Source of the DNA: Sporosarcina sp. BI001-red
Lineage (GTDB): Bacteria; Bacillota; Bacilli; Bacillales_A; Planococcaceae
Assembly: GCF_003384035.1 (NCBI RefSeq)
Contig: NZ_QQAK01000015.1
Location: 124,001 to 188,000, forward strand
Length of the DNA: 64,000 bases
Reading direction: 5' to 3'
The stretch's first letter is position 1, and each line of letters opens with the position of its first letter. The notes under the pieces are model-generated. The model had not been told where the DNA came from, made no database searches, and saw nothing but the letters and a program-made list of their open reading frames with translations. Shown here piece by piece: positions 1 through 64,000 of this stretch. A program made the translations under genes and the position numbers.

Positions 1-40
1 TTTTGACTATCGGCTATTGGAGCAATAAATAGAGATGTCG

Positions 41-80
41 AAAGCGTTCTATCCGAAAATGGATGGGACGCTTTTATTTT
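41..80 (+). terminator. Intrinsic terminator of the gene left of the window
   Basis: A 14-bp stem (positions 41-54 with 61-74, two G-T pairs) closes a 6-base loop and is followed by a T-rich run. It must end a transcript entering from the left, because no gene starts before it in the window. Confidence 0.75.
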
Positions 81-177
81 GGTGAATTTAGGGAAAGAGA
101 CATGTAAACAGAAAAGTCTTTCGAACTTTGAAACTATTACGGTGAACATTCGTAAGAGAAGAAAGGGAGTGATGGAC

Positions 178-1863
178 GTGAAAAAGATATTGTTAAGTGT
201 TGTGATGTTGGTATTGCTGATCGTTTTCCCGATTCCAGCATTTGCAGATGACTTCACAATCAACGATTTTAAGATTGATGCACACCTAGAAACGGATGGG
301 AATGTACAAGTGAAGGAACTGTTGACATACGAATTCGATGGTGACTTCAATGGGATCACCCGTGATCTATATCCGAAAAAAGGTAGTGAAATCAGTGACC
401 TTCATGCTGAAGAGAATGGGAAACCCCTAAAAATCGAAGGGAAGAACGGCAACTATAAAATTCATCGGAAGGCAAAAGATGAGACTGTCGCTATTGAATT
501 AACCTACACAATTGTAGGAGGTGTAGAAAAATACGCGGACATGGCACAATTTTATTGGCCATTTTTTGATGACCGTAACGAAACGGACTTTGAAAACGTA
601 GTGATCACCGTTCGACCACCTAAAGCAACGGAAGACGTGATTGCGATGGGGTATAATGCAGCCCGTGGATCTGAAGTGACGGATGAAGAGGGAACGGTTG
701 TATTTAATCTCGGTGAAGTATCAGCTGGGACAAATGCAGATGTACGTGTAGGTGTTGACGAAGCACTGTTTCCAGGAGCTGTACGTACAAGTGACAAACA
801 AGTACGACCCGAATTGGAAAAGGAGCAAGCGTCACTCATAGCGGCTCAAGCTCGTTTTGACAAGATGCACAAGTTATCGGGGAAGGTGGCGCCATTCATA
901 TTTGGAGGTGCTGTACTGCTATTGCTTCTTATAGGTGTATATGTCAAGCAACTAAAAAACAAACGTCGAGCGATAGCAATGATGGATTATCCGGAAGCCT
1001 ATTTTGTTCCAGAGGCGATTATGAGCTTGCCTTCAACGCTTAGATACACGGTGCCCCATGTGAAAAGTACACAAGTTCAAACAACTGCATTATTAGAACT
1101 TCTTCGAAAAGGATACATTGAAAGAGAAGGAGAAGATGCATTTCGTGTAATTAATCGGGATACGGAGTATGAGCACGAACGATTACTCATTGAATGGTTA
1201 TTCGATGGTTTTGGCAGCGGCGATACGTTTTCCTACAGTGATTTGGAAGTGTTGGAAGGAGACAAACTATCAGTTCAACAGGAAGTCACTAAATACAATA
1301 AATTGCAAATTGCCTGGGAGAAGTCTATTTATAAGGAAATAGATGAGAACCAGTTGAAGGGCGGCGGTAAAGGAGTCCGTGTCTTATCCGCAATAGCAGG
1401 ATTTTTACTGATCGCACCTATGATTGCATTTGGAATCTATAACCAACCTATGTGGCTATTGTTTTTAATATTCCCTAGTATCATTCTCGTACTATTTGGG
1501 TTTTTGTACGGTCCGAAAACAGTCAAGGGACATGGGCTTCAGTATCAATGGGAAGATTTCCAGAAGCGATTGCCAGAGGTGACAGAATCAGATTTGAATG
1601 AACAACTTGATGATGACCAGAAGCGTGCGGTGATTTTTGGGATTGGTACAAAGACAATAGATGAAAAGAAATTGTTTTCAACAGATTCCACATACGAACG
1701 AGGGGGTGTTTTGCCGATTATGTACTACTTCCCAATCGGTACGCTTGCATACACGCAATTGAATCGGGCAGGTAGTGCAGTTGCTGCATCGACAACATCT
1801 TCATCATCTGGGGGAGGAGGCGGCGGAGTCGGAGGCGGCGGTGGTGGTGCCGGAGCTTTTTAA
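178..1863 (+). CDS. DUF2207 family membrane protein
   Basis: Predicted exported and membrane-anchored protein of the DUF2207 family, whose function is unknown. The GTG at 178 is chosen because AGGGAGTG at 164-171 lies at normal distance from it and nearly touches the ATG at 172; the protein then begins with a typical signal peptide (KKILLSVVMLVLLIVF, cleavage near AFA-DD). An extracytoplasmic beta-rich domain (about residues 25-230) precedes a membrane helix (FIFGGAVLLLLLIGVYV), a cytoplasmic winged-helix-like part, and two more helices near residues 400-450. The tail is a low-complexity serine- and glycine-rich run ending AGAF, usual for this family. It stands alone, with no operon partner. 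Confidence 0.85.
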   Translation: MKKILLSVVMLVLLIVFPIPAFADDFTINDFKIDAHLETDGNVQVKELLTYEFDGDFNGITRDLYPKKGSEISDLHAEENGKPLKIEGKNGNYKIHRKAKDETVAIELTYTIVGGVEKYADMAQFYWPFFDDRNETDFENVVITVRPPKATEDVIAMGYNAARGSEVTDEEGTVVFNLGEVSAGTNADVRVGVDEALFPGAVRTSDKQVRPELEKEQASLIAAQARFDKMHKLSGKVAPFIFGGAVLLLLLIGVYVKQLKNKRRAIAMMDYPEAYFVPEAIMSLPSTLRYTVPHVKSTQVQTTALLELLRKGYIEREGEDAFRVINRDTEYEHERLLIEWLFDGFGSGDTFSYSDLEVLEGDKLSVQQEVTKYNKLQIAWEKSIYKEIDENQLKGGGKGVRVLSAIAGFLLIAPMIAFGIYNQPMWLLFLIFPSIILVLFGFLYGPKTVKGHGLQYQWEDFQKRLPEVTESDLNEQLDDDQKRAVIFGIGTKTIDEKKLFSTDSTYERGGVLPIMYYFPIGTLAYTQLNRAGSAVAASTTSSSSGGGGGGVGGGGGGAGAF

Positions 1864-1993
1864 TGCGCGCTGACAATAGTTAGTCACAACCAATGTATTC
1901 GTTAAAACAATTAGCTAGGTAACCTGCCATAACCGTGATAAGATGAAGAAATATATTATTTTGGATCGATACTGGCTGTAGGAGCGTATTTTA

Positions 1994-3175
1994 ATGAAAA
2001 AACCATCCCTAACTTTATGGTTGTTGCTAACCAATTTGCTCATTGCTTTCTTAGGCATAGGTCTTGTGATTCCCGTCATGCCAACGTTGATGAATGAATT
2101 GCACCTCTCGGGAAAAACAGTCGGCTATTTAGTCGCTTTCTTTGCAGTGGCACAGCTTGTAGCGTCACCGTTATCGGGACGTTGGGTAGATTCAATTGGA
2201 CGGAAGAAAATGATTGTCATAGGATTAGTCATGTTCAGTGCATCTGAACTATTGTTTGCTATTGGTCAAACGTTATCGGTGCTGTTTGCATCCCGAATTG
2301 TCGGTGGGATCAGTGCAGCCTTCATCATGCCAGCAGTGACAGCGTTCATCGCAGATATCACGACAAATGAAACTAGGGCGAAAGCGCTTGGCTATATGTC
2401 CGCAGCGATTTCCACTGGCTTTATCCTAGGACCAGGAGTAGGCGGATTTCTCGCGACTCTCGGTACCCGGGTTCCGTTTTTCTTCGCGGCGGGTCTGGCA
2501 CTATTTGCCGCAATCTTCTCGCTAATTATGTTACGTGAACCTGACCGTCAATATGAACAAACGATGAATACGAAAAAACCGGGGTTGACTCGGGTTTTTG
2601 CGCCCATATACTTCATCGTTTTCCTTCTGATTTTTGTCTTATCATTCGGACTTGCAGCGTTCGAATCCATTTTTAGCCTGTTCGTCGATCACAAGTTTGC
2701 GTTCACACCTGCAGATATTGCGATTGTTATTACGGGAAGTGGAATTGTCGGTGCCATTGCACAAGTTGTCCTGTTCGACCGACTCGCAAAACGGATAGGT
2801 GAAAAGAAGCTCATTTACTTGTGCTTAGTTTTATCCGCTATTTTAGTTGGAGCGATGACCGTAGTGAGTTCGTATTTTGCGATTTTAGCAGTAACGATGG
2901 TCGTATTTGTCGGATTTGACCTGATCCGTCCAGCGGCGACTTCCTACTTATCTAAAATTGCTGGGAATGAACAAGGCTTTGTTGGAGGGATGAACTCCAT
3001 GTTCACGAGCATCGGGAATATGATCGGCCCGATCGTAGGAGGAATTCTGTTCGATATTAACCTGGACTATCCTTTCTATTTCGCAACAATCGTTCTCATA
3101 GGAGGAGCTATACTCGCATTCGTTTGGATGCGTAGACCTGACGTAACAAAAGACCCTATACACCAGCCGTTGTAA
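1994..3175 (+). CDS. MFS multidrug-type efflux transporter
   Basis: A 12-helix major facilitator protein of 393 residues, the size of NorA/Bmr-type drug:proton antiporters. The cytoplasmic loop motif GRWVDSIGRKK lies between helices 2 and 3, and the antiporter motif C region (ISTGFILGPGVGG) is in helix 5, which favours export over uptake. The start has a weak upstream TAGGAG. The gene ends in a bidirectional terminator shared with the convergent antiporter gene. The substrate cannot be read from sequence; drug or toxic-compound efflux is an inference from the family. Confidence 0.85.
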   Translation: MKKPSLTLWLLLTNLLIAFLGIGLVIPVMPTLMNELHLSGKTVGYLVAFFAVAQLVASPLSGRWVDSIGRKKMIVIGLVMFSASELLFAIGQTLSVLFASRIVGGISAAFIMPAVTAFIADITTNETRAKALGYMSAAISTGFILGPGVGGFLATLGTRVPFFFAAGLALFAAIFSLIMLREPDRQYEQTMNTKKPGLTRVFAPIYFIVFLLIFVLSFGLAAFESIFSLFVDHKFAFTPADIAIVITGSGIVGAIAQVVLFDRLAKRIGEKKLIYLCLVLSAILVGAMTVVSSYFAILAVTMVVFVGFDLIRPAATSYLSKIAGNEQGFVGGMNSMFTSIGNMIGPIVGGILFDINLDYPFYFATIVLIGGAILAFVWMRRPDVTKDPIHQPL

Positions 3176-3197
3176 GCGGTGGATGTATAGGGTCTTT
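3150..3197. terminator. Bidirectional terminator between convergent genes
   Basis: Long stem AGACCCTATACACC with GGATGTATAGGGTCT, A-rich on the left and T-rich on the right, so it can end both the MFS gene and the AspT-like gene. Its left arm overlaps the end of the MFS coding region. Confidence 0.85.
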
Positions 3198-3199
3198 TT

Positions 3200-4795
3200 C
3201 TATAGGAAGAACACAATCAGTTGTGAGGCGATCGCAACGAGTATAAGCGCGAATGGATACGCAGCTGCATAGGCAATCGCTGGGTCTTCCGAGTCGATGA
3301 GCTGGTTCAGCGCACCAAGTGCTGGTGTACTTGTCATACCACCCGAAAGTCCGCCTAGGGAGTGGACGACACTTAGTTTTAGCAATTTCCGTGCCGCGAA
3401 ATAGCCAGCAAAAATAGGGACTAGTGTTATCAGAACACCGCCAAATATGAGCTTCACACCTTCAGTCTGAATCACTTCTACAATGCCGGCACCTGCTGTC
3501 GTTCCGGCACCCGCCAGGAACAACACCAAACCTAGCTCGCGGATGACATGATTGGAAGGACCATAATAGCGTACGTGAATCGGTCCGATCTTGCCGTAAT
3601 GCCCGATGATTAATGCAACAAAGAGCGGACCACCCGCAGTTCCTAGCTTAATGGTGCCAAGACCTGGTATTGGAATAGGAACCATCCCGAGCAATACACC
3701 AAGCAGTAACGTGACACTTATTGAGAAGATATCCAAATTCGTGATGGTGAGTTTCTTACGGGTGAATAGTTCTTCGACTTCATCAAGCCGTTGTTCCGTG
3801 CTGACAATCGTCAACACATCCCCTCGAATCAATGGCAAATTCGGGTTTTGCGTCAGTTCGATCCCTTCCCTCGTAATACGTGTTACAGTCGTCCCGTGAT
3901 CTTTACGTAAACGGAGTTCTTTCAGTGTTTTTCCAATGACTTCATCAGAATCGACAGTCACTTTACGAAGATGAACATTGTCGGGATTGTCTAAATCTGT
4001 ATCGACAGGTTTGCCAATATAGGCAGTCAATCCCTCAAGCTTCGTTTCGTTGCCAACGACCACTAAGTTGTCTCCATTTAGCAATATCGTATCACCTAAC
4101 GCAATCATCGTATGACCATCACGGATGACCCGGCTGACAACGGCGTCATAAGGAGCGAAATTTAACTCGCTCAAGCTGCTCTTATGAAGCATCGGGTTCG
4201 TCACTTCAAGCGTAGTGAGTACGGGAGAACCTACCGTTCGAATAGGGTTTGCGGTATCTTCCAAGTCTTTTTGTAAGTCTACCTTCCCGATGCGGGGTAA
4301 TAACTGGACGAATAATACGACGGCCAGCACTCCGAATGGATAAGCAATCCCATAACCGACAGATGCAAGGGGATCATGAGTTGCTTGCAAGGCCGCGGCT
4401 AAACCAGGTGTACTCGTAAGGGCACCTGTCATTAGTCCGACACTTAGCGCCGGATCCAAGTGGAGCCCTTTCGCGACCACGATCGTCGTTACCACCGCAA
4501 AGAGGATGATTAGGAACGATAGAATCCCAAAAATCAGGCCACTTGATCGGAGCATACGGAAAAACTTCGGCCCAGCCTGTAATCCGATGCCGACAATGAA
4601 TAGACTTAGTCCGAAGTTTTGGATGACGGGTGAAATCGCGAAACCGAAGTGTCCAAATACCATGGCCACTAGCAAAACTCCAGCTGCTCCTAAGTTCAGA
4701 CCTTTAATAGAAAGGGAGCCAAACCAGGAGCCAAGAAATAGTATAATGAATAATAAGATTAGTGGCTCGTCTAGTAAGGAGTGAAGAAACTCCAT
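3200..4795 (-). CDS. AspT/YidE-type putative antiporter with two RCK_C domains
   Basis: Member of the aspartate:alanine exchanger family (AspT, YidE, YbjL). Two homologous membrane halves of about five helices each (residues 1-165 and 365-531) flank two TrkA/RCK C-terminal ligand-binding domains (about 200-275 and 290-365). Each half carries the glycine-rich family signature, GALTSTPGLAAAL and GGMTSTPALGAL. The start at 4795 is preceded by GAGGTGAT; further upstream in-frame ATGs lack a binding site. The family couples dicarboxylate or amino acid exchange across the membrane, but the substrate here is unknown. Confidence 0.85.
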   Translation of the reverse strand: MEFLHSLLDEPLILLFIILFLGSWFGSLSIKGLNLGAAGVLLVAMVFGHFGFAISPVIQNFGLSLFIVGIGLQAGPKFFRMLRSSGLIFGILSFLIILFAVVTTIVVAKGLHLDPALSVGLMTGALTSTPGLAAALQATHDPLASVGYGIAYPFGVLAVVLFVQLLPRIGKVDLQKDLEDTANPIRTVGSPVLTTLEVTNPMLHKSSLSELNFAPYDAVVSRVIRDGHTMIALGDTILLNGDNLVVVGNETKLEGLTAYIGKPVDTDLDNPDNVHLRKVTVDSDEVIGKTLKELRLRKDHGTTVTRITREGIELTQNPNLPLIRGDVLTIVSTEQRLDEVEELFTRKKLTITNLDIFSISVTLLLGVLLGMVPIPIPGLGTIKLGTAGGPLFVALIIGHYGKIGPIHVRYYGPSNHVIRELGLVLFLAGAGTTAGAGIVEVIQTEGVKLIFGGVLITLVPIFAGYFAARKLLKLSVVHSLGGLSGGMTSTPALGALNQLIDSEDPAIAYAAAYPFALILVAIASQLIVFFL

Positions 4796-5101
4796 ATAAT
4801 CACCTCGATAAGAAACAATATAATCTAAGTATACTGCAATCGACATAAGAAATGGGACCATGAGAATTAGGAATTGGAACTATTCAGCAATCCGTTCCGT
4901 TGAATTCCATCACAATCTGATCTCACATGGATATTAGTTTAAAAGGATTTAGTGTAATTCAACTCACGCGGGTATACGTTGCTGGAGAGTGATCTTTATC
5001 TACTTCACGAATGTTATCTGAGTAGCTCAGGCTTATTATTGGTTCGAATATGAATCTTCAAGGTAGGCGGCTTATAAAAATAAGCAGTCTCCTTTTTACT
5101 G
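4796..5101. other. Intergenic region, no gene recognised
   Basis: No convincing coding frame. An imperfect hairpin near 5064-5097 (GGCTTAT with ATAAGC, then CTCCTTTTT) resembles a weak rightward terminator, although no rightward gene lies before it. Confidence 0.4.
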
Positions 5102-5132
5102 TTGACTCTTACGTTACGTCAGCCTTTACACT
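5102..5132 (+). promoter_or_regulatory. MerR-type promoter with operator in the spacer
   Basis: A -35 TTGACT (5102-5107) and -10 TACACT (5127-5132) are separated by 19 bp, the long spacer typical of MerR-activated promoters. Inside it lies a near-perfect dyad CTTACGTTACGTCAG (5108-5122). This is the architecture seen for Mta/BmrR-type autoregulation, so the MerR gene just downstream probably activates itself when bound to its ligand. Confidence 0.85.
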
Positions 5133-5155
5133 GATCATAGGAAAGGAGGATGGGT

Positions 5156-5881
5156 ATGAAAGTGAAAGAAGTAGCAGCATTATCAGGCGTAAGTGTCCGA
5201 ACGTTGCATCACTATGATGAACTAGGATTATTGATTCCTGCAAAAACAAGTGAAGCGGGATATCGGGTTTACTCCGACGAAAATCTTGCTGAGCTGCAGC
5301 AGATTCTGTTTTACAGAGCACTTGGTTTTTCGTTGAAACAAATTAAAGAAATACTGACGAATCCATCATTCAATCGACTGGAAGCGTTAGTTAGTCAGCA
5401 ACAGATGCTCCATCAGAAGCGATGTCAACTCGACGACATGATCAGAACGATTGAACAAACGATAAAAGAAGGAAAGGGTGAAGGGACGATGACACGTGAA
5501 GAGCGATTCAAAGGATTCGATTTTAACTTAAATCCTTATGAACAGGAAGCGCGAGACCGGTGGGGGGATGAAGTGGTGGATGAAACGAGTAAGAAGTTAC
5601 AACAGTTCGGTGGTAAGCAGCAGGAAAAAATGAATATGATTTACAGACGCCTTGCTGACGTACGACATCTCCAACCGGACTCGGAGGAAGCCCAAAAAGC
5701 AATTGGGAAGTGGTTTCAGTTTTTGAATACGATCGGTACGTACTCATTGGAAGCATTCGCAGGACTTGGGGAGATGTATGTGGCAGATGAACGATTCACA
5801 ACGAACATCGATCAGTTTGGCGGAGGGCTTGCCAGTTTCATGCGCAATGCGATGAAAGAGTTCGCACGACGTAATAACTAA
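5156..5881 (+). CDS. MerR regulator with TipAS-like ligand domain (Mta/TipA-like)
   Basis: N-terminal winged helix-turn-helix of the MerR family (KVKEVAALSGVSVRTLHHYDELGLL) followed by the dimerisation coiled coil (about 75-110) and a C-terminal all-helical TipAS antibiotic-recognition domain (about 120-240, with NPYEQEARDRWG). This matches B. subtilis Mta and Streptomyces TipAL in layout. The ATG at 5156 is preferred over 5150 because AAGGAGG ends at 5149. It probably senses hydrophobic drugs and regulates itself and perhaps the nearby transporter, but no second copy of its operator was found near another gene. Confidence 0.85.
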   Translation: MKVKEVAALSGVSVRTLHHYDELGLLIPAKTSEAGYRVYSDENLAELQQILFYRALGFSLKQIKEILTNPSFNRLEALVSQQQMLHQKRCQLDDMIRTIEQTIKEGKGEGTMTREERFKGFDFNLNPYEQEARDRWGDEVVDETSKKLQQFGGKQQEKMNMIYRRLADVRHLQPDSEEAQKAIGKWFQFLNTIGTYSLEAFAGLGEMYVADERFTTNIDQFGGGLASFMRNAMKEFARRNN

Positions 5882-5883
5882 CT

Positions 5884-5917
5884 AAAACAGGTACCTTCTA
5901 ATAGGTACCTGTTTTAG
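5884..5917 (+). terminator. Intrinsic terminator of the merR gene
   Basis: Perfect stem AAAACAGGTACC with GGTACCTGTTTT closing a short loop, followed by AGTTT. Confidence 0.85.
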
Positions 5918-5989
5918 TTTGACCTCGTAGGGTCATTGTCTTATGATGAATCAAAATAGTTTGACACTAGTTGAAAAGGTTGTGAGCCA

Positions 5990-6955
5990 ATGAACGTCCC
6001 TGCTAAATTACAAATTGGTGATGAGATTCGTATTGTTGCACCGAGTCGAAGTGGTGCAATATTGTCTGAAGTTGGAGTGAAGAGCGCCACAGAACGACTG
6101 GAAGCACTTGGTTTTAAGGTGACATTCGGTAAGTTCGCGTTTGAGTCGGATCTACACCACTCCGCTTCCATTGAGCACCGAGTCGAGGATGTCCATGAAG
6201 CGTTCAGAGATCCTGCTGTCAAAGGCATTTTGACGGTCATTGGCGGATTCAATAGCAATGAATTGCTACCGTATTTGGATTATGAACTGATTGGTAGCAA
6301 CCCTAAAGTATTTTGTGGATATAGTGACATTACCGCAATTGCGACAGCCATTACGGCCAAAACAGGGATGGTCACGTATTCGGGACCTCATTTTTCAAGT
6401 TTTTCGATGGATATTGGACGAGAATGGCAGACGGAGTTCTTCAAAAAATGTCTCATGCAAGATGAACAGGTTGCGCTCACACCTTCTAAGCAGTGGAGTG
6501 ACGATTCATGGTATATGGACCAGGAAAATCGATCGTTTGAACCGACAAAGTGGAAAGTTTATAACGAGGGAGTGGCAACGGGACGCGTCTTTGGTGCGAA
6601 TTTGTGTACGCTGAACCTATTGCAGGGGACTGAGTATATGCCTGAGTTAAAGGAGTCGATTTTGTTCATAGAAGATGATGAAATGACGATTCCCGAGACG
6701 TTTGCTCGCGATTTGGCTTCCTTGCTGCAAGTGGCGGGTGAAATCCGCGGACTCGTTATTGGACGGTTCCAACGTGGATCCAAAGTTACTGATGAGCACA
6801 TTCGTTATATCCTAGACAAACATCCGATACTTCAACAAATACCCGTTCTCTATGACGTTGATTTCGGTCACACCCAACCGAGTTTCACCTTCCCTATTGG
6901 AGGAGAGATAGTTTTAAACAGTAGGGATTGTTCAATCGAGTTGAATGTGTTCTAA
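5990..6955 (+). CDS. LD-carboxypeptidase / MccF-like peptidase (S66)
   Basis: Serine peptidase of family S66, cytoplasmic, 321 residues. The nucleophile is probably Ser112 in CGYSDIT, with the Glu of the LFIEDDE stretch and the His of the FGHTQP motif completing the Ser-Glu-His triad. Relatives either recycle murein tetrapeptides (LdcA) or detoxify microcin C-like aminoacyl nucleotides (MccF); the ILFIEDDEM and FGHTQPSFTFPIG segments look more like the MccF branch. A weak AAAGG lies upstream of the ATG. It stands alone, so its role in recycling or self-immunity cannot be decided from context. Confidence 0.85.
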   Translation: MNVPAKLQIGDEIRIVAPSRSGAILSEVGVKSATERLEALGFKVTFGKFAFESDLHHSASIEHRVEDVHEAFRDPAVKGILTVIGGFNSNELLPYLDYELIGSNPKVFCGYSDITAIATAITAKTGMVTYSGPHFSSFSMDIGREWQTEFFKKCLMQDEQVALTPSKQWSDDSWYMDQENRSFEPTKWKVYNEGVATGRVFGANLCTLNLLQGTEYMPELKESILFIEDDEMTIPETFARDLASLLQVAGEIRGLVIGRFQRGSKVTDEHIRYILDKHPILQQIPVLYDVDFGHTQPSFTFPIGGEIVLNSRDCSIELNVF

Positions 6956-6977
6956 CATAACAAAATATTTTTTAATC

Positions 6978-7005
6978 AAGCATTGCTTAAAGCAGTGCTT
7001 TTTTG
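6978..7005 (+). terminator. Intrinsic terminator of the S66 peptidase gene
   Basis: Stem AAGCATTGCT with AGCAGTGCTT (one G-T pair) and a T6 run. Confidence 0.8.
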
Positions 7006-7422
7006 TTGTGAAATTATAGAAGAAATTATATGAAGAAACCTTTATGAGTAAACCGATAATGTAAAGGTTGAACTTTCTGCGTCTCCATAGAAACTTCAGT
7101 AGAGAAACCGGTTGTCATGATTTTAAGATAATAGAGGTATTCATTCTCAACTGGAAGATGCCTAGGAACAACCGAATAGCACCTTTACTCAACAGGTTCA
7201 ACTTAAATTAATTCAAAGATTGGAGTCTATCCATGGAATTTATAAATACTGTGGTAAATGAGGAAGTTCCCCATTTCTTCAGTTCTCCAAAATAGAAGTC
7301 AACATGCATGATACAAAGCAGGACCTGAGCTTCATAGATTCTCAGTTCTAGGTCGTTCTCCTACAAGTGCGTGAAACCTTTTAACACAGCTTTCCGTAAA
7401 GTTATACAAAGGAGTGGGATAT
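7006..7422. other. Gene-free AT-rich interval
   Basis: About 410 bases with stops in all frames at short spacing. No tRNA-like cloverleaf, repeat or strong promoter was seen. Confidence 0.4.
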
Positions 7423-7653
7423 ATGAAAGCTATTATGGGGACTTTTTTGGTTGTACTCATCTCGATAGGGTTTGCAGATTTGCTACAAGGATTTCTTTTG
7501 ACTTGGGTTTACTCGACAAATTCTTTTCATGTTCAACAGTTGGAAATCCCTGGACTCATTAAGTATGCCATAACAGCAGTAATCGTCACCCTTTCTTTAT
7601 ACAGCGTCAAAAAAATTTTCGTCCTTCTCAGAAAACAGGTGACGTCACAGTGA
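7423..7653 (+). CDS. Small two-helix membrane protein, unknown
   Basis: A 76-residue protein not recognised as any family. It has two hydrophobic segments, MGTFLVVLISIGFADLLQGF near the N-terminus and IKYAITAVIVTLSLYSV near residue 50, and a basic C-terminus (KKIFVLLRKQ), which predicts a cytoplasmic tail. The ATG at 7423 has AAAGGAG at good distance; the upstream GTG at 7414 falls inside that binding site. Its stop overlaps the start of the next membrane protein (GTGA), so the two are translationally coupled. Confidence 0.6.
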   Translation: MKAIMGTFLVVLISIGFADLLQGFLLTWVYSTNSFHVQQLEIPGLIKYAITAVIVTLSLYSVKKIFVLLRKQVTSQ

Positions 7654-8150
7654 TTACTTATTATATGAAACAACTGATCAGCATCATATTTTTGGTTTTG
7701 TGTGCCATTGTAAGTGATTATTATTTACAAAATGATGTGAATGGAATTGAAAACATGAAATCACCGCAACTTGTCATCATTATAGCTAGTTCGATTGTAC
7801 TGTTCGTTTGCAATCATCTACTTTATAACTATGGAAAAAAACATAGCTCATTCATGAAACATAAGATTTGGAGCAAAATGTTTAGTATCATCTTTATATG
7901 GCTCATGATCTCGTTGGTGAGTTTTATCTTGCTATTCACGTTAACACCTGTAGGAGAGATTTTCACTGCCTATCCATGGCTGGTGTTCATTGTTGTATTC
8001 TATTTCCTGTTTTTCATGAACCTGTTCGTTTTATCGATCGTGCATAAGGCGGTTGAGTCCACTGCCAAACTAGAGAGGAAGCTCGTAATTACCTGGATCA
8101 CTTCCACGTTTAGTATCGCACTTATCCTGTTGCTTGTACCTGGTATTTAA
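7650..8150 (+). CDS. Four-helix membrane protein, unknown
   Basis: 166 residues with four hydrophobic segments (near residues 6-25, 42-60, 78-102 and 110-130, plus a C-terminal one at about 145-165), so four or five helices. It starts at a GTG that overlaps the previous stop by four bases, which indicates coupled translation with the 76-residue protein. No family was recognised. The pair could form a small membrane complex, but nothing in the residues suggests a substrate. Confidence 0.6.
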   Translation: MITYYMKQLISIIFLVLCAIVSDYYLQNDVNGIENMKSPQLVIIIASSIVLFVCNHLLYNYGKKHSSFMKHKIWSKMFSIIFIWLMISLVSFILLFTLTPVGEIFTAYPWLVFIVVFYFLFFMNLFVLSIVHKAVESTAKLERKLVITWITSTFSIALILLLVPGI

Positions 8151-8420
8151 AAACTCAATCCGGCTGATTTCACTTTGAGGGTGCTGGAAAACCTCTTCAA
8201 GTACTACAGAATCATCAAACGAAAAAATTGCCAGTAAAATATATATCATTTAAAGCGTACTGTGAATGCAAAGGAGAATAGGTCTATTCTGCAAAGTGTC
8301 CGATTAAGAAGAGTAATAAGTTTACCTATAATGAAAGAGTATATTGAAACATACTGGCGCTTTAATCGTAATAAAGAAAACGTCAGGAGTAAACTTCTCT
8401 TAATAAATGGAGGATTTATA

Positions 8421-8627
8421 ATGAAAAAAATTTGTAATCAATGCCAAACTGAAATGATAGAGAATTGCAGAGTGAGTGTTGAAGGTGGGATGTATGGAAT
8501 TAAGGTTATTCAAAAGGGCAAAGGGGTTTTCAACAATGTTTCCGCTAAACCTAAAGCGGCAGTATGTCCAAACTGCGGTTATGTAGCTTTCTACATAAAT
8601 GAATTTAGGAAATTTAATAAGGGGTAA
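8421..8627 (+). CDS. Small zinc-ribbon protein
   Basis: A 68-residue protein with two CxxC knuckles, CNQC near the N-terminus and CPNC near residue 50, which would bind one zinc ion. Between them lies a short beta-rich stretch (EGGMYGIKVIQKGKG). The ATG at 8421 is preceded by TGGAGGAT; a longer frame upstream has no ribosome binding site. Such small zinc ribbons are common in Bacillota and are usually annotated as nucleic-acid-binding, but no function is demonstrated. Confidence 0.65.
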   Translation: MKKICNQCQTEMIENCRVSVEGGMYGIKVIQKGKGVFNNVSAKPKAAVCPNCGYVAFYINEFRKFNKG

Positions 8628-8738
8628 GCATATATTCCATTAACGGGCCCAAATGTTAAGGAAGGCTTGTTCATCTAATGAGAAGAAGGAACCCACCTTC
8701 TAAAGGTCTTACCCAATTAGAAATTCGAGGAGGAATTC

Positions 8739-9023
8739 ATGCCTAGTACGATAGCCGGTAGAATTGCATTTGCCATGTTTGTTGTCTTTGTCTTACAAAT
8801 CGCTTCCATTTTTATACTATTTTTCACGAATCCTCTCATGGGGATAGTGGTCATAATAATCTCAACTATACTCGCAGGCCCCATCTTCTTAGTGACAGGA
8901 ACGCTAGGTGCCGTATTTGAAGACGGCCCTAAAAAAGCGATTCCGTTCATAGTGCTTGGTCTTGGTATTGCTGAACTAGCAATGTTCTTGTATGTTGCGT
9001 TTGGATTTGAGTTTGGAGGCTGA
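8739..9023 (+). CDS. Small membrane protein, unknown
   Basis: 94 residues with three hydrophobic segments (about 8-29, 33-54 and 70-92), the second pair linked by an acidic turn (FEDGPKK). A strong GAGGAGG site precedes the ATG. No family was recognised. It stands alone between AT-rich intergenic stretches. Confidence 0.6.
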   Translation: MPSTIAGRIAFAMFVVFVLQIASIFILFFTNPLMGIVVIIISTILAGPIFLVTGTLGAVFEDGPKKAIPFIVLGLGIAELAMFLYVAFGFEFGG

Positions 9024-9493
9024 TGCATATGGAGGGAACCATGCCACTGCATTCACATATAGAGAAGTTTCAGAACTGTAAACTATCCCAAGTGGTAAGA
9101 AGTGAATTAGTACTTTGTAGAAGAAAAAGTTACTGAAGAACAGAGTTTATCAGTAGAGGAAATCGTTGAAATGAATTCTTGGGTCGATGAAAGTAATACT
9201 ATAAACTCATAAAAAACAAAAAAATAGAGTTCCTTATTGTTTGGTATAAATATAATATATTGGATGTTTATGAGCTTTGAATCAAAACTGTTTATAAGAA
9301 TATTACTTAATGAGGTAAAGTTTTGATTGAAACGGGTATCATGATATTAAGCTTTTTGGCATAGTATTTATGAGATTTCTAATGTGTAACTATTTATTGA
9401 AAAATGGACTAATTCCCGGTTTAAAGGAATCAGTCTTTTTTGTTTGTTTAAATTTATATAAAAATAAAATGATCAAAAATTTTGGTAAAAGTG
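9024..9493. other. AT-rich intergenic region with a possible gene remnant
   Basis: About 470 bases without an intact gene. A stretch of 33 codons ending in TAA (9111-9212) reads as an acidic peptide (VEEKVTEEQ, then VEEIVEMNSWVDES), preceded in frame by a stop. It looks like the C-terminal remnant of a decayed gene, though chance cannot be excluded. A short stem near 9410-9440 (ATGGACTAATTCC with GGAATCAGTC) followed by TTTTTTG may be a terminator. Confidence 0.35.
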
Positions 9494-9553
9494 TTGCAAA
9501 TATTTTCTAATTTGTTATAGTTAATCAGGACATTGAAATTGATAATCATTATC
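9494..9553 (+). promoter_or_regulatory. Promoter and Fur box of the siderophore transporter operon
   Basis: A -35 TTGCAA (9494-9499) and -10 TATAGT (9516-9521), 16 bp apart, are followed by a Fur-box-like element at 9535-9553 that matches the 19-bp consensus GATAATGATAATCATTATC at 17 positions. Fur with iron would block transcription near the start site, so the operon should be induced by iron starvation. Confidence 0.85.
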
Positions 9554-9653
9554 ACTTAGGTTCTTTCATTGCTATGCACTATGTGAATTGAACAGAGATA
9601 ATAATTTATCAACTCAATAGTCAATAATACATATAAGAGGAGAGGTACAAGCA

Positions 9654-10703
9654 TTGAGTAAATTCAAATTAGTCATTACTATGGCAGTCTTTGTTTTAAT
9701 GTTGACAGCTTGCTCAGGCACAAATAATGAATCAGGCAAAGCTGAAAATAAGGATAAAGAAGTTGAATCTAGTGAAGTGGAAGCTGGGGAGGAAGAAGTA
9801 GAACCTGCTGAAGCTACATCGGTTGAAATCACTGATATACATGGAACTGTTACGGTTCCTATAAACCCTAAGAATGTAATTGTTTTAGATAATAGATCAT
9901 TTCAAACTTTAGCTGATTGGGGAATTGAGTTAGCTGCTGTTCCAAAGGCTGTAATGACTGCAGATTCACCCTATGTAAAGGATGAAAAAGTCCAAGACAT
10001 TGGGAATCATCGTGAACCAAATCTTGAAATTTTAGCTGCAGCAGACCCTGAACTTGTAATAGTTGGACAAAGATTTGCTAACTATTATGATGATATAAAA
10101 AAATTAGTACCAAATGCAGTTGTTATTGATATCAATGTTGATGTTTCTGAGGAAACTGAGACACCTGGTGAAAACTTGGTAAAAGGACTTAAAGACAATA
10201 CAGTTACTTTGGGCAAGATCTTTGATAAAAATGAAGAAGCTGAAAAATTAATAGCTGATTTTGATCAATCTATCGAAGATGCTAAGTCTGCATATAATGG
10301 AACAGATACAGTTATGGGTGTTATCGTTTCGGGTGGAGATATTGGTTTTGCAGCTCCTGGTTCTGGACGCGTTTGGGGACCAATGTATGAAATCTTTGGA
10401 TGGGTTCCAGCATTAGAAGTTAAAGAGTCTACCTCAGATCACCAAGGTGATGAAGTTTCAGTTGAAGCTATTGCACAAAGTAATCCTGATTGGATTTTCG
10501 TAATGGACCGTGATGCTTCAATAACTGGCATAACTGATAAAGTTCCTGCACAAGATGTTATTGATCAATCACCTGCTCTTCAAAAAACAACAGCTATTAC
10601 TAAAGAACAAATTGTTTATGCACCTGCTGACACATACTTAAATGAATCAATTCAAACTTATTTAAAGTTATTTGAGGACCTTAAAGAAGCTTTAGGTAAG
10701 TAG
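9654..10703 (+). CDS. Iron-siderophore ABC transporter, binding lipoprotein
   Basis: Periplasmic-binding-protein-type (FecB/FeuA/YclQ family) lipoprotein. It starts at a TTG behind GAGGAGAGG. The signal peptide ends in lipobox LTAC with the lipidated Cys20, followed by a long acidic linker (about 21-65). Two FecB lobes follow; DIHGTVTVP and NVIVLDNRSFQTLADWGI are typical of the N-lobe. It should capture a ferric siderophore outside the membrane and pass it to the permeases encoded next. The gene order and the ATPase point to the YclNOPQ (petrobactin) or related catecholate group, but the ligand is an inference. Confidence 0.88.
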   Translation: MSKFKLVITMAVFVLMLTACSGTNNESGKAENKDKEVESSEVEAGEEEVEPAEATSVEITDIHGTVTVPINPKNVIVLDNRSFQTLADWGIELAAVPKAVMTADSPYVKDEKVQDIGNHREPNLEILAAADPELVIVGQRFANYYDDIKKLVPNAVVIDINVDVSEETETPGENLVKGLKDNTVTLGKIFDKNEEAEKLIADFDQSIEDAKSAYNGTDTVMGVIVSGGDIGFAAPGSGRVWGPMYEIFGWVPALEVKESTSDHQGDEVSVEAIAQSNPDWIFVMDRDASITGITDKVPAQDVIDQSPALQKTTAITKEQIVYAPADTYLNESIQTYLKLFEDLKEALGK

Positions 10704-10722
10704 TATAAAGGAGTATCACATA

Positions 10723-11739
10723 GTGCCGAAAAATATCATTAGTGGGGTTGAGAAAAATTCTCAACCTCATTTTTATAATAAAAATAAAATATGGACAAAA
10801 TCATTTGTAATTGCGATTATAATTGTTGGAATACTAACAATTATATCGCTGTTTACTGGCGTTTATGAGCTACGAGGACAAGAAGATGGGGTGAATATGT
10901 TTTTCATAACCCGTATTCCAAGAACAGCTGCGCTACTGCTTACTGGAGCAGCCATGGCAATGGGTGGACTCGTCATGCAACTTATTACACAAAATAAACT
11001 AGTCGAACCTACCACAACAGGAACGATTGAATGGGCTGGGTTGGGACTACTGGTAGTTTATTTACTATTTCCTGCACCACCTTTAATGCTAAGAATGACT
11101 GGAGCCATCCTTTTTTCTTTTATTGGAACGATGGTTTTCTTTTTGTTCTTAAGAAAAGTTAAACTCCGTTCATCTTTAATTGTCCCGATTATTGGGCTAA
11201 TGCTAGGGGCAGTGATTTCTGCCGTTACGACATTTTTAGGACTTGTTTTTCAAATGACTCAAAATATTGAAAGTTGGTTTGTGGGTTCTTTCGCGAATGT
11301 CCAAATAGGAAGATATGAATATTTATGGGTAATCGTTGTCGTTACTGTCCTGATTTTTATCTATGCGAATAGGTTGACCTTGGCTGGCTTGGGAGAAGAT
11401 GTGGCAACAAGTTTAGGTGTAAATTATAATGGAATCATTCTTATTGCTACTGCTTTAATTTCTTTAGCAGTTGGAATTGTTGCAACTGTAATAGGAAACT
11501 TGCCTTTTCTAGGTTTAATTGTCCCAAATATTGTTTCAATTTTTAGAGGAGATGACCTCAGAAGCAATTTGCCTTGGGTATGTGTGATAGGAATGGGTAC
11601 GATAACTGCTTCCGATATAATTTCTCGTACAATTATAATGCCCTTCGAATTGCCTGTCTCTTTAATACTTGGAACAGTAGGGTCAATTGTATTTATTATT
11701 ATTTTATTAAGACAAAGAAAGCCAGGGAGGTCAAGATGA
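10723..11739 (+). CDS. Iron-siderophore ABC transporter permease (first subunit)
   Basis: FecCD family permease, 338 residues with about nine or ten helices; similar to B. subtilis YclN. The conserved coupling region GNLPFLGLIVPNIVSIFRGDD (split by helix breaks) contacts the ATPase. The N-terminus carries an unusually long polar segment of about 25 residues before helix 1. Start is a GTG behind AAAGGAG. It lies 19 bp after the binding-protein gene, and its stop overlaps the next permease start. Confidence 0.88.
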   Translation: MPKNIISGVEKNSQPHFYNKNKIWTKSFVIAIIIVGILTIISLFTGVYELRGQEDGVNMFFITRIPRTAALLLTGAAMAMGGLVMQLITQNKLVEPTTTGTIEWAGLGLLVVYLLFPAPPLMLRMTGAILFSFIGTMVFFLFLRKVKLRSSLIVPIIGLMLGAVISAVTTFLGLVFQMTQNIESWFVGSFANVQIGRYEYLWVIVVVTVLIFIYANRLTLAGLGEDVATSLGVNYNGIILIATALISLAVGIVATVIGNLPFLGLIVPNIVSIFRGDDLRSNLPWVCVIGMGTITASDIISRTIIMPFELPVSLILGTVGSIVFIIILLRQRKPGRSR

Positions 11740-12800
11740 GCGCAATAAAATTTAGACACAAAGAAAATGTTGAAGTTCATTCTGGCCTCCATAATAAAAA
11801 TAGATCAGCTAAGGCTTTTCGTTCTAAGAAAGATGAGAAACGTTATTGGATATTGCTTATCACATTGATTGTTTTGGGTGCTCTTTCTTCGTATGGTCTT
11901 TTAGTTTATAACAATCCAGTTCCAATAGATTCACCTTCTTTTATACCCGTTGTTAAGAGAAGAATTGTAGCTATTATTGCAATGATTATTGCTGTGATTT
12001 GTCATAGTTTATCGACCGTTGCCTTTCAATCAATTACAAATAATAGAATTATAACGCCTTCACTTTTAGGGTTTGAATCGCTTTATACAACAATTCAAAC
12101 GGGTACAGTATTTTTATTTGGTGTTACTGCCATCATTAATTTTAGTGGGATTGGTTCATTTCTATTTCAAGTCCTTCTTATGATCTTGATGAGTCTAATG
12201 CTATATGGATGGCTGCTTTCTGGAAAGTACGGAAACTTACAACTAATGCTTTTAGTTGGAATTATTATTGGTACTGGACTGAGGTCTGTTTCAAGTTTTA
12301 TGAGAAGAATCCTATCACCGTCAGAGTTTGACGTTTTACAGGCAAGGTTATTTGGTTCTGTCAATAATGCGGATGCTGCTTATTTTCCAGTCGTAATTCC
12401 TATTGTAATAATTGTAGGATTTTTAATTGTATTTTATTCAAATAGGTTAAATGTCTTATCACTTGGGAAGGATGTTGCAACTTCTGTTGGTGTTAAGCAT
12501 CAGTCTAGTATAATTTATATACTTATACTAGTTGCGGTTTTGATGTCTATTTCAACAGCTTTAATTGGACCACTTACATTCTTTGGATTTTTGGTTGCGA
12601 CGTTGAGTTATCAAGCAGCGCCTACTCATGACCATAGATATATTTTCCCGATGGCTCTTGCTATAGGATTTGTAGTACTGACAGGTGCATACTTTATAAT
12701 GAATCATGTATTCCATGCTCAAGGCGTAGTATCAGTTATTATTGAATTGGTAGGCGGAATAATATTCTTAATTGTGATTTTAAGGAAGAGGGCCCTATGA
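11736..12800 (+). CDS. Iron-siderophore ABC transporter permease (second subunit)
   Basis: Second FecCD permease, similar to B. subtilis YclO. The ATG at 11736 overlaps the previous stop (ATGA) and has GGGAGG before it; a longer frame upstream lies inside the preceding gene. An extended basic N-terminus of about 40 residues (RSAKAFRSKKDEKRYW) precedes helix 1. The ATPase-contact region is ALIGPLTFFGFLVATLSYQ. With the first permease it should form a heterodimeric channel. Confidence 0.88.
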   Translation: MSAIKFRHKENVEVHSGLHNKNRSAKAFRSKKDEKRYWILLITLIVLGALSSYGLLVYNNPVPIDSPSFIPVVKRRIVAIIAMIIAVICHSLSTVAFQSITNNRIITPSLLGFESLYTTIQTGTVFLFGVTAIINFSGIGSFLFQVLLMILMSLMLYGWLLSGKYGNLQLMLLVGIIIGTGLRSVSSFMRRILSPSEFDVLQARLFGSVNNADAAYFPVVIPIVIIVGFLIVFYSNRLNVLSLGKDVATSVGVKHQSSIIYILILVAVLMSISTALIGPLTFFGFLVATLSYQAAPTHDHRYIFPMALAIGFVVLTGAYFIMNHVFHAQGVVSVIIELVGGIIFLIVILRKRAL

Positions 12801-13549
12801 TAAAAATTAATAATGCTAGAAAGCACTATACTGATGAGGTAAAAATTGGACCTTTGGATATTGAAATACCAAAAGCTGGTTTCACTTCTTTAATTGGACC
12901 CAATGGCGCTGGGAAGTCTACGACACTTATGATGATTGGCAGACTTTTGGATATGGATGAGGGTCAAATTAAGGTTGCAAACATGGATGTTTCTAAGTCT
13001 AAATCAAAGGACTTAGCAAAAATTGTAACTATTTTACGACAAGAAAATCATTTTGTAACGAGGCTTACTGTCAGACAGCTAGCCGGTTATGGACGTTTCC
13101 CATATTCGCAAGGAAGGTTAACTAAAGAGGACGAGGCTATTATATCCAAGTATATAGACTTCTTAGATTTGACTGATTTAGAAAATAGATATTTAGATGA
13201 ACTTTCAGGTGGTCAAAGACAAAGGGCATATGTTGCAATGGTGTTGTGCCAAGAGACGGAATATGTACTTTTGGACGAGCCTCTGAATAATCTTGATATT
13301 GCTCGTTCTGTTCAAATGATGGAGTACCTGAGACATGTTGCTGATGAATTTGGGAGAACAATTGTGACTGTTATGCATGATATAAATTTCGCAGCCAAAT
13401 ATTCTGATAGAATTTGTGCTATGAAGGATGGACAAATTGCCGCTTTTGGAACAGTGGAAGAGATTATGAATCCCGACATTTTGACTGGGATTTTTGAAAC
13501 GAAAATAGAGATTATCGAAGGTCCTTATGGGCCACTAGCTATTTTTTGA
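12797..13549 (+). CDS. Iron-siderophore ABC transporter ATPase
   Basis: ABC ATPase of the FecE/YclP group, 250 residues. Walker A GPNGAGKS (34-41), signature LSGGQRQR, Walker B YVLLDEP and the switch His in VMHDINFA are all intact, so it should be active. Its start overlaps the second permease stop (ATGA), completing a four-gene translationally coupled operon. No clear terminator follows immediately. Confidence 0.92.
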   Translation: MIKINNARKHYTDEVKIGPLDIEIPKAGFTSLIGPNGAGKSTTLMMIGRLLDMDEGQIKVANMDVSKSKSKDLAKIVTILRQENHFVTRLTVRQLAGYGRFPYSQGRLTKEDEAIISKYIDFLDLTDLENRYLDELSGGQRQRAYVAMVLCQETEYVLLDEPLNNLDIARSVQMMEYLRHVADEFGRTIVTVMHDINFAAKYSDRICAMKDGQIAAFGTVEEIMNPDILTGIFETKIEIIEGPYGPLAIF

Positions 13550-13975
13550 ACATGTTTTTAATATAAAGAAGCATATAGGTACAGACTTATCCTGTCTTGC
13601 AAAGAACAGGTTATACCTGAACACCTTAATAGTCTCTCTTTTCAAAACATAAATTGTAAATAGAGGCATAAATCATCAAGTTGCTATTTCATCTCTTTTT
13701 TCTTAATGAACTAAAGAGGCAGGTTAGTTTAATACGGTGTTTGATTTATCATTAAACAATAAAGATAGATGGGTGAACCGTACCATAAATAAGTGCTGTT
13801 TTATTAAGTGACCATGTGTTGTATAAGGGAAGTACCTTGGGGGATCTTCAAGCCTTCAAAGAGTCATAAAGCATAATTAGAATACAACCGAAAAACAAAG
13901 TCCATGCTAGTGTGGGCAGAGAGTAGTATAATAAAAGCTATAGTTATATGGAAAGCATGGAAGGGAGACGCTAAT
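13550..13975. other. Intergenic region, no gene recognised
   Basis: AT-rich, stops in all frames. An imperfect hairpin at about 13577-13619 (outer AGGTA with TACCT, inner CCTGT with ACAGG) lacks a T run, so it is not a classic terminator, but it may stabilise the end of the siderophore transcript. Confidence 0.35.
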
Positions 13976-14701
13976 ATGGCAAAATCACTACAAGGAAAAA
14001 CCGCATATATTACTGGTGCAGCGAGAGGAATTGGTAAAGCAGTTGCTGTTGCATTGGCAAAAGAAGGGGTACATGTTGGGTTACTCGCAAGAAATGAATC
14101 AACTTTAAAAAATGTGGCTGCTGAACTTGGTGAGTTAGGTGTCAAAGTAGCTTACGTTACGGCTGATGTTTCATCTAAAGACCAAGTGGAAACAGCAATT
14201 ACGACATTAACGAATGACTTAGGTCCTGCTGATATTTTAATAAACAATGCAGGTATTGGAGCATTTGCGTCAGTGTTAGATATGGATCCGGAAGAATGGA
14301 AAAAAATAATTGATGTAAACTTAATGGGTACTTATTATGTTACCCGTGCCGTATTGCCTCAGCTAATTGAAAAAAATGGTGGAGATATTATTAATATTTC
14401 ATCGACCAATGGGCTAAATGGGGCAGCGACATCAAGTGCCTATTGTGCGTCTAAATTTGGTGTGATCGGGTTTACTGAATCATTAGCGCAGGAAGTTCGT
14501 CGGAATAATATTAGGGTTTCCGCTTTAGCACCTAGTACGGTAGCCACTGATTTAGCGTTAGAGTCAAACTTAATTTCTGAAAATGATGATACGAAACTAA
14601 TTCAAGCTGAAGACATTGCTGAAATTATTGTAAACCAATTAAAACTGCATCCTCGGGTTTATGTGAAAACAGCTAGCTTCATTGCAACAAATCCATACTA
14701 A
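13976..14701 (+). CDS. Short-chain dehydrogenase/reductase (FabG-like)
   Basis: Classical SDR of 241 residues. The NAD(P)-binding motif TGAARGIG lies near the N-terminus, NNAG follows, and the catalytic Ser (INISSTNG) with Tyr and Lys (YCASK) is intact. Such enzymes oxidise or reduce alcohols and ketones; the substrate is unknown. The ATG at 13976 is chosen because AAGGGAG precedes it; an in-frame ATG 72 bases upstream is not supported. It is monocistronic. Confidence 0.85.
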   Translation: MAKSLQGKTAYITGAARGIGKAVAVALAKEGVHVGLLARNESTLKNVAAELGELGVKVAYVTADVSSKDQVETAITTLTNDLGPADILINNAGIGAFASVLDMDPEEWKKIIDVNLMGTYYVTRAVLPQLIEKNGGDIINISSTNGLNGAATSSAYCASKFGVIGFTESLAQEVRRNNIRVSALAPSTVATDLALESNLISENDDTKLIQAEDIAEIIVNQLKLHPRVYVKTASFIATNPY

Positions 14702-14816
14702 TTGATAAGTTTATCAGTTACTATATTTCTTTATTAAAAGGTCTAGAATATGTTGGACGTCGTTGTTGAAATTATAGGCAGCGACAATTTAATAAATGGA
14801 ATGTATATAAGTGCAT

Positions 14817-14856
14817 GAAAAAAGACCGCTAATGAGTTATTATTAGCGGTCTTTTC
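14817..14856. terminator. Bidirectional terminator between the SDR and permease genes
   Basis: Stem AAAGACCGCTAAT with ATTAGCGGTCTTT, A-run on the left and T-run on the right. It lies between the convergent SDR and nucleobase permease genes. Confidence 0.85.
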
Positions 14857-14881
14857 TTGTGGAAGGAATACATAGGGTTTT

Positions 14882-16234
14882 CTAAATTGTATCATTCGAC
14901 TGTTCTGTTTGGATTTGTTTTTGTCCTAAGTTTTTATCCACAGGAATGATCAAGTTCAGAATCACAGTCGCAAGTGCACCGACTGAAATCCCTGAAGAGA
15001 GAAGGTAATTCGCCCAGTTCGGAACGGTTGCGAGCACTTCTTTCGGAAGCACAGTAACAGCAATCGTCAGCAAAATTGGAACGCCGATCACGATCATATT
15101 GCGATCGTCAATAATGATTGGTTGAATGATTTTCATGCCGTTCGTGACAATTGCAACACAGACAATACCGAAGATCCCGTTAATGACGGATTCTGGGATG
15201 CAAATAATGATTGCGGATAATTTGGGGATGAACCCCAGTAATACTAGAATGAATCCGCTTGCCATGATGACCATGCGGCTGCCGACTCCTGTAATTGCTA
15301 GAAGTCCTGCGTTAGATGAGTAGCCAGTGAGTGGCGTACTCCCGAAAAGGGAACCGATGAAACAGCCGAGTCCTTCACCGAATGATGCACGATTTAGACG
15401 TTTTTCATCCAGCTCTTCTTCTGTAATCGTTGAAACAACGAACCACGTACCAGTTGTTTCAAGCAGAATGATTAAGTAGACAAGCATCATCGTAAGAATT
15501 GCACCCATATCGAATACGGGCTTTCCGAATGGCAATAATGTCGGAAGTGAGAACCATGCAGCGTCTTTTACAGGTGAGAAGTCGATTGGATAAAAGAAAC
15601 TAGCAGCGATCGAGCCAGTGACAATTGCGAGAATAACAGAGACGAGTCGGAAAAACGAGCCGAATCGTGGCAATCGTTTACCGAGAACCATGCACGTGAC
15701 AAGGACACCGGCAGAAATTGAAGCGATGGCTACGTTTTGTCCGATGGTCCCTTCTGCGAAGTAAATATTGTTCAAGCCTACGGGCATTAACGCGATACCT
15801 ACAATGATGATGACAGTTCCTCCAACAATGGGTGGAACAATTTTACGGACGGTTTTTGCGAATACTTTTAAAGGATAACCAAGGAGTGCAATCATGATGG
15901 CTCCAGGAATGAGACTTCCTGCAATCGCGCCGAGTCCTAGCTTGCCCCCAATTGCGGCAATTGCACCGATGGGTACGTAGGAAGGGCCTTGAACAACTGG
16001 GAGTTTTAAACCGAATCCAGTTTGAATGAGTGTAGCAAGTCCGGTTGCGAGGAAACACATTTGGACGAAGAACGAAGTATTTTCAGTACTTAACGATAGT
16101 AAGCCCGCCACGATAATGGGCGCTATGTACAAATCCATTGCGAGTACGTGTTGTAATCCGAGTGCGATCGCTTTTGGATAACTTACTTTCTCATTAACAC
16201 CTATGAGCAAACCATCAGGACGTTTCTTTGACAC
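14882..16234 (-). CDS. Nucleobase:cation symporter-2 family permease (xanthine/uric acid type)
   Basis: NAT/NCS2 family transporter, 450 residues and about 14 helices. The family signature region in helix 10 reads YSSNAGLLAITGVGSR (N-x-G-x4-T-G pattern), and VVQGPSYVPIGAIAAIG in helix 3 is typical of the xanthine/urate branch (PbuX, PucJ, PucK). It starts at a GTG behind AAGGAGTG. It is transcribed divergently from the Rieske oxygenase with a shared regulatory region, suggesting that the two serve uptake and oxidation of the same heterocycle. Confidence 0.88.
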   Translation of the reverse strand: MSKKRPDGLLIGVNEKVSYPKAIALGLQHVLAMDLYIAPIIVAGLLSLSTENTSFFVQMCFLATGLATLIQTGFGLKLPVVQGPSYVPIGAIAAIGGKLGLGAIAGSLIPGAIMIALLGYPLKVFAKTVRKIVPPIVGGTVIIIVGIALMPVGLNNIYFAEGTIGQNVAIASISAGVLVTCMVLGKRLPRFGSFFRLVSVILAIVTGSIAASFFYPIDFSPVKDAAWFSLPTLLPFGKPVFDMGAILTMMLVYLIILLETTGTWFVVSTITEEELDEKRLNRASFGEGLGCFIGSLFGSTPLTGYSSNAGLLAITGVGSRMVIMASGFILVLLGFIPKLSAIIICIPESVINGIFGIVCVAIVTNGMKIIQPIIIDDRNMIVIGVPILLTIAVTVLPKEVLATVPNWANYLLSSGISVGALATVILNLIIPVDKNLGQKQIQTEQSNDTI

Positions 16235-16275
16235 GTGAACACTCCTTAGTTCGTTTTTGTTACGGTATAGATTGG

Positions 16276-16304
16276 AGTATAAAGAATGAAAATCGATTTG
16301 TACA
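16276..16304 (-). promoter_or_regulatory. Probable promoter of the nucleobase permease
   Basis: On the minus strand, TGTACA (16299-16304, weak -35) and TATACT (16276-16281, -10) are 17 bp apart, about 40 bp upstream of the GTG start. Confidence 0.5.
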
Positions 16305-16311
16305 GTCTAAT

Positions 16312-16349
16312 TACGAACATTTTTAAAAATTTTTAAAAATTAGTTCGTA
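16312..16349. promoter_or_regulatory. Inverted repeat between divergent promoters (candidate operator)
   Basis: TACGAAC (16312-16318) and GTTCGTA (16343-16349) form a perfect 7-bp inverted repeat around an AT-only core that contains TTTTTAAAAA twice in tandem. It lies exactly between the two divergent -35 boxes. The half-sites resemble a PurR box core (CGAA/TTCG), but the gap of 26 bp is longer than the 16-17 bp known for B. subtilis PurR sites. Confidence 0.65.
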
Positions 16350-16355
16350 TTTCGG

Positions 16356-16384
16356 TTGACCTATCGAGAATCCTTTCGTACACT
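16356..16384 (+). promoter_or_regulatory. Promoter of the Rieske oxygenase gene
   Basis: TTGACC (16356-16361) and TACACT (16379-16384) with an ideal 17-bp spacer. The predicted start site, near 16391, gives a short leader of about 28 bases. Confidence 0.8.
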
Positions 16385-16418
16385 TGGGGTAACCAAACCA
16401 GTGGAAGGGGATCTATCC

Positions 16419-17393
16419 ATGTTGAAAGATACTGTCTTGCAAGAAGAGTGGCTCGTTGCTTGTCGATCTCAAGATGTCCAAGAAGCGCCGATTCAAATTG
16501 TATTAATGGGAGAACGACTGGCGATTTTCCGAAATAGCAAAGGGGTTCATGCATTTAAGGATTTATGTATACATAGGGGGGCTGCACTATCGCTCGGTGA
16601 AGTGAAGAATGATTGTCTTGTCTGCCCATATCATGGTTGGGAATACGAAGACGAAGGGGATTGTGTGAAAATCCCTCAGTTGCCTGAAGGGAAATCGATT
16701 CCGAAAAAAGCGAAAGCCATCACCTATTCTTGCATCGAAAAGTATGGATTCATCTGGGTGAATCTTTCAGGAAATGAACCTGATTTCTTTACGTATCCAG
16801 AAATGGAGTCAGATGAATGGAGAAGTGTCATTTGGGGTCCCCAGGAAGCAGAAGCGCTTCCACCGAGAATAGTGGAAAATTTCTTGGATGTAGGTCATCT
16901 AGCTGTTGTTCACCAAGGTTATCTTGGTGAAGAAGCGCATCGTGAAATTGAACCGTATAAGATGAACGAAGTCGATGGAAGAATGTATTCAGATGAAATC
17001 CGTATATTCCAACCGGATGCAGATGGGACTGGAGTGGCAAAATACGTGTACTATACGTATGAGATTGTTCGTCCGCTCACGGTACGCTTTACGAAGCGAG
17101 ATGCAGAAAATGATAGATTGATGACAATACTACTGACGGTGCGACCTATGTCAGAAACGCATTCTGTCGCGTATGGAATTTTGTCGTTCAACTACGATAC
17201 CGGACAGACAGATGAAGAGATTGTAGCGTTCCAAGATTTGATATTCACCCAAGACAAACCAATTGTTCAAAATCAGAAACCTGAAGAACTGCCACTCGAT
17301 TTGCAAGTAGAATTATCGCTTGTATCAGATCGTGTGAGCATCGCGTATCGCCAGTACTTGAAGAAATGCGGTGTCGTTCTCGGCACAGCGTAA
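16419..17393 (+). CDS. Rieske-type ring-hydroxylating oxygenase, large subunit
   Basis: Terminal oxygenase of the Rieske non-heme iron family, 324 residues. The 2Fe-2S ligands are Cys50-x-His52 (LCIHRGA) and Cys69-x2-His72 (CPYHGW). The mononuclear iron site is in ENFLDVGHLAVVH. Such enzymes need a separate reductase, which is not encoded nearby. The ATG at 16419 follows GGAAGGGG; an upstream TTG frame start coincides with the -35 box and is not used. Divergence from a xanthine/urate-type permease suggests a purine or related N-heterocycle as substrate (compare Rieske methylxanthine N-demethylases), which is inference. Confidence 0.85.
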   Translation: MLKDTVLQEEWLVACRSQDVQEAPIQIVLMGERLAIFRNSKGVHAFKDLCIHRGAALSLGEVKNDCLVCPYHGWEYEDEGDCVKIPQLPEGKSIPKKAKAITYSCIEKYGFIWVNLSGNEPDFFTYPEMESDEWRSVIWGPQEAEALPPRIVENFLDVGHLAVVHQGYLGEEAHREIEPYKMNEVDGRMYSDEIRIFQPDADGTGVAKYVYYTYEIVRPLTVRFTKRDAENDRLMTILLTVRPMSETHSVAYGILSFNYDTGQTDEEIVAFQDLIFTQDKPIVQNQKPEELPLDLQVELSLVSDRVSIAYRQYLKKCGVVLGTA

Positions 17394-17404
17394 TAGGAGC
17401 ATAG

Positions 17405-17432
17405 AAGGCTATCCGAACTGGGTAGCTTTTTT
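17405..17432 (+). terminator. Intrinsic terminator of the Rieske gene
   Basis: Stem AAGGCTATCC with GGGTAGCTT and a T6 run. Confidence 0.75.
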
Positions 17433-17505
17433 GTGTTGTGTGATAAACTGATAGAAAGAATGTGAGCTATGAATTCAAAACGAACTGAAGAATAGGAGGA
17501 GTGTT

Positions 17506-18240
17506 ATGTTGAAACGTAAGGCGATGTTGTTTTCAATGGTTTGTGCAGTTTTCCTTCTAGCTTCCTGCGGTGCCAATGCCGGTAGACCGAGCACGGAGCC
17601 TGAACAAGAAGACGGGTACGTGTTGAAAGATGACGTGACAAATATTAACGAACACTTGAACTATGACGATAGCGAGTTGCACAAGATATACTTTGCGGGC
17701 GGCTGTTTCTGGGGCGTGGAAGCGTATTTTGCTAAACTTTACGGTGTCCAAGATACGGTTTCCGGATATGCCAACGGAACTGGAGAAAATCCGAGTTATG
17801 AAGACGTCATTAAAGGTGACCAAGGATTCGTGGAAACTGTAGAAGTGACGTATGATCCTGACCGGATATCATTAGAGTCCCTCATTGACCATCTGTTTCA
17901 AGTGATTGATCCGACTTCCATTGACAAGCAGGGAAATGATGCAGGTGTTCAATACCGTTCCGGAATTTATTATTCTGATGATGCAGATGCAGATACTGTA
18001 AAAGAAATTGTGAAAGATGAACAGCAGTTCTATAAGAAAGACATTGCAACGGAAGCTGCACCTCTCGATAACTTCTATAAAGCTGAAGAGTTCCATCAAG
18101 ATTATTTAGTGAAGAATCCGAACGGGTACTGTCATATCAACCTGCATTCGTTGGACGATGTGAAAATCCAACCGATAATCCGGGATGAAGAGGTTGTGAA
18201 ACGGTTGAGTGTGCCGAAAGAGAATGAAGAGACGAACTAA
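17506..18240 (+). CDS. msrA: Lipoprotein peptide-methionine (S)-S-oxide reductase
   Basis: MsrA reduces methionine-S-sulfoxide in proteins. The catalytic Cys67 is in AGGCFWG, and the family segments GYANG, VEVTYDP and QYRSGIYY are present. The protein begins with a lipoprotein signal (LLASC, lipidated Cys21), so it acts outside the membrane, repairing surface proteins. The C-terminal part (GYCHINLHSLDDVKIQP) resembles the linker of secreted MsrA-MsrB fusions, but the protein stops before any MsrB domain. It lies 15 bp before the amidohydrolase gene and may be co-transcribed with it. Confidence 0.9.
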   Translation: MLKRKAMLFSMVCAVFLLASCGANAGRPSTEPEQEDGYVLKDDVTNINEHLNYDDSELHKIYFAGGCFWGVEAYFAKLYGVQDTVSGYANGTGENPSYEDVIKGDQGFVETVEVTYDPDRISLESLIDHLFQVIDPTSIDKQGNDAGVQYRSGIYYSDDADADTVKEIVKDEQQFYKKDIATEAAPLDNFYKAEEFHQDYLVKNPNGYCHINLHSLDDVKIQPIIRDEEVVKRLSVPKENEETN

Positions 18241-18255
18241 TGGAGGTGCAGCAAG

Positions 18256-19500
18256 ATGATGACGTTGCTGATTAGAAATGCACGGGTCCGGGATGATCAA
18301 GAATTGCAGGATATTTGGATTGAAGAAGGGTTCATCCGGAAAATCGGAACAAGGTTATCTGATTATGCGGATCGCATTATAGACTGTGAAGGAAGAGTTG
18401 TTCTCCCAGGCTTAGTCGAGGGGCATATCCATCCGGACAAAGCATTTTTAGAAGAACGAAAACCGAATGTATCCGGAACACTTGAAGAGGCGATTAAAAA
18501 TACTGCTGAACTGAAAGCAGAGTATACGTATGAAGATGTGTATGCGCGTTCTGAGAAAGTGTTGCAGTGGGCGATTGCTAAAGGAACAACGGTTATGCGT
18601 GCTCATCCTGATGTCGATCATATCGAGAAGTTGCTTGGCGTGGAAGTGTTGCTTGCATTGAAAGAGGTCTATAAGGAAAAAATCGACTTGCAAATTGTTG
18701 TGTTTCCTCAAGAAGGGATATTGAAGTCCGAAGGGACGCTTGACCGGATGGAACAAGGCATTCGTATGGGTGCGGAAGTTGTTGGCGGGTGCCCTTACAA
18801 TGAAAAGACGCTGAAAGATTCCATTCGCCACTTGGAAATGGTCTTTGAACTAGCGGAAAAGCATGATCTACCGCTAGACTTGCATGTGGATTTTGCCGAT
18901 CATACGGAAGATCCTAGGTACATGCTGACGGATCGAATTTGCGATATGACGATGGAGCGAGGGATGCAGGGGCGTGTGACGCTCGGTCATGTGACGAGTC
19001 TTGGATCGCTTGAGCCTGAAGACGCGTCTACGTTATTTACTAAAATTGCGGAGGCAGGGATTACGATCATGCCGCTACCTGCAACGGATGTATATTTGAA
19101 TGGACGCAACGATGAGAAAAACGTACGACGTGGGATGGCACCAGTTCTACAGATGCTTGAACACGGGGTAAATGTGGCATTCGCTTCAAATAATATCCGC
19201 AATGCCTTTACACCGTTTGGCAATGCGAATTTGTTACTGATCGGATATTTGCTTGCGGAGACACAATTCATGGGATCTGCTGAACAGCAGCGAACTGTTC
19301 TCGATATGATTACGTACAATGCGGCAAAATGTCTAGGTATTGAAGAGACCTATGGAATTGCTGAAGGGAAACTGGCGGACTTGGTTGTGTTTGATTCTCA
19401 GAAATTGAGTGACGTGATTCAAGACCAACCGATTGCAAACTTCGTAATTAAGGCAGGCAAAGTAATTGTCGAACAGTCTATGAATCGCGCTGTCGAATAA
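18256..19500 (+). CDS. Amidohydrolase, cytosine-deaminase-like
   Basis: Metal-dependent amidohydrolase, 414 residues. The first metal site is GHIHPDKA (His57, His59), followed by LDLHVDFADH near residue 205, TLGHVTSL, and a late Asn/Asp-containing ASNNIRNAFTPFG in place of the usual SDN. The pattern is closest to cytosine deaminase (CodA) and N-isopropylammelide-type amidohydrolases acting on N-heterocycles. It starts at one of two adjacent ATGs behind TGGAGGTG. Together with the permease and oxygenase upstream it hints at heterocycle salvage, though the exact substrate is unknown. Confidence 0.82.
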   Translation: MMTLLIRNARVRDDQELQDIWIEEGFIRKIGTRLSDYADRIIDCEGRVVLPGLVEGHIHPDKAFLEERKPNVSGTLEEAIKNTAELKAEYTYEDVYARSEKVLQWAIAKGTTVMRAHPDVDHIEKLLGVEVLLALKEVYKEKIDLQIVVFPQEGILKSEGTLDRMEQGIRMGAEVVGGCPYNEKTLKDSIRHLEMVFELAEKHDLPLDLHVDFADHTEDPRYMLTDRICDMTMERGMQGRVTLGHVTSLGSLEPEDASTLFTKIAEAGITIMPLPATDVYLNGRNDEKNVRRGMAPVLQMLEHGVNVAFASNNIRNAFTPFGNANLLLIGYLLAETQFMGSAEQQRTVLDMITYNAAKCLGIEETYGIAEGKLADLVVFDSQKLSDVIQDQPIANFVIKAGKVIVEQSMNRAVE

Positions 19501-19587
19501 GTTCGAATGTTGTTAGATTGTTTTGAAAGTTAGCGGGTATATGATAAAGTAATACACATTACAATGTTTGAAAAGGAGGCTGCTTGG

Positions 19588-20175
19588 ATGACGACAGTTG
19601 GATTTGTACGCCATGGGGTGACTGCCTGGAACAAACAAGGACGAGCGCAAGGGAGTACGGATATTCCCTTGGATAATGAAGGAATTATGATGGCGGAACG
19701 TGCAGCAGAGCGATTTGCGGCAGATAAGTGGGATGTAATTTACACAAGTCCTTGGCAGCGTGCAAAACGAACTGCAGAACTTATTGGGTTGCAGTTGACT
19801 CATGCTGAAGTAATTGAAGACAAACGGTTGCGTGAACGTGCTGGTGGATTGATCGAAGGGACGACGGAAGCCGATCGTTTGGCAAAGTGGGGTCCTGATT
19901 GGAAGCAGCTTGACTTGCAAGGGGAGTCGCATGATAGTGTGATCACCCGAGGGATGTCGTTCATTGAAGAGATGCAGCAACGTTATCCAGATGGCCGCGT
20001 ACTTGCAGTCAGTCACGGTGGATTCATCAAACGGTTATTGTCTGAGTTGTTGCCTGGAACGACGTATGAAGAACCGCTTGGGAATACGTCGTTGACGATT
20101 GTTAAAATCAGTGACAATGAAAATTTGTGTGAGTTATTTAACTGCACAAATCATTTGCATGAGATGAAGTCTTGA
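19588..20175 (+). CDS. Histidine phosphatase family protein (PhoE/GpmB-like)
   Basis: Phosphoglycerate-mutase-like phosphatase, 195 residues. The phospho-acceptor motif VRHG (Arg8-His9-Gly10) is followed by TSPWQRAKRTAE and a second catalytic His in VSHGGF, so all core residues are present. Members dephosphorylate small molecules or phosphoproteins; the substrate is unknown. The ATG at 19588 follows AAAGGAGG; an in-frame ATG 24 bases upstream lies before the binding site. Confidence 0.85.
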   Translation: MTTVGFVRHGVTAWNKQGRAQGSTDIPLDNEGIMMAERAAERFAADKWDVIYTSPWQRAKRTAELIGLQLTHAEVIEDKRLRERAGGLIEGTTEADRLAKWGPDWKQLDLQGESHDSVITRGMSFIEEMQQRYPDGRVLAVSHGGFIKRLLSELLPGTTYEEPLGNTSLTIVKISDNENLCELFNCTNHLHEMKS

Positions 20176-20207
20176 AACCGGTTTGCCTTTGGGCACCCGG
20201 TTTTTTT
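20175..20207 (+). terminator. Intrinsic terminator of the histidine phosphatase gene
   Basis: Stem AAACCGG with CCGGTTT, inner TGCC with GGCA, and a T7 run. It begins at the stop codon. Confidence 0.85.
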
Positions 20208-20263
20208 GTGTGAATTGGCGATCAGATAGAGTGAGTTGTCGATCGGTGGGTGGTGTTTGTTTG

Positions 20264-20786
20264 TCACATAGCCATGTTTCTCCATCACACAGAGAGATTT
20301 GTCTGACACATAGCGAAGTTTCTCGATAAAGGGACACAATTCAAGTGATTGAAAGATAAAATTGGGGGCGCTTCGCTTGTTTAGGAAGGGACAACTCTAT
20401 GGGGAAGACTGAATTCACATTGTCCGACAGAACTGATGAATTGTCCGACAACCGGCGAGGGTTCTCGGACACATAGCCATGTTTCTCCATCACTCAGAGA
20501 GATTTGTCCGACACATAGCGGAGTTTCTCGATAAAGGGACACAATTCAAGTGATTGAAAGATGAAATTGGTGGCGCTTCGCTTGTTTAGGAAGGGACAAC
20601 TCTATGGGGAAGACTGAATTCACATTGTCCGACAGAACTGATGAATTGTCCGACAACCGGCGAGGGTTCTCGGACACATAGCCGTGTTTCTCCATCACAC
20701 AGAGGGATTTGTCCGACACATAGCGGAGTTTCTCGATAAAGGGACACAATTCAAGTGATTGAAAGATGATATTGGTGGCGCTTCGC
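20264..20786. repeat. Tandem array of a 205-bp repeat, about 2.5 copies
   Basis: Three copies with a constant 205-bp period: 20264-20468, 20469-20673 and a truncated third at 20674-20786. The copies differ by few substitutions. Each copy holds two versions of a shorter unit (GACACATAGC-N4-TTTCTC, 43 bp apart) and several TGTCCGACA/TGTCGGACA motifs, which are near-palindromic. No ribosome binding site or conserved protein was found, and the open frames on the minus strand are by-products of the repeat. Confidence 0.85.
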
Positions 20787-20798
20787 GGGGGGGGGGGG
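20787..20798. repeat. Homopolymer tract of 12 G
   Basis: G12 abutting the truncated third copy of the 205-bp repeat. It is followed by a small hairpin TATCTGC/GCAGATA (20802-20819). Confidence 0.8.
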
Positions 20799-20993
20799 TG
20801 ATATCTGCGCGTGCAGATAAAAATTGTCCGAGCTTGATCATCAGACCGCCTAATTCCAGTGCAATCTTTTTAAACTAGTATACTGTGAATGAAGAGGAAA
20901 GGGGACATATTGCATTCGCCCTACAAAGTGGATTATTAGCAACTCAAATAGGGTAAAGCCAAAAGTATGAGTGTAGAAGAAGAGGTGTAGAAA

Positions 20994-21446
20994 ATGGCAG
21001 AACATGAATTTCACTTGAAAGCATTTTGGCCAGGTGGCCGTAATAGTGAAGGGTATATTGAAGCAGGAAATCTTCAAACTAAAATATCAATCCCGTCAGC
21101 AATGGAAGGTCCGAACATTGGCACAAACCCCGATGAAATGCTACTGGGTGCAGCGGCTACGTGCTATATCATTACATTAGCAGCGATGATTGAGCGGGCT
21201 CACTTGCCCCTCGGGAACATGTCGCTCGAATCTATTGGATTTGTCGATGTGACAATGGGTGTCTTCACGTATAAAAAGATTATTCATAGACCAATAGTTT
21301 CATTGAAACCAGAAGCGAGTGCGTCTGACTTTGAAAAGTTGAATGTGCTCATAGTGGAAGCAGAGAGAAACTGCATGATTTCCAAAGCTATTCAAGGCAA
21401 TGTGGACGTGGAAGTTGAACCGTCAGTATCTAAATCACAAGTATAA
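20994..21446 (+). CDS. OsmC family peroxiredoxin-like protein
   Basis: OsmC/Ohr fold protein, 150 residues, cytoplasmic. The two conserved cysteines are Cys57 (AAATCY) and Cys127 (RNCMIS), the pair that reduces organic hydroperoxides in this family. The spacing fits the OsmC/SACOL1771-type branch. It has a GAGGTG binding site and is monocistronic. The roughly 180 bases upstream carry no obvious OhrR-type operator that could be confirmed by eye. Confidence 0.85.
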   Translation: MAEHEFHLKAFWPGGRNSEGYIEAGNLQTKISIPSAMEGPNIGTNPDEMLLGAAATCYIITLAAMIERAHLPLGNMSLESIGFVDVTMGVFTYKKIIHRPIVSLKPEASASDFEKLNVLIVEAERNCMISKAIQGNVDVEVEPSVSKSQV

Positions 21447-21450
21447 CTGG

Positions 21451-21481
21451 CAAGATAGGGGAGTTTCCTATCTTGTTTTTT
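21451..21481 (+). terminator. Intrinsic terminator of the osmC-like gene
   Basis: Stem CAAGATAGG with CCTATCTTG and a T6 run. Confidence 0.88.
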
Positions 21482-21562
21482 AGTAGAGTGCATCCAGTAT
21501 TATTCGCAATCTTTGAAAAGTCTTGCTAGAATGGATGAAACCTAACGGAAGGATGATGAATA

Positions 21563-22471
21563 GTGACCGAAACGTTGTCGCACCAGGATGTCATCTACGC
21601 ATTCAGTAAAACACATCCGCCAGTAAAGAGAATCAATTCCGGAACAACCATTGAAATTGAAACATATGACTGCTTTAAAAACCAAGTCCAGTCACCAGAT
21701 ACGAAAATTAGTGGGATTGACTGGGATGCCATTAATCCCGCAACCGGCCCCATTTTTGTGAATGGCGCATCTGCTGGCGATATCTTGAAAGTGACCATTC
21801 AAAAGCTGAACATTGGCGACCAAGGAGTTATGGCAACGGGGCCGGATCTTGGTGTGATGGGACACCGTCTGACGGAGCTCGAATCTAAAATCATACCAAT
21901 CGAAAACGGTGTTGCTAAATTTAACAATCGGCTTTCCATTCCGCTAAATCCGATGATTGGCGTTATTGGCGTTGCTCCTGAAGGGGAACCGATTTCGTGC
22001 GGAACCCCGGGGGCACATGGCGGGAATATGGACACGAAGCTGATCACGGAAGGGGCCGTCCTGTACTTCCCGGTTTTCGCTGAAGGTGCGCTGTTTGCGC
22101 TAGGAGACTTCCATGCGGCGATGGGAGATGGCGAAATTGGTGTTTCTGGAATTGAAGTGCCGGGCAGTGCTGTCGTCACGCTGGATGTCATTAAAAACAC
22201 GCCACTTAATCATCCATTGCTTGAAAATGAAAAAGGATTCACGTTCTTAGTTTCGGCGGAAACATTGGACGAAGCGGTAAAGATTGCAGTCGAAGAGACA
22301 GCAGATTTATTGGCAGCAAGAACCAAACTCAGTTTATCTGAAGTGACCATGCTGCTGAGCGCAGTAGGGCAAGTTCAAGTGAGTCAAGTCGTCGATCCAC
22401 TTGTCACCGTCCGGTTCTTTGTTCCGCGTTACATCTTGGAAACTTACGGTGCCGCACTTTTAGCCGAATAG
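21563..22471 (+). CDS. Acetamidase/formamidase family protein
   Basis: FmdA/AmdA family amidase, 302 residues, hydrolysing short amides (formamide, acetamide) to ammonia and acid. Family segments include GPIFVNGASAGDILKV, GVIGVAPEG, the active-site region CGTPGAHGGNMDTK and GDFHAAMGDGEI. It starts at a GTG behind GGAAGGATGATGA. It stands alone with its own terminator. A role in nitrogen scavenging is known for the family. Confidence 0.88.
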   Translation: MTETLSHQDVIYAFSKTHPPVKRINSGTTIEIETYDCFKNQVQSPDTKISGIDWDAINPATGPIFVNGASAGDILKVTIQKLNIGDQGVMATGPDLGVMGHRLTELESKIIPIENGVAKFNNRLSIPLNPMIGVIGVAPEGEPISCGTPGAHGGNMDTKLITEGAVLYFPVFAEGALFALGDFHAAMGDGEIGVSGIEVPGSAVVTLDVIKNTPLNHPLLENEKGFTFLVSAETLDEAVKIAVEETADLLAARTKLSLSEVTMLLSAVGQVQVSQVVDPLVTVRFFVPRYILETYGAALLAE

Positions 22472-22481
22472 ATAGGGAATG

Positions 22482-22513
22482 AAACCAGCTTCTAGGAAGG
22501 GAGCTGGTTTTCC
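22482..22513 (+). terminator. Intrinsic terminator of the amidase gene
   Basis: Stem AAACCAGCT with AGCTGGTTT, T-rich end. Confidence 0.8.
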
Positions 22514-22601
22514 TTATGGGACAGAACACATTGCTGAAACTATTCATAGCAAGATTCCGTATAATAACTAAGGATAGTGTAATTGGAGAGGAGGCAAGTT
22601 T

Positions 22602-24842
22602 ATGAATGTATTTAACGAAAACATAACCTTTTGCCATCCGTGGAGATCCTATCAGGCGCGAATTCTTGCAGATTTGGATGACCATTTGAAAAACAGGCAC
22701 CTCCATCTAGTGGCACCGCCAGGATCAGGGAAAACGGTTCTCGGTCTTGAAGTGATGCTCAGATTAGATGAACCCACACTCATTATTGCACCAACGCTTG
22801 CGATTCGTAATCAGTGGATTGAGCGTTTCGTCGAGTCATTTTTGCAAGAGTCTCAACAGCCAGACTGGATTTCAACGGATTTACGAAACCCGGCGGCAAT
22901 GACGGTGACAACCTACCAATCTTTACATAGTGTGTTAAAAGGAGAACATCTTGAAACGTTCTTCGCAGCATTCGATGCTGTGAATTTCAAAACTATTATT
23001 TTGGATGAAGCCCATCACTTACGCACGTCGTGGTGGCAAAGTGCAATGACAATCAGGGATCGATTGAGCGAACCGAACATTGTTGCACTCACAGCCACAC
23101 CGCCGTACGACGCTGGGCAAAGAGAATGGAACAACTACATACAGCTTTGCGGTCCGATTGATGAAGAAATCTACGTCCCCGAACTAATTCGTGAAGGGGA
23201 TCTTTGTCCCCATCAGGATTATGTCTATGCATCTATCCCCTCACCGGAAGAAGCAGGAATAATTGCACAGTTCCATCGGTCAGTGGATACGTTTGTCGAG
23301 CGTCTTTTATCCAACCAGGAATTCCTCGAAATGTTGGAGGGACACCCATGGATTCGTACGCCGGAAGAATACATGGATGAGTTACTTGGCAACCCTGCAT
23401 ATTATTCAAGCTTGCTGTTGTTTTTAAGAAATGCAGGGAGTGAGAGTTGGAAGGACGGACTCGAAATCATCGGAGCAGATGAAAAGAATATCCCAGAGTT
23501 TTCTCTCGGTTGGCTTGAAGAACTATTGAATGGTGTTTTGTATAAAGATCCATTTTACGAGGTTGACCATCCTGTTTTGAGGCCCATGAGATTAGAATTA
23601 TCCAGAATGAATGCGATTGAACGACGAACGGTTACGCTGCGTTCGAGTCATGAAATTCAACAGACTCTAGTGAAAAGTGTAACCAAACTAAATAGTATTG
23701 AAGAGATCGTATCGTTCGAAACCGAGCAGCAAGGAACTTCTCTGCGGCAAGTGATTTTGACGGATTACATCCATAAAGAGGCGCTGCCAACGTCAGCGGA
23801 TGATGAAAAACCGTTGGTACGTCTTGGAGTTGCTCCCATTTTTGAAAGACTTCGCAGATCACCAAGAACGGATTCGCGACTTGGCGTGCTGACGGGGTCG
23901 CTCATCATTATTCCAGCGACCGCATGGGCGACACTTACTGAACTTGCTATGAATAGCGGGGTTGAACTTTCTTCAGTACCTTTAGTGCAAGACGATGGGT
24001 ATGTCTCCGTTGAAGTGGGTTCCAATCGACAGCAGGTGACCTCTCTCATGACAGAAGTTTTTTCTAGAGGCGAAATCCAAGTGCTCATCGGTACTGCAGC
24101 GCTTCTTGGAGAAGGTTGGGATGCGCCTGCCATCAATTCACTCATTATTGCCTCGACAGTAGGAAGTTATATGTTGAGCAATCAGATGAGAGGGCGTGCC
24201 ATTCGGACTCAAGCAGGAAATCCGAATAAAACTGCTGCTATCTGGCATTTAGTATGTATTCAGCCGGTAATGGAAGGAGGCGGTCCAGACCAGATTGCCT
24301 TGGAAAGACGCTTCCAATCGTTAATCGGACTGGATGCAGAACTTCCGCGCATTTCTTCAGGCATCGATAGGCTCCATCTAGCGAGAAGTCTCGAATCTGG
24401 AAGTATTGCAGAGCAACAAAATCAGAAGACGTTTAAACGCGCCGTGGACCGAACATCATTACAGAAAAGGTGGCAGCAGGCTATAGGAAATGCAGAACGC
24501 GGTGAGCGGAAAGAAGAGCTTGTCGCCGAACGGAAGAGAATTCCGAAGCCGTTCGTATACGCAGCGACTGTTAAATCATTAGTCATTGTCGGAGTGGCAG
24601 TGTTTTTTGAAGCGGCTCGAGAAATAATGGGACCTGTCCCTTTCAATATATCGAAAGAACGGCTGATGATCGCGTTACTGGTCGGGATTGTATTAGCTTC
24701 TCCGTATTTATGGAAGTCAGGTAAAGCGATGATTCGCCATCGTTCACTGGAACGCAGTATGATTCAAGCTGCGACTGCTGTCTATGAGACACTGTTTCAT
24801 GCTGGCTTACTATCCATTCCTCTGAAAGAAAATCGCATTTGA
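22602..24842 (+). CDS. SF2 DEAD/DEAH-box helicase with two C-terminal membrane helices
   Basis: Superfamily 2 helicase, 746 residues. Motif I is APPGSGKT (38-45), motif II DEAHH, motif III ALTATPP; the C-terminal RecA lobe has GEGWDAPAINSLIIAS and QMRGRAIR (motif VI). A region of about 200 residues of unknown fold lies between the lobes. Near the C-terminus are two hydrophobic segments (VKSLVIVGVAVFFEA and LMIALLVGIVLASPYLW), unusual for a helicase, suggesting membrane attachment. A TGA ends the frame, but the same frame stays open for another 120 codons that look like the rest of the protein (next entry). Target and pathway are unknown. Confidence 0.8.
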   Translation: MNVFNENITFCHPWRSYQARILADLDDHLKNRHLHLVAPPGSGKTVLGLEVMLRLDEPTLIIAPTLAIRNQWIERFVESFLQESQQPDWISTDLRNPAAMTVTTYQSLHSVLKGEHLETFFAAFDAVNFKTIILDEAHHLRTSWWQSAMTIRDRLSEPNIVALTATPPYDAGQREWNNYIQLCGPIDEEIYVPELIREGDLCPHQDYVYASIPSPEEAGIIAQFHRSVDTFVERLLSNQEFLEMLEGHPWIRTPEEYMDELLGNPAYYSSLLLFLRNAGSESWKDGLEIIGADEKNIPEFSLGWLEELLNGVLYKDPFYEVDHPVLRPMRLELSRMNAIERRTVTLRSSHEIQQTLVKSVTKLNSIEEIVSFETEQQGTSLRQVILTDYIHKEALPTSADDEKPLVRLGVAPIFERLRRSPRTDSRLGVLTGSLIIIPATAWATLTELAMNSGVELSSVPLVQDDGYVSVEVGSNRQQVTSLMTEVFSRGEIQVLIGTAALLGEGWDAPAINSLIIASTVGSYMLSNQMRGRAIRTQAGNPNKTAAIWHLVCIQPVMEGGGPDQIALERRFQSLIGLDAELPRISSGIDRLHLARSLESGSIAEQQNQKTFKRAVDRTSLQKRWQQAIGNAERGERKEELVAERKRIPKPFVYAATVKSLVIVGVAVFFEAAREIMGPVPFNISKERLMIALLVGIVLASPYLWKSGKAMIRHRSLERSMIQAATAVYETLFHAGLLSIPLKENRI

Positions 24843-24872
24843 ACAGAGGGAGGAGATTCGATATCTTGTAGT

Positions 24873-25202
24873 TTGGAACGGGGAACTATCCATGAACAAA
24901 CGGTTTTTCTCAAGGCGATGCAAGAGTTGCTTGACCCTATTGAAAACCCGAGATACTTGTTAGTACGTCAGTCAAAACTTCTTTTCATCCAACGACGTGA
25001 CTTCCATGCAGTTCCTGAAGAAATAGGTCGTAAAAAAGAATACGCAGAGTTTTTCCTGAAACAATGGAATCATCATGTTGACCATGCTAGGTTGACTTAC
25101 ACGCGTACACCTGAAGGTCGAAAAGAATTGCTCGTTGCGAGACTCACGGCGATGTCTGCTATTTTTGTCGATAAATCAGAGCGGCTGAGTGTGTGGAGGT
25201 AA
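24873..25202 (+). CDS. Probable detached C-terminal domain of the helicase
   Basis: A 109-residue polypeptide, in the same frame as the helicase and separated from it by one TGA and ten codons. It reads like a compact conserved domain (ENPRYLLVRQS, DFHAVPEEIGRKKEYAEFF, YTRTPEGRKELLVARL). The only normal start in the region is a TTG at 24873 with no binding site at proper distance; GGGAGGAG at 24848-24855 would fit only a rare ATA start near 24861. I infer that it was once continuous with the helicase. It may be expressed by readthrough, as a separate protein, or not at all. Confidence 0.55.
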   Translation: MERGTIHEQTVFLKAMQELLDPIENPRYLLVRQSKLLFIQRRDFHAVPEEIGRKKEYAEFFLKQWNHHVDHARLTYTRTPEGRKELLVARLTAMSAIFVDKSERLSVWR

Positions 25203-25262
25203 GCAATCCTTAAAAGACTTGAAAGAAGAAAGCAAGGTTTTGTAAGTTAGGAAGGAGAAAAT

Positions 25263-25706
25263 ATGGTTGAGTACATATTAGTGTTTTTAGGGGCAGCCGT
25301 GCCCGCTCTTGAAATTGCAATTGTTATTCCGGTCGGGATTGTCCGAGGCCTGTCTCCATTCTGGGTCATAGTATCGGCCTTTGCAGGAAATATGCTGACC
25401 GTGGTACTGCTCATCTTTCTGTACCAGCGAATGGAGCAATGGTACAGGGGACGAAAAGGTGATAATACGGAGGGTGAATCTAAAAGGCAACTCCGTGGTA
25501 GAAAAATCATGGATAAATACGGGGTTGCCGGACTCGCATTAGCGGGACCGATTCTTATCGGTACACACATCGCAGCCTTTTTCGCTCTTCTATTTGGTGC
25601 TTCCAAACAGAAGACAATCATTTGGATGACAGTCAGTATCGCGTTATGGTCAATAATTTTTGGTGTCGTAACTGCGATGGGGTTTACTTTTTTCGTTAAA
25701 GATTAA
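25263..25706 (+). CDS. Small multidrug export protein family (Sm_multidrug_ex)
   Basis: 147-residue membrane protein of PF06695, with hydrophobic segments at about 3-25, 35-55, 90-115 and 120-143 and a charged cytoplasmic loop near 60-85. Family hallmarks are ALEIAIVIPVG and the glycine-rich LALAGPILIGTHIAAFFA. Transport activity of the family is weakly supported experimentally. Strong AAGGAG binding site. Its 3' end overlaps the convergent next gene by 11 bases. Confidence 0.75.
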   Translation: MVEYILVFLGAAVPALEIAIVIPVGIVRGLSPFWVIVSAFAGNMLTVVLLIFLYQRMEQWYRGRKGDNTEGESKRQLRGRKIMDKYGVAGLALAGPILIGTHIAAFFALLFGASKQKTIIWMTVSIALWSIIFGVVTAMGFTFFVKD

Positions 25707-26136
25707 ACAATTTAGAAACGAATGTAAGAACAGGAGCGATAATGACACCGTATACAAGAAAAATGGTCGCAAATGTCCCTAAGAGATAGAGGATCTTGTG
25801 CTTTTGATAGGCACTCACTTCGGGTGATTCAATCAGATGGAAGGAGCGCTTTTTGTGGCAGGATTCACAGAAGAGTCGGTAAGTAACGTTTTTACGTATT
25901 TCTGATTTGTTCAGAACAACTTTCTTAACTCTCGTTTCTTTCCTTTTGAACGAAATACCGAATGTCTCTGCGTAGGGAAGTGTTTTTCTATGTAGGCAGT
26001 TCACAGATTCGAATTCCAACTGAAGGCCATCGAACCAACTTTTTTGGCGAAGGGTCTTCTTATACAGTATAATCCCTGCAATTCCTACAATGAGTATGGT
26101 TAGCGGGAATGCGGAAATCATAAAAATCAATTTCAC
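25696..26136 (-). CDS. Membrane protein with a cysteine pair, unknown
   Basis: 146 residues with a membrane helix at each end (about 3-25 and 113-138). Between them is a basic soluble segment with CESCHKK, a possible metal or redox pair, plus an isolated Cys in NCLHRK. No family was recognised. It starts at a GTG behind AAAGGTGG. It is convergent with the small export protein gene, and the two reading frames overlap at their ends. Confidence 0.6.
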   Translation of the reverse strand: MKLIFMISAFPLTILIVGIAGIILYKKTLRQKSWFDGLQLEFESVNCLHRKTLPYAETFGISFKRKETRVKKVVLNKSEIRKNVTYRLFCESCHKKRSFHLIESPEVSAYQKHKILYLLGTFATIFLVYGVIIAPVLTFVSKLFNL

Positions 26137-26266
26137 TAGATCTTGACCACCTTTTAGAATGATTTGAAATACTTGATTTCCAGTCTATCAATATTCTCTT
26201 CTTGAAGCTACGGTTAACAGAAGAAGTCTATAAATGTTGAAGTAAAGGTTCAGGTATATTAGTAGT

Positions 26267-26390
26267 TTGGAGCGGAAGGTGGCGACTCCGGAGGGATCAG
26301 CGAAGATCGAAGACCCCGCAGAAGCGAAGTGCCGAGGAGGCTGAGATCGAGCCCCTCGGAAAGCGTCCACCGGGAGCGGAAAACAACGGC
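26267..26390. repeat. Bacillales intergenic repeat, copy A
   Basis: A roughly 124-bp element containing GGCGACTCC, AGACCCCGCAG, CGAGGAGGCT and GCCCCTCGGAAAGCGTCC, able to fold back on itself. The same element occurs at 34527-34648. Elements of this composition are scattered through intergenic regions of many Bacillales genomes; function is unknown. Confidence 0.8.
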
Positions 26391-26492
26391 GGTCAATGGA
26401 ATTGTTTGAGCCAATATATATAGTTGTATATATAAATTCATAACACTATTTAACCATTTGAACTTTCATTCAATTAAATTGTGAAAATATAT

Positions 26493-26519
26493 TGACATGA
26501 AAAACACAATCCTATACTA
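26493..26519 (+). promoter_or_regulatory. Promoter of the metK-spe operon
   Basis: Consensus -35 TTGACA (26493-26498) and a -10 TATACT (26514-26519) with a short 15-bp spacer. It is followed within 30 bases by a structured leader. Confidence 0.65.
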
Positions 26520-26545
26520 TTATTTTCAGCATGAATAAAGTCATT

Positions 26546-26721
26546 CTTATTAGTAGCCGTGGAGACGAGGGGTCGACGATGCGGTGGCAAACCCATTCAG
26601 TATATTTTTCTGGATAGGGCGCCCAACCTGAGCGCAGTTTTGTTATGGAACTGTGAACAATAAGAGGATAAGCAGCTGATGCAGATCGAAGCTTTCCTTA
26701 GGTTGTAGGAGAGCTTTTTTT
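26546..26721 (+). promoter_or_regulatory. Structured leader with intrinsic terminator upstream of metK, class unknown
   Basis: CTTATT (26546-26551) can pair with AATAAG (26659-26664), enclosing two strong arms. The first arm is a long one from TGCG (26580-26583) to CGCA (26633-26636), with inner helices GGTGGC/GCC-ACC and CCCATTCAG/CTGGATAGGG. The second is CAGTT/AACTG (26635-26653). A third arm may form from GCCG at 26556. A terminator follows: AAGCTTTCCT (26689-26698) with AGGAGAGCTT (26707-26716) and a T7 run, still 39 bases before metK. A terminator between promoter and first gene implies attenuation. It lacks the S-box hallmarks (GCAACC, GATGA kink-turn) and does not match SMK. Confidence 0.6.
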
Positions 26722-26759
26722 GTGCTCCAAAACACATTTTTTGTAAGGAGCGGATACAA

Positions 26760-27941
26760 TTGGTTGAAAAGATTTTATTTACTTCAGAGTCAGTGTCAGA
26801 AGGACATCCAGACAAAATTGCGGACCAAATTTCGGATGCAGTTTTGGATGCAGCGCTTGCACAGGACCCGTTTTCACGGGTTGCGTGTGAAGTGTTTACG
26901 ACAACAAACACTGTAATTGTTGGTGGAGAGATCACAACAGGAGCGGTGTTGGATATTGAAAAAATCGCTCGGCAAACGCTTCTGGAAATAGGATATGTGA
27001 ACGATGAATTAGGAATCGATGGCAACACTTGTAACGTGCAAGTGCTTGTCCATACGCAATCACCGGATATCGCTATGGGCGTAGATACGTCGAGTGATAC
27101 GAAAGAAATCGGTGCAGGGGACCAAGGTCTGATGTTCGGGTTTGCAACGGACGAAACAGCAGGATTCATGCCGTTGCCGATTGAACTGGCACACGCGCTT
27201 GTGAAAAAAGCGTCTGTCCTCCGGAAAAACGGTCAGTTCCGCTGGGCACGTCCCGATATGAAATCTCAAGTAACGATTGACTATACATCGAAAGAAACGC
27301 CAAAGATCGAGACGATTTTAATGTCGATCCAGCATGACGGTGACTTTGATAAAGAAGCGTTCGATGCGTATGTGAAAGAGGAAATCATTTTTAATACGGT
27401 GAAAGAATTCAATTTACCTGAACCAATCCGTGTGCTGATCAATCCAACGGGTCGATTTGTCACAGGTGGTCCTCATGGAGACGCAGGGTTAACAGGACGA
27501 AAAATCATCGTCGACACATACGGTGGAGCAGCTCGTCATGGTGGCGGTGCATTTTCTGGAAAAGACTGTACGAAAGTCGACCGTTCCGCGGCATACGCTG
27601 CACGATATGTCGCGAAAAATATTGTTGCTGCTGGACTTGCGAAGAAGTGTGAAATTCAGCTGTCCTACGCAATTGGCGTCAGTGAGCCAATCAGTATTGC
27701 AATTGATACGTTTGGAACAGGAAATGTCTCAGACGAAAAAATGCTTCGTGCTATACGAGAAGTATTTAATCTGACGCCTGCAGGGATTATCGACATGCTA
27801 GATTTACGGGCACCACGTTACCAGGCGACAGCTGCATACGGACATTTTGGCCGTACAGAACTAGATTTACCTTGGGAGCGGACAGACAAAGTGGATGCGT
27901 TAACGCAATCTGTACATGACACAATCGGAGCCGGGTGCTGA
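26760..27941 (+). CDS. metK: S-adenosylmethionine synthetase
   Basis: MetK condenses methionine and ATP to SAM. At 393 residues it is of normal length. Signatures include [30 protein letters not shown] and [19 protein letters not shown], all intact. It starts at TTG behind AAGGAG. It is the first gene of a polyamine operon, so here it should feed SAM to SpeD. Its leader is not the S-box RNA usual for Bacillus metK, so this may be a pathway-dedicated copy or the genome's only metK under other control. The stop overlaps the speA start (TGATG). Confidence 0.95.
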
Positions 27942-29431
27942 TGAACATCGTCAAAGAGACGACAGTTCCAACAAGAAATCTTCTCCAAACGGATGCGCCA
28001 CTATTTGACGCGCTCGTCCGATATGCGAATTCTGAAACGGTTTCGTTTGATGTACCGGGTCACAAAATGGGAGCATTGAACACTCCGTTTCGCGATGCAA
28101 TCGGGGAGCAAGCGCTGAAAATGGATGTCAATTCGATGGTGGAGCTAGACTTGTTAAGCCATCCGAAATCGGTCATTAAAGATGCACAAGAGTTAGCGGC
28201 ACAAAGTTTTGGAGCGGATCATGCGTTTTTTCTAGTCAACGGCACAACTGTCGGGATCCACGCGATGCTTCTCGCGTCGTGTAAACCAGGGGAGACACTC
28301 CTTGTACCACGTAATTGCCATAAATCGGTCATAGACGGAATGATCTTAAGTGGTGTCTTGCCTACATTCATGCAACCGGAAGTGGATGAACAATTTGGGA
28401 TTTCACATAGTGTTTCAGCAGAAAACGTCGCGAAAGCACTGAAAGAAAATCCAACTGCAAAGGCAGTGCTCGTTACGTATCCAACGTATTTCGGGACGAT
28501 GACCGATCTGAAGACGATTTGTGAAATAGCCCATGCAGCAGGTGCCATCGTACTAGTCGATGCTGCACACGGTGCGCATTTAAGGAGTATGGAGGGAATG
28601 ATTGACCCCATACAAGCGGGAGCAGATCTTGTTACAACGAGCATGCATAAAACGGGCGGCTCGCTTACTCAAAGTTCGCTTTTATTGCTTCAAGGCAATC
28701 GCATTACTGCAGATAAAGTACGGAAAGTGACCAGCATGCTCCAAACGACAAGTGCCAACTACCTGCTGATGAGCTCATTGGACGCAGCTCGAAGAGAACT
28801 TGCCCTTCATGGGGCTAATGCATTTCAACGATTGAAGCCGATTATTGACGAGGCTATAGAATTAATTGAATCAGGCGGACATTATGAAGTGTTGAAAAAC
28901 AATAATGTCAGCAATCGTTTTCTTCAGTCCCATGACTGGACGAAGTTAGTGATCCGGGTGAACGGCCTGGGACGGACTGGTTTTGAAGTTTATTCACTAT
29001 TAAAACAACGCTATGGTATTCAGATGGAGCTTGCAGAAGGGTATGTCGTCATGGCGGTGGTGACGCCAGCGGATACAACAACTACAATCGAATGTCTAAC
29101 ATCAGCATTGCTAGATATAGAACGAACGTGCACAAAACCGCACGTTCTCCACTCTGCATGGACAGTGGTGGATTCTGTCAATGAACTCGTGATGACACCG
29201 AGAGATGCATTTTATGCAGAACAAGAATCAGTAGCGATAGATGATGCCATCGGTCGAATTAGTGCAGATACATTAATGATTTACCCGCCTGGAATTCCAT
29301 TAGTGATTCCAGGTGAACGAATAACGTGTGAAGTGATCCAGCATTATGCCTATTATGAGCAAGCATTCGGAAGCGTGTTATCTGAGTCAAAACAAAGTGG
29401 CAGCGTGACTGTCGTAAAAGGGGGATTTTAA
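27941..29431 (+). CDS. speA: Arginine decarboxylase (Orn/Lys/Arg decarboxylase, fold I)
   Basis: PLP-dependent decarboxylase of the short Bacillus SpeA type, 496 residues. The PLP lysine is Lys237 in MHKTGGS, preceded by VDAAHGAH, which holds the cofactor-binding Asp. In this operon it should convert arginine to agmatine for the agmatinase encoded three genes on. Lysine or ornithine use cannot be excluded by sequence alone, but the agmatinase partner favours arginine. Start overlaps the metK stop. An in-frame GTG six bases earlier is an alternative start. Confidence 0.9.
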   Translation: MNIVKETTVPTRNLLQTDAPLFDALVRYANSETVSFDVPGHKMGALNTPFRDAIGEQALKMDVNSMVELDLLSHPKSVIKDAQELAAQSFGADHAFFLVNGTTVGIHAMLLASCKPGETLLVPRNCHKSVIDGMILSGVLPTFMQPEVDEQFGISHSVSAENVAKALKENPTAKAVLVTYPTYFGTMTDLKTICEIAHAAGAIVLVDAAHGAHLRSMEGMIDPIQAGADLVTTSMHKTGGSLTQSSLLLLQGNRITADKVRKVTSMLQTTSANYLLMSSLDAARRELALHGANAFQRLKPIIDEAIELIESGGHYEVLKNNNVSNRFLQSHDWTKLVIRVNGLGRTGFEVYSLLKQRYGIQMELAEGYVVMAVVTPADTTTTIECLTSALLDIERTCTKPHVLHSAWTVVDSVNELVMTPRDAFYAEQESVAIDDAIGRISADTLMIYPPGIPLVIPGERITCEVIQHYAYYEQAFGSVLSESKQSGSVTVVKGGF

Positions 29432-29433
29432 CG

Positions 29434-29868
29434 ATGAGTTTAGAATTATCGGCGCTAGGACGCCACGTGTTGATTGAATATTATGGGTGCCCGAGTGAAA
29501 TTATAGAGAACAACAAAGTGATTGAGCAGTTCATGAAAGAGGCTGCTGATTATTCAGGAGCTACCATTGTAGAATCAGTGTTCCATCATTTTAATCCATA
29601 CGGGGTATCGGGCGCTGTCATCATCGCGGAATCTCACCTTACGATTCACACGTGGCCAGAATACGGCTTTGCTTCTGTAGATGTTTATACATGTGGCGAT
29701 TCAGTAAGCCCTTGGAAAGCGGCTGATTATTTGGCTGAGAAGCTACAAGCCAAAAAGGTGGAGTCATTTGAAGTACCACGTGGCATGGTCGAAAAGATTC
29801 GTCAGTTTGCAGAGCGTGAGATTGAAGAAGTGACTGTGAAACCAATATTGGCAGGTGCAAACGTATGA
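29434..29868 (+). CDS. speD: S-adenosylmethionine decarboxylase proenzyme
   Basis: Prokaryotic AdoMet decarboxylase, 144 residues. Self-cleavage before Ser67 in AESHLTIHTWPE creates the pyruvoyl cofactor; CGD at the conserved cysteine motif (VDVYTCGD) is present. It makes decarboxylated SAM, the aminopropyl donor for SpeE. It is slightly longer at the C-terminus than B. subtilis SpeD. It starts two bases after the speA stop and its end overlaps the speE start (ATGA). Confidence 0.95.
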   Translation: MSLELSALGRHVLIEYYGCPSEIIENNKVIEQFMKEAADYSGATIVESVFHHFNPYGVSGAVIIAESHLTIHTWPEYGFASVDVYTCGDSVSPWKAADYLAEKLQAKKVESFEVPRGMVEKIRQFAEREIEEVTVKPILAGANV

Positions 29869-30719
29869 GTTGGTATACAGAACAATGGAGCGAGGACTGC
29901 AAGTTTTCTGTAGGATATGAAAAGCATCTGCACAGCGAAAAGTCGCCGTTCCAGCAAATCGATTTTTATGAAGGCAAAGAATTCGGTACGTTTTTCACGC
30001 TAGATGGCTTGATGATGGTCAACGAAAAAGACGAATTCATCTACCACGACATGATTGTCCACCCGGCTTTCGCAACGAATCCAGAGATTAAGAAAGTGCT
30101 CGTGATCGGCGGCGGAGACGGGGGGACTGCGCGTGAAGTATTGCGCTATCCAGGCGTGGAACAAGTTGTCCTTGCTGAAATAGATGAGCAAGTATTCCGT
30201 CTGTGCCAACAGTACTTACCAATTACAGCAGCAGGTGTAGAAGAAGACCCGCGCATGGAACTCGCTTTCGGTGACGGACTTGCATATGTCCAAAATGCAC
30301 CAGACGCTTCTTTTGACTTAATTCTCGTCGATTCTACTGACCCGGTTTCAGTAGGAGAAGGGTTGTTCACGACAGCCTTTTACAAGGAATGCTATCGTGT
30401 GTTAAATGACAAAGGGATCTTGATCAACCAGCATGAGTCACCGTATTTCTCGGAGTATGCAGAGAACATGAAAAAAGCGCGCACGAAGATTAAAAAAATC
30501 TTCCCTGTCGCACGTGTTTATCAATATCATATGCCGACGTATCCATCGGGCCACTGGCTGTTCGGTTTCGCTTCGAAATCTCTTGATCCATTGAAAGATG
30601 CAGATGCGACAAAGTGGAACGCACTCGGTTTGAAGACGAAGTATTACAATACAGATCTTCATCGCGGAGCATTTGCATTGCCGAGTTATGTGCGGGAGGC
30701 GCTAGATAGTGAAGAATAA
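29865..30719 (+). CDS. speE: Spermidine synthase
   Basis: Aminopropyltransferase, 284 residues, cytoplasmic. The SAM-binding motif VIGGGDGGTAREVLRY and the catalytic VDSTDPV are typical. It transfers the aminopropyl group of decarboxylated SAM to putrescine to give spermidine. The start overlaps the speD stop by four bases, and its 3' end overlaps speB by 11 bases, showing tight coupling. Confidence 0.95.
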   Translation: MSWYTEQWSEDCKFSVGYEKHLHSEKSPFQQIDFYEGKEFGTFFTLDGLMMVNEKDEFIYHDMIVHPAFATNPEIKKVLVIGGGDGGTAREVLRYPGVEQVVLAEIDEQVFRLCQQYLPITAAGVEEDPRMELAFGDGLAYVQNAPDASFDLILVDSTDPVSVGEGLFTTAFYKECYRVLNDKGILINQHESPYFSEYAENMKKARTKIKKIFPVARVYQYHMPTYPSGHWLFGFASKSLDPLKDADATKWNALGLKTKYYNTDLHRGAFALPSYVREALDSEE

Positions 30720-31569
30720 TGTGTTGAATACAAATCCCTTCATCGGCTGTGAAACACCCTATGAAGAAGCGGATATCGTATTATTCGGTTCACCATTTGA
30801 CGGAACGACTAGTTTCAGACCTGGTACCCGATTTGCAGGCCAAGCGATTCGTCCGGATTCCTATGGCTTAGAGACGTATTCTCCTTATTTGGATAAAGAC
30901 CTCGAAGATGCTTGCGTTTTCGACCACGGTGACTTGGAATTACCGTTCGGGAATACGGAGCGTGTCCTTCAACAAATTGGAACGTTCAGCGGTCAAGTCT
31001 TGGCGGATGGGAAGAAGTTTCTCATGATAGGAGGAGAGCATTTAGTCAGCTTGCCTTCCATCAGAGCGGCTTACGACACGTTCCCAGATCTGCATGTCAT
31101 CCACATTGATGCGCATACCGATTTACGAGAAGACTATATGGGGGAGCCACTATCGCACGCATCCGTTATTCGGCGCTGCCACGATTTTCTCGGTGACGGA
31201 CGCATCTTTCAGTTCGGAATCCGCTCCGGCTTGAAGAGTGAGTTTGACTGGGCAAAGACGCATACCCATTTGGAAAAGTTCACACTTGATACGTTACCCG
31301 AAGTGGTAAACTCGTTGAAAGACGTCCCCGTGTATGTGACGATAGACTTGGATGTACTGGATCCTGGAACATTCCCCGGTACCGGAACGCCTGAGCCTGG
31401 TGGCCTCACATACCGGGAATTGCTCGCGGCGATTGGACACCTTCAAACACTTGAAAATATCGTAGCGACAGACGTCGTAGAATTATCACCACAATACGAT
31501 CCGTCAGGTGCCTCGACAGCAGTTGCTTGTAAGACCATTCGAGAGATGTTGCTGACGCTAGCAAAGTGA
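30709..31569 (+). CDS. speB: Agmatinase
   Basis: Ureohydrolase of 286 residues. The two-manganese site is formed by GGEHLVS, HIDAHTDLRED and TIDLDVLDP, all complete. It converts agmatine to putrescine and urea, supplying the SpeE acceptor. It starts at a GTG inside the end of speE. It is the last gene of the operon, followed by a strong terminator. Confidence 0.95.
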   Translation: MKNNVLNTNPFIGCETPYEEADIVLFGSPFDGTTSFRPGTRFAGQAIRPDSYGLETYSPYLDKDLEDACVFDHGDLELPFGNTERVLQQIGTFSGQVLADGKKFLMIGGEHLVSLPSIRAAYDTFPDLHVIHIDAHTDLREDYMGEPLSHASVIRRCHDFLGDGRIFQFGIRSGLKSEFDWAKTHTHLEKFTLDTLPEVVNSLKDVPVYVTIDLDVLDPGTFPGTGTPEPGGLTYRELLAAIGHLQTLENIVATDVVELSPQYDPSGASTAVACKTIREMLLTLAK

Positions 31570-31580
31570 TCTATATATAA

Positions 31581-31617
31581 GAAAGCCGTCCCAAGTTTAG
31601 AGGGACGGCTTTCTTTA
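31581..31617. terminator. Bidirectional terminator between speB and the MFS gene
   Basis: Perfect 12-bp stem GAAAGCCGTCCC with GGGACGGCTTTC. It sits between convergent genes. Confidence 0.9.
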
Positions 31618-31621
31618 TGGA

Positions 31622-32854
31622 TTAATTTAAGTCTACAGTAGGTGTGCTTACACTAGATGGACTTTCCTTCTGTGTATGCGAAAGTGTCAACATGAAGATG
31701 AATGACACACAGAACAGGATTGCGAGGTAAATCATCGCAGCAGTCATATCATAGTTTTGCAAGATGTACCCGACGAGTATTGGTGAGAAACCGCCGACAG
31801 CACGTCCAAAGTTGAAAATAGTATTCGTTGCAGTACTTCGGATTTCCACTGGGTAGAAACTGCTGATCAAAGCTCCGTATCCTGCGAACATCCCGTTAGA
31901 GAAGAACCCAACGATAGCTCCACCAATCAGAACCCCGGCACTGCCTGTTGCATAGCTGTACAGGAAGACGGCTATGGCTGATGCGATTAAGAAGAGACCA
32001 TACGCTTTTTTCGCACCGAGTCTGTCCATGATTTGCCCGAAGACGAGCATACCTGCGATCATTCCAACTGCTGTACTGATTGTCCATAGAGCCGAACTTG
32101 AAACAGAAAGCCCTTGTGATTGTTGCAACATTGAAGGCAACCAGATCATCAAGCCGTTGTACCCTGCAATTTGGACAGTCGCCATGACAGCGAGTGTAAC
32201 TGTTGTAAATGCAACCCGTGGGGAAGCAACAAGCAAACGAAGTTTCCCGGCATTCTCTTTTTTCTGCGCAGCTTTTTTCAATTTCTGAGATTCGAGCCAC
32301 TCAGGGGATTCATCCAAATTACGACGCACGATGAATGCAAAGATGACTGGGATGATGCCAACGAAGAACAATGCTCTCCAACCGAACGCAGGTAAAATGA
32401 GTGCGCTTAGCAATGCAGCTAAGATGACACCGTATTGAGCCCCAACGCTAACATAAGAGGATGCGCGACCTTGTTTGTTTTTAGGCCATGCTTCCGCAAC
32501 GAGTGCCATTCCTATTCCATATTCTCCACCAGCACCAAGTCCAGCGATGAAGCGGTAGATATAAATTTGTTCAATGTTCGCTGCAAGTCCAGTAAGGGCT
32601 GTTCCAAGTGCGAACAATAGAATACTATATGTGAACACTTTAACGCGTCCGAATTTATCTGCTAAAATCCCGAAGAGCACGCCTCCGACGAGCATACCGA
32701 TATTTGTAACAGATGAGATCAGACCGCCTGTTGCAAAGTCGATTCCGAAGTCCGCAATGATCATCGTCATTGCGAAGGAAATGAACATGATATCCATGCC
32801 TTCAAGAGTAAGACCGGCGACTGAAGCCACCACCGTTTTCTTTTGATAATTCAT
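31622..32854 (-). CDS. MFS transporter, aromatic acid:H+ symporter-like, PyrR-controlled
   Basis: 12-helix major facilitator, 410 residues. GILADKFGRVKV (loop 2-3) and GLGAGGEYGIGMALVAEAWPKNKQGRASS are typical of the sugar porter/AAHS uptake branch, and DRLGAKK marks the second half. It starts at an ATG behind GGAAGGCGG. The 5' leader contains a PyrR-type RNA hairpin and an intrinsic terminator (separate entries), so expression should rise when pyrimidines are short. Import of orotate or another pyrimidine precursor is therefore a reasonable inference: orotate is a heteroaromatic acid and AAHS carriers take aromatic acids. Confidence 0.85.
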   Translation of the reverse strand: MNYQKKTVVASVAGLTLEGMDIMFISFAMTMIIADFGIDFATGGLISSVTNIGMLVGGVLFGILADKFGRVKVFTYSILLFALGTALTGLAANIEQIYIYRFIAGLGAGGEYGIGMALVAEAWPKNKQGRASSYVSVGAQYGVILAALLSALILPAFGWRALFFVGIIPVIFAFIVRRNLDESPEWLESQKLKKAAQKKENAGKLRLLVASPRVAFTTVTLAVMATVQIAGYNGLMIWLPSMLQQSQGLSVSSSALWTISTAVGMIAGMLVFGQIMDRLGAKKAYGLFLIASAIAVFLYSYATGSAGVLIGGAIVGFFSNGMFAGYGALISSFYPVEIRSTATNTIFNFGRAVGGFSPILVGYILQNYDMTAAMIYLAILFCVSFIFMLTLSHTQKESPSSVSTPTVDLN

Positions 32855-32989
32855 CGTATGTTCCGCCTTCCTATTGTAGGGTGTTGCTCAACGTAAGAAG
32901 AATGGAACCGTTATTCACGGCGATTGCCATCCTCTTTTTGCGTCTCACAGAACGCTTATTAAAAGAGTGCTCAGTAGTTAAATGTGCAC

Positions 32990-33027
32990 AAAAAATGCCC
33001 TCGCCGTCTTGGAGGACAGCAAGGGCA
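32990..33027 (-). terminator. Attenuator terminator in the MFS leader
   Basis: Reading leftwards: TGCCCTTGCTGTC with GACGGCGAGGGCA, then a T6 run. It lies about 135 bases before the MFS start and downstream of a promoter on the same strand, so it is an attenuator and not an operon end. Confidence 0.85.
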
Positions 33028-33043
33028 AAGTACGACAAATCAC

Positions 33044-33110
33044 GTAAGACAAGGCAGAGCCAGTCTTACAATCCGGTACCCTTTCCGGCCTCTCTGGACC
33101 GTGTTAAAGG
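33044..33110 (-). promoter_or_regulatory. PyrR-binding hairpin and antiterminator region
   Basis: On the minus strand CCTTT-AACA-CGG-TCCAGAGAGG-CCG-GAAAGG (33080-33110) has the two-part stem, internal bulge and purine-rich UCCAGAGAGG loop of known PyrR anti-antiterminators. Downstream, GGGTAC can pair across a nested GTAAGAC/GTCTTAC hairpin (33044-33069) with GTAC and CCC of the terminator's left arm, a plausible antiterminator. By the B. subtilis pyr mechanism, PyrR with UMP would stabilise the hairpin and cause termination. Confidence 0.82.
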
Positions 33111-33128
33111 AGCAATTTAATTGTTTTT

Positions 33129-33157
33129 ATACTACCAGAAGAAATTTAGTTGTACAA
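33129..33157 (-). promoter_or_regulatory. Promoter of the PyrR-controlled MFS gene
   Basis: On the minus strand, TTGTAC (33152-33157) and TAGTAT (33129-33134) with a 17-bp spacer and a TG extended -10. It lies just upstream of the PyrR hairpin. Confidence 0.7.
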
Positions 33158-33228
33158 GATATTTTTACTGGTACTAGCAATGTTGGAGTTTTCGATTAAT
33201 ATTTTTTAACGCAGATGTCGTTCATTAA

Positions 33229-33237
33229 TGCTATAAT
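33229..33237 (+). promoter_or_regulatory. Extended -10 promoter of the permease gene
   Basis: TGCTATAAT, a perfect TATAAT with the extended TGn element and a poor -35. It lies 37 bases before the GTG start. Confidence 0.55.
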
Positions 33238-33273
33238 TATTCAGTTCTTCAATTTTTGGATGGAGGTTATATC

Positions 33274-34338
33274 GTGAATACGACAGAAGTACATCATCAA
33301 ACTCAGTCTAAACGAGTTCTTCTATATAGCTTAACGTTTTTAGCAATTGCGATCATTGGTCTTACCTATGTTAAATGGATGCCGTATGTGGGCAAGAGTA
33401 TTACTGCGATTACGACACATTCCATCGGGGACTCAATTTTAGGAACAGACCCCGGAAAAGCGGAGTCAGCTTCTTTTTCAGGAGCGTGGGACTATGCAGT
33501 AACGTATTTTGCTGCAGTATGGAAAGCCGCAGTGCTCGGAATTCTATTAGGCTCATTATTGCAAGTGCTTCTGCCAGCAAATTGGCTTATTCGTGTACTT
33601 GGTAAAACATCATTCGCAAGTACAGCTGCTGGCGGACTCGCTGCAGTACCGGGCATGATGTGCACGTGTTGCGCAGCCCCTGTAGCAGTAGGTCTCCGCA
33701 AAAAGAATGTATCAGTTGGTGCGGCACTTGCATTTTGGATTGGAAATCCAACGTTAAATCCAGCGGCGCTCGTGTTCATGACATTCGTATTGTCTTGGAA
33801 GTTCACGGCGCTTCGGTTAGTGTTTGGAATAATTTTGACGTTTGGTGTGAGCTATTTAGCGAACCGATTCGCCCCAGCCGTTAAACCGGTGGATACGGAA
33901 AAGTTATTACAGCAAGCTGCTGAGGAAGAACAAGGTTCGTTTCTTATGCGCTGGCTCAAGAGTCTAGGGAAAATGACATTGTTCATATTACCGGCGTACT
34001 TCCTATCCGTTTTGTTGATGGGTGCAGTGAAAGGGTGGTTGTTCCCACAATTAGGGGAAGCGACAGGAAGTTCAATTTTGTTACTAGTGCTTATTGCGAT
34101 TGGCGGCATGTTGTTTGTCATTCCAACAGCTGCAGAAATTCCAATCATCCAGACATTCATGGCATACGGAATGGGCGGTGGCCCGGCAGCAGCATTGTTG
34201 CTTACATTGCCAGCTGTTAGTTTGCCGTCATTATTGCTCGTTTCAAAGTCGTTCCCTAAACGTGTTCTCGTCTTCGTCAGTGTATCTGTCGTTGTGCTAG
34301 GCGTTGTTGCAGGAATTGCAGGGAATTATATACTGTGA
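33274..34338 (+). CDS. ArsP_1/YraQ-like permease (DUF318)
   Basis: Predicted permease of PF03773, 354 residues with about eight or nine helices. The conserved CTCCAAPVAVGLRKKN segment, with paired cysteines, and the matching second-half AAEIPIIQTF are family hallmarks. One branch (ArsP) exports organoarsenicals, but most members are uncharacterised. The GTG at 33274 follows TGGAGGTTAT; the TTG at 33256 lies before that site. It is divergent from the PyrR-controlled MFS gene, with a strong terminator after it. Confidence 0.8.
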   Translation: MNTTEVHHQTQSKRVLLYSLTFLAIAIIGLTYVKWMPYVGKSITAITTHSIGDSILGTDPGKAESASFSGAWDYAVTYFAAVWKAAVLGILLGSLLQVLLPANWLIRVLGKTSFASTAAGGLAAVPGMMCTCCAAPVAVGLRKKNVSVGAALAFWIGNPTLNPAALVFMTFVLSWKFTALRLVFGIILTFGVSYLANRFAPAVKPVDTEKLLQQAAEEEQGSFLMRWLKSLGKMTLFILPAYFLSVLLMGAVKGWLFPQLGEATGSSILLLVLIAIGGMLFVIPTAAEIPIIQTFMAYGMGGGPAAALLLTLPAVSLPSLLLVSKSFPKRVLVFVSVSVVVLGVVAGIAGNYIL

Positions 34339-34412
34339 AACAAAAAGAACCGTCTCCTATTGGAGGACATGAAAAAACTTACTTTTTTCAAGCTAACAAG
34401 TTGTATAGTTAA

Positions 34413-34463
34413 AAAAGAGGCACTATTTCGTTCAAACTTGAACGAAATGGTGCCTCTTTCATT
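34413..34463 (+). terminator. Strong intrinsic terminator after the permease gene
   Basis: About 20-bp stem (AAAGAGGCAC-ATTTCGTTCA with its complement, two mismatches) closing a 3-base loop, then TTTCATT. Confidence 0.85.
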
Positions 34464-34526
34464 ATCTTTCCATTTATGATTATGAAGATTTTGACTATCT
34501 ACTGACGAATGAAGAATCCTCGTTGA

Positions 34527-34648
34527 TTGGAGAAGAAGGCGGCGACTCTGGAGGGATCAGCGAAGATTGAAGACCCCGCAGGAGCGAAGCGACGAGGAGG
34601 CTGAAATCGAGCCCCTCAGAAAGCGTCCGCCTGAAGGGGAAATCAACA
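34527..34648. repeat. Bacillales intergenic repeat, copy B
   Basis: Second copy of the element at 26267-26390 in the same orientation, about 85-90 percent alike by eye (shared GGAGGGATCAGCGAAGAT, AGACCCCGCAG and GAGCCCCTC). Confidence 0.8.
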
Positions 34649-34671
34649 GTCTCCTATACACAACAAATATT

Positions 34672-34721
34672 AAAGGACTTTTTCATTGGCCTTCTCCTAT
34701 TGAAGACGGTCCTTTTTTTAA
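34672..34721 (+). terminator. Terminator-like hairpin before the SDR gene
   Basis: AAAGGAC (34672-34678) with GTCCTTT (34709-34715), inner TTCA/TGAA pairing and a T7 run. No gene ends directly before it; it follows repeat copy B. Confidence 0.55.
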
Positions 34722-34805
34722 TGAACAACAATAAAAATCCTTAATCAAGCTCGTGTCTGTAGGGTATGATACACTCACTTCAACGACTAGTAGGAGGGAT
34801 TTTGG

Positions 34806-35507
34806 ATGAAACAACTCACTGGGAAAACGGCAATTGTTACAGGTGCAAGCAGCGGGATTGGCTCAGGTATTGCAAAGGAACTTGCGGAACAGGGAGCAAA
34901 CGTTGTTCTTGCTGCACGCAACGAAGAAAAGTTACATGAATTAGCAAAACAACTTACAGACAATGGCGGCTCCGTGCTTGTTGTGAAGACAGATGTATCC
35001 AGCCAATCAGATGTGGAAGCACTCGCAGCTAAAGCGAAAGATGCTTTTGGCGGCGTAGATATTTACGTCAACAATGCCGGGCAAGTACTTACAGCAGAAG
35101 TGCGTTCTGGCAAAACGGAAGAATGGGAGCAAATGATTGACGTCAACATTAAAGGTGTTTTGTTCGGCATCAACGCCGTACTGCCATCCATGCTTGAAAA
35201 AGGGGCAGGTCATCTTATTAACATCGCTTCCGTTTCTGCAACAGAAGTGACAAAAACAAGCACAGTTTACAGCGCAACTAAATTTGCCGTCCGTGCAATC
35301 TCTATGGGTCTCGAAAAAGAACTTGCAAAAACAGGTGTCCGAGTGACCAATATCTCTCCGGGATTGGTCGACACTCGATTAGGGGAAAAGTACGACTGGG
35401 GCGATCGCAAGAAACTTCAAACATCGGATATCGCAAAAGCGGTTGTTTACGCAGTTACACAGCCTGACTATGTCAACGTCAATGAAATCACGATAAGACC
35501 TGTTTAA
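34806..35507 (+). CDS. Short-chain dehydrogenase/reductase
   Basis: Classical SDR, 233 residues. TGASSGIG binds NAD(P); NNAG, the catalytic Ser (INIASVSA) and YSATK (Tyr, Lys) are intact. The closest general pattern is the YdfG/serine-dehydrogenase-like group, but the substrate is unknown. GGAGGGATTTTGG precedes the ATG. Monocistronic, ending in a bidirectional terminator. It is a different SDR from the one at 13976 (about 240 residues, YCASK). Confidence 0.85.
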   Translation: MKQLTGKTAIVTGASSGIGSGIAKELAEQGANVVLAARNEEKLHELAKQLTDNGGSVLVVKTDVSSQSDVEALAAKAKDAFGGVDIYVNNAGQVLTAEVRSGKTEEWEQMIDVNIKGVLFGINAVLPSMLEKGAGHLINIASVSATEVTKTSTVYSATKFAVRAISMGLEKELAKTGVRVTNISPGLVDTRLGEKYDWGDRKKLQTSDIAKAVVYAVTQPDYVNVNEITIRPV

Positions 35508-35510
35508 TAG

Positions 35511-35549
35511 AAAAAAGTCGACTTCGCATATGACGAAGTCGACTTTTTT
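35511..35549. terminator. Bidirectional terminator between the SDR and fruA
   Basis: Perfect stem AAAAAAGTCGACTTCG with CGAAGTCGACTTTTTT between convergent genes. Confidence 0.92.
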
Positions 35550-35552
35550 AGG

Positions 35553-37448
35553 TTAAGAAGACACAGGCTTCTTCAAAATACCAAGGAGAATCGCGGATAC
35601 AATCGATCCAATGGCCACAGCGAGTAAATAGAGCATCCAACTTCCGTCAACGAGAGGGAAGACGAATATCCCGCCATGAGGTGCTTGTAAACCGATGTGG
35701 AACGCCATCGATAAACCACCAGCAATTCCTGCACCAACCATTACAGAGGGAATGACGCGCAGCGGATCTGCTGCTGCGAATGGAATCGCACCTTCAGTGA
35801 TGAATGATGCCCCCATAATGTAGTTCACTTTGCCAGCTTCCCGTTGTTGAAGAGAGAATCGGTTTCTGAAAACGGTTGTTGCGATTGCAATGGCGAAAGG
35901 TGGAACCATTCCAGCTGCCATGATTGCAGCCATCGGTTCGTACACGCCGCTTGCGAGTAATCCTGTACCGAACAAATAGGCAGCTTTGTTGATAGGCCCC
36001 CCCATATCAATTGCCATCATTAATCCAAGGACAATCCCAAGCATTACCGCATTCCCTGTACCGAGTCCTGTTAACCATGCGGAAATGGCGGTATTGAGAG
36101 CACTGAATGGCGTATTCACGACGTAATGCATGATAAGTCCTGTGCCTGCGATTCCAAGTAATGGATAGAGCAAAATCGTCTTAATCCCGTCCAATGAAGG
36201 AGGAAGTGCAGAAAGCCACTTCTTTAATCCGACTACCAAGTAACCGGCAAGGAAACCTGCGATGATTCCACCGAGGAAACCAGCACCACTCGTAGCAGCC
36301 ATTAATCCACCGACCATACCAGGGGCAAAACCAGGACGATCCGCGATACTAAGGGCGATGAACCCTGCGAGGACAGGAACCATTAACGCGAACGCATTTC
36401 CGCCACCAATTGTATTCAATACAGCAGCAAATGCATTATAGGACGGGTCATCTGGTTTAAATGAGTTTGGCCCGAACAAGAATCCGATGGCAATAAGTAT
36501 CCCGCCACCGATTACAAATGGAAGCATGTTTGACACACCGCTCATCAAATGCTTGTAAATTGTAGATCCAATTCCTTTAGTCAATGCTGATTCTTCACCA
36601 GCCTCTGAATCAGCGCTCGAACTGCCCTTATACACAGGTGCATCTTGTTTCACCGCGCGGTCAAGTAATTCCTTCGGCTTCCGAATCCCTTCTGCAACAG
36701 GAACTTCAATTACATGTTTCCCAGCGAAACGCCCCATTGAGACATTGGTATCCGCAGCAACAATAACAGCCGTTGCACGCTCAATATCCTCAGCAGTCAA
36801 CACGTTTTGTGCACCACCCGATCCGTTCGTTTCGACTTTGAACGGGATTCCGAGCTCTGCCGCTTTGTTTTTGAGTGAATCTGCGGACATATACGTGTGG
36901 GCAATCCCTGTAGGACAAGCAGTAACAGCAACTACATATGGTTTAGACGAATCCGCCGATGGTGGCGGCGTCGAAGGAGCGGGTTCTTCATCCGGCTGAT
37001 CATGTGCGTCAATGAGTGACAATATCTCTTCTTTCGATGAAGCTTTGAGTAATTGCTTGCGTACGTCTTCGTTCATAAGTACCGTGGACAACCGTGCGAG
37101 CGCTTTCAAATGCATGCGGTTTGCACCGTCTTCAGCTGCTATCATGAAGAACAAATGAGCCGGCTGTCCGTCAAGCGATTCGTATTCCGCCCCCGCTTCC
37201 GAACGACCAAATGCAATCGCTGGAACCTTAACGGCACTCGTTTTCGCATGGGGGATTGCGACACCATCGCCAATCCCAGTCGTGCTTTGTGACTCTCGAT
37301 TCAAAATGGCTTTTTTGAATGCAGAGCGATCATTTAGTTTCCCGGCTCTGTCAAGCACATCCACTAGTTCTTCGATGACCGTTGGTTTGTCTGTTCCCTT
37401 AAGCCCAAGTAAAATCGTATCAGCCGTTAACAATTCGGTAATCCTCAT
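35553..37448 (-). CDS. fruA: Fructose PTS transporter, EIIABC
   Basis: Fructose-specific phosphotransferase permease of 631 residues in the order A-B-C. EIIA (about 1-145) has the phosphorylated His in AIPHAK; EIIB (about 170-265) has the Cys of TACPTGIAHTYMSA; EIIC (about 290-625) has eight to nine helices. It imports fructose as fructose-1-phosphate, the substrate of FruK. The ATG overlaps the fruK stop (ATGA) behind AAGGAGGGAA. It is the third gene of the fruRKA operon. Confidence 0.93.
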   Translation of the reverse strand: MRITELLTADTILLGLKGTDKPTVIEELVDVLDRAGKLNDRSAFKKAILNRESQSTTGIGDGVAIPHAKTSAVKVPAIAFGRSEAGAEYESLDGQPAHLFFMIAAEDGANRMHLKALARLSTVLMNEDVRKQLLKASSKEEILSLIDAHDQPDEEPAPSTPPPSADSSKPYVVAVTACPTGIAHTYMSADSLKNKAAELGIPFKVETNGSGGAQNVLTAEDIERATAVIVAADTNVSMGRFAGKHVIEVPVAEGIRKPKELLDRAVKQDAPVYKGSSSADSEAGEESALTKGIGSTIYKHLMSGVSNMLPFVIGGGILIAIGFLFGPNSFKPDDPSYNAFAAVLNTIGGGNAFALMVPVLAGFIALSIADRPGFAPGMVGGLMAATSGAGFLGGIIAGFLAGYLVVGLKKWLSALPPSLDGIKTILLYPLLGIAGTGLIMHYVVNTPFSALNTAISAWLTGLGTGNAVMLGIVLGLMMAIDMGGPINKAAYLFGTGLLASGVYEPMAAIMAAGMVPPFAIAIATTVFRNRFSLQQREAGKVNYIMGASFITEGAIPFAAADPLRVIPSVMVGAGIAGGLSMAFHIGLQAPHGGIFVFPLVDGSWMLYLLAVAIGSIVSAILLGILKKPVSS

Positions 37449-38374
37449 TGTCCATTCCCTCCTTCTAATGATGTCACTACAACTTGAGGTAGTAACGCGT
37501 CAACTTGTTGTTTCGTACATAATCGATCGGAAAACGCGGTAGCACTTCCGGAAGCGATGCTCATTTTAAATGCCTGTTCTATTGTTTCATCTTGTTCAAG
37601 TGACGCGAGGAATCCAGCAACCATGGAGTCTCCAGCACCGACAGATCCTTGAACTGTGCCTTTAGGTGCATTGGCAATGAGTGAAAGCGAATCATTTACA
37701 TACACGGCTCCCGCGCCGGCCAGCGATACAATTACCTGTTCGGCACCAAGGTGGACGAGCGTTTTCGCATGCTTCACTGCATCATGCAGCGAATTTACTT
37801 CAGCACCGACCATTTCCCCTAGTTCATGGTGGTTCGGCTTAATAAGAAACGGGCGGTAAGGAAGTGTCTTTAACAAAGAAGTACCTTCAGCGTCGACAAC
37901 AAAACGGATACCCGACTTTTTGCATAACCGTGCAAATTGTTCGTAGGTGTCTTCAGGAAGCGAAGAAGGGATACTGCCAGATAGTACGAGTACATCATGC
38001 CTGCCTAAGTTTTTCACTTGTGCTTTCAACTTTTCAAAACGGAGAGCGTCGATAATGGGGCCAGTTGCATTTACTTCCGTTTCTTCAGCAGCACGTATTT
38101 TCACGTTCACTCGTGTTTCTCCTTCGACGGATATGAAATTTGTAGAAATGCCGGCTTTTTGCAGGAGTCGTTCAACTTCCTGTCCAGTAAACCCTCCAGT
38201 GAAGCCAAGTGCGCTACTTGGGACACCTAACGTCGTCAACACTTGTGAGACATTTATGCCCTTACCACCAGCTAAAAAATGATCTGAGGTCGAACGATTT
38301 AACGCACCTAGTGATAGGGAATCGAGAGTCAGTAAATAATCCAATGAGGGATTCAGCGTCACTGTATAGATCAT
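37445..38374 (-). CDS. fruK: 1-phosphofructokinase
   Basis: PfkB-family sugar kinase, 309 residues. LNPSLDY at the N-terminus, GGKGINVSQVL, and the catalytic GAGDSMVAGF near the C-terminus are typical. It phosphorylates fructose-1-phosphate to fructose-1,6-bisphosphate. Its start overlaps the fruR stop by four bases. Confidence 0.93.
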   Translation of the reverse strand: MIYTVTLNPSLDYLLTLDSLSLGALNRSTSDHFLAGGKGINVSQVLTTLGVPSSALGFTGGFTGQEVERLLQKAGISTNFISVEGETRVNVKIRAAEETEVNATGPIIDALRFEKLKAQVKNLGRHDVLVLSGSIPSSLPEDTYEQFARLCKKSGIRFVVDAEGTSLLKTLPYRPFLIKPNHHELGEMVGAEVNSLHDAVKHAKTLVHLGAEQVIVSLAGAGAVYVNDSLSLIANAPKGTVQGSVGAGDSMVAGFLASLEQDETIEQAFKMSIASGSATAFSDRLCTKQQVDALLPQVVVTSLEGGNGQ

Positions 38375-39120
38375 TCGACAATCACCTCCAATTTCGTATT
38401 CTTCGGGAATGCTTGTAAGGATTCGGAGCTCTCACTTGTCGTTACGACAACTGCTTGTGAAAGGCCAGCGAACTTCGCAAAGGCCACTTCTTGAAACTTA
38501 GAATGGTCTGCCAAAATATAAGCTTCTCTTGATAATTGAATCGCGAGTTCTTTGATTTGTGCTTCTTCTTCATCAGGAGTGGTAAACCCATAATCCGGAT
38601 GGATGCCATTCACACCTAGAAAACACTTATCAAAACGATAGTGTTGAAGACTATGAACAGCACCTCTGCCAATTAAAGCTTTGGTGGAAGGTTTTGCAAT
38701 CCCACCCGTTAGAATCGTTTTACAACCACGTTCAAGCAGGGCATCCGTATGAGAAATTCCATTGGTCACGACAATGATAGATGGAGGAAGAAAGGGAATC
38801 ATTTCAAACACGGTAGACCCGGCATCTAAGTAGATCGTGTCGCCTTCTTGGATATAAGAAGCAGCTAGTTGACCGATTTGTTGTTTTGTTTGAAGGTTTT
38901 TAGATGTTTTTTCAGACATAGAAGATTCCTGGAGTTTTCCTTGTAGCTTTGCTGCACCACCGTGTACTCGTTTTAGTTTTCTTTGGCGCTCTAATTCTAT
39001 TAAATCACGTCGTATTGTAGACTCTGAAGAACCTGTTTCAGTAGTGATGTCTTGCAAGCGAACCGTTTGGTTGTGCTCTAACAACTTCACTATTAGATGA
39101 TGACGTTCAGTCTCTAGCAT
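38371..39120 (-). CDS. fruR: DeoR family fructose operon repressor
   Basis: DeoR-type regulator, 249 residues: N-terminal helix-turn-helix (RLQDITTETGSSESTIRRDLIELE) and a C-terminal phosphosugar-sensing domain with the family segments YLDAGSTVFEMIPFL, TNGISHTDALLERG and ADHSKF. It should repress the operon until fructose-1-phosphate binds. It is the first gene of the operon, with an operator-like repeat just upstream of its promoter. Confidence 0.9.
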   Translation of the reverse strand: MLETERHHLIVKLLEHNQTVRLQDITTETGSSESTIRRDLIELERQRKLKRVHGGAAKLQGKLQESSMSEKTSKNLQTKQQIGQLAASYIQEGDTIYLDAGSTVFEMIPFLPPSIIVVTNGISHTDALLERGCKTILTGGIAKPSTKALIGRGAVHSLQHYRFDKCFLGVNGIHPDYGFTTPDEEEAQIKELAIQLSREAYILADHSKFQEVAFAKFAGLSQAVVVTTSESSESLQAFPKNTKLEVIVE

Positions 39121-39152
39121 GGGAATCCCCCTTAACCAATCTCGTTACATTC

Positions 39153-39181
39153 ATCATATACCTAGAGTATTCTGAACTCAA
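39153..39181 (-). promoter_or_regulatory. Promoter of fruRKA
   Basis: On the minus strand TTGAGT (39176-39181) and TATGAT (39153-39158), 17-bp spacer. Confidence 0.7.
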
Positions 39182-39182
39182 C

Positions 39183-39214
39183 CAAAATATTTCAAAAACG
39201 TTCAAAAACATTCA
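39183..39214 (-). promoter_or_regulatory. Candidate FruR operator, three 10-bp direct repeats
   Basis: On the minus strand TGAATGTTTT, TGAACGTTTT and TGAAATATTTT follow each other at one-turn spacing directly upstream of the -35 box. Phased direct repeats are typical of DeoR-family sites. Confidence 0.7.
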
Positions 39215-39263
39215 TAGGGAAATTTAATTAGACAGTAAATTATTTTAGAATCCGAAATAGTTA

Positions 39264-39292
39264 TTGACCCTATTCCTTTACTCTGATAAAAT
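39264..39292 (+). promoter_or_regulatory. Promoter of the gluconate dehydrogenase-tat operon
   Basis: TTGACC (39264-39269) and TAAAAT (39287-39292) with a 17-bp spacer. A hairpin GACGTG/CACGT lies in the long leader near 39328-39345. Confidence 0.65.
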
Positions 39293-39423
39293 AAAACGCG
39301 AATATCGACATTATTCGACAAAAAATGACGTGTTTTTCACGTAATCTTGTAATTCGTTTATACAATTAAACGAAGGATAAAGAATTAATGCCACACACAT
39401 AAATTAGTTAGGAGGGAATTTAC

Positions 39424-40173
39424 ATGGCAGATTCAAAAAAAGGTGTCTCAAGACGGGACTTTTTGAAAACAAGCGGTATTGCGGCAGGTACGTTAGTCGG
39501 TGGAGGACTAATTGGCGGACTGGTTGGTTTTAACGCGAAAAAAAGTGATACTTCCAGCAACGATACTATGGATATGAAGCATGAAAATTCCGATGCGAAT
39601 CGAGGACTTATGTTTTTTCAAAATCAACATGAGTTTGACGTACTCTCCCAAGCTACAGAACGTATTTTTCCTGAGGATGATCTAGGACCAGGTGCAATCG
39701 GTCTAGGCGTCCCATTTTTTATTGACAATCAACTTGCTGGTAATTATGGCAGCAATGCGAAGGAATATATGCAAGGCCCATTCTACGAGGGTGAGCCAAC
39801 GCAAGGATACCAAAGCCGCATGAGCCGTTCAGACATTTACCGTGTAGGTATTGCATTAATGGACAGCGAAGCGAACAAGAGGTTTGACAAGGACTTCACA
39901 GAAATCGAAGCTGGTCAGATGGATGAAATCCTTACTGATTTGCAAAAGAATGCTGTGCCAATGAAAGGGGCGTCTGCCTCATTCTTCTTCGGTTTACTCC
40001 GTTCGGCAACTCTAGAAGGTGCTTATGCAGATCCGATTTATAACGGAAATGCAAACATGGAAGGATGGAAGATGAAAGGATTCCCGGGTCATCAAATGTC
40101 TTATATCAATGACATTGAGGACGATAAATTTAAGAAGTTCGAGCCTAAATCCATTAGCAGTATGCAACATTAA
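39424..40173 (+). CDS. Gluconate 2-dehydrogenase subunit 3 family protein, Tat substrate
   Basis: Small subunit of a membrane-associated FAD dehydrogenase, 249 residues. The N-terminus is a textbook Tat signal (SRRDFLK, then a glycine-rich hydrophobic core), followed by a low-complexity linker (about 40-60) and the subunit 3 domain (LSQATERIFPEDDLGPGA). The catalytic partner encoded next lacks a signal and is probably carried across with this subunit. TatA and TatC genes follow, consistent with dedicated export. AGGAGG precedes the ATG. Confidence 0.88.
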   Translation: MADSKKGVSRRDFLKTSGIAAGTLVGGGLIGGLVGFNAKKSDTSSNDTMDMKHENSDANRGLMFFQNQHEFDVLSQATERIFPEDDLGPGAIGLGVPFFIDNQLAGNYGSNAKEYMQGPFYEGEPTQGYQSRMSRSDIYRVGIALMDSEANKRFDKDFTEIEAGQMDEILTDLQKNAVPMKGASASFFFGLLRSATLEGAYADPIYNGNANMEGWKMKGFPGHQMSYINDIEDDKFKKFEPKSISSMQH

Positions 40174-40195
40174 TCAAAGAGGGAGGTAAGTCACA

Positions 40196-41908
40196 GTGGT
40201 AAAGACGCTCGATAAAGTAGATGTAGTAACAGTTGGTGTTGGTTGGACAGGCGGTATTATCGCTGCTGAATGTGCGAAAGCGGGAATGAAAGTACGTGGG
40301 TTAGAGCGAGGAAAAGATCGTGGCACAAGAGACTTCTCGATGGTGCATGACGAGTATCGCTATGCAGTAAGGTACGAGTTGATGCAGGATTTGTCTAAAG
40401 AAACTGTGACAGTTCGTAATAATATCAAACAACGTGCATTGCCAATGCGTCAATTAGGGTCATTCCTTCTAGGTGAAGGTTTAGGAGGAGCTGGAACCCA
40501 CTGGAACGGGATGACATATCGCTTTCTTCCATATGATTTTGAGATTAAATCACAAACTGATAAGAAATACGGTAAAAATAAGCTGTCATCAGATTATTTG
40601 TTGTCTGACTGGGGCATAACTTACGATGAGCTGGAACCTTATTATGATAAGTTTGAAAAAACAGCTGGTCTGTCGGGTGAAGATACGAACCCGTTTTGGG
40701 GAAAGCGTTCATCTGCCTTTCCGACACCACCAATGAAAAAAACACCGTTGTTGAAAAAGTTTGAGAAATCAACAACTGATCTTGGATATCATCCATATAT
40801 GGTTCCTGCGGCAACACTTTCAGAACCTTACGAAAATCCAGATGGATCAAAAATCGGTGGCTGTCAATATTGTGGATTCTGTGAGCGATTTGGTTGTGAG
40901 TATGGTGCGAAATCTTCACCAGAGGTTACAGTAATTCCTACTGCAAGAGCGACAGGAAATTATGATATTATTTTCGATGCGAATGTTGTTGAAGTTCTGA
41001 AAAAAGGTAATAAGGTAACAGGGGTTCGCTTTGTCGATACGCAATCGGGCGAAGAGTTCATCCAGCCTGCCGATGTTGTTGTGCTCACTAGTTATGTGAT
41101 GAATAATGCTAAACTGCTCATGGTATCGAATATTGGTGAACAGTATGATCCGGCAACTGGAAAAGGTTCGCTTGGAAAAAATTATTGCTACCAGATTGAA
41201 CCAGGAGCTGCAGGGTTCTTTGATGAGCAAATGAATACATTCATGGGTGCAGGCGCACTTGGAATGACAATTGATGATTTCAATGGTGATGCCTTTGACC
41301 ATAGCAAATTGGATTTCATTCATGGAGCTAGTATTTCATTTGTCCAATCCGGTGACCGTCCAATTTTAAGCAATCCGGTCCCTTCTGACGTCCCTATGTG
41401 GGGAGCTGAGTTTAAAAAGGCGTCCATTCAAAACTATACACGTTCGCTATATGTTTTTGGACAAGGTGCTTCGATGCCACACAAACATAATTATTTATCA
41501 CTGGATTCAACATACAAAGATAAATATGGTGTACCATTGTTAGGGTTAACGTACAACTTTACGGAACAAGATCGAAACTTACACAAATTTATTACCGAAA
41601 AGACTGTTGAGGTTATGAAAGGTATGGGCGCTAAGAAGACTGAGGGCGGTGGACCTTTAGGCGACTATGACGTTGCACCATATCAATCTACGCACAATAC
41701 GGGTGGTACAATAATGGGTGCGGATCCTGATTCAAGTGTCGTAAACAACTATCTACAGCATTGGGATATGGAAAATCTTTTTGTGGTAGGCGCAGGAAAC
41801 TTTAATCACAATAGTGGTTATAACCCAACGGCTACTGTCGGAGCACTAGCTTACCGAACAGCTGAAGGGATTCAGAAATACCGTAAACAAGGCGGCATGC
41901 TCGTCTAA
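40196..41908 (+). CDS. GMC-type FAD dehydrogenase (gluconate 2-dehydrogenase large subunit-like)
   Basis: Flavoprotein of 570 residues. The FAD-binding start [36 protein letters not shown] and the C-terminal [12 protein letters not shown] and [16 protein letters not shown] match the gluconate/2-keto-gluconate/sorbitol dehydrogenase group. A cysteine-rich stretch ([19 protein letters not shown]) resembles that of GADH enzymes, where it can bind an iron-sulfur cluster. The exact sugar is unknown. It starts at GTG behind GAGGGAGG. No cytochrome c subunit is encoded nearby, so electrons may pass to quinone or another carrier. Confidence 0.85.
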
Positions 41909-41928
41909 TTTGGAAGGGGAAAAAAGAT

Positions 41929-42141
41929 ATGAACTTAGCAGCTATTGGAGTACCAGGGCTTATTATCATTCTTGTAATTGTACTAATTTTGTTCGGACCT
42001 CGTAAATTACCTGAGGTTGGTTCTGCGGTAGGAAAGACACTTGCTGAATTTAAAAAGTCTGCAAAAGATATTATGGATGATGATGAGAAAGCTGAAGTTA
42101 AAAAAACTGAAGCTAGCAAAACTTCTGATACAGAGAAGTAG
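41929..42141 (+). CDS. tatA: Twin-arginine translocase subunit TatA
   Basis: 70 residues: one N-terminal membrane helix ([15 protein letters not shown]), the [10 protein letters not shown] hinge and an amphipathic helix ([11 protein letters not shown]), ending in a charged tail. It forms the Tat pore with TatC encoded next. Location after a Tat-signal dehydrogenase argues for a dedicated system. Confidence 0.92.
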
Positions 42142-42149
42142 GTGAAACG

Positions 42150-43061
42150 ATGGATCCATATGGAGATCATAATCGGAAAATATTAAGTCCATTAGATAAA
42201 AAGAATAAAGAAGAAGCTGAATTGTCCGTAGAAGCTAAATCGGATGCTGCAGATGAAGAGGTCTTAAAGACACCAGCACTCACGACTCCTACGGACGAGA
42301 ACGGAATTATTCCACCCGAAGAAACAAAAGATGAAACCGAAGACGAGGGTGGAGATTCCAACCTCGTAGAACACCTAAGTGAATTACGAAAACAGCTGAT
42401 CAAAAGTATTGTTGTTTTCTTGGTGTTTTTCATCGCCGCATTCAGTACCATTAACGTATGGTTCCCTTACATTACACACGGGTACACGTTAATTGTTTTG
42501 AGTCCGATGGAAGTCATTTCGTTTTACACGACCATTTCAGCTGCACTTGCATTTGGACTATCTGTTCCATTTCTCTGCCACTTCTTGTGGAAATTTGTGA
42601 AACCGGGTCTAAATGAAAAGGAAAGTCGTTTTTTAAGTCTATACTCTCCTGCGATCCTAATATTGTTCGTAGCAGGAATAGCATTTGGTTACTTTGTTGT
42701 GAACCCGCTTAGCTACAATTTCTTAGTCAAACTCGGTAGTATGAACTTTGACGTGATGGTTTCGGCACAAGAGTATGCACGCTTTCTCTTGATAACAACA
42801 ATGCCAATTGGTTTACTGTTTGAATTACCTGTGGTTGCGTTATTCCTTTCCGCGATTGGAATTCTTACTTCAGGATCTATGAAAAAGGTGAGAAAATGGT
42901 CATATGTAGTGCTAGGAGTCATATCAGCACTCATTACTCCACCTGACTTCTTCAGTCAGCTCATTATTCTAATTCCGATGATAGGTTTATACGAAGCAAG
43001 TATATTCCTTGTCACCCGAACCGAAAAACGTTTAGCAGCAGCAGCAGCTGATGTAGCCTAA
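42150..43061 (+). CDS. tatC: Twin-arginine translocase subunit TatC with a long acidic N-terminus
   Basis: Six-helix TatC core from about residue 72 (LVEHLSELRKQLIKS, the signal-binding start) to 295, with F-x-P-x-L-type LYSPAILILF and PVVALFLSAIG. Before the core lies an unusual acidic, proline-containing extension of about 70 residues (rich in E, D, K and T) absent from typical TatC of about 240-250 residues. If ATG at 42150 is right, the extension is translated; its lack of a closer start with a binding site supports that. It should recognise the twin-arginine signal of subunit 3. Confidence 0.9.
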   Translation: MDPYGDHNRKILSPLDKKNKEEAELSVEAKSDAADEEVLKTPALTTPTDENGIIPPEETKDETEDEGGDSNLVEHLSELRKQLIKSIVVFLVFFIAAFSTINVWFPYITHGYTLIVLSPMEVISFYTTISAALAFGLSVPFLCHFLWKFVKPGLNEKESRFLSLYSPAILILFVAGIAFGYFVVNPLSYNFLVKLGSMNFDVMVSAQEYARFLLITTMPIGLLFELPVVALFLSAIGILTSGSMKKVRKWSYVVLGVISALITPPDFFSQLIILIPMIGLYEASIFLVTRTEKRLAAAAADVA

Positions 43062-43098
43062 AAAACCCGCTTTGCACAATGTGCAAAGCGGGTTTTTT
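43061..43098. terminator. Bidirectional terminator after tatC
   Basis: Perfect 17-bp stem AAAACCCGCTTTGCACA with its complement, T6 run. It serves the convergent lipoprotein gene too. Confidence 0.93.
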
Positions 43099-43099
43099 A

Positions 43100-43993
43100 T
43101 CATTCAGTAAGTGCGAAATTTACACGGACGATTAAATTATTTGTTTCACTACGAAGTGTTTTGTATGTTTCTACAAATGCTTCCTTATTTTCTGCAGGAT
43201 TATCAAACTTTCCAATTTCCTCCCACATCGTTTTCATTTTCATCATTTCTTCAAATAGCGCCATATCCGTTCCCGTCTGTGGACCAGGAACTAATACAGT
43301 TGGAGATCCAAGGTCGAAGAAATCTTCTTGAATGATTGGGAATACCGGGTGTTCAAACTCATCATTCTCAATGAGATATCCAAGATCATTTAAGGAAGGT
43401 GCAATCAGAAGAACAATTTGCATGATACTTCGTTCTAGATTAGTCGCTTCCTCCCAAGTACGATATTCGGAATCAGGGGTGGTAGCGAATTCCTCAGCAC
43501 GTGTTTGAAGAAATAATTGATAGGCCTCAGGGAGTACAGAATCTTGTAATTGATAAGCCCGACTTTCTGTAATATCAATCAAAGCATCCCCTAGATTGGT
43601 TACATTTGTTACCTTACCGCCTTGGCTTGTAATGCCTCTCACTGGGTGATCATCAAGTGCATAGCGGACAATTCCTTGTTCTTTGGCTAACTGTTCATAT
43701 TCTTCTTGTGTAAGGTTTTTAGGGAAATTCCCTTCATTGTCATAGACGGAAGGGATTTCAACGGTCCTCATTTTTGCTTCGTCGTACAACTCTCCGTCTT
43801 CATCAGATGTTTGACTATCCACGATTTCGTCAGATGAAGTTGGGGTAATCTCCTTACCGTTTTCATTCGTTTGTTCCGCATTCTCTTCAGCTGAGTCGCT
43901 ATCGATGTCGTCCTCTTTCTGTGACGGTACCTTATTAGAACTGCATGCTGCAAGTAAAAAAATAATAAGTAGCAAAAGTCCTGTTTTCTTCAT
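43100..43993 (-). CDS. Lipoprotein of unknown function
   Basis: 297 residues with a clear lipoprotein signal (LLAACSS, Cys17), an acidic low-complexity linker (about 20-75) and a helical C-terminal domain (about 90-295) of no family I recognise. SD-like AGGAGG lies upstream of the ATG. It is predicted to sit on the outer face of the membrane. It is convergent with tatC and followed on the other side by the FUSC gene. Confidence 0.7.
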   Translation of the reverse strand: MKKTGLLLLIIFLLAACSSNKVPSQKEDDIDSDSAEENAEQTNENGKEITPTSSDEIVDSQTSDEDGELYDEAKMRTVEIPSVYDNEGNFPKNLTQEEYEQLAKEQGIVRYALDDHPVRGITSQGGKVTNVTNLGDALIDITESRAYQLQDSVLPEAYQLFLQTRAEEFATTPDSEYRTWEEATNLERSIMQIVLLIAPSLNDLGYLIENDEFEHPVFPIIQEDFFDLGSPTVLVPGPQTGTDMALFEEMMKMKTMWEEIGKFDNPAENKEAFVETYKTLRSETNNLIVRVNFALTE

Positions 43994-44230
43994 ATGTAGA
44001 GTGCCTCCTAATTGGGTATGCTGTGTATGATACGTTTCTTCATCTATAGAGTTTCGTTATAGGTGAGAATGATGCTTAGGTAATGTGGATGAAAAAGTCT
44101 TAAGTCCTGAAATTGCTCACACAAATACAAGTACATTTGTTAGTGAAAATAGTAGTTTGGGTTAAAGTAATAATACAAATCCGAAGCCTAATAAACAATT
44201 AGGTTTTGAAAAGGAATGAAAAAATAAAAC

Positions 44231-46174
44231 ATGACAAAGAAGAAGATTATAGGCAATACCCTGTTATTTGTTGGAATAATGGCTTATATTTTGTTGTTTG
44301 GCGCATTGTTTGGACAAAACAATATCTTGATAGGTGTTGCTACAATTACAGCGATGCTCATGTTGCTAGAACGTGATCTGACAATCCACCCTGTTCAGAA
44401 CACAGTTAAATTTGCCGGTTTGAATTTATTGACTGGAATTGCAGCATTTGCCGCTGGATTCTCTGTATGGACAGCGGTACCAATCCATTTTGTAATGATG
44501 TTCATCATCAGTTACACATTGATATTCAACTTGAAAAATCCACTGTATTTACCATTTTCACTTCAATATTTATTTTTACTAGCGATACCTGTAACGGGAG
44601 CTGAATTACCACTCCGATTAGTAGGACTTGTAGTTGGTGCCATTTCAATCATGGCATTACAAATGCTTGTAAATCGGAAACGGATCTCTAAGAATGGAGA
44701 TCCGATTGTGAAAAGTGTTTGTACCTCACTGTTGGGGAAAATAGACAAGAAGCTGGCGGGGGAAGACTCTACCGAAATGGATACAGCAATTCGAAAGTCC
44801 ATTGGATCGCTCCGTTCCATGATCTATGACCAGCGCGAAGAAGACTACTATCTAACCGAAGAGGGACGATTACGGTTAAATATCACAGCTGCACTAGAGA
44901 AAATGGATACACTTTTAGATACCTTGGAGCCGAGACATGCAGAAGGAAAAGTAATTCAAGATGTGAGAATGATTTTAAACAAAGCGTTAGAAGGGGATTC
45001 CAAAGAAATCAATGCGCGGGAACTAAGTAAAGCATCAGAAGAAGTGATGCAAAGTTATATGACAGAGCCGCCCCAGTCCTCAACTCAATTGCGTTTACTG
45101 AATAACATTGACTATCTGACAGACAGCTTACTCGCGTTACAGCAGTTAACACCTGAAAAACGTAAAATCACTCGGAAAATCGAAGAAATTCCACTGAAAT
45201 TCAAGAAATTCACATTGAATGCGGCACCCCTTCATGTATCATCACTAAAAATGTCGTATGCGGTTCGTATGGCGACGGGGATTGCAATTTCTGGTTTCTT
45301 AATGGACTTCTTCGACTTAACAGAAGGTAGATGGATGATGTTTACCGTTTTGTCGGTCATCATCCCGTTTTATGAACAATCGCACAAAAAAATGCGAGAT
45401 CGTATATTTGCGACAGTTGTTGGGGCAACACTCGTATGGATTGTATTCTCGATCTTCCAAGTAACAGCAGTACGCACAGGATTGTTATTATTTGCAGGGT
45501 ATTTGATGAGTTATGTAAAAGTGTATCGCTACAGTACAATCCTAGTAACGTTCTCAGCAATCGGTTCTGTCGCTTTAATATCGGGAGAAACTCAATTTTT
45601 GACGGTAGAACGATTATTAATGGTGTTGGCGGGAGTTTTTATTGCGCTCCTTATTAACCGTTTTGTGCTTCCGTATAAAATGACGGATGCCAATGTCAAT
45701 TTAGGAAGAATGTCCAATGATACGCTGACTGAAATGCTGAAAGAAGCGAAGGACGCCATTAATGGAAATGCTGCAGTCGGCAGCCATAGTATGAAAAACT
45801 TATTAATCATTAGTACGATGATTGAAGAGCGTGCGCGTGTTAACTTACAAGCTGCTGGAACAGATGTCGCAGATGAGCTATTTGCTCCAAGAAGACTCGC
45901 GAGTAACACGCTCTATGAACTGTTGATGTGGAAAGAAATGCACGGTATGAAAGAAGAAATTTCTCTAAGAGTAGTAGCGTTTTTACAACAGATTGAGACA
46001 TGCTGGTTAACGGGGGTTACGTATTCTAGTGTGGTCAAACACTTACATCTCACATTAGCAAGTGATCCTATTCTAGAAAATAGAATCATTCTTAGTATAG
46101 TGCTTGAGATTGCTGAAGAATTTGAACAGATTCAAACAGAAGACGAAAAAGTGAAACCTCATCTCGGGGAATGA
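44231..46174 (+). CDS. FUSC family membrane protein
   Basis: 647-residue protein with two membrane blocks (about 8-150 and 345-480) and soluble parts after each, the layout of FUSC/aromatic-acid-exporter-like proteins; the FUSC_2 core is SYAVRMATGIAISGFLMDFFDLTEGRWMMF (split here by eye at 370). The substrate is unknown. Start ATG has AAAGGAATGA at a long distance (about 14 bases), a weak point. A small hairpin (GCCTAAT/ATTAGGT) lies near 44182-44207. Confidence 0.78.
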   Translation: MTKKKIIGNTLLFVGIMAYILLFGALFGQNNILIGVATITAMLMLLERDLTIHPVQNTVKFAGLNLLTGIAAFAAGFSVWTAVPIHFVMMFIISYTLIFNLKNPLYLPFSLQYLFLLAIPVTGAELPLRLVGLVVGAISIMALQMLVNRKRISKNGDPIVKSVCTSLLGKIDKKLAGEDSTEMDTAIRKSIGSLRSMIYDQREEDYYLTEEGRLRLNITAALEKMDTLLDTLEPRHAEGKVIQDVRMILNKALEGDSKEINARELSKASEEVMQSYMTEPPQSSTQLRLLNNIDYLTDSLLALQQLTPEKRKITRKIEEIPLKFKKFTLNAAPLHVSSLKMSYAVRMATGIAISGFLMDFFDLTEGRWMMFTVLSVIIPFYEQSHKKMRDRIFATVVGATLVWIVFSIFQVTAVRTGLLLFAGYLMSYVKVYRYSTILVTFSAIGSVALISGETQFLTVERLLMVLAGVFIALLINRFVLPYKMTDANVNLGRMSNDTLTEMLKEAKDAINGNAAVGSHSMKNLLIISTMIEERARVNLQAAGTDVADELFAPRRLASNTLYELLMWKEMHGMKEEISLRVVAFLQQIETCWLTGVTYSSVVKHLHLTLASDPILENRIILSIVLEIAEEFEQIQTEDEKVKPHLGE

Positions 46175-46243
46175 CGTCAGTTCAAATAGTAAGCACGTAT
46201 GCATAGATTCTTTATGCAGTACAACAGAAAGGGTTGAAAAGTC

Positions 46244-46690
46244 GTGAATCTTGAAATTCATGACGTAACGGCAACGAACTATCGAGATATCCTTGAATTG
46301 AAAGTTGCCCAGTCACAAAAAGAATATATAGAAACACCTTATGAATGCCTTGAGGACTCCGTTGAGTGGGAGCAGTTCAAACCTGTTGGACTCTATGTGA
46401 ATGGAGAACTCGTCGGATTTGCAATGTATGGACTTTTCCAAGAAGAAGGCGAGCACGGTAGATTATGGATTGATCGGTTACTGATTGATGAGCGATTCCA
46501 AGGTAAAGGTTACGGTACACAATTCATGAAAATGTTAGTTGAAAAAGTAACATCGGAATACGGACAGCAACCAATTTACCTTAGTGTATACCCTGATAAT
46601 AAGGAAGCAGTTCGACTCTATCAGAAACTAGGCTTTGATTTTATTGAAGAACGAGATACTAACGGAGAGCACATCATGAGAACACAATAA
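46244..46690 (+). CDS. bltD: BltD-like spermine/spermidine N-acetyltransferase
   Basis: GNAT acetyltransferase, 148 residues, very similar in pattern to B. subtilis BltD: KPVGLYVNGELVGFAMYGLF, LLIDERFQGKGYG (acetyl-CoA binding R/Q-x-x-G-x-G) and RLYQKLGFDF. BltD acetylates spermidine and spermine, which lets the cell discard excess polyamine. That suits a genome carrying the spermidine operon at 26.7 kb. The gene is not next to a blt-like efflux pump here. It starts at a GTG. Confidence 0.82.
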   Translation: MNLEIHDVTATNYRDILELKVAQSQKEYIETPYECLEDSVEWEQFKPVGLYVNGELVGFAMYGLFQEEGEHGRLWIDRLLIDERFQGKGYGTQFMKMLVEKVTSEYGQQPIYLSVYPDNKEAVRLYQKLGFDFIEERDTNGEHIMRTQ

Positions 46691-46727
46691 AAGGAAAGAG
46701 GTCTGAAATAGACCTCTTTCCTTTTCG
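46690..46727. terminator. Bidirectional terminator after bltD
   Basis: Stem AAAAGGAAAGAGGTCT with AGACCTCTTTCCTTTT, 5-base loop. Confidence 0.92.
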
Positions 46728-47348
46728 TTAGTCAGATTCTTTTTCTTTTCTAAATTCTTCTTTTGTAAGCTCCGCGGCAGTGTCTTGAATGTTTTCTTGT
46801 ATTTGTTGCCCTACAGCAGCTTTCTCTGCCTCCTCAGGAGTTTTATTACATATTCCTTTCTTTTCTTGTTCAATCTTTTCTTGCACTTCTTCAATGTTTT
46901 TCATTTCTTTTTCATATTCTTTATCTACTTGTGTGGTGGAAGGAATAATGTCATCTTCACAGTAATCTACACGTTTACCGTATCGGATTAGCTCATATAT
47001 AATCATTCCGTTATTCGGTTTTCCATTTGTCATAAGCATAGGAACTGCATCAATTAACACATAAAAAAATGCATAAAATATAAACCGATTCCAAAACCTT
47101 GCCTGCTCTTCAAGAAATCCATTTGCGATTAAGGTATTCAATGTGAGAGCAAATATGACATTTGAAAGAATTGGCGATGCGTATACCATAATATAAGCGA
47201 AATTACTTTTTCTTTTTATATCATCGAAAGAGAACCAACTATACATATGATAATATTTACGGATATCGAAGACTCCGAACATGTATACACGAGGCCCAGA
47301 TCCAATAGTGAGGCGGGGGTTTTTCACGCCAAATAAGTAGGTAACGGG

Positions 47349-47356
47349 CAAATATC
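47349..47356. repeat. Target site duplication, left copy
   Basis: CAAATATC, identical to 50112-50119 on the other side of the IS. Confidence 0.92.
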
Positions 47357-47448
47357 TGATTACGGCCAGTAGAATGTACCGCTTGTGACATCTTTTTTAC
47401 CACTGAACGCCAAGAAATGTACCACGCTACGCCAATGCGTTTACCACT
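47357..47448. repeat. IS21 inverted repeat, left end
   Basis: Matches the reverse complement of 50020-50111: the inner 60 bases are nearly identical, the outer 30 about two-thirds identical. Confidence 0.9.
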
Positions 47449-47489
47449 ATGGAAATTTGGCAGTCAAAGCGTTGTAGACGTATATAAAT

Positions 47490-47521
47490 AAACAGCCATC
47501 GGAACGTTCCGGTGGCTGTTT
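47490..47521. terminator. Terminator downstream of istB inside the IS
   Basis: Stem AAACAGCCA-CGGAACG with CGTTCCG-TGGCTGTTT. It lies between istB and the left IR and works in both directions, shielding the element from outside transcription. Confidence 0.75.
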
Positions 47522-47648
47522 GTCTTATTTAAATCTCTTATTATTTAAACTTTCATTAATCACCTCGGTACCTCTCAATGAACGAGTTCATCAGGTAAAT
47601 CTTTATGGAGATAGTACTTAACTATGAGGTCTTCACCGTATTCTTAAA

Positions 47649-48404
47649 TCATTTAAATCCAGCTAATCCATGACGCTCTCGCATAGAAACATCGCCATCT
47701 ATTAAAACTTGATAAGAATCATGGACAATACGATCTAATATAGCTTCCGCAATGGTTTCGTTTCCTAATTTAAGATGCCATCCGCTTGGATCAATTTGTG
47801 AACAGAAAATAATAGATGCGGTTTTATGGCGAGATTCAGCAATTTCTAATACGATAGCTGCTTCATCGGTTGATAGATCTGTTAATAACCATTCATCAAG
47901 GATAAGTAAATCCACCTTAGCGTACTTTTTAAGACATCTTCTATAGCTTCCATCTGCTGCTAACTTGGCAAGTAACAGTTCATCTAATAACTCAGGTAAT
48001 CGAATGTATTTTACTGTGTGGGATTGCCGACAAGCCGCTACGCCAAATGCACTAGCTAGAAATGTTTTCCCAGAACCTGTTGGTCCTTTTAAAATGATGT
48101 TGTGTCCATCAAGGATATAAGCACCATTTGCGAGCTTTAATATGAATTCTTTCTCCAGTTTTCTATCTGCATAATATTCTATGTCTTCGATGCAGGCAGT
48201 AGAGTTCATGAAAGAAGCTGATTTAATTAAACGCTGAAGTTTATTGCTTTTCCGACGAGAATATTCTAGGTCGACAAGTAGCGAGAATCGATCCTCAAAA
48301 CTCATCTTCTGAAATTCTTTATTGTTTGCTTGTTCTTGATAAGCTTCTGCCATGCCATTTAATTTCATTTCGTATAGTTTAGATACCGATTGATCATTCA
48401 TCAT
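47649..48404 (-). CDS. istB: IS21-family helper ATPase
   Basis: AAA+ ATPase of 251 residues. Walker A GPTGSGKT (about 106-113) and Walker B VDLLILDEW are intact, as in DnaC-like IstB proteins that help IstA choose and capture target DNA. It overlaps istA by four bases (ATGA). Confidence 0.93.
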   Translation of the reverse strand: MMNDQSVSKLYEMKLNGMAEAYQEQANNKEFQKMSFEDRFSLLVDLEYSRRKSNKLQRLIKSASFMNSTACIEDIEYYADRKLEKEFILKLANGAYILDGHNIILKGPTGSGKTFLASAFGVAACRQSHTVKYIRLPELLDELLLAKLAADGSYRRCLKKYAKVDLLILDEWLLTDLSTDEAAIVLEIAESRHKTASIIFCSQIDPSGWHLKLGNETIAEAILDRIVHDSYQVLIDGDVSMRERHGLAGFK

Positions 48405-49951
48405 TTTTTCGTCCCTCCATAATATGAAGCCCCTCGTGTGAAGCTATGGTTATTTTCGATAGTTTCTATGGCGCGTTCCAGTTCTTGCTCTAGGTCGTTC
48501 TTTTTATTGCTCTTGAGGAGTGCTTGCACACTCGTGACCGTAGGTCTTTTAGTGATAGATCCAATCATTTTACATGCACGCTCTATCTCATATTTCGTAT
48601 AACTACGCTCGGATTTCTTTAAGGAAAATATCGATTGTGTTGCTTGTTTTTCATTAGAAGTATTGGTCATAATGTATTGAACGACCTTTAATGTTGCTGG
48701 ACCTATGCTTTCCGCCCATTCAATAGCTGCATCGGGTGTCTGATCTACGAACAACTTATGGTTATCAGGCATATGATCACGAACAGTAGATAACTGACCA
48801 AACTTCCCATATAATCTTTTATGAGAAGCGACTCGCATATGATTAAAAAAGATTTCCACAAGATCGTCAGAGATTTTCATCTCTACTTGTTGATTGATAT
48901 ACTCATATGGAACTGAGTAAAACATGCTTTCAATAGATATGTGGTAATCTGGACGTACTTTCGCGGTCTTCCAGTGAGACATTTTAAAAGGCATAGCGGG
49001 AAGAGGAGAAAGCGCAAATTTCTCTTCTTCATTAAATGCCGACATGCGACATCCTTCTTTTCGTGTAAAAGGCCGATGATTGAATTCTTCTAGCTTTTTC
49101 CATACTTCTTTATTTAACTCCTCTAAACTAAAACAACGTTCATTGCGTAAAGCTCCAATAATCCAAGTGGATATAACTCTAACTGCCCCCTCTACACTTG
49201 CTTTGTCCTTAGGTGACCGGACTCGCGCAGGCATGACTACTGTACTGTAGTAATCGGCCATTTCCCTGTACGACTGATTCAGCACCAATTCACTAGATGT
49301 ATGCTTTGTTACACTGGCTTTAAGGTTATCTGGTACAACGATCTGTGTAGAACCACCGAAATACTCGTAGGCGCGATTGTGGGCATCTATCCAAGACCGA
49401 AGGTCCATTGATAGGGTAGCTTCCGCATATGATATTTGGCTACACGGCAATGTTGCCACAAATATATAAGCTTTTATTCTTTCTCCTGTATCTCTGTCAA
49501 TGACAGACGAAGTGGAACCTGCCCAATCAACTTCCATTATTTCACCAGGTTTTCTCCGGATACGTAGTGTAGCTTTATGTTTATTGGCATATTTACTGTA
49601 GTGACGTAGAAAGCTCCGATAGGAGTATGGAATCTTTTTATTAGTTCTACATTCAGCTTCATATTCATGATGTAGGAGCGAGAGAGTCACATTGGGCTTC
49701 CCTAACTCTTTGTGAATACGTTCGAAGTCTAAAGGGTGTCTCCCAGAACCTTCTAACGTTTTTTCGGGAAAGAGAAATTCCTCTATCCATTGATCTGTCA
49801 TTTCTTCTTCCAATGGGCAGATGAGTCCTTTTTGATCTGCAGTGGTTAGAACTTCAGTTACCTTTTGACGCGAATTACCTGTACTTGCTGAAATCCCCCT
49901 TAGGCTAATTCCCTCGTCTTGTAATTCCAGTATCTTTCGATATTGAATCAT
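48401..49951 (-). CDS. istA: IS21-family transposase
   Basis: DDE transposase of 516 residues from the ATG at 49951, chosen because GGAGGTA lies nine bases before it; an in-frame ATG 48 bases earlier has no binding site. The N-terminal helix-turn-helix (LELQDEGISLRGISASTGNSR) is followed by the integrase core with Asp in MEVDWAGS, Asp in VVPDNLKA and Glu in KASVEGAVR, so the catalytic triad is complete. Confidence 0.93.
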   Translation of the reverse strand: MIQYRKILELQDEGISLRGISASTGNSRQKVTEVLTTADQKGLICPLEEEMTDQWIEEFLFPEKTLEGSGRHPLDFERIHKELGKPNVTLSLLHHEYEAECRTNKKIPYSYRSFLRHYSKYANKHKATLRIRRKPGEIMEVDWAGSTSSVIDRDTGERIKAYIFVATLPCSQISYAEATLSMDLRSWIDAHNRAYEYFGGSTQIVVPDNLKASVTKHTSSELVLNQSYREMADYYSTVVMPARVRSPKDKASVEGAVRVISTWIIGALRNERCFSLEELNKEVWKKLEEFNHRPFTRKEGCRMSAFNEEEKFALSPLPAMPFKMSHWKTAKVRPDYHISIESMFYSVPYEYINQQVEMKISDDLVEIFFNHMRVASHKRLYGKFGQLSTVRDHMPDNHKLFVDQTPDAAIEWAESIGPATLKVVQYIMTNTSNEKQATQSIFSLKKSERSYTKYEIERACKMIGSITKRPTVTSVQALLKSNKKNDLEQELERAIETIENNHSFTRGASYYGGTKK

Positions 49952-50019
49952 GCAAAAATACCTCCATATAACTAATGTCACACTTAAAGGTGTGCTCACT
50001 AATTATACAAAGGTATTAG

Positions 50020-50111
50020 AGTGGTAAACGCATTGGCGTAGCGTGGTACATTTCTTGGCGTTCAGTGGTAATAAAGATGTCACGAGTGGTAAGTTTCCCT
50101 GGCTGTAATCA
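50020..50111. repeat. IS21 inverted repeat, right end
   Basis: 92 bp, partner of 47357-47448. It holds GTGGTA at 50021, 50044, 50065 and 50086 (by eye), upstream of istA. Confidence 0.9.
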
Positions 50112-50119
50112 CAAATATC
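50112..50119. repeat. Target site duplication, right copy
   Basis: CAAATATC, matching 47349-47356. Confidence 0.92.
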
Positions 50120-50405
50120 CAAATTCCCGTATGAAAACTGTTACCGGAATAATGATGAAAGAAGATATTATTAGCGCAAATAAATCTGAAATACCAAACA
50201 AGAATATCTCACTTCCTTTTCGAACTGTCTACTAGAGAATACCCGATATAAATGACCATGAACCTCGTTAATACGGCATAGGGAAGGGGAATAGGAGAAT
50301 GGATAGGAAACATAGTTAAATTGAGTTAGTTTAAAAATGTAGATAATGGGGAATTATAATAATATAAACATAAAACATATTGGTACTAAAAGGAGGAGTT
50401 TTTTT

Positions 50406-50639
50406 ATGGCTAAAATTGCAGTTGAAAAACCATTTGATGATGTGAAACAGGCACTTGAGGAAAAAGGACATGAAGTGAAAATGTTTGAATCGGACGAACG
50501 TGTAAGTGGTTATGATTTCGGTGTAGTCCGAGCGCTGAGTGATGTCAATGTGGATCAATACGATTTCCCTGTTGTCAGCATCGAAGGGAACTCGGTTCAA
50601 GATATTGTAGATGATGTTGAAAAGAGACTCGCACGATAA
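50406..50639 (+). CDS. ykuS: UPF0180 family protein YkuS
   Basis: 77 residues, small acidic cytoplasmic protein of UPF0180 (B. subtilis YkuS), function unknown. Pattern: KIAVEKPFDDVKQALEEKG and DFPVVSIEGNSVQDIVDDVE. The ATG follows AAAGGAGGAG. A TATAAT at 50355-50360 may be its -10 box, although a good -35 was not found. Monocistronic. Confidence 0.85.
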   Translation: MAKIAVEKPFDDVKQALEEKGHEVKMFESDERVSGYDFGVVRALSDVNVDQYDFPVVSIEGNSVQDIVDDVEKRLAR

Positions 50640-50649
50640 AAGCAAAATG

Positions 50650-50677
50650 GCTCGGACTATTTGTAGTCCGAGCTTCT
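50650..50677 (+). terminator. Intrinsic terminator of ykuS
   Basis: Perfect stem GCTCGGACTA with TAGTCCGAGC, 4-base loop, then TTCTTT. Confidence 0.88.
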
Positions 50678-50808
50678 TTACGCAGTTTTCTGCCCTAACA
50701 TATCCACTCCCATTGAACTATTCATTACTGTGAAGGCACGGGGAGTGTGGTATAGGGGATTTTTTTGTATACTAGAGCTGAACGTACTTTCTGAAATGAG
50801 GGATTGCA

Positions 50809-51246
50809 ATGTCAGAACTAAAAAAGACATTAATGGCTGATATGAAAACAGCAATGAAAGAAAAGGACACCGTTAAGAAGGGTGTCATTAACTTGCTTCG
50901 TGCAGGAATTCAAAACCAAGAGCTCGATCTTAAACGTGAATTGACGGAAGAGGAAGAGTTGAAAGTGGTTCAGCGGGAACTTAAGCAAACAAAGCAATCA
51001 CTCGAAGAAGGGCAAAAAGCGAATCGTGAAGATATTGTTGCTGCAGAGGCTGAAAAGATTACGATCGTTGAGCACTATTTACCAAAACAACTTTCTGTAG
51101 ATGAAGTTAAAGAACTTATCGCCAAACTTGGCATTAGCAAAGAAAGTTCTATGGGCCCAGTCGTTGGTCAGATAATGAAGGAAACTGCAGGTAGCGCTGA
51201 AGGTAAAGTAGTATCACAAGCAGTGAAAGAATATCTGAATAGCTAA
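50809..51246 (+). CDS. yqeY: GatB/YqeY domain protein
   Basis: 145-residue YqeY family protein, made of the helical tail domain also found at the C-terminus of the tRNA amidotransferase subunit GatB. Two helical parts (1-95 and 100-145, with GPVVGQIMKET). Its role alone is unclear, perhaps tRNA-related. In many Bacillota the gene follows rpsU, but rpsU is absent here. It starts at ATG 50809. Confidence 0.88.
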   Translation: MSELKKTLMADMKTAMKEKDTVKKGVINLLRAGIQNQELDLKRELTEEEELKVVQRELKQTKQSLEEGQKANREDIVAAEAEKITIVEHYLPKQLSVDEVKELIAKLGISKESSMGPVVGQIMKETAGSAEGKVVSQAVKEYLNS

Positions 51247-51251
51247 TATAA

Positions 51252-51294
51252 AAAGGACGATCCAAAAGTCAAAGTGACTCTTGGATCGTCCTTT
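51252..51294. terminator. Bidirectional terminator between yqeY and the AtoE-like gene
   Basis: 20-bp stem (AAAGGACGATCCAA, AGTCA with its complement, one mismatch) and a 3-base loop. Confidence 0.92.
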
Positions 51295-51311
51295 CTAATG
51301 TTCAGAAACAC

Positions 51312-52625
51312 TTAGAAGAAGTATAGACCGACACTAATGACGATACCGCTAAGTAAAAGGACAAAAATACAGTATCCCATAATATCTTTTGCACGAAGAC
51401 CTGCGATTGCGAGTGCTGGCAACGCCCAAAACGGTTGAATCATATTCGTCCAAGCATCACCCCAAGCGATGGCCATTGCAGTTTTAGAATAACTAACTCC
51501 TAACGTCTGGGCAGCATCCAGCATAATCGGTGCTTGAACAGCCCATTGTCCGCCTCCGGAAGGAACAAAGAAGTTTACAATTCCGGCTGCATAGAACGAA
51601 AATAATGGGAATGTAGCTGCAGTTGACATATTAACGAACCCTTCTGAGATCACACCAGCCAATCCAGATGTGACCATCATACCCATAATGCCCGCATAAA
51701 AAGGGAACTGGATAATAATTCCACCCGCTGTTTTCACAGCATTAGTAACAGCTGCTAGGAAAAGCTTCGGTGTACCGTGGAAAATGATGCCTAATATGAA
51801 GAATATCAAATTGACTATATTTAAGTTCAAGTTGAATCCATTCACCGCGAAGTGATGAACTAAATAGACGAGTCCAAGAGCACCAATGGCCATTGAAAGA
51901 ATCCAACTGTTTTCTAACCGTGATGCAGGTGTTTTTTCAGTGACTTCATCTATCAGCAATTCATCTTCTAAAAGTGCCGGGTCTACGGCGATCGTATCTT
52001 CCGGTTTTGGCATCATAAACCGATTTAAAATAGGAAGGGTAATAAAGAGAATTCCAACAATCAAAAGATTATAAAAAGAAAAGATCGTCTCTGATGTTGG
52101 CACGATCCCCATCAAATCCGCATATGGATGATCAGCAGTTGCAATGGATAAAGGAATGGAACCCCCAAGTCCTCCGTGCCAAATGATAAATCCAGAATAG
52201 GCGCTAGCAATCAGTAATCGATAATCAACTGTCTTCACTTTCTTTGCAATTTCTTTTGCAAATAAGGCACCGATGACTAAACCGAATCCCCAGTTGATCC
52301 AACAAGCAATTAAAGAAACAACGGTAACTAGAATGATTGCAGAACCCGGTGACTTTGCCAGACTTGCTAAGCTGCTCAGTCCCTTTTTAAATAGGGGACT
52401 GCTCGCTAAAACATGACCTGCTACGAGAACAATGACCATCTGCATGGTAAATGAAAGTAATTCCCAGAAACCATCTCCCCAGTAGACGACCATGTCAAGT
52501 GGTCCGGAGTCTGTTAAACCAAGTCCTAATCCAAATACAACGAGTGTGAGTATTGCTACAAATATGTACGGATCTGGTAAATATCGTTCCATGATAGTGT
52601 TCGACCATCTTGTAAGTACGCGCAT
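51312..52625 (-). CDS. Short-chain fatty acid transporter, AtoE-like
   Basis: 437-residue membrane protein of the AtoE/TIGR00366 family with about 11-12 helices. Family stretches include MERYLPDPYIFVAILT, WHGGLGGSIPLSIAT, FFVPSGGGQWAVQAPI and WGDAWTNMIQPFWALPAL. It likely carries short-chain fatty acids such as acetoacetate or butyrate. The ATG at 52625 fits GGGGGAGG; the ATG six bases upstream is too close to it. Monocistronic. Confidence 0.88.
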   Translation of the reverse strand: MRVLTRWSNTIMERYLPDPYIFVAILTLVVFGLGLGLTDSGPLDMVVYWGDGFWELLSFTMQMVIVLVAGHVLASSPLFKKGLSSLASLAKSPGSAIILVTVVSLIACWINWGFGLVIGALFAKEIAKKVKTVDYRLLIASAYSGFIIWHGGLGGSIPLSIATADHPYADLMGIVPTSETIFSFYNLLIVGILFITLPILNRFMMPKPEDTIAVDPALLEDELLIDEVTEKTPASRLENSWILSMAIGALGLVYLVHHFAVNGFNLNLNIVNLIFFILGIIFHGTPKLFLAAVTNAVKTAGGIIIQFPFYAGIMGMMVTSGLAGVISEGFVNMSTAATFPLFSFYAAGIVNFFVPSGGGQWAVQAPIMLDAAQTLGVSYSKTAMAIAWGDAWTNMIQPFWALPALAIAGLRAKDIMGYCIFVLLLSGIVISVGLYFF

Positions 52626-52739
52626 TCCCATACCTCCCCCTTTTACTAATGACACTTACTAAGACTATCATAGTAAAATTCAGAGGAGAATATGTTTTTT
52701 GAAATTTTCTATTAATCAGTTGTTATTCGTTTATAAGTA

Positions 52740-53162
52740 TTAATGGGATGCAACATCCACTGGAGGCGGTGAAAGTGTACCAAATGCATTCGATATCTTT
52801 TGCGCAAAGGTGGTGGGGGGTTCGACTGATTGAACGTGTGTATACATCAGATTGGGATTCGTATATAACCAATGATTATGCAAAGCACTCACGATAAGGC
52901 CTTGTTGCATAACTGCAAATAAGAAATGAGGGACTTCCTCTTCAAGTAATACGACTTCTGCAATGTTCAGGGCATTTCCTTGAGTGTCTAGTGATTCGAA
53001 TGTAACGTTCACGCCTAACACAGAAGTGGTCTTCTTTCCTTGCATATTGACAGTTAACTGACGTTTTAACGGAATCGAACACAAGGAGCCATCTGTTTTG
53101 CTCTTCCCATTTAAAATCTGTGAAAATTGGAAACAAGTCCGTTCAAATTGAGTATCGGCTAT
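52740..53162 (-). CDS. DUF1259 family protein, start codon uncertain
   Basis: DUF1259 (LppY/LpqO family), function unknown. The conserved core reads GNALNIAEVVLLEEEVPHFL, QQGLIVSALHNHWL and QSVEPPTTFAQKI. Family resemblance continues upstream of the first usable TTG (53084) through FERTC-FQFSQILNGKSKTDGSLC to a likely start at ATA (53162), with GAGGAGGAG just before it. No ATG, GTG or TTG exists in that frame between the binding site and residue 27. So either an ATA start is used or the gene makes a short protein. Confidence 0.72.
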   Translation of the reverse strand: MADTQFERTCFQFSQILNGKSKTDGSLCSIPLKRQLTVNMQGKKTTSVLGVNVTFESLDTQGNALNIAEVVLLEEEVPHFLFAVMQQGLIVSALHNHWLYTNPNLMYTHVQSVEPPTTFAQKISNAFGTLSPPPVDVASH

Positions 53163-53222
53163 TGGAACTCCTCCTCTTCTAAATAGCCTATGTAGATAGC
53201 ATATAGAAGGTGATGCGCCTAC

Positions 53223-53801
53223 TCATTTTCCAACAATCCATGTTTTCAACAAGGCAAGTCGCTCACGGAATCGAACTTTCGCTTCCACAACTTTTGGTGT
53301 TTTGGCGGGGATTGCATCCCATTCAACTCCTATTTTTTCTGCAAGATATCCTGCACGTGCTAAATGGTAATCACTAGTGATTAACGTGATACCTGTCACT
53401 TCTTGAGGAAGTAGTTTCTTCGTGTTGACTAAGTTTTCATACGTTGAAGTGGACTGATCCTCCACTAGCATACGATTTTCAGGAAATCCTTGTGCTGATA
53501 AATAATTCACCATAGCTTGTGCTTCGCTAATACCTTCATCAGGCCCTTGTCCTCCGGAAAGAACGAGCGTGACGTTCGGATGGCTCTCTGCATAGGAAAG
53601 AGCAGACTCCAACCGATATCGTAGTGCTAGCGAAGGGGTGGTTCCATTTACTTTTGCACCGAGAACGACTGCAACTGAATATTTTCCGTCAGCACGCTTA
53701 TTTTGTGCCTTATTCATCGCATGACTTGTTACGAACCACCATACGAAGATCATGGACAAACTCACGAGTATTACAAACATAAGACGTTTCCCCTTTTTCA
53801 T
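53223..53801 (-). CDS. YdcF/SanA-like DUF218 protein
   Basis: 192 residues with one N-terminal membrane helix (LMFVILVSLSMIFVWWFV) and an outside DUF218 domain: AVVLGAKVNG, LVLSGGQGPDEGISEA, ENRMLVEDQSTSTYENL and ITSDYHLARA, all typical. Members such as SanA affect envelope permeability; the biochemical activity is uncertain. Monocistronic. Confidence 0.85.
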   Translation of the reverse strand: MKKGKRLMFVILVSLSMIFVWWFVTSHAMNKAQNKRADGKYSVAVVLGAKVNGTTPSLALRYRLESALSYAESHPNVTLVLSGGQGPDEGISEAQAMVNYLSAQGFPENRMLVEDQSTSTYENLVNTKKLLPQEVTGITLITSDYHLARAGYLAEKIGVEWDAIPAKTPKVVEAKVRFRERLALLKTWIVGK

Positions 53802-53947
53802 CGAAGTCGCTCCATTTCTTAGTACCTACTTTTTCGTTCATTGGTAACAAGACGGAAATGGCATAAACAAGTTGCCATGATCAATATTAACTTTGTTAAA
53901 TCACTTCAATACGTGTAGAATTACACTATTATGTAAGGGGGGATCCC

Positions 53948-54406
53948 ATGAATCCAGAACAACTTATCGAGCAAATCTCACATCGTGCCATCCTAATCAG
54001 AACAGAAGCGGGGTATTCCCAAGAAACCATGGCTTCAATTTTAGGGATATCCAAGAAAACCTTAGTTCAAATAGAAAAAAATCGAACAACTGCTAGTTGG
54101 ACTGTAGTGGTAGCGATTGTCTCTCTTTTTTCAGATAGTGAAATCATTCAATCCCTTTTAGGTGATGCGCCCTTGGAAGTTATCCGGACAATTGCCCATA
54201 ATGGTTTGGATCGGCCGAAAGGCAAGACACTAGGAGGTAAAGTTTGGTGGAAAGAAGTAGAAAACGAAGGAGACTTTAGAATTCAACAAAACTTGATCAG
54301 CCAACACTTTAGAATATTGGATAATGAAGATTATGTCTGGTTCAGTACTTTTGATGAACAGGAAGCATTCACGCGGTTTCTTGAACTGAGTCAAAGCAAT
54401 CAATAA
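53948..54406 (+). CDS. XRE-type helix-turn-helix regulator
   Basis: 152 residues. The N-terminal XRE helix-turn-helix (RTEAGYSQETMASILGISKKTLVQIEKNR) is followed by a small C-terminal domain of unknown family (about 75-150, with LGGKVWWKEVENEGDFRIQQN). AAGGGGGGATCC precedes the ATG. No operator could be assigned. It could regulate itself or the neighbouring YdcF-like gene, which is divergent. Confidence 0.78.
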   Translation: MNPEQLIEQISHRAILIRTEAGYSQETMASILGISKKTLVQIEKNRTTASWTVVVAIVSLFSDSEIIQSLLGDAPLEVIRTIAHNGLDRPKGKTLGGKVWWKEVENEGDFRIQQNLISQHFRILDNEDYVWFSTFDEQEAFTRFLELSQSNQ

Positions 54407-54416
54407 CTTTATAAAA

Positions 54417-54448
54417 AAACTGCTCATCTCAGCAAGAGAGGCAGTTTT
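54417..54448 (+). terminator. Intrinsic terminator of the XRE gene
   Basis: AAAACTGC with GCAGTTTT around a 16-base partly paired loop. Confidence 0.65.
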
Positions 54449-54481
54449 CATGGGGAGGTAATAGTGTATGTATGCTGGATT

Positions 54482-54904
54482 TTAAATAGAAGCAAACAGG
54501 ACGTCCTCAGTAATCTGATCTAGCTTCATCTGAGCATCGATTGCAAATTCATGCTGTCGATCAATGGGTGCATCTGGATTTTGCGGAGCCTGAAATTGCT
54601 CCAGCCCAGCAACGGTCATGGTGGCACTATCTTCTTCATCCAACCCGACATTCATGACGTGCTTAATCACGAAAGGCGTTTGAAAGTGAATGATGGTATT
54701 AGACGAATCCAGTTCGCCTTCTAACACCTTAAAAGGGACTCTTAAATAGATGGTTGTTTCCTTGCGCTGGAACAAAATTGTGTCGAACATGCCGTGATCG
54801 TATTCCCAGCCCCCTCCTATGTCCATGCCAGCGTCTTTGAATAGCTTCAATGCACCTCCGTATTTGACTGTCTTCCCCTCAATCTTACTCTTTAAATGGA
54901 TCAT
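54482..54904 (-). CDS. YugN-like family protein
   Basis: 140 residues, resembling B. subtilis YugN (function unknown): MIHLKSKIEGKTV, DIGGGWEYDHGMFDTILF and YLRVPFKVLEGELD. Predicted soluble. The ATG at 54904 is chosen for AAAGGAGGTAC just before it; a GTG-type extension of nine residues upstream would overlap that site. Monocistronic. Confidence 0.8.
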   Translation of the reverse strand: MIHLKSKIEGKTVKYGGALKLFKDAGMDIGGGWEYDHGMFDTILFQRKETTIYLRVPFKVLEGELDSSNTIIHFQTPFVIKHVMNVGLDEEDSATMTVAGLEQFQAPQNPDAPIDRQHEFAIDAQMKLDQITEDVLFASI

Positions 54905-55020
54905 AAAAGTACCTCCTTTTTCCAAACTCAATTAACCTTAAGTTACCCCTATCAAACTATGTCAAAACCTAATAATTGTGAGAGAAACTAGAAGTTAGTT
55001 CATAGTTGGCCGAAGGATTG

Positions 55021-55926
55021 TTATCTTCCAGATATCCGTCTGCGATATGATTCTTCATATACCTCAGATCTGTAATGCAGCACCGGATCATCCGAGCAGC
55101 TGAATCCGGGCGCTTCGTTTGTTGGGTTAAACAGATGGTTATCTGCAAGGTCTGCCCGTTTTTCAGTCAGTACTAAATCACCGACATCAACAACAAGTCG
55201 ATCATCTGGCCATGAAATGGATGGGTCATTTATAGGATCTTCTGATGCTGCCAGCGTCATCAGCAGTCTGAAATGTACCGGGGAATCCACCATTCGTTCC
55301 AATAGCTCCAGTTCCATATCTTTTGTCGTGAAGGGAAGTTGATCCTCCTTAGCAACAGGTTCAAATGAGAAGCGGACAGCTTGACGTTCACCTGAAGTTG
55401 TATCGAGAATATAAGCATGAAGTGCCCAGAAGCGGGTTGTTGCAAAGCTTGCGGGTGTTTTCAATCGCTTGAGTAAAGGTGGGATAGTTTTGAATTCAGT
55501 ATCCTTACTAAGTGTCGCGAGTTTGGCTTTTAAGGAGATGTCTTTTCCACCAAATGCTTGGATGAGCCGTACAAATGCTGCCGGCGTTTTAGTTGGAAAC
55601 ACAGGTACATTAGCCATTACGAGAGAAATGGGCTTATCGTTCGGCGATGGAAACTGTACAGCCATCCCTTTGATTGGGATCAGTTGGTCTGGAGTATCGG
55701 GTATTGGAGAACTATGTGAAAAACGAACTATGACTTTTTGAGTATCTCCTTGCAAAAATGAAGCTTGAGTAAAAGGTGCTGCATTATCGTTCGGTGTGAA
55801 TAGGGCATCGAATCCAATTCCTTTTGCATGGGCTCTTCGATACCCCTTGTGTATCCCGGCAACTTGCTCAATCACATTTACGGCTTCTATAGGAGAAAAT
55901 GATTTATTCTGGTGTGACGAATTCAT
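55021..55926 (-). CDS. Catalase-family heme protein (SrpA-like)
   Basis: 301 residues, shorter than true catalases (about 480). It shows the catalase fold landmarks: the distal His in RRAHAKGIGFDALF, VRFSHSSPIPDTPD, and the proximal-ligand segment near the C-terminus (SEVYEESYRRR). This compact form matches SrpA-like heme peroxidases of the catalase superfamily, which use peroxide with an organic donor. ATG 55926 is preceded by GGAGTGAG at close range. It is the last gene of the leftward run from the sigma factor, 40 bases after the sortase gene. Confidence 0.82.
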   Translation of the reverse strand: MNSSHQNKSFSPIEAVNVIEQVAGIHKGYRRAHAKGIGFDALFTPNDNAAPFTQASFLQGDTQKVIVRFSHSSPIPDTPDQLIPIKGMAVQFPSPNDKPISLVMANVPVFPTKTPAAFVRLIQAFGGKDISLKAKLATLSKDTEFKTIPPLLKRLKTPASFATTRFWALHAYILDTTSGERQAVRFSFEPVAKEDQLPFTTKDMELELLERMVDSPVHFRLLMTLAASEDPINDPSISWPDDRLVVDVGDLVLTEKRADLADNHLFNPTNEAPGFSCSDDPVLHYRSEVYEESYRRRISGR

Positions 55927-55968
55927 AGATCTCACTCCTTTGTAGCAGTATACCCGTACTCAGTGAAG

Positions 55969-56613
55969 TCAACCTTCCTCGGCTTGCCCTTTAAGTTCTG
56001 TATAGACGACTAGACGCTCTTCATGCGTCTTTGCTTTTCTATTAAATTCTCCTGTACATGTGATCAGGTTTAAACGGCTACCGTAGGAGAAACCAAAAAT
56101 TTCTTCGATAGGTGCATCTTTGCGAGGATACTTTTCCGTTCTTGTAACAATGAAGGTCAACGATTTCCCATCTTCACCGCGAACAACAACTTCATCCCCT
56201 TTTTTTAATCGATCCAACTTATAAAAAACAGCGGGTCCAGTCAGCGAATCGATATGTCCAGCCATTACTGAGCTCCCACTATTTCCTGGCAATGTTCCTG
56301 GTTCGAACCATCCAACGTTATCCACACCGTCTGGTACCCCCATCTGACCGTTTTCTAACTCACCAACATTTTCGATATCGGTTTTCACCCCGATTGCAGG
56401 GATTTCGAGTGTAACCGGGATAATCCCTTTTTGTTCTGATTTTAGTAGTAGTCCGTCTGGTGATGGCTTCTTTACAGAGGCCTCTTGTTTTGTAGGTAGA
56501 GAGGATTGAGGTTCCGGGGAAGCTACCGTTTGTGCCGAAGAGTCATGCGAACTACTACACCCTGTTAACGCAAGTGCGAGAAGTCCTGAAGTAAGTAATG
56601 TAGGGACTTTCAT
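55969..56613 (-). CDS. Lipoprotein class F-like sortase
   Basis: 214 residues. A lipoprotein signal (LALTGC, Cys19) replaces the usual membrane anchor, then a linker (20-60) and the sortase beta barrel with His120 (MAGHID), Cys186 (LITCTG) and Arg200 (EERLVV), the full catalytic triad. Size and motifs fit class F-like sortases. The ATG at 56613 follows TGGAGGTATT. It is encoded directly after a protein with an MPKTG anchor signal, its probable substrate. Confidence 0.88.
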   Translation of the reverse strand: MKVPTLLTSGLLALALTGCSSSHDSSAQTVASPEPQSSLPTKQEASVKKPSPDGLLLKSEQKGIIPVTLEIPAIGVKTDIENVGELENGQMGVPDGVDNVGWFEPGTLPGNSGSSVMAGHIDSLTGPAVFYKLDRLKKGDEVVVRGEDGKSLTFIVTRTEKYPRKDAPIEEIFGFSYGSRLNLITCTGEFNRKAKTHEERLVVYTELKGQAEEG

Positions 56614-56673
56614 AATGAATACCTCCATGAAATGTATTATATAGAAAAAGAAGGGGACCAAGCCCCCTCCTAA

Positions 56674-58035
56674 TTAGTTCTTCTCTGTACGTGTCTTGCG
56701 GATTACAACAGCCCCAGCTGCCATTGCGAGTATCAAACTAGTCATTATCCACATAACTGTAGAATCATTCGACTCTTGGCTCATCCCACCAAGCCCGGTT
56801 TTCGGCATATCTGCAGGCATGGATCCTGCAAACTTGTCGGGATACTGATCAACAATAGCCCCTGCCATCATTGTACCGACACCAAACATGTGGCTGTATG
56901 CTTCGTGAATGTCATCATATGCTCCATCGTAATCGCCATCATTGTATTTGTTGAATGCAGCGAGTAGCTGATCCACGTGTACTTTCAAGCCTTCTTCGAG
57001 GTCAGCAGCTTTCAAACGTCCTTCGGTTGCTGATTCTAACATTGCTGCTTGTTTAGCACGATAATCATCTAAATTGGCCATTGCTTTTTTTCTTCCTTCT
57101 TCATCATTTGCAGCAGTGGCTTTTACATAATCCACGAAGTAACCGATGTGACTGCTCCAAATTTCATTGAACTGTTTTGCACCTTCTGCGCCGTAAACAG
57201 ACTCAATCGATTTCGTCAGGTCTTCCGTATTGGCATTCAATTCAGCTGCGGAGACATCGAAGTCTTTGGCTCCGTCAATTCCTTTTTGCATCGCTAGGAC
57301 TGCGAGTGCTGCATGTGTGGAGAATTGGTTATTCAACTGTTCACGTAAATCAGCAGCCGGTGTATCGACAGATTGGTTGTCAAATTTCTCGGGGAACTGA
57401 TCTGTAATTGCCCAAGCGATTCCTTTTCCTGGTTCAAACATGTGCATCATTGACTCTGTGATGCCTTCGTATGTTTTTTCATATTCTCCTGCATTGTAGT
57501 TATCAAATGCCCAGATTAGCTGATCTACGTGCATTTTTAGACCTTCTTCCAGGTCGCTTGCTTTCAAACGATTGTCGGTTGCTTTAGAAAGGAATTCTGC
57601 GTTTTGTACGCGATAACCGTCCAACGACTTAACTGCTGTTTGTCTGCCGTCTTCATCATTTGCTGCAGTTGCTTTCACATAGTCGACGAAGAATCCGATA
57701 TGGCTACTCCAAATCTCTTTGAATTGCTCGCCTGCTGAATCCCCATACACGGAACCAATTGCTGCGGATAATTCGTCCGTGTTTTCTCCTAATTGTGCTG
57801 CAGCTGCGTCAAAGTCTTTTGAACCGTCTATGCCTTTTTGCATAGTAACAATCGCTAAGTATGCGTGCTCGGAAAGGATGGAATCCAGAGTCGCTCTCAA
57901 ATCGGTAGCTGGGTTGGAAACAGCCATTGAGGTTGTTCCGTGGCCTGAGTGATCAGCTGCATTCGCGATCGCTCCCATTGGGAATAATAGTGAAACACTT
58001 AATGGAATTGCTGCGAGTTTTTTGTAGTTCATCAT
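56674..58035 (-). CDS. Surface protein with two helical repeats and MPKTG sorting signal
   Basis: 453 residues: signal peptide (to about residue 27), two tandem repeats of about 178 residues (41-218 and 225-402), then MPKTG (410-414), a membrane helix and a basic tail (RKTRTEKN), the order of a sortase signal with Met replacing Leu. Each repeat has conserved His residues (LSEHAYLA, WSSHIGFFVDY, HVDQL, MHMF), which could bind metal. Database entries often label such repeats as copper amine oxidase, but no amine-oxidase motif (topaquinone NY) is visible. Two adjacent ATGs (58035, 58032) follow AAGGGGAG. Confidence 0.85.
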   Translation of the reverse strand: MMNYKKLAAIPLSVSLLFPMGAIANAADHSGHGTTSMAVSNPATDLRATLDSILSEHAYLAIVTMQKGIDGSKDFDAAAAQLGENTDELSAAIGSVYGDSAGEQFKEIWSSHIGFFVDYVKATAANDEDGRQTAVKSLDGYRVQNAEFLSKATDNRLKASDLEEGLKMHVDQLIWAFDNYNAGEYEKTYEGITESMMHMFEPGKGIAWAITDQFPEKFDNQSVDTPAADLREQLNNQFSTHAALAVLAMQKGIDGAKDFDVSAAELNANTEDLTKSIESVYGAEGAKQFNEIWSSHIGYFVDYVKATAANDEEGRKKAMANLDDYRAKQAAMLESATEGRLKAADLEEGLKVHVDQLLAAFNKYNDGDYDGAYDDIHEAYSHMFGVGTMMAGAIVDQYPDKFAGSMPADMPKTGLGGMSQESNDSTVMWIMTSLILAMAAGAVVIRKTRTEKN

Positions 58036-58130
58036 GAATCTCCCCTTTTCGGTTTTGTAATAAGCTAACGGAGAGAAAAATAGAATGGATCACTTTTTGT
58101 ATAGAAAACTTTCAAAAGTTTATATTGCAA

Positions 58131-58158
58131 CAAAAAAGAACCGCCATGAACGGCGGTC
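58131..58158 (-). terminator. Terminator after the anti-sigma gene
   Basis: Reading leftwards: GACCGCCG-TTCA-TGGCGGTTC then a T6 run. It separates the sigma/anti-sigma pair from the surface protein gene, which must have its own promoter or rely on readthrough. Confidence 0.8.
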
Positions 58159-58177
58159 CTACTTGGTTTATGTGTAT

Positions 58178-58933
58178 TTAAATATTACCCGCAAGAACAA
58201 TAGATCCTTTTGGAGAAGGGAGGTTCGGCTCGGTTTCAATCGTAATTGCGACCGTATCCCAATCGCCTTTGAGCTGATCCATTGGATGCGTAACCGATCC
58301 GTTGCCATCAACGGTTGGCTTAAATGAGCCAGCTGGTTGAGGCGTCTCCTTATCAATTACCCAAACCTGGTACAATTCGTTGTCTTTCAACTTTGGCAAA
58401 TTACTGGCATCTACTAACAACACCGTTTCATTATTGTCTTTAATCATCATTGCAACTGCTGTGGCATTGTCTGCTCCAGGTTGCGGATCCAACAAGGCTT
58501 TGCCGATTAGTTGGAGATCGCTTTCTGCGACTTCAGTTGGCGCGGAATCATCCATTGTTGCTAGGTAAGCATTTGTCATTAGCGAAGCGACGAGTGCAGC
58601 TGCGAGTACAGGAACTAGTGGACCTTTTCGTTTCCTAGGTTGTATCACTTTTTTCGGTTGAGGGAATTCTTCTACATTGGTGCTAAATGGTTTACTATCG
58701 TTAACAACAGAAGCTGGTTGTTCATCAATTGCTGCGAAAACTTTTGCTTTTAAAGTAGACGGTACTTCAATTTCATCCGCCAAGTAGGGAAGGTCTTCGG
58801 TTAATAAGTTGAGTTCCTCAAGTTCTGCGCTACAGGAAGGGCATTCTTCGAGATGGTGTTCGAAGGCAAGTAGTTCTTCCTCAGTCAAAGAACGGTTGAA
58901 ATAATCAAGTAGATGCACGCATTGTTCAGTCAT
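58178..58933 (-). CDS. RskA-like anti-sigma factor
   Basis: 251 residues: a zinc-binding anti-sigma domain at the N-terminus (FEHHLEECPSC, the H-x3-C-x2-C pattern), one membrane helix (VPVLAAALVASLMTNAYLA, about 112-130) and an outside RskA domain (YQVWVIDKETPQPAGSF, AITIETEPNLPSPKGSIVL). It should hold the ECF sigma factor encoded upstream until an envelope signal releases it. Start overlaps the sigma stop by eight bases. Confidence 0.9.
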   Translation of the reverse strand: MTEQCVHLLDYFNRSLTEEELLAFEHHLEECPSCSAELEELNLLTEDLPYLADEIEVPSTLKAKVFAAIDEQPASVVNDSKPFSTNVEEFPQPKKVIQPRKRKGPLVPVLAAALVASLMTNAYLATMDDSAPTEVAESDLQLIGKALLDPQPGADNATAVAMMIKDNNETVLLVDASNLPKLKDNELYQVWVIDKETPQPAGSFKPTVDGNGSVTHPMDQLKGDWDTVAITIETEPNLPSPKGSIVLAGNI

Positions 58934-59489
58934 TCGAGAATCCTCCTTCCTGGGCGATGAACCCTTTTAAATGTTTAAGTGCTAATCGGATTCGACCTTT
59001 GACAGTCCCGAGTGGTAGTTTACACTGATCTGCGATTTTTTGTTGACTGAGCCCTTTGAAGTAAAAGAGTTCGATAATTTCTTGTTGCTCCTGCTTGAGT
59101 TCAAGAACGGCGTTCCGTATAGAGTTTCGCTGTTCGCCCCATTCAACCGTATTTTCTACGCTTCCCGGTTGTTCAATAAGGGAATCCTTTTCAATCATAG
59201 GTTCGTGGTCATGTCGTTTTAAGCGACGGATTTCGTCAATGGCCTTATTTCGGGTCACGGTTAACAACCATGAAGAAAAGGAACCTTTTTCTTCTTTATA
59301 GGTAGTCGTACCATTCCATAACTTTACGAATACATCTTGCACAACTTCCTCTGCGATTTCACGATCTTGAGTCAATCGGTAAGCAAAGGAGAAGATGAGT
59401 TTTTCGTATCGATCATAGAGGAGTTCAAATGCTGATCGATCCTTGGCGGCGGCTAGAGCGTATAAGGTTCCGTCGTCTGTATGTTTCAT
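58926..59489 (-). CDS. ECF sigma factor, SigK-like
   Basis: 187 residues with sigma region 2 (LIFSFAYRLTQDREIAEEVVQDVFVKLW) and region 4 (QQEIIELFYFKGLSQQKIADQ, LPLGTVKGRIRLALKHL). ATG 59489 follows AAAGGAGACTCGG; longer frames upstream lack a site. It is paired with an RskA-like anti-sigma gene and probably directs the surface-protein, sortase and heme-protein genes downstream, which is inferred from position alone. Confidence 0.9.
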   Translation of the reverse strand: MKHTDDGTLYALAAAKDRSAFELLYDRYEKLIFSFAYRLTQDREIAEEVVQDVFVKLWNGTTTYKEEKGSFSSWLLTVTRNKAIDEIRRLKRHDHEPMIEKDSLIEQPGSVENTVEWGEQRNSIRNAVLELKQEQQEIIELFYFKGLSQQKIADQCKLPLGTVKGRIRLALKHLKGFIAQEGGFSND

Positions 59490-59725
59490 CCGAGTCTCCT
59501 TTATAAATGCTTTTCTCCTAGAATACCATAAGTCATAGGACCTGTACTCTAGCAAGTCGACTCTTAATAAGCTTACGTAATGAAACTCGAAATCGATCAC
59601 TCTTTTCACTACAAGAGGGGGTACTATTTTTGGAAACCCCGACTATATTAAAGAATCCATTTTTCTTAAGATGATTTTAATAAGGAGCTGTTTTTCTTTG
59701 GTGAGGGATGGGACGCTTTTCACCA

Positions 59726-59754
59726 TTGTTTAGGAAACGATTGTTTGGTATAGT
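59726..59754 (+). promoter_or_regulatory. Promoter of the proS T-box leader
   Basis: TTGTTT (59726-59731) and TATAGT (59749-59754), 17-bp spacer, with TG before the -10. Confidence 0.65.
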
Positions 59755-59760
59755 ATAGGA

Positions 59761-60007
59761 AATAATGATCGATGAAGTGGCTAAGTAGATAAGAATCGTG
59801 AAACAGAAAATAGAGCGCATTGCTGAAAGCTCTATCACCTCTTCTTGTTCGAACCCTACCACCGAGATGTCGTGTAAACACGACCGGTTCGTCCCGTTAC
59901 GAAACGATAGAGGACTAATTTGCGATGTTTGCTAATTAGTCGAACTAAGGTGGTACCGCGTCCAAAACACAAAGACGTCCTTTTACAAGGATGTTTTTGT
60001 GTTTTTT
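59761..60007 (+). promoter_or_regulatory. T-box riboswitch upstream of proS
   Basis: The T-box core GGTGGTACCGCG (59949-59960) is present, followed by the terminator ACACAAAGACGTCCTT with AAGGATGTTTTTGTGT (about 59967-60001) and a T run. Stem I begins near 59776 (GTGG with CCAC near 59860), contains AGTA (loop E) and a terminal AGAGC/GCTCT arm. The specifier is CCT (59855-59857) after GAAC, or CCC one base earlier; both are proline codons. TGGT in the bulge fits the ACCA end of tRNA-Pro. Uncharged tRNA-Pro should therefore induce proS. Confidence 0.93.
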
Positions 60008-60053
60008 TGTGGACAAAGACTTCGCGCACAATCATTGAACAGGAGGAATAGAC

Positions 60054-61493
60054 ATGTCAAACACGCAACAGAATGATTTTTCGAAGTGGTATATTGATAC
60101 GATTCAAAAAGCAGACTTGATGGATTATACACCAGTACGAGGGTGTATCGCGTTCAAACCGGATGGCTTTGAAATCTGGGAGCACATTCAGGATGAGATG
60201 AACCGTCGATTCAAAGAAACAGGTCACCGTAATGCGTATTTCCCGATGTTAATTCCTGAATCCTTCTTCCAAAAAGAAAAGGATCATATCGAAGGATTCG
60301 CTCCTGAATTGCCATGGGTAACAGAAGCTGCGGGGGAGCCACTTGAAGAAAAACTTGCGCTTCGTCCAACATCAGAAACGATGATCGGTCACTTATATTC
60401 TGATTGGATTAAGAGCTATCGTGATCTTCCAGTCCTTATTAACCAATGGGCTAACGTTTTCCGTTGGGAGAAGAAGACATTGCCGTTCATCCGTACTTCT
60501 GAGTTCTTATGGCAAGAAGGCCATACTGCGCACGCGAATGAAGAAGAAGCACGTCACGAAACGATGCAAATGTTGAACATTTATAAAGAAGTTGTTGAAG
60601 AACTTCTCGCGATTCCTGTCTATGATGGACAAAAAACACCTTCAGAGCGTTTCGCAGGGGCTGTAGATACGTTTTCAATTGAAGCGATGATGAAGGATGG
60701 AAAAGCAGTTCAAGCAGGAACATCCCATTATCTTGGAACAAAGTTCGCTGAAGCATTTGATATTAAATACCTGACAAAAGAAAATAAACACGAATACGTT
60801 CATACAACTTCATGGGGAACGTCAACTCGCCTGATCGGGTCTGTCATTATGGTTCACGGTGACGAGCAAGGGTTGGTGTTACCACCACGCGTTGCGCCAA
60901 CTCAAGTTGTCTTAATCCCGGTAGGTCCTTGGAAAAAGAATCCTGCAATCATGGAAAAGCTGGATGAAATCTATGCGGAGTTGAAGTCTAAAGGAATCCG
61001 CGTACGTTTGGATGATTCGGATCAGTCTCCTGGTTATAAATTTAACGAGTGGGAACTAAAAGGCGTACCAGTTCGAGTTGAACTTGGACCACGTGATTTA
61101 GAGAACGCACAAGCCATGTTGAAAATTCGCGATGAAGAAGGTAAAGAAGCATTCGCATTAGATGGCTTGGTATCCGAAATTGAAAACCAACTGACAACGA
61201 TGCAAAGCCGCTTGTTGGTAAAAGCACGTTCGTTCCGTGATGAAAACTCTCACACGAACATTGAAACGTTAGATGAGCTCACGACCCATATTGCAACATC
61301 CCAAGAAAACAATGAAATTCCTGGTTGGATTCTTGCAGGATGGTGTGGAGAAGACGCATGTGAAGAGCATGTGAAAGAAGAAACTAAGTTCACGACGCGT
61401 AACATTCCATTCAATCCACCAGTTGAAAAGCATACATGTATTAACTGTGGTAAAGACGCAAAGCATACTGTTTGGTTTGCGCGCGCTTATTAA
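60054..61493 (+). CDS. proS: Prolyl-tRNA synthetase, archaeal/eukaryotic type
   Basis: Class II synthetase of 479 residues. Motif 2 VFRWEKKTLPFIRTSEFLWQEGHTAHA and the anticodon-binding domain (VVLIPVGPWKK) are followed by a C-terminal zinc-binding domain with cysteines in GWCGEDACEEH and CINCGKD, ending in Tyr (FARAY). This is the shorter ProRS without an editing insertion, unlike the about 560-residue bacterial form. It is expressed behind a proline T-box. Whether the genome also has the bacterial-type proS cannot be seen here. Confidence 0.95.
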   Translation: MSNTQQNDFSKWYIDTIQKADLMDYTPVRGCIAFKPDGFEIWEHIQDEMNRRFKETGHRNAYFPMLIPESFFQKEKDHIEGFAPELPWVTEAAGEPLEEKLALRPTSETMIGHLYSDWIKSYRDLPVLINQWANVFRWEKKTLPFIRTSEFLWQEGHTAHANEEEARHETMQMLNIYKEVVEELLAIPVYDGQKTPSERFAGAVDTFSIEAMMKDGKAVQAGTSHYLGTKFAEAFDIKYLTKENKHEYVHTTSWGTSTRLIGSVIMVHGDEQGLVLPPRVAPTQVVLIPVGPWKKNPAIMEKLDEIYAELKSKGIRVRLDDSDQSPGYKFNEWELKGVPVRVELGPRDLENAQAMLKIRDEEGKEAFALDGLVSEIENQLTTMQSRLLVKARSFRDENSHTNIETLDELTTHIATSQENNEIPGWILAGWCGEDACEEHVKEETKFTTRNIPFNPPVEKHTCINCGKDAKHTVWFARAY

Positions 61494-61497
61494 AATT

Positions 61498-61545
61498 AAA
61501 ACCCCATCCACTCCGGTATTTTCGGAGTGGATGGGGTTTTAATTT
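61498..61545 (+). terminator. Intrinsic terminator of proS
   Basis: Perfect 18-bp stem AAAACCCCATCCACTCCG with its complement, 7-base loop, T-rich end. Confidence 0.93.
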
Positions 61546-61764
61546 GGTTGGTTACAAGACAATTGAAGTACTATGCATTATGAGGTGACGCCATCCGATG
61601 AGTGGGATAGATAGGATGAATTCTTCATGTTCAATACAAGCCAGTTAAGAAATGAAGAGGTAGAAGTTATCCAATTCCTAAGGTCACGGAAAAAGTATTG
61701 CAAAAACATTGAAATAGTCACAATTAACACGTTTTAACCGATATCACCTATGGGGGGATTAGAT

Positions 61765-63498
61765 ATGAAAATGAAAATCCGTACAAAACTTATATTGATT
61801 TCTGCTATTTTACTTGTAATACCAAGTCTTGTTATCGGACTTAGTGGCTACACATTAGCTAAAAGTAGTTTAAATGATATAGGATCGCAAGGATTAAAAA
61901 ATGATGTTATGTTAGCGATCGATGTAATGGAGTCGCTACAAGAACAAGTGGATAAAGGCAATATATCACTTAAAGAAGCACAAGAGATTGCAAAAGAAAA
62001 ACTGATCGGTCCGCTTCAGGAAGATGGAACCCGTACAATGGAATCTAAAGTGGATATGGGTGAACACGGGTATTTCTTTGTCCTTGGAGATGATGGAGTC
62101 GCTCTTGCACACCCTGTTAAAGAGGGTGAAGACTTAAGTGGATCGAAGACGAAAGACGGCATGATGACTACAATGGAAACAATTAAAACCGCTCAAAGTG
62201 GCGGAGGGTTTCTAACTTTCGATTTCGCGGTGCCAGGAACAGAGACCGTTGCGCCTAAAATTGTCTATACGCAAGTGTTCCCTCAGTGGGGTTGGAACGT
62301 TGTAGCGGGATCTTACTTAATGGATTTTAATAGCGAGTCCAAAAACTTGTTGGTGGTTTTGGCAGTAGTTCTTGGAGTATCACTTCTCGCCGGGGCTGTC
62401 GTCATCATTTGGTTCTCAGGACATCTATCGAAGCCTCTTATAAGGATTACAAATCATGTCGCCCAAGTGGCAGATGGTGATTTGTCCGGAGAAGTTGGAC
62501 ATGTCAGGAATCGTGATGAAATCGGAGATCTTGCATTATACACAAATCGTATGTCAGATAATCTGAAGGATATGATCGAACAAGTTTCGAACGCATCCAT
62601 GCAAGTGGCCGCAACTTCTGAGGAGTTGTCAGCAAGCAGTGAGGAAACGAGTCGTTCTGTTGAGCACGTCTCAGAAGCGATTCAAGAGTTAGCAAGCGGA
62701 GTTGACGGTCAACTTGAACAAACGGAAACTGCCAATCAAGCAGCTGCTAATTTGTCGTCAGATATGGAGTATGTAACAAAAGAGATGGGGCAAGCAGGGA
62801 ATACGGTCCGGACAACAGTCCAACTTGCTCATGAAGGGTCAAACTCAGTTACACGGGTTGTGAACCATATGGATTCCATCCAGCATGAAACGGATTCCGC
62901 ATTCAATTACGTCAACCAGCTTGGCGGTAAATCTGCAGAAATCGGCAAAATCGCTGGAATGATTACAGACGTTGCTGAACAGACAAATTTGCTTGCCTTA
63001 AACGCAGCAATTGAAGCTGCGCGTGCAGGTGAAAACGGAAGAGGCTTCGCAGTAGTTGCTGATGAAGTACGCAAACTTGCGGAACAATCTTCAAACGCTG
63101 CCACTCAAGTGGGTACGCTCATTGCAGCTATTCAGGAAGACATTGGCTATTCGGTAACAGCTATAGGAAAAGGAAATCAAGCGGTAAAAGAAGGGGCTGA
63201 TCTCGTTCAAGAGACGGGAAAAACCTTCCAACAGATTTCAGAAGCGATTAGCAGTATCTCATCACAGATCACAGATGTGACGAGCAGTACTGAAAGAAAC
63301 AGAGTGGAGTCCAGCCGAATTGCAGCGGTCATAGAACAAACCGCTACGATTGCCATGAATTCCGCAAATCATACGGAGAATATTGCAGCTACGGCCGAAC
63401 AGCAAACTGCCTCTATGGAAGAAATTGCAGCCGCCTCAGATACACTTGCTAAAATGGCGGAAGGATTGCAAGAAACGATTCGAAGATTTAAGTTCTAA
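61765..63498 (+). CDS. Methyl-accepting chemotaxis protein with Cache sensor
   Basis: 577 residues: membrane helix 1 ([20 protein letters not shown]), outside single-Cache domain (about 35-190, with [17 protein letters not shown] and [18 protein letters not shown]), helix 2 ([21 protein letters not shown]), HAMP (about 225-275) and the long cytoplasmic coiled coil with the signalling tip [19 protein letters not shown]. Such Cache domains often bind small organic acids. ATG 61765 follows GGGGGGATT; ATG 61750 precedes that site. Confidence 0.9.
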
Positions 63499-63513
63499 TG
63501 ATTGAGGCATATT

Positions 63514-63560
63514 CTGCACCTTCTCGGGCACATTAGTGTTTGAGAAGGTGCAGTTTTTTT
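63514..63560 (+). terminator. Intrinsic terminator of the chemoreceptor gene
   Basis: Perfect stem CTGCACCTTCTC with GAGAAGGTGCAG and a T7 run. Confidence 0.9.
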
Positions 63561-63654
63561 GATTCCTGAGCAAAATAATAAGGTTTCGTGGGTGAAAGTG
63601 CTATTCTTATTTAAGTATATCAAATAAAAGATCATATAAAGGAGTTCCTCAATA

Positions 63655-64000
63655 ATGACAATACGAGTAAAAGCAATTATCGGAAGTACAAGTTCGACTT
63701 CCTACAATAAAAGATTGGTGAACTTCATGAAGAAACGTTATGCAGATCGTTTAGACATTACGTTAGTTTCGATCAACGACGTGGAAATGTTTTCAGTAGA
63801 TCATGAAAGTGAACCGCCTGCAAATGTTCGTACATTTAAAGAGAATGTAAAAGACTCGGATGCTGTTCTATTTGCAGTTCCTGAATATAACTTCTCCATC
63901 CCTGGCGCTATGAAAAACGCGTTAGACTGGTTATCCCGTGGAGGAGAAGCAACGTTACGTGATAAGCCTGCGTTCATCGTCGGGTCGTCAATGGGTGTGT
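63655..64000 (+). CDS. NADPH-dependent FMN reductase (partial, runs off the window)
   Basis: The first 115 codons of a flavodoxin-like reductase. The start ATG follows AAAGGAG. The phosphate-binding IIGSTSSTSYNKRL and the family segment FAVPEYNFSIPGAMKNALDW are typical of azobenzene/chromate/quinone-type FMN reductases. The 3' end lies beyond the window. Confidence 0.88.
   Translation, partial: MTIRVKAIIGSTSSTSYNKRLVNFMKKRYADRLDITLVSINDVEMFSVDHESEPPANVRTFKENVKDSDAVLFAVPEYNFSIPGAMKNALDWLSRGGEATLRDKPAFIVGSSMGV

Follow-up and report, generated by a model that had tools for sequence, protein, structure and literature searches.

PyrR-dependent translational repression was reportedly described in Mycobacterium smegmatis by Fields and Switzer in 2007. 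PyrR attenuators have the consensus ARUCCAGAGAGGYU and a two-part stem and act through an antiterminator and a terminator (PMC7430163, excerpt), and in Streptococcus pneumoniae the putative uracil transporter SP_1286 is described as PyrR-controlled (PMC10942264, excerpt). Bacterial import of orotate is described for OroP of Lactococcus lactis (TC 2.A.7.21.4) and for DctA, a C4-dicarboxylate transporter of Escherichia coli and Salmonella (PMC12802215, PMC13328217, excerpts), and Bacillus methanolicus is described as unharmed by 5-fluoroorotate, whereas Bacillus subtilis 168 is reported to become sensitive to this compound when oroP is expressed in it (PMC12802215, excerpt).

We analyzed a 64,000-nucleotide stretch of the genome of Sporosarcina sp. 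BI001-red (hereafter, the window), in which a PyrR-type attenuator occupies the leader at 33157-32855 (minus strand) ahead of an MFS transporter gene. We propose that this gene probably encodes a PyrR-repressed MFS protein that takes up a pyrimidine precursor; the most likely one is orotate, which would feed PyrE and PyrF. The features of the locus, in the order of transcription, are:

33129..33157, minus strand: putative promoter, read by eye, with -35 TTGTAC (33157-33152), a spacer of 17 nt and -10 TAGTAT (33134-33129)
33078..33111, minus strand: PyrR site 1 (anti-antiterminator), loop CAGAGA in UCCAGAGAGG, two-part stem, from RF00515 and the covariance model R1
33013..33091, minus strand: predicted antiterminator, formed by the 3' strand of site 1 and the 5' arm of the terminator and enclosing an internal hairpin
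32990..33027, minus strand: intrinsic terminator, a 13-pair stem (33027-32996) followed by a U tract
32932..32967, minus strand: PyrR-type site 2, CUCUUUU ... GCGUUCUGUGAGACGC ... AAAAGAG with loop CUGUGA, from RF00515 and the orthologue alignment
32901..32931, minus strand: conserved GRAUGG...CCAUU(C) pairing after site 2, with 95.4% of cells paired and no two-sided changes
32863..32872, minus strand: ribosome binding site AGGAAGGCGG, read from the sequence
31622..32854, minus strand: MFS transporter gene, 410 aa, from profile matches

An earlier note, made from the letters of the window, had described a hairpin with a PyrR loop and two-part stem in this leader and named RF00515 as the check on it. 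A covariance match does exist: RF00515 aligns over its full length at 32991-33114 (minus strand) with 50.6 bits (E 7.9e-6 in the 0.9 kb searched, 7.0e-6 genome-wide). R1, which was built from 14 pyr-operon hairpins of the genus and includes no transporter leader (three of the 17 hairpin rows of alignment A1, shifted by one base, were left out), matches site 1 with 33.6 bits (E 6.1e-6). The binding loop and upper stem at site 1 read GGUCCAGAGAGGCC, the PyrR consensus or a close variant of it, and the lower stem carries an internal bulge in the RF00515 alignment and in the full-length R1 match. A gathering-mode Rfam scan omits the leader element, whose score lies below the RF00515 gathering threshold of 54 bits, a curation cut-off and not a biological feature. 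The pyr-operon attenuators of the same genome also fall below 54 (53.9 and 48.2 bits), and missing this score means little here because none of the three clear RF00515 elements of the genome reaches it; some orthologue leaders do (e.g., 61.1 bits in G034 and 54.4 in G044).

The intrinsic terminator that had been read in the leader, its 13-pair stem followed by a T run, is the sole terminator found in 32800-33300, where shuffled sequences would lead one to expect 0.3. The antiterminator, previously called plausible, is the predicted minimum-energy fold (-28.9 kcal/mol) of an RNA that ends at the 5' arm of the terminator and is cut before its 3' arm, and with the whole terminator present the combination of site 1 and terminator is predicted to win, making antiterminator and terminator mutually exclusive by prediction. 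The 32991-33114 fold has an energy of -51.6 kcal/mol (z -4.34), and one of 200 shuffles was as stable. Regulation by PyrR at site 1 would follow the classical attenuator arrangement, a reading well supported by these matches and modelled folds. For the promoter proposed in the same note, TTGTAC-17-TAGTAT is readable by eye, but a consensus promoter scan of 32800-33300 finds no promoter. Ahead of site 1, 70 of 76 orthologue leaders have a loose match to a -10 element, 61 of them with TGn, a count made without a control run.

Across the 3.52-Mb, 17-contig genome of the window, RF00515 has three clear matches, the transporter leader (E 7.0e-6) and two on contig C9 at 141860 and 143961 (E 2.0e-5 and 1.7e-6, respectively), and the fourth-ranked match has an E value of 0.016. 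The C9 attenuators lie ahead of pyrR and between pyrP and pyrB. This genome encodes a PyrR protein (L003, 261.5 bits to NF003549, cut-off 138), PyrB, and a PyrP-like permease that exceeds the cut-off of the NCS2 model (423 bits) and falls just under that of the uracil permease model (463.5 bits, cut-off 477).

The loop had been expected to be conserved in orthologues, and it is. An orthologue with at least 77% identity occurs in 19 of 68 same-genus genomes (in one it is split on its contig), and RF00515 matches lie directly upstream, by position, in all 19, with two in G034. The remaining 49 genus genomes, without an orthologue, have one or two RF00515 matches each; in one of them a match of 40.2 bits (G045:C2:67562-67689) is on a different contig from its other match. 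A scan of GTDB contigs gave 243 matches, and the best 80, taken as orthologue loci, come from Sporosarcina, Lysinibacillus, Peribacillus, Neobacillus, Niallia, Paenibacillus, Virgibacillus, Kurthia and other genera. Of these best 80, 62 show the loop pattern TC[CT][AT]G[AC]GAG[GA] in the 500 nt ahead of the gene. Searched over 934 kb (81 sources), R1 gave 140 matches at E up to 10. The locus matches with E<1 number 109; every one falls in the 800 nt preceding the transporter gene, and together they cover 73 of the best 80 of 243 loci, with two matches at 36 of these; site 1 of the window is one further match, and the first match elsewhere has an E value of 1.6. At E<1 R1 misses seven loci (L029, L055, L059, L062, L071, L074 and L087), in all of which PyrR-type loops can be read within 140 nt of the start codon. 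Each of the 78 orthologue genomes scanned whole (of 80) has an RF00515 match somewhere. Within three genes of the transporter, even the commonest neighbor family is found at no more than 10 of the best 80 of 243 loci, so the PyrR leader is the constant association of the transporter gene.

Site 2, which the earlier note did not mention, is a second PyrR-type hairpin. Alone, the window's copy scores at chance level with RF00515 (24 bits, E 0.74), and R1 reports no match there. Among the best 80 of 243 loci, 79 have a PyrR-type loop, T[ACT][CT]NG[AT]GAG[GA], no more than 140 nt ahead of the start codon, where about one in 80 is expected by chance at equal base frequencies, and 76 have two or more PyrR-type loops within 520 nt. 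In a first layout (21 of the 80 loci, many of them Neobacillus) the loop lies 26-31 nt before the start codon and the Shine-Dalgarno sequence is the 3' strand of the hairpin's lower stem. In a second layout (58 loci and the window) the loop lies 80-134 nt upstream of the start and is usually followed by GAAUGGA...UCCAUUC and then by a separate ribosome site; in the window the ribosome site is about 60 nt downstream of site 2, with the Shine-Dalgarno sequence outside the hairpin. Two loci look as though DNA had been inserted into the leader: in L036 site 1 is at -420 nt with site 2 still near the start, and in L030 the nearest PyrR-type loop is 420 nt upstream, with none within 140 nt.

In the alignment of the second layout, 95.0% of the stem cells are paired, against 32-57% when the partner is slid by one to three columns, and the alignment has a covariation score of 0.186, higher than that of shuffles (0.144) or of any slid control (0.088 or less), which argues for a stem that is real by pairing and has modest covariation. 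Two-sided changes occupy 23 cells, compared to 6.8 (sd 2.4) in shuffles and to 30 and 25 in controls slid by +1 and -3, respectively; they fall in two upper-stem pairs plus one cell, related rows share them, and the three pairs with a two-sided change do not exceed the shuffles (3.5). The Shine-Dalgarno hairpin of the first layout (21 rows) has no two-sided changes, and its sequence hardly varies. The site 2 loop across orthologues is mostly CNGUGA, not CAGAGA. We count CUGUGA as a PyrR loop because it occurs in 11 of 31 pyr-operon attenuators of the genus (found in 32 loci), and the closing pairs of the window's site 2 (GUU...GAC) are those of the genome's own pyrB attenuator. When site 2 was forced to form, the predicted accessibility of the Shine-Dalgarno sequence dropped from 0.25 to 0.12 in the 21-locus layout. 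In the window's layout the mean, taken over 55 of 58 sequences (no ribosome motif was recognized in L037, L088 and L094, which were left out), went from 0.27 to 0.26, and we set aside a Shine-Dalgarno switch in that layout because accessibility barely moves.

Whether site 2 is a PyrR site at all is a question separate from that of the substrate. We consider it unlikely that the hairpin is instead a relic of a duplicated attenuator or a structure serving mRNA stability. Such an origin would be consistent with the 24-bit score of the window's copy and its absence from the R1 matches, with ribosome-site access that is predicted to be unaffected in the window's layout, and with two-sided changes no more frequent than in slid controls. 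Against it stand the presence, in 79 of the best 80 of 243 loci, of such a loop no more than 140 nt from the start codon, pairing and a covariation score that exceed both kinds of control, loop types that occur in genuine pyr attenuators, and the 21 loci in which the Shine-Dalgarno sequence is part of the hairpin. Elsewhere in the family, a hairpin with loop CAGAGA lies a few nucleotides before the ribosome site of homologues in lactobacilli (L184, L185, L186) and other Bacilli (L195, L199, L201, L205); the stems differ yet remain complementary (e.g., GGATGACAGAGAGCATCC and GGCAGACAGAGAGCTGCC), and at the gathering score Rfam has no match at these seven hairpins, which are possibly another PyrR-like, or some other, translational element.

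The transporter is 98% identical to Sporosarcina proteins and belongs to the MFS (TC 2.A.1). Its earlier description as an AAHS-like MFS carrier needs qualification: the TIGR00895 (AAHS) profile matches residues 2-365 with 293 bits, but does not reach its cut-off of 418.55, and although AAHS is the nearest family to this MFS carrier by sequence, "AAHS-type" expresses only a resemblance. Named entries among 120 listed relatives are mostly "MFS transporter", and one (P0013) is a "putative niacin/nicotinamide transporter". The surroundings of the gene include a divergent ArsP_1-family permease (33256-34338, plus strand, with a TTG start in the list of open reading frames) that shares its intergenic region with the PyrR leader, and a convergent polyamine cluster (26760-31569, plus strand) comprising a gene that by eye resembles a SAM synthetase, a decarboxylase-like gene with a weak match to its model, and speD, speE and speB. 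Further along the window, a T-box leader (59763-59985, plus strand, 103.5 bits) precedes a gene whose start resembles that of a prolyl-tRNA synthetase (by eye).

Some homologues at 40-45% identity sit with a dihydroorotate dehydrogenase gene or adjoin pyrF-pyrE. Plasmid homologues were found in 71 matching records, 53 of them from Klebsiella, and in both Klebsiella stretches examined (of the 53) the transporter gene is beside pyrC and genes for a carbamoylase-type hydrolase, a dihydroorotate dehydrogenase and an electron-transfer-like protein, the last under the cut-off of its model. Variovorax has the same gene set plus a gene annotated as orotate phosphoribosyltransferase (215 bits, cut-off 245). 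We take the Klebsiella and Variovorax clusters to resemble reductive orotate breakdown. The plasmid neighborhoods of Burkholderia (L189), Haematobacter (L190), Roseomonas (L191), three lactobacilli and Enterococcus (L183) hold no orotate pointers, and in two plasmid records the neighborhood is unannotated. The Burkholderia homologue is near a gallate dioxygenase gene. In the Enterococcus record (L183 4530-9156) the homologue is beside a PucR regulator, a nucleoside phosphorylase and deoB, which suggests that some members of the family carry a nucleoside-type substrate.

Of the 398 Bacilli genomes sampled, 24 encode a homologue that reaches E 1e-90 or better. In six of the 24 (G165, G185, G270, G357, G476 and G510) a gene of the dihydroorotate dehydrogenase family (PF01180) lies no more than 4 kb away, in each case as a second copy in its genome, and that of G357 passes the dihydroorotate dehydrogenase model (the sole one of six tested). 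The pyrF-pyrE pair adjoins the homologue in two (divergent in G383, on the same strand in G406), and a PyrR element is present in the homologue's leader in six (G000, G327, G354, G426, G298 and G458, the last missed by R1). Ten of the 24 show no pyrimidine tie, including G330, where the contig is too short to tell. At the distant Bacilli loci L192-L211, 16 of whose 20 leaders were read by motif, a PyrR element occurs in the transporter's own leader only at L203 and L205. The G383 genome (99% complete) has pyrE, pyrF and the transporter, with no match to PF01180 and no aspartate carbamoyltransferase over cut-off; because no dihydroorotate dehydrogenase was found there, its PyrE is hard to explain without imported orotate. 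The combination of pyrE with no dihydroorotate dehydrogenase gene occurs in just two of the 398 genomes, G383 and G312, too few for an association test on this pattern to count; G312 lacks the homologue, so G383 is a single example rather than a statistic.

A tree of 55 rows contains three supported groups, with a program warning about long branches at some joins: Bacillales including the window's transporter; Bacilli (lactobacilli, Enterococcus and others) including the pyrE-linked members; and the plasmid and Bacilli members of catabolic clusters. The simplest reading of these sequences is that orotate would be a substrate common at least to these members of the tree. The earlier note had predicted uptake of a pyrimidine precursor, perhaps orotate or dihydroorotate. 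Orotate gains backing from the neighborhoods of some distant homologues, whereas dihydroorotate alone becomes less likely because G383 has the transporter beside pyrF-pyrE and no detected dihydroorotate dehydrogenase.

PyrR control implies a role in pyrimidine supply and does not indicate which compound is carried, and the nucleoside phosphorylase and deoB genes beside the Enterococcus homologue could point to a PyrR-repressed importer of uracil, uridine, dihydroorotate or N-carbamoyl-aspartate. We regard such a substrate as rather improbable, given that the window's genome already has a PyrP-like permease, that G383, with no detected dihydroorotate dehydrogenase, would have no use for dihydroorotate or carbamoyl-aspartate, and that the catabolic clusters fit orotate best. 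The 293-bit TIGR00895 match, the niacin/nicotinamide name of relative P0013 and the gallate dioxygenase gene in Burkholderia would be expected of a carrier of aromatic acids or nicotinate whose control by PyrR is incidental, but the AAHS cut-off is not reached, the PyrR sites are kept while neighbors change across loci, and orotate-enzyme neighbors appear in two other tree groups, all of which makes this reading very improbable. MFS membership alone leaves the direction of transport unfixed; we nevertheless find an exporter barely credible, as PyrR represses at high UMP, whereas an exporter of excess pyrimidines would presumably be induced under that condition. We infer from these comparisons both the direction and the substrate of the proposed orotate importer.

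Under the proposed mechanism, when UMP or UTP is high PyrR would bind site 1 of the nascent leader, formation of the antiterminator would be blocked and RNA polymerase would stop at the terminator, and when UMP is low the antiterminator would form and the transporter gene would be made. Transcripts that escape the terminator would then carry the second PyrR-type hairpin ahead of the start codon. At 21 of the 80 loci PyrR would also block translation, because the Shine-Dalgarno sequence is part of the second hairpin there; in the window's layout the hairpin would form upstream of the ribosome site. We tentatively suggest, as a possibility that falls somewhat short of probable, that these proteins form a Bacillales family of orotate importers under two-level PyrR control, with attenuation at site 1 and a second hairpin that would block translation in the 21 loci and change the RNA fold in the 58 loci and the window.

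The importer reading offers a function for a transporter otherwise named "MFS transporter" or similar among the 120 listed relatives. If true, it implies that pyrimidine-prototrophic Bacillales can scavenge orotate under pyrimidine limitation, and sensitivity to 5-fluoroorotate is a predicted phenotype. The leader would also offer a naturally occurring tandem PyrR arrangement in which to ask how a single RNA-binding protein controls one gene at both the transcriptional and the translational level. The attenuator is of a kind already known. Among the matches listed in our search of the open-access literature, a scope outside which most subscription papers and RegPrecise lie, there is no account of this transporter family under PyrR or of its orotate transport, and no tandem PyrR sites in one leader; the gene family under PyrR and the tandem arrangement are both unseen among those matches. 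A "(SAM)-(PyrR)-MFS" entry for B. methanolicus (PMC4342826, excerpt) was set aside: the extra PyrR calls in it accompany SAM riboswitches and T-boxes, and to us they resemble calls made at a low threshold.

Compared to the attenuators of the Bacillus subtilis pyr operon (RF00515), the window's element has the same loop, two-part stem and antiterminator and terminator, but it precedes a single MFS gene that stands apart from the pyr operon, and its leader has a second PyrR-type hairpin after the attenuator. As reportedly in M. smegmatis, a PyrR-type hairpin holds the ribosome site in 21 orthologues, judging from their sequences; unlike the mycobacterial case, this hairpin lies downstream of an attenuator, in Bacillota, and it is not the layout of the window. 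The protein resembles the AAHS family over residues 2-365 and differs in staying under the family cut-off. The transporter shares with SP_1286 a place under a PyrR attenuator and differs in its predicted substrate, and the excerpt describing SP_1286 (PMC10942264) mentions no second site. With OroP and DctA, finally, it would share the import of orotate; OroP carries the number TC 2.A.7.21.4 and DctA is described as a C4-dicarboxylate transporter, the MFS being TC 2.A.1.
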